Positions 1 to 10,894 of a DNA stretch of 10,894 nucleotides are shown one piece after another. The stretch is from assembly GCA_030748455.1 (NCBI GenBank), contig JASMLY010000002.1:1-10894 (forward strand), given 5' to 3'. The first letter of the stretch is position 1. Every line of letters starts with the position of its first letter. Origin of the DNA: Phycisphaerales bacterium (GTDB lineage Bacteria; Planctomycetota; Phycisphaerae; Phycisphaerales; SM1A02). Under the pieces are notes generated by a model that was not told the origin of the DNA, made no database searches, and saw only the letters and a list, made by a program, of their open reading frames with translations. A program made the position numbers and the translations under genes.

Positions 1-78
1 CTTGGCATGTTTGCAGCGATGATTCCTGCACTTCGATTAGCAAGAACTGACATAGCAACTTGTTTCAGAGCAGTCTAA
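1..78 (+). CDS. FtsX/MacB-type ABC transporter permease, C-terminal end only
   Basis: Reading frame 1 is open from the left edge to a TAA at 76-78 and gives 25 residues. They include GMFAAMIPALRLARTD and end FRAV. This resembles the last membrane helix and tail of FtsX/MacB permeases, where a Gly/Ala-rich helix runs into a 'P-A-x-x-A-x-x-x-P-x-x-A-L-R' motif. The next gene, also a permease of this kind, ends with the same type of motif (APALRCLRLPIPEALRASE), so the two are probably partner subunits. The stop is 10 bases before the next ATG, consistent with one operon. The gene begins outside the window, so nothing can be said about its periplasmic domain. The family call rests on a short stretch, but the context makes it likely. 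Confidence 0.75.
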   Translation, partial: LGMFAAMIPALRLARTDIATCFRAV

Positions 79-83
79 AGGAG
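78..83 (+). promoter_or_regulatory. Shine-Dalgarno site of the second permease
   Basis: AAGGAG lies 5 bases before the ATG at 89 and overlaps the stop codon of the preceding permease gene. It fixes the start of the 386-residue permease and suggests translational coupling. Confidence 0.8.
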
Positions 84-88
84 CCACC

Positions 89-1249
89 ATGAAACGATTA
101 CCTTTTGAATACGCAACTCGAAACCTTGGACGTTCACCAATGCGTTTATTGCTCACAGTTTTTGGAAGCGGGCTTGTTGTGCTTCTCATTATGATTGCTG
201 GTGGCTTTATGGTTGGCATGCAAACTACGCTTGACGTAAGTGGTGCAAAAAATAATATCATGCTTCTTGGCGCTGGTAGCGTTGAAAGTGTTGAACGTAG
301 TGAAGTTGGCATGGACACAGCGGGCATTGTCGCTGGCTCTATTGATGGTTTTCGCAATCATGCTGGGATGGAGGGTGTGTCGCCAGAAATACACATTCAA
401 ATGCCACTAGAAGTAGACGGTGAAGACCGGTTAATTTTGATTCGTGGAGTTCGCCCAGAGGCCTTTCTTGTGCATGACCAAGTACAAATTGCGAGCGGAC
501 ATGCACCTAGAAATGGAAGAAATGAAATACTTATAGGAAAACTTGCAACACGAACTCTTGGTTATGAAAACCCAGAAGATGCACTTGGCGAGTCAATCAT
601 GCTTGATGATGATGCGTACACCATCACTGGTGTCTTAGAAGCAGACGGTGGAATTGTCGAGGGTGAGATGTGGACTTCGCTTACGGATTTACAAGTTACA
701 AGCCAACGCGATACGCTTTCTTGTGTCATCGTTGCTTTAGACGAAGCGAAGCCTAGCGATCTTGATATGTTTGCTGCAAGCAGAATTGATCTTGAACTTG
801 TTGCGATATCTGAAGACGAATATTTTTCTGCTTTATCTTCGTTTTACAAACCAATAGAATTAATGGTCGTGATGACGTGCATCATGATTGCTGTTGGAGG
901 CATGCTTGGTGGTTTTAATTCCACCTACGCGGCATTTGCAAGTAGAGTCCGCGAAGTAGGCGCACTGCAAGTTTTAGGTTACCAACGAGGTGCTATTGCA
1001 CTATCGCTCGTACAAGAGTCCATACTCTCCGCATCAATGGGTGCCATCATTGCTTGTTTGATTGCGATGTTCACCCTTGACGGATTTACTGTTCGATTTT
1101 CTATGGGGACTTTTACGTTATCAATGACCGCAGGTATTATTGCGCTTGGTGTTGGTTCTGGCTTGTTGCTCGGAGTCATTGGTGCGATTGCCCCTGCCCT
1201 GCGTTGTTTACGATTACCAATCCCAGAAGCGCTTCGCGCATCGGAATAA
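89..1249 (+). CDS. ABC transporter permease, FtsX/MacB family
   Basis: This is a 386-residue inner-membrane permease with the layout of the FtsX/MacB superfamily: an N-terminal helix at about residues 18-45, a large extracytoplasmic domain at about 46-250, and three C-terminal helices at about 257-280, 310-335 and 345-372. The segment ASRVREVGALQVLGYQ after the second helix is the cytoplasmic coupling loop that contacts the ATPase in this family (the usual form is 'R-x-R-E-I-G-x-L-R-A-x-G'). The C-terminus has the typical PALR...PEALRA motif. A strong AAGGAG site precedes the start. The upstream neighbour is the end of a similar permease, so a heterodimeric permease pair with an ATPase further upstream is likely. 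The downstream lipoprotein gene is 12 bases away. Members of this family move lipoproteins, antibiotics or peptides, or act as mechanotransmitters. The substrate here cannot be read from sequence. Confidence 0.9.
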   Translation: MKRLPFEYATRNLGRSPMRLLLTVFGSGLVVLLIMIAGGFMVGMQTTLDVSGAKNNIMLLGAGSVESVERSEVGMDTAGIVAGSIDGFRNHAGMEGVSPEIHIQMPLEVDGEDRLILIRGVRPEAFLVHDQVQIASGHAPRNGRNEILIGKLATRTLGYENPEDALGESIMLDDDAYTITGVLEADGGIVEGEMWTSLTDLQVTSQRDTLSCVIVALDEAKPSDLDMFAASRIDLELVAISEDEYFSALSSFYKPIELMVVMTCIMIAVGGMLGGFNSTYAAFASRVREVGALQVLGYQRGAIALSLVQESILSASMGAIIACLIAMFTLDGFTVRFSMGTFTLSMTAGIIALGVGSGLLLGVIGAIAPALRCLRLPIPEALRASE

Positions 1250-1250
1250 A

Positions 1251-1255
1251 AAGGA
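1251..1255 (+). promoter_or_regulatory. Shine-Dalgarno site of the lipoprotein gene
   Basis: AAGGA sits 6 bases before the ATG at 1262, directly after the TAA (1247-1249) of the permease gene. It supports co-transcription and the chosen start. Confidence 0.7.
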
Positions 1256-1261
1256 ATACAA

Positions 1262-1828
1262 ATGAAACTACTTCTCACAGCATTGCTTGCATCAATCCTC
1301 ATTGGATGTGGTGGAACAGAAGAAAACACAACCCCGACCAACGTACAATCAAATGTTTTGCCTGATTCGTTTTTTGCAAAGGATAGACCACACGATGTGC
1401 AAGACCTTGCTGAAGTCAAAAAAACTGCAAAAAAAGGTGACGAAGTAACGTTCCTCGCGCGAATTGGAGGGAGAAAAAACGCGTCGTTCGTGCCGACGCT
1501 TTCGATGATGATCGTTGCTGACCCTGCACTGAAATCATGTGAAGTGATGAGTGAGGAAGAGCACTGCGCAACACCAGAGGATTACTGCTGTGAAAACCGC
1601 GACCTGTTGCGTGCGGGTTTAGGAACAATTCGATTTATGAATGACTCAGGAGATGCCTATCCATTTTCAGTCGAAGGAAGACACGGATTAGAACTATTAA
1701 AATTCGTTGTCATTACGGGGATCGTTCACGATATCTCTGAGAATGGGAATTTCATCGTTGATGCTTCAAAGGTTTGGGTGGGAGGAAAACCCTATTATGG
1801 TGATCTCAGAGCAGGTAGTGGCGAATAA
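1262..1828 (+). CDS. Small Cys-rich lipoprotein of unknown function
   Basis: The protein has 188 residues. The N-terminus (MKLLLTALLASILIGC) is a clear type II signal peptide with lipobox LIGC and lipidated Cys16. The mature part opens with a polar linker, then a domain at about 60-180 that begins EVTFLARIGGR and ends NGNFIVDASKVWV. Its alternation of short strands suggests a small beta-rich, possibly OB-like fold (inference). In the middle are four cysteines, C93, C102, C109 and C110, in a context ending TPEDYCC, which could be two disulfides or a metal site. I recall similar hypothetical proteins with a TPxDYCC segment from planctomycetes, but I cannot name a characterised family. It is the third gene of the permease operon and may be an accessory periplasmic subunit of that ABC system. 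Function unknown. Confidence 0.85.
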   Translation: MKLLLTALLASILIGCGGTEENTTPTNVQSNVLPDSFFAKDRPHDVQDLAEVKKTAKKGDEVTFLARIGGRKNASFVPTLSMMIVADPALKSCEVMSEEEHCATPEDYCCENRDLLRAGLGTIRFMNDSGDAYPFSVEGRHGLELLKFVVITGIVHDISENGNFIVDASKVWVGGKPYYGDLRAGSGE

Positions 1829-1831
1829 ACA

Positions 1832-1859
1832 TTGGGAATCATTGCACTCCTGATACGAT
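1832..1859 (+). promoter_or_regulatory. Candidate promoter of the ABC exporter-secretin gene
   Basis: A -35-like TTGGGA (1832-1837), a 16-base spacer and a -10-like TACGAT (1854-1859) lie just upstream of the ATG at 1868. The -10 box ends 8 bases before the ATG and no Shine-Dalgarno site is present, so transcription may start at or next to the start codon (leaderless mRNA). Another ATG at 1864 opens only an 8-codon frame. Confidence 0.4.
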
Positions 1860-1867
1860 AGACATGT

Positions 1868-3574
1868 ATGCCACGGTACCGAGAGAGTAAAGGACTTAGA
1901 AGTTTTGGTCACTTAATCCGACCATGGGGTGGCCAAATAGCCACTGTGGTAGTTCTTGTGGGTCTGCTCGCCCTTGCAGATATGGTCTTGCCATGGGCGC
2001 TTTCGCTCCTTGTTGACGAAGTGTTCCCCGCTCTTTCATCTAATGAAGGTGGGTGGGAACTCCTGTGGATAATCCTTACTTCCCTTTGTGCGATCTACGT
2101 ACTTCGAAACGTCCTCTTCTTTATCAGCCGAATGATTTCCGTCCGAGTCAGCGAGCAAGTCTGCTTTAGCTTGCGTCAGCGATTGTTCAACCACATGCAA
2201 CAGCTTGGGATGAGTTTCTATAAATCAAACCGTCCAGGGCAAATAAGTTCTCGCGTGATGGACGACACGTTTCGAATTCAAACGTTCATACAAGACAAAC
2301 TTCCCACGCTGCTTCGATATATCCTTGAGTTTCAAATTCTCATTATTTTGCTGTACGTTGTAAACTGGAAACTTGCGCTTGCAAGTACAATCGTTCTTCC
2401 CCTGCACTTATGGACGTATAAAAAGTTTTATTCCCCAATTCGAGACAGCCATTACCGAGCACAAAAACATCTCGCAGACGCACACGGGAACCTGATCGAA
2501 TCGTTTATGGGCGCACAAGTCATTAAAGGGTTTTCGGCCGAACAACGAGAATCTGATTCCTTCATGCAAACAATTCGAGCAGGCAGAGATGACCAAATCA
2601 AAACACAGCGGTTCCAGTTTGCTCAAAAAGTTGTCGCAGATTTACTCGTAGGTTTGGGTACGATTCTTCTTCTTGGCTATGGTGCTTGGGAAGTACATGC
2701 CGGAGCTATGACGATCGGTGCATTTCTCATGTTCTTCTGGTATGTAAGGATGTTGTACCCTGCGGTTTTAGAAATCATCAGTGGAACTGGACATTTTTCG
2801 AGAACCTCTGCAAGTGTAGACCGAGTTTTAGAAATGCTCGAAGAGCCAACCGACGAAATTACGTACGATCTACGTACACGAACACAACCGTTGCAACTTG
2901 TTGGTCCAATCGAGTTTAGAGATGTCTCATTTTCCTATGAGGGAGAAGATCCTCTTCTGAAAAATTTGACCCTACTGATCGATGCCGGTGAGCACGTTGT
3001 GATTACTGGCGCTAGCGGTTCAGGAAAAAGCACTTGCATCAGTTTGCTCCCCCGCTTTAACGACCCAACGAGAGGAACAATCACCATTGGGGGACACGAT
3101 ATTCGAGACATTCGCCTTCAAGATGTCCGCGATATGTTCGGCGTTGCTTTTCAAGATGCGTTTTTGTTTAACGCTTCCATCTATGACAACCTTCGATATG
3201 CAAGACCGAGTGCTACGACACAAGAAATTGTTACAGCATGCAAACTTACTGGTGCTCATGGTTTTATCAAGCAACTTCCTGAGGGGTATTCCACTCGTAT
3301 TGGAGACAAGGGAGGCGAGCTCTCACATGGGCAAAAACAACGCATCAATCTCGCTCGAGCACTTGTGCGACAACCGCAAACGCTCATTATTGACGAAGCA
3401 ACAGCTTCGATTGAAGCTGATGCTGCAAAACAGATCATTAAGGATATCCTAGAACATATGTCTGGCAGAACCGTCATAATAGTGACGCACGATCCAACGA
3501 TCATGCAACTCGCTCACCGAGTTCTCACGATTGAACACAATACGATTACAAGCACTCCAAATACTGGAAACGAC
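1868..3574 (+). other. ABC exporter portion of the fused frame (residues 1-569)
   Basis: This half alone has the length and all catalytic motifs of a homodimeric MsbA/LmrA-type half-transporter. The H-loop region (IIVTHDPTIMQLAHRVLTI) is followed by only about 20 residues before Met570, about where such exporters normally end (often after a 'G-x-I-x-E-x-G' tail). So the exporter is complete, and it lacks only its own stop codon. Substrate unknown. Confidence 0.85.
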
Positions 3575-6241
3575 ATGAAACACCCAACAGTGAAACAAAA
3601 CAAACTCGGCCTCCTCGTTGGTGGGATGCTCTCATTATTGAGCTTTCTTGGTGGATGTTCAAGCACAGTTTCCACAAGTATGCTCGAAATGGAACAGCCG
3701 ACATCTTCAGGTGTCATCATCGAAAGTGATGAACCGGTCGATCTCGACGCACTTGCCAATGCAATCAACCGAGTCACAAACAAACCTCGACTCATCACGC
3801 TTGCGCAAGAGCCTGCACCCGTTGAAGAACCACGGGAGATCACCCCAGAAGAAATAGCGAATCTTGTTAGTGAAACCGTCCAAAGTTCCCCTAGTGACAT
3901 CTATGTACAGCTCGATGTCATGAATCCAACTGAAATTGGAGAGCTCATTGAACTTGTTGCAACTCGTTTTGCAACAGCCCATTCATATAAATCATCTGCG
4001 AACGCGCTAGAAGGTGTGCTCGAATCGCCTCCCGATGGTGTCACAGAAATACATTCCATCGCGAACAAAAATGAAACCGTTACAAAAATCATACGGTTTG
4101 GTTTTAGAACATACCGTTCACAACCACCTCAACTTTGGGTACAAGGGTTGCGTATCGAAAACGGAGAAATTTCCTCTAACGAAGACGCTGCTATCGCGAA
4201 AGACTTTGCAGCTGAAATTCTCCTAACTCTTGCTTCAACAAGAGCGGGTTTGCATATCGGAGATCTTGGAAAAGAACTTGTTCAACTCAGTTACATCGAT
4301 GCACCTGCAGCGATCGAAATACTCAATGGATTTGGAATCACAACATTCAACACACCTTCAGAATTACCCGATCAAGTAGACTGGGCGAAACTCCCCTACG
4401 TTGCTCTTATTCCAGAACCAGATACAAAACACACAGGGCTAGTTGGTGGAGCAGTCTCAGGTGGTGCTTTTGGTTTAACGATGGTGCCAAATACCGCAAG
4501 CACACTCTCCACAAGTATGGTTGCTTCCCCAACGACACAGTTGATCGTTTTTTACGATGAAGCCCGCCCTGAACAATTTAGCGATGTCGTCGAATTGCTT
4601 GTAGAACATGTCGACACACCTGCAAGGCAAATTTTCATCGAAGGAATGGTGCTCGAAATCAATGAAGATGGGCTTAAAGATATTGGGATTGATTGGAATC
4701 TAACTGACACCCCAAATCTTGTCACAGTCGATGCTGGTAAACCAAATGCTGGCACAGACAACGATTCGCTTGCGCTTTCCATTCTTGATTTAGATTTAAG
4801 CCGACCATTCAGTAATCCAAACTCATGGATTCTTGATGTCAACCTCCGAGCTTTGTTACGTGATGGCAAGGCAGAGATTTTGTCAAGACCAAGTGTTCTT
4901 ACACTCAACAATCGCCAGTCTACCATTCGAGTTGGGCAAGATATTCCAATTGCAACAAGTACCGCAGGGATCAGTAACGCTGATATGCTCTCCTTCAATT
5001 TCAAATATCTTCCAACGGGAATTATGCTCAACGTTCGCCCTAGAATTTCAGAAGACGGAAGTGAAGTAAGCATGTTGATCGACACTATTGTTTCGTCAAC
5101 AGTTCCAGGTGCCGATTTAGAAATTCGTGATGCAACTGATAAACTACTCGCATCAGCACCGACGATTTCAAGTAGAAGAGTGCAAACGTATGGGCGTATT
5201 CCTAATGACACACCATTCATTATTGGTGGACTCGTCAACAAGGAACATCATTCTATTCACGACAAAGTACCACTTCTAGGCGACCTTCCTCTCATTGGCG
5301 GTTTGTTTCAATCAGAACGAACAACCTCGACAAAAACCGAGGTGATTATCGTGCTCACACCCCACGTTCTTCCAGAGAACGACCGTATCCTGAGTGCGAT
5401 GCCAAAAGACGATCCCCGATTTGACAATGTAGGGAATGAGTTATTCCGTGATTCTTACAGGGTAAAACGCGATGATGTGTACGATTTAACTTTTTTGGAA
5501 AAGAACGAACAACTGCAAATGTATCGAGACCTTGCCAAAAATGCAATCGAAGAAAATTATTCACTCAAGTCTGAACCAGCTTTTTCACAATTTGCAGATG
5601 GCCATTTTCCTGGGGAATCCATTCTTGTCACTCGGATGGTTTACGAGATCACCAAACGCCTCGACCTTGCTGACATGATTCCCGCGTCACGCTTGGCATT
5701 TTTCAAAGAGGAGCAGCACGGTGGTATGGGTGTTCAATTCGTAGAAAGAGAACTTGCATCGATCATGAACAGCAGAGACGGAGACAAATTCTTCACAAAC
5801 AACCCAGGAAAAGCACTTGTAATGTCATTTGAACAAGGTAGAGCCGTTCCCACTGTGCAAACCATTCCTTGTGGTGACAGGAACTCATGGAAGGATTCAC
5901 TTTGGCAACTCAATCAACAATCCCAGAGTGCGACTCGATCAATTGTGATCCAAAGTGCTGCCGATCTCCTCAGGCTTCAACGCGCCGTTGCACTAAAACA
6001 TGTTGTCGAACTAAACAATGGTTCCGAATCTCTTGCACTTGATCAATTTCGAGTTGGACAGTACGTCCTCATTCCTGATATTGATCCTCGACAAGTGCAT
6101 ATCATTGATGAAGACGTTGCAAAGTATTTTTACCACACGGAACATTATTACGGTGCAACTTTGCAAGCAATCGAAGAAGGTCTTGACAAGATTGAGGAAG
6201 CACTCAAACGACCTGAGATTCAATCCTCTCTACACGATTGA
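1868..6241 (+). CDS. MsbA-type ABC exporter fused in frame to a secretin-like lipoprotein
   Basis: One open frame of 1457 codons with two recognisable halves. Residues 1 to about 330 form a type I exporter membrane domain with about six helices. Residues about 344-569 form a nucleotide-binding domain: Walker A GASGSGKST (381-389), Q-loop Gln429, signature LSHGQ (485-489), Walker B LIIDE with Asp509 and Glu510, and H-loop His541. The D-loop reads ASIEAD, with Glu where Asp is usual. Met570 opens a lipoprotein signal with lipobox Cys597. After an acidic linker and N-domain-like repeats comes a secretin domain at about 920-1170: RQIFIEGMVLEI near 920, SRPSVLTLNN, and VPLLGDLPLIGGLF from 1134. 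The last 285 or so residues are unrecognised. Lengths fit a full exporter (about 570) plus a full secretin. Such an exporter normally drives lipid or peptide export across the inner membrane, and a secretin forms a ring pore in the outer membrane. Whether the product stays joined is open. No Shine-Dalgarno site precedes the start. Confidence 0.8.
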   Translation: MPRYRESKGLRSFGHLIRPWGGQIATVVVLVGLLALADMVLPWALSLLVDEVFPALSSNEGGWELLWIILTSLCAIYVLRNVLFFISRMISVRVSEQVCFSLRQRLFNHMQQLGMSFYKSNRPGQISSRVMDDTFRIQTFIQDKLPTLLRYILEFQILIILLYVVNWKLALASTIVLPLHLWTYKKFYSPIRDSHYRAQKHLADAHGNLIESFMGAQVIKGFSAEQRESDSFMQTIRAGRDDQIKTQRFQFAQKVVADLLVGLGTILLLGYGAWEVHAGAMTIGAFLMFFWYVRMLYPAVLEIISGTGHFSRTSASVDRVLEMLEEPTDEITYDLRTRTQPLQLVGPIEFRDVSFSYEGEDPLLKNLTLLIDAGEHVVITGASGSGKSTCISLLPRFNDPTRGTITIGGHDIRDIRLQDVRDMFGVAFQDAFLFNASIYDNLRYARPSATTQEIVTACKLTGAHGFIKQLPEGYSTRIGDKGGELSHGQKQRINLARALVRQPQTLIIDEATASIEADAAKQIIKDILEHMSGRTVIIVTHDPTIMQLAHRVLTIEHNTITSTPNTGNDMKHPTVKQNKLGLLVGGMLSLLSFLGGCSSTVSTSMLEMEQPTSSGVIIESDEPVDLDALANAINRVTNKPRLITLAQEPAPVEEPREITPEEIANLVSETVQSSPSDIYVQLDVMNPTEIGELIELVATRFATAHSYKSSANALEGVLESPPDGVTEIHSIANKNETVTKIIRFGFRTYRSQPPQLWVQGLRIENGEISSNEDAAIAKDFAAEILLTLASTRAGLHIGDLGKELVQLSYIDAPAAIEILNGFGITTFNTPSELPDQVDWAKLPYVALIPEPDTKHTGLVGGAVSGGAFGLTMVPNTASTLSTSMVASPTTQLIVFYDEARPEQFSDVVELLVEHVDTPARQIFIEGMVLEINEDGLKDIGIDWNLTDTPNLVTVDAGKPNAGTDNDSLALSILDLDLSRPFSNPNSWILDVNLRALLRDGKAEILSRPSVLTLNNRQSTIRVGQDIPIATSTAGISNADMLSFNFKYLPTGIMLNVRPRISEDGSEVSMLIDTIVSSTVPGADLEIRDATDKLLASAPTISSRRVQTYGRIPNDTPFIIGGLVNKEHHSIHDKVPLLGDLPLIGGLFQSERTTSTKTEVIIVLTPHVLPENDRILSAMPKDDPRFDNVGNELFRDSYRVKRDDVYDLTFLEKNEQLQMYRDLAKNAIEENYSLKSEPAFSQFADGHFPGESILVTRMVYEITKRLDLADMIPASRLAFFKEEQHGGMGVQFVERELASIMNSRDGDKFFTNNPGKALVMSFEQGRAVPTVQTIPCGDRNSWKDSLWQLNQQSQSATRSIVIQSAADLLRLQRAVALKHVVELNNGSESLALDQFRVGQYVLIPDIDPRQVHIIDEDVAKYFYHTEHYYGATLQAIEEGLDKIEEALKRPEIQSSLHD
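3575..3658 (+). other. Internal type II (lipoprotein) signal peptide and candidate internal start
   Basis: Met570 begins a textbook lipoprotein signal. The n-region has Lys571, Lys576 and Lys579. The hydrophobic core runs from about Leu580 to Leu594. The lipobox is LGGC with Cys597 (28th residue from Met570), followed by Ser-Ser. A GGAAA stretch (3566-3570) lies 4 bases before this ATG and could be a weak ribosome site. The ATG is part of ATGA, the usual four-base stop/start overlap, but the TGA is not in the exporter frame. Either translation restarts here, or the helix is an internal signal in a longer precursor. Confidence 0.75.
3575..6241 (+). other. Secretin-like lipoprotein portion (residues 570-1457)
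   Basis: Read from Met570 this would be an 888-residue outer-membrane lipoprotein. After the lipobox comes an acidic, Pro/Glu-rich linker to about residue 680. Next are alpha/beta repeats that look like secretin N-domains, for example VQLSYIDAPAAIEILNGFGI and TQLIVFYDE...VVELLVEHVD just before 920. The GspD/PilQ-type secretin core follows at about 920-1170, with the family's strand and lip motifs ending EVIIVLTPHVL. The final 285 or so residues, rich in charged residues and helix-forming stretches, match no S-domain or pilotin-binding tail I know and are far longer than either. No other type II, III or IV secretion gene is visible nearby. Confidence 0.8.
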
Positions 6242-6666
6242 TTCCAAGCACTCCAAGTTGTCAAAGATCCTAAAAGTAAGGCGATACCAATCGCAGCGTA
6301 CAATGTGCCAAGATAGGCATCTTCTAAACCACTTGTTCTCAACAGTCGCCCCCCTGCCATCATAACCCCGACAAGTAACCATTGCCAAAGAGAAAACACA
6401 CCAAACACACACGTGTGATCACCACGTGCGTGAATACGTACGATGGCTCTTCGTGCAGATTTGCGTAGTACGAATACTCCCTTTGTGCCACCGACTAACA
6501 GTGCAAGTGCGAGTAACACGTAGATCCAACTCGATCGAGATATAAAGAGCCACTTCAAACCAACATAGAGAAGTCCGAAGCCAACAAGTGACCACATGGA
6601 TGCAGCGATTAGAAGTTGCGTTCTTCGAGTTGCCGCAGGTTTGAATCTATTTTTGCAATTCGACAT
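6220..6666 (-). CDS. Small integral membrane protein, conserved-looking, function unknown
   Basis: The protein has 148 residues with about four hydrophobic helices at roughly 18-40, 43-68, 88-106 and 114-138. The N-terminus is basic (RFKPAATRRTQ). A polar loop ARRAIVRIHARGDHTCVFG links helices 2 and 3, and GGRLLRTSG follows helix 3. I recall uncharacterised bacterial membrane proteins with a similar 'R-I-x-A-R-G-D-x-x-C-x-x-G' loop and 'GRLLR-S' segment, but no function. The ATG at 6666 lies inside the end of the upstream hydrolase gene (20-base overlap), suggesting translational coupling, because no good Shine-Dalgarno site is seen. Its 3' end overlaps the convergent secretin frame by 22 bases. 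Met24 is a less likely alternative start. Confidence 0.75.
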   Translation of the reverse strand: MSNCKNRFKPAATRRTQLLIAASMWSLVGFGLLYVGLKWLFISRSSWIYVLLALALLVGGTKGVFVLRKSARRAIVRIHARGDHTCVFGVFSLWQWLLVGVMMAGGRLLRTSGLEDAYLGTLYAAIGIALLLGSLTTWSAWNQSCRED

Positions 6667-8779
6667 CGAGTGGTAGGTCGATTGTAATCGAAGCAGAATA
6701 GTAATTCGTGGGATGATGAAGCGTTTTGTAGATCACACTACAATCGCGTACAACTTTAAAAGTACCGAGTAACTGGTCTTTGTATTGCACGACTACAGGT
6801 TGATCGAGATCAAGTAGAAGATCATGAAGATATATGGTTATCTTTTTTACATCTGAATGGTGGATTGTTATCGTTTGATCGTCAACTGACGCAACGATTG
6901 TTGATCGAGCCACTGGTTCATCAACACCAAGCCAGTAGAGTTTGTCGTGCAGAACATCGTCTTGCACCCAGACAACCTTTTTGGGGTAGGGATTTCGTTC
7001 AAATGTAGCCATCCAAGGAAACGAGACCGTTTCCTTGCAATGCATCCAATGGCCCAACCCTTCGTGTACGAGCGCTTGGTGTTTGTACCCTTTGGGGTCT
7101 GATTTGTGCAATGCACCAAGTTGTGCTTTCCATTGCAACGCAATTGCATTGCGACTGTATGCTGAATCTTCAGCACCAACGTGTAGCGCAAAGGGAAGGT
7201 TTCGAAGTCCTTCTGGGACAGTTTCGTTCGGATGGCCAGCCATCATCGCTGCGGCTGCAAACCTGTCAGACATTCGTGGTGCGAGTTGGTACACACCATC
7301 ACCTCCCGCACTATACCCAAGTAGATACACCTTGTTTGGATTGACCCCCTCACTAAGCACCATATGGGTAATCAATTTGTCAAGCATGGGATCAATATGT
7401 GATTGATGCCACATGTTCCATGTGTCCGTTGGCGCGCGTGGCACAACGTAGACACCTTCTTCAAGGGTGTACAGTTCCTTTTGATTGTTCCACTGCTGCG
7501 TGTTCACTTCAGGAGGCGCCCCACCACCGCCATGCAAAGAAATCCAGAGAGATTTCTTCCCTCGTGGAGCATCCCCAAAAACCCTGTACCAAAAAGGCAT
7601 CCTGTACCCATCATGTTCGATGAGTTGTTCTGTAAGAGTTGGCTTGCGTTCGTGCCATGCAAGATCCGCAGCGCTGAAAGCTTCAAATTCTGTTAGGCCA
7701 CCATAAAAATCAATTATCAACTCGGTATCTATACGCTTTGTAATTGACTCACTCTTTGTTTGAAAGGTGTAGGTCTCTCCTTGTGGACACATAAATGTAA
7801 GATGATCGTTTGCATCTGCACGCTCATCTTTCGATATTCCTTCAAAAACAACTTCGCCCTGATCGTTTGAAACGATGACTTCCTGCGCTATTCTCGAGCC
7901 ATCTTTGTCCCTGATACGAATCCGAACTCGAACGTCCTCTGTGATGTGTTTGTTTGTGTAGCGATCTGTCACATCTACTGCGCCGTACGTCGTCACATCT
8001 GGCAGCCAAACAAGAGGAAAGTGCTGTGAAGACTCTTCCCACGTCACTGCAAATATTGCGTGTTGTGGATGCCCCTTTGTTGCTTTTGATGCAGAATCAT
8101 CAAACCAAGCCTTGTCTACTTCACTTGTATTGGCTTCAGTGTAATGCCAACCTTGATCCCAAAACTCGATCCAAGAGTGGTTACCACTTTCGTTGTACCA
8201 AAGCGGTGTCCCTGTAAATCGAGCAGGAACACCAACACTTCTGCAGGCATCGATCAACAGAATGCTCAACCCACTACAGGACGCCATGCCCGCTTCGATC
8301 GATTCAAAAGGTGATTGATCTGCTTTTGGGCGCTGCGTAGAGTAGTGCACGTCAACCATGTCATACAAGCTTTGGTTGAGAAGAATCGCCGCTTCGGTTG
8401 GTGTGGTTGCATCTTTGACAATCTCTGAAAACCGTGCATGAAAATCACTTCGCCAATCCTCTCGCCGTTCGTTGACATTCGAATATGGCAAGATGCAATC
8501 AAAGAAGAGCTCCTTGGAAACCTGATCTTTCCACGGAGCGTTCTGCCACGCTTCGTATGCGAGATTGCAATTCTGAAGTAGAAATTCACCTGTGAGTGTT
8601 TTCAGATCTTCTTCTGGCATGTGCGTCAATAGCCACGCCATACCCTCCTTTTGATTCGCTGGCACCGTACGGATAGCAAGTTCGATTTCATGCCTATTCT
8701 CAGCAGCAAGATCAAGTTGCTTCTGAAACGCTTCCCCACCAACTACGAAGCCAATCATCATCGGTATCCATATAAACAT
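6647..8779 (-). CDS. Secreted two-domain protein: transglutaminase-like plus alpha/beta-hydrolase
   Basis: From the ATG at 8779 this is 710 residues. The N-terminus (MFIWIPMMIGFVVGGEA) looks like an export signal, though it lacks basic residues. A transglutaminase-like domain follows: Cys168 in MASCSGLSILLIDACRSVGVPARF-type context and His201 in GNHSWIEFW. The third triad position appears to be Glu215 (WHYTEAN) where Asp is usual. After a linker with beta-rich character at about 250-380 comes an alpha/beta-hydrolase domain: oxyanion motif HGGGG (416-420), nucleophile Ser490 in GYSAGG, and probable catalytic His577 in GLGHW. It resembles PHB-depolymerase/feruloyl-esterase-like proteins. A GTG at 8806 would add nine residues. 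The ATG is preferred because the signal starts there and a -10-like box sits 6 bases upstream. It probably acts in the periplasm or outside the cell on peptides, esters or polymers. Substrate unknown. Confidence 0.85.
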   Translation of the reverse strand: MFIWIPMMIGFVVGGEAFQKQLDLAAENRHEIELAIRTVPANQKEGMAWLLTHMPEEDLKTLTGEFLLQNCNLAYEAWQNAPWKDQVSKELFFDCILPYSNVNERREDWRSDFHARFSEIVKDATTPTEAAILLNQSLYDMVDVHYSTQRPKADQSPFESIEAGMASCSGLSILLIDACRSVGVPARFTGTPLWYNESGNHSWIEFWDQGWHYTEANTSEVDKAWFDDSASKATKGHPQHAIFAVTWEESSQHFPLVWLPDVTTYGAVDVTDRYTNKHITEDVRVRIRIRDKDGSRIAQEVIVSNDQGEVVFEGISKDERADANDHLTFMCPQGETYTFQTKSESITKRIDTELIIDFYGGLTEFEAFSAADLAWHERKPTLTEQLIEHDGYRMPFWYRVFGDAPRGKKSLWISLHGGGGAPPEVNTQQWNNQKELYTLEEGVYVVPRAPTDTWNMWHQSHIDPMLDKLITHMVLSEGVNPNKVYLLGYSAGGDGVYQLAPRMSDRFAAAAMMAGHPNETVPEGLRNLPFALHVGAEDSAYSRNAIALQWKAQLGALHKSDPKGYKHQALVHEGLGHWMHCKETVSFPWMATFERNPYPKKVVWVQDDVLHDKLYWLGVDEPVARSTIVASVDDQTITIHHSDVKKITIYLHDLLLDLDQPVVVQYKDQLLGTFKVVRDCSVIYKTLHHPTNYYSASITIDLPLDVELQK

Positions 8780-8785
8780 GGCATC

Positions 8786-8791
8786 ACTATA
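8786..8791 (-). promoter_or_regulatory. Candidate -10 box of the transglutaminase/hydrolase gene
   Basis: On the minus strand TATAGT ends 6 bases before the ATG at 8779. A weak -35-like CTGACG lies 19 bases further upstream (8811-8816). There is no Shine-Dalgarno site. The -10 box falls inside the alternative GTG-started extension, which argues for the ATG and a leaderless message. Confidence 0.4.
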
Positions 8792-8829
8792 CGGCAAATT
8801 CAACACCTGTCGTCAGTAACGACGTCGAG

Positions 8830-8835
8830 TACAAT
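8830..8835 (+). promoter_or_regulatory. Candidate -10 box of the YchF-family gene
   Basis: TACAAT ends 8 bases before the ATG at 8844, the same spacing as at 1868. No Shine-Dalgarno site is present and no strong -35 box is seen. The divergent gene's promoter lies about 40 bases away, so the two promoters share the short region 8780-8843. Confidence 0.45.
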
Positions 8836-8843
8836 TTGCAAGT

Positions 8844-9884
8844 ATGGAATGTGGACTAATCGGCTTACAAGGCGTAGGCAAAACAACCCTGTTTACTGCT
8901 CTTACAGGGCACAGTGTTTCCGTACAAGTGGGAAGCATGAAGCCAAATGTGGGAATTGCTCCCATTCCAGATCCGAGATTAGACAAAATCAATGGATTCA
9001 TCGTTGCAAAAAAAGTCATTCCTGCAACATTGCAAGTTGTTGACCTACCTGGAGTACCTTCTGGTGGATCAAATCTCAACACAGTTCTTGCACACATACG
9101 AAACGTAGATGCACTCTGCGAGGTCGTAAAGTGCTTCGATGACGGAAACCCAGAAAACGATATTGCTTCAATGGATAGTGAATTGATCGTTGCAGATATG
9201 GTTGTTGTTGAGGGCGCCCTCGAAAAAGCAAACCGTACCGCGAAGCATGGCGACAAAGAAGCTCAAAAGCGAGTTGATGTGTTAACTCGAGTCAATGCCT
9301 TGCTCGAACAAGAAAAACCGGCACGGGATGGCGATTGGGATGAAAGTGACCGAGCAGTTCTCAAAAGTTACGGCATCATGACCGCCAAACCGATGCTCTA
9401 TGTTGCAAATGTGTCTGAAGACGATGTAGCGGGAGACTCTGCCGCTGCAACATACGTTTCAAGTTATGCAAAAGATCATGGTGGTGAAAGTGTCGTAGTT
9501 TGCGCAATGCTCGAGTCAGAAATTGCTGAACTTGAAAAAGACGACCAAACAGAAATGCTCGAATCAATGGGTCTCACTGAACCAGCAGTAGGTCCCCTTG
9601 CTCGATCGCTCAATACACTTCTTGGGTTGAGCACCTTCTACACAGCAGGTGAAAAAGAAGTGCGAGCATGGCCCATTCCTCAAGACGCGCCCGCCCCACA
9701 AGCTGCTGGGGTTATTCATAGCGACATCGAGCGTGGTTTCATCCGCGCTGAGTGTTACCACGTTGATGATCTCTTCTCGCTTTCATCTGAAAAAGCAATC
9801 AAAGAAGCTGGAAAACTCCGTAGTGAAGGCAAGAGTTACACAATGCAAGATGGTGATGTGGTAAACTTTCTGTTCAATGTCTAA
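8844..9884 (+). CDS. ychF: YchF/OLA1-family P-loop NTPase, divergent
   Basis: The 346-residue protein has the YchF layout: a P-loop domain, a helical insertion and a C-terminal TGS domain (about 262-346). Walker A is GLQGVGKTT (7-15) where the usual YchF form is 'G-x-P-N-V-G-K-S-T'. The 'PNVGIAPIPDPRLDKI' segment typical of the family follows. The G3 motif is D67-L-P-G-V-P-S-G-G instead of 'D-I-A-G-L-V-x-G-A'. The G4 position is NVSE (189-192), the NxxE form that gives YchF/OLA1 its ATP preference over GTP. The C-terminus (APQAAGVIHSDIERGFIRAE, then EAGKLRSEGKSY...QDGDVVNFLFNV) is classical. YchF binds ribosomes, and in E. coli it dampens the oxidative-stress response. The changed P-loop and G3 suggest a paralogous subfamily rather than the housekeeping YchF, so the symbol is only approximate. 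It overlaps the next gene by 8 bases. Confidence 0.85.
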   Translation: MECGLIGLQGVGKTTLFTALTGHSVSVQVGSMKPNVGIAPIPDPRLDKINGFIVAKKVIPATLQVVDLPGVPSGGSNLNTVLAHIRNVDALCEVVKCFDDGNPENDIASMDSELIVADMVVVEGALEKANRTAKHGDKEAQKRVDVLTRVNALLEQEKPARDGDWDESDRAVLKSYGIMTAKPMLYVANVSEDDVAGDSAAATYVSSYAKDHGGESVVVCAMLESEIAELEKDDQTEMLESMGLTEPAVGPLARSLNTLLGLSTFYTAGEKEVRAWPIPQDAPAPQAAGVIHSDIERGFIRAECYHVDDLFSLSSEKAIKEAGKLRSEGKSYTMQDGDVVNFLFNV

Positions 9885-10329
9885 ACTCAAAACAAGAACC
9901 AAGTGGCGGGTTCTTCTATTCTCAATTGCTCTCTTTGGGCCGCTAAGTTTCATCTTTCCAGTTGATCGCACGAACCCACCTGTAACTGGGGAAATTGAAG
10001 CACCCGAAGAAGTCATGGCTATTCTTCGAAGATCGTGTTACGACTGCCACTCCAACGAAACTGTTTGGCCATGGTATTCCTACGTTGCCCCTGCTTCTTG
10101 GCTTGTTGCGAGGGACGTTCAAAAAGGGCGGGATGAACTCAATTTCTCTGAATGGGATTCATACACAACGAAACAAAAAAGACATAAACGCAAAGAGTGT
10201 GGCGAAGAAGTAGAAGATGGCGAAATGCCCCTTTGGTTTTACGTTCCACTCCATCCGAATGCAGATCTCACAGCAGAGGACGTTGACCTTTTAGTTTCAT
10301 GGTCAAGCGGTACCCTGCGTAACGAATAA
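9877..10329 (+). CDS. Membrane-anchored haem-binding domain protein (CxxCH)
   Basis: The protein has 150 residues. An N-terminal helix at about 10-28 (WRVLLFSIALFGPLSFIF), with basic residues before it, acts as a signal anchor or signal peptide. The rest resembles the Haem_bd domain family (PF14376, from memory): RRSCYDCHSNETVWPWYSYVAP, with the c-type haem motif C54-Y-D-C57-H58, then a conserved-looking ASWLVARDV...LNFSEW, and a C-terminal part with Met215-type ligands not evident beyond EMPLWFYVPLHPNADLT. Haem would be attached on the outer side of the inner membrane. The ATG lies inside the YchF gene's last codons (ATGTCTAA, frames offset), so the two are probably translated together. Redox partner unknown. 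Confidence 0.85.
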   Translation: MSKLKTRTKWRVLLFSIALFGPLSFIFPVDRTNPPVTGEIEAPEEVMAILRRSCYDCHSNETVWPWYSYVAPASWLVARDVQKGRDELNFSEWDSYTTKQKRHKRKECGEEVEDGEMPLWFYVPLHPNADLTAEDVDLLVSWSSGTLRNE

Positions 10330-10474
10330 AGTTTACCTATTTACAACACCCTAGAAGCGTGTAATTGAAGTCTTGGTCCGCTAACTAAAAAACTCAGGGT
10401 AAACCACACGAAACGCTCTGCAACAAGTTGCACATCTATTTTCCTGATGTACGTTCTCCTTGGAAGCAGCGATT

Positions 10475-10489
10475 TGTGAATTGTTCACA
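10475..10489 (+). repeat. Inverted repeat TGTGAA-TTG-TTCACA, possible operator
   Basis: A perfect 6-base inverted repeat around a 3-base centre, about 90 bases before the ATG at 10577. The size suits a dimeric regulator site. It resembles a CRP/FNR-type half-site pair (TGTGA/TCACA) but with a 5-base instead of a 6-base spacer, so the regulator is not identified. Confidence 0.4.
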
Positions 10490-10496
10490 GTTGTAA

Positions 10497-10511
10497 GAGG
10501 ACTTTATCCTC
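10497..10511 (+). repeat. Short hairpin GAGGA/TCCTC
   Basis: GAGGA (10497-10501) and TCCTC (10507-10511) can pair across a CTTTA loop. It follows the possible operator by 7 bases and precedes another hairpin by 3 bases, so it may be part of a structured leader. Confidence 0.35.
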
Positions 10512-10514
10512 GAC

Positions 10515-10530
10515 GGTACATTTTTGTACC
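10515..10530 (+). repeat. Hairpin GGTACA-TTTT-TGTACC
   Basis: A perfect 6-base-pair stem with a T4 loop. It is followed by AAAATTAAAG, not by a T-run, so on the + strand it does not look like an intrinsic terminator. It could be a regulator site or a leader hairpin. Confidence 0.4.
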
Positions 10531-10543
10531 AAAATTAAAGTGA

Positions 10544-10563
10544 TTCTTCGCAGTTGCGGAGAA
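10544..10563 (+). repeat. Hairpin immediately upstream of the ribosome binding site
   Basis: TTCTTCGC (10544-10551) pairs with GCGGAGAA (10556-10563) across an AGTT loop, with one G-T wobble. The 3' arm ends directly at the Shine-Dalgarno sequence of the next gene, so folding could affect ribosome access or protect the mRNA end. Confidence 0.45.
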
Positions 10564-10570
10564 AAGGAGA
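10564..10570 (+). promoter_or_regulatory. Shine-Dalgarno site of the secreted protein gene
   Basis: AAGGAGA lies 6 bases before the ATG at 10577. It decides the start of the partial gene and, unlike the leaderless-looking starts at 1868 and 8844, implies a true 5' leader. Confidence 0.75.
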
Positions 10571-10576
10571 TCTGAA

Positions 10577-10894
10577 ATGAAAACAACTAACGTTGTATTA
10601 GGAGCTGCATGCAGTTTAGTGATTGCTGGTGCAGCGCAAGCGAGCCCTTTTCAAGGAATCAGCATTGATTCAATGGGAGATATGGGCCATGGCGAAACGT
10701 ACAGAATGTACGTAGATATTGATGATGGCGCTCGCGTAGATGCTATATTTGGGAACTCGGTAGGTAGTTTGTCAATCGGTACTGCTGATGGCATGAGCTT
10801 CTACCAAAACGCACTTGGTGGACCAACTTCCACAGCAATCAATAGTGCATTTTTCCCACTAGCACCTTCGCTAGAATGGGATTCATATGTCACA
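10577..10894 (+). CDS. Secreted protein of unknown function, 5' part only
   Basis: The frame is open from the ATG to the right edge (106 codons, no stop). The start MKTTNVVLGAACSLVIAGAAQAS is a clear Sec signal peptide, with cleavage likely after AQA (about residue 22). The mature part is acidic and Gly/Asp-rich: YRMYVDIDDGARVDAIFGN, then a segment with SFYQNALGGPTS and PLAPSLEWDSYVT. I recall secreted planctomycete proteins with the same 'FYQ...GG..S..IN..FF...PSLEWDS(Y/F)V' pattern, some with C-terminal sorting signals of PEP-CTERM type, but the C-terminus is outside the window so this cannot be tested. There is no lipobox. Function unknown. It has a strong ribosome site and a long leader with inverted repeats. 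Confidence 0.85.
   Translation, partial: MKTTNVVLGAACSLVIAGAAQASPFQGISIDSMGDMGHGETYRMYVDIDDGARVDAIFGNSVGSLSIGTADGMSFYQNALGGPTSTAINSAFFPLAPSLEWDSYVT

Follow-up and report, generated by a model that had tools for sequence, protein, structure and literature searches.

A conserved Phycisphaerae gene that encodes an ABC exporter and a secretin in one reading frame

In this study, we analysed a 10,894-nucleotide stretch of DNA from a Phycisphaerales bacterium (hereafter the window), and confirmed that one frame there, at positions 1868-6241 of the forward strand, encodes a complete ABC exporter and, after it, a complete secretin, and that this frame is real and not an artefact. It starts with ATG, ends with TGA and encodes 1457 amino acids with zero in-frame stops between, arranged as ABC exporter, linker, signal-like segment, secretin and C-terminal domain. 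Both halves belong to known families; what may be new is their pairing, whose function we infer. The fusion may be an undescribed way of moving something out of the cell in a little-studied planctomycete group. As to how it works, we consider it reasonably probable that the gene yields one precursor, which an internal signal and a signal peptidase would divide into an exporter and a secretin working together, with an internal start probably adding further secretin in the window's clade.

The sequence-only reading of this DNA had described an uninterrupted frame holding complete exporter and secretin-like halves, with the Walker A, LSHGQ and H-loop motifs of an exporter in the first of them, and all of these elements were recovered. 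The exporter half consists of a transmembrane domain (residues 29-295, 1952-2752, forward strand as for all features of this frame; Pfam ABC_membrane, 1e-37) and a nucleotide-binding domain core (residues 364-513, 2957-3406; Pfam ABC_tran, 1.3e-28), with GASGSGKS starting at residue 381, LSHGQ at 485-489 and His541. Both domains together with Walker A, signature and H-loop identify it as an ABC exporter, and in an alignment of 35 sequences Lys387 of Walker A is invariant and His541 nearly so. In the secretin half, an N-terminal domain (3884-4249) with a weak match to a fold common to BamC and others is followed by a ring domain and the secretin core (4250-5374). Pfam Secretin (PF00263) was found at residues 996-1168 (2.2e-37, 128.7 bits against a cut-off of 27.5), and this score and the fold matches place the half in the secretin superfamily; all three Pfam domains score far over their cut-offs. 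The PDB search was run with the secretin half alone, while a mixed alignment of fused and stand-alone proteins ranked exporters first. Past the core lies a conserved C-terminal domain of 286 residues (5381-6238), confidently modelled (pLDDT 90.7), for which NCBIfam gave no match at E 0.1 and Foldseek no clear structural match (best E 0.34).

In a search with the whole fusion against about 5.8 billion proteins, 7993 candidates were scored and 559 of them matched at E <= 1e-3. All three domains occur in one protein in 115 of the best 120 of these 559, the window's own included, and the other 5 are short only of the membrane-domain call, though such a sample favours fused proteins because the query itself was fused. 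Named organisms among these listed homologues are Planctomycetota, several of them Phycisphaerae, together with one 'PVC group bacterium' and one 'bacterium'. An indel or stop near 3540-3575, which the sequence-only reading had named as the event that could undo the fusion, breaks the frame in none of the 13 near relatives, each from a separate genome record: the junction is open in 13/13 and all 13 are fused. One TGA was scored within the matched stretch of G005, yet its frame runs uninterrupted for 1456 amino acids, thus the stop sits at the far C-terminal end. Fused loci lie in part on single contigs of 3.9-7.4 Mb. Furthermore, the linker codons evolve as expected of translated protein sequence, with dN/dS of 0.16-0.56 in 11 of 16 comparisons (3 were saturated and 2 not evaluated), the pairs being non-independent and some holding few changes.

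Genome scans at E <= 1e-40, in which the best 2-3 candidates per genome were scored, gave matches in at least 31 of 397 genomes of the class, at least 61 of 301 of the order and at least 12 of 392 of the phylum (overlapping sets); these are lower bounds because of the few candidates scored per genome and the strict E-values. The scans yielded 59 further loci, making 73 in all with the window, and 72 of them entered a quick LG+G4 tree with midpoint root (L134 was dropped as too short). It had been asked whether relatives encode the two halves as one frame, as neighbours or far apart, and among these 72 loci the arrangement is fused in 42, adjacent in 21 (20 as two close genes with the exporter first and 1 with the pore first) and other in 9, where no exporter stands beside the pore or the contig edge is reached. 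L087 was counted as fused though its exporter spans two frames, and L135 is cut by a contig end. In the 20 exporter-first pairs, the exporter frame overlaps the secretin frame or stops no more than 155 nt from it. Reversed order was seen in two loci, L108, with the exporter directly downstream, and the more distant L144, where the exporter begins 273 nt after the pore. The window's clade (14 rows) is wholly fused, fused members sit to either side of the midpoint root, and at least three changes between being fused and being paired are required. As a control, the surroundings of 20 other secretins of the 13 near genomes were searched, and none showed an exporter match at E 1e-6 (0/20), several of the flanks being short or cut by contig ends (e.g. 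L157, L159 and L161). Distances of the exporter half and the secretin half correlate across 60 loci (r 0.91, shared ancestry not removed). The exporter-secretin arrangement is old and conserved in this planctomycete group, and the proposal of a co-translated exporter-pore pair stands, since one frame forces co-translation and the pairing is conserved.

Relatives with clearly separate, unlinked genes, the other result that would have spoken against such a pair, did not appear: separate genes are mostly neighbours, as in the 21 adjacent loci and L144. Some genomes have a secretin without a close exporter. A search with the exporter half, run on 8 genomes whose secretin has no visible adjacent exporter and on two positives, G103 and G343, found nothing above 32% identity in 7 of the 8; in the exception, G464, there is a 42% match, but on a different contig from the secretin. 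G398, with a secretin fragment at a contig edge, gave no exporter-half match at E <= 1e-60. Three of the 8 genomes have the secretin at a contig edge: besides G398, G371 and G359 are cut at the upstream contig end. Two further loci, L120 and L125, also end at contig edges. In addition, a search with the secretin half found 404 proteins, and 58 of the best 120 listed carry the secretin domain alone, a few of them being fragments. Both results count against an obligate exporter-secretin pair, and some lineages may keep the secretin alone, the assemblies concerned being mostly fragmented.

How the two halves could part is suggested by the junction. A short linker, variable in the alignment (3548-3574), follows the exporter and runs for about 9 residues before the hydrophobic segment in the window, and for about 35-95 in distant members. 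The hydrophobic signal-like core, LGLLVGGMLSLLSF (residues 580-593, 3605-3646), is followed by LGGC (3647-3658), a loose-pattern lipobox match with a predicted cut before Cys597, a motif that would fit a lipoprotein secretin precursor. By loose patterns, the segment is lipobox-like in 25 of the 42 fused frames, AxA-like in 16 and neither in 1 (L133, where it is visible by eye), and the 20 paired secretins open with like segments, 12 lipobox-like and 8 AxA-like; some of the lipobox-like matches, such as PPAC, NPGC and TTSC, are poor lipoboxes. Since these segments lie between a cytoplasmic ATPase and a protein bound for the outer membrane, they are most naturally read as internal cleavable signals, and we infer a signal peptidase cut between the halves.

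We propose the following mechanism. The gene would yield a single precursor holding two partner proteins, of which the exporter half would insert in the inner membrane and expose its ATPase to the cytoplasm. The hydrophobic segment (580-593) would act as an internal signal by which the secretin half passes through the inner membrane into the periplasm, and the halves would be separated by signal peptidase II in the lipobox clade, to which the window belongs, or by signal peptidase I in the AxA clade. The freed secretin would assemble in the outer membrane, where its ring might couple physically with the exporter in a complex and serve as the exit for a substrate handed over from the inner membrane; that the two work together is our proposed reason why they are kept together. 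A secretin ring is built from 12-15 copies and an exporter from two, and we therefore propose that, in the window's clade, translation starting internally at the conserved Met570 probably adds secretin. A trans-envelope export role for the pair is plausible, while two observations count against the model, namely that no periplasmic adaptor by which the exporter could dock to the ring lies within the fusion frame and that the genes beyond the pair differ between clades.

Alternatively, the frame might hold two genes that merely lack a stop between them, with the secretin made mainly from the internal ATG at 3575-3577 (forward strand; Met570 of MKHP) and the read-through product tolerated or degraded. 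The segment opens with MKHP in 45 of 47 near homologues, and the remaining two have MRHP and LKHP, the sole one without Met thus having Leu, a possible start codon; the residues just before vary, and the segment resembles a lipoprotein N-terminus. Within the window's clade the conserved MKHP looks like a start site, and GGAAA lies just 5' of the ATG in the window. However, no ribosome-binding motif is shared before this ATG across 14 near loci (by eye), and dN/dS of the linker is below 1 in all 11 comparisons that gave values. Beyond the near clade the segment has no conserved start codon, and three of the 42 fused frames (L102, L124 and L129) have no ATG, GTG or TTG within 30 codons upstream of it, thus the precursor route is the plain reading there. 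There is no stop after the exporter half, so the exporter would be made only as part of the fusion. We consider this alternative unlikely: a fused chain is unavoidable without a stop, and we therefore favour a precursor that is cleaved in all clades and, in that of the window, supplemented by secretin made from the internal start.

A second alternative is that the fusion stays uncleaved as one trans-envelope protein, the segment remaining as a membrane helix that tethers the secretin to the exporter. The single frame kept in 42 of 72 loci and the longer linkers of distant members would agree with it, but two deep clades place possible motifs of different peptidases at the same spot, exporter and secretin are separate genes in 20 of the 72 loci, and a ring of 12-15 subunits would have to carry 6-7 exporters. 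We regard it as improbable, and the earlier suggestion of one mature polypeptide across both membranes is not favoured, because the halves are separated by a signal-like segment that bears a possible cleavage motif. It is more improbable still that the two proteins are only co-expressed for shared assembly or regulation, for instance with the exporter supplying lipid for the pore and no substrate passed between them. Secretins without a close exporter in some genomes, and secretins followed by an MscS channel (L138 and L139), in L138 together with an NMT1/TrkA protein, would suit such a reading, while an old fusion and adjacency in both gene orders point to a close relation. Finally, a sequencing or assembly artefact at the junction found no support and is ruled out by independent assemblies, the 42 fused loci including that of G256, a single contig of 4,291,168 bases.

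The junction also appears to be a point of exchange between strains. L011 and L013 share 93-94% DNA identity over three stretches, about 16.5 kb in all, whereas identity falls to 44-76% from the codons just past MKHP to about 5 kb downstream, and is 83% in the 50-codon block holding the junction. The replaced block (11736-16698 in L011, 11736-16537 in L013) comprises the secretin half and the next gene, which appear, from this identity pattern, to have been swapped as one block at the signal segment. Part of the replaced block is a gene for a protein with a transglutaminase-like domain, of 719 amino acids in the window (6650-8806, reverse strand); its cluster occurs in 14/14 near loci, and in 13 of them it lies just downstream of the fusion on the opposite strand.

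Upstream of the fusion in the window lie a MacB-like FtsX permease recognised by Pfam (89-1249, forward strand), which is the end of a MacAB-TolC-like set cut by the window's left edge, and a small lipoprotein-like gene (1262-1828, forward strand; N-terminus LIGCGG by eye), which has no Pfam match and whose cluster was found in 8 loci. In 7 of the 14 near loci, one of them the window, the fusion is immediately preceded by these two genes, and in L004-L008 and L010 an OEP duct, an HlyD adaptor, an ABC-ATPase-like ORF (by clustering) and a second FtsX permease lie further upstream. In L009 the OEP and HlyD set is downstream of the fusion instead, and in 6 of the 14 near loci OEP/HlyD genes are not in the fetched flank. 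In another clade, the paired loci L088, L091-L094, L096, L098 and L100 have a fumarase, then a large subtilase, then the exporter; the one subtilase scanned has a P-domain, and the subtilase might serve as a substrate or in processing. A glycosyltransferase-methyltransferase follows the secretin in L088 and three other paired loci. Ion-channel neighbours occur beside relatives of the secretin half, as MscS with the NMT1/TrkA protein in L138 (3156-6479) and MscS in L139 (5853-6998), where a gene equal in length to the NMT1/TrkA gene is also present, and a TrkA/ion-channel protein (6837-7961) is beside the fused member L102. No neighbour is conserved throughout, thus we propose no substrate.

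To our knowledge, secretins function in type II and III secretion, in pili and in the release of filamentous phage, ABC exporters reaching the outside use TolC-type ducts, and a conserved ABC exporter-secretin pairing fits no known kind of export system. We tentatively put forward, as a possibility somewhat short of probable, an undescribed trans-envelope export route of Phycisphaerae: a self-separating polyprotein that would supply an exporter and its dedicated secretin in one translation event, and whose pore half strains could exchange at the internal signal. The fusion makes explicit an exporter-secretin pairing that would otherwise be guessed from neighbourhood, and offers a natural test case of one bacterial polypeptide divided between two membranes. 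No ABC exporter-secretin system was found among the open-access PMC titles and abstract starts listed; in the portions available, PMC8277102 matched only through the word 'secreting' and PMC11131199 through 'enzyme-secreting', and two table rows of PMC3422733 class secretins under the type II/III pathway.

The pair resembles known systems in its parts and differs from them in the combination. As in type I secretion and MacAB-TolC, an inner-membrane ABC exporter would have a duct in the outer membrane as its partner, but the duct is a secretin instead of a TolC-type outer membrane factor, and the fusion frame holds no HlyD/MacA adaptor, the MacAB-TolC-like set upstream in 7 of 14 near loci being separate. 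A secretin core with a ring domain before it is shared with GspD of type II secretion and PilQ of the type IV pilus, whereas the present secretin has the 286-residue domain past its core and is fused to, or lies beside, an ABC exporter. It scores below the curated cut-offs for GspD (TIGR02517, 165.4 bits against 351), PilQ, MshL and SctC; the other secretins elsewhere in near genomes are of about 815-910 and 570-590 amino acids, and no GspE, GspF or GspG partners were found among 7 other window proteins and 30 selected neighbour proteins. The exporter half is a full exporter like MsbA, Sav1866 and P-glycoprotein, with P-glycoprotein as its best PDB match, Sav1866 (2hyd) at E 2.1e-88 and NCBIfam matches to MsbA_rel and MsbA_lipidA, but unlike these it runs on into a secretin. 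Its score of 314.3 bits is far below the 602 required of the MsbA lipid A flippase (TIGR02203), and each of 6 genomes has at least two further exporters with higher MsbA scores, none of them over the cut-off. A likeness in logic is seen in the FbcH cytochrome b/c1 precursor of Bradyrhizobium, in which a membrane protein and an exported partner are made as one precursor and split by signal peptidase at an internal signal; the proteins are unrelated and form a respiratory complex, while the precursor logic is the same as that proposed here for the exporter-secretin fusion.
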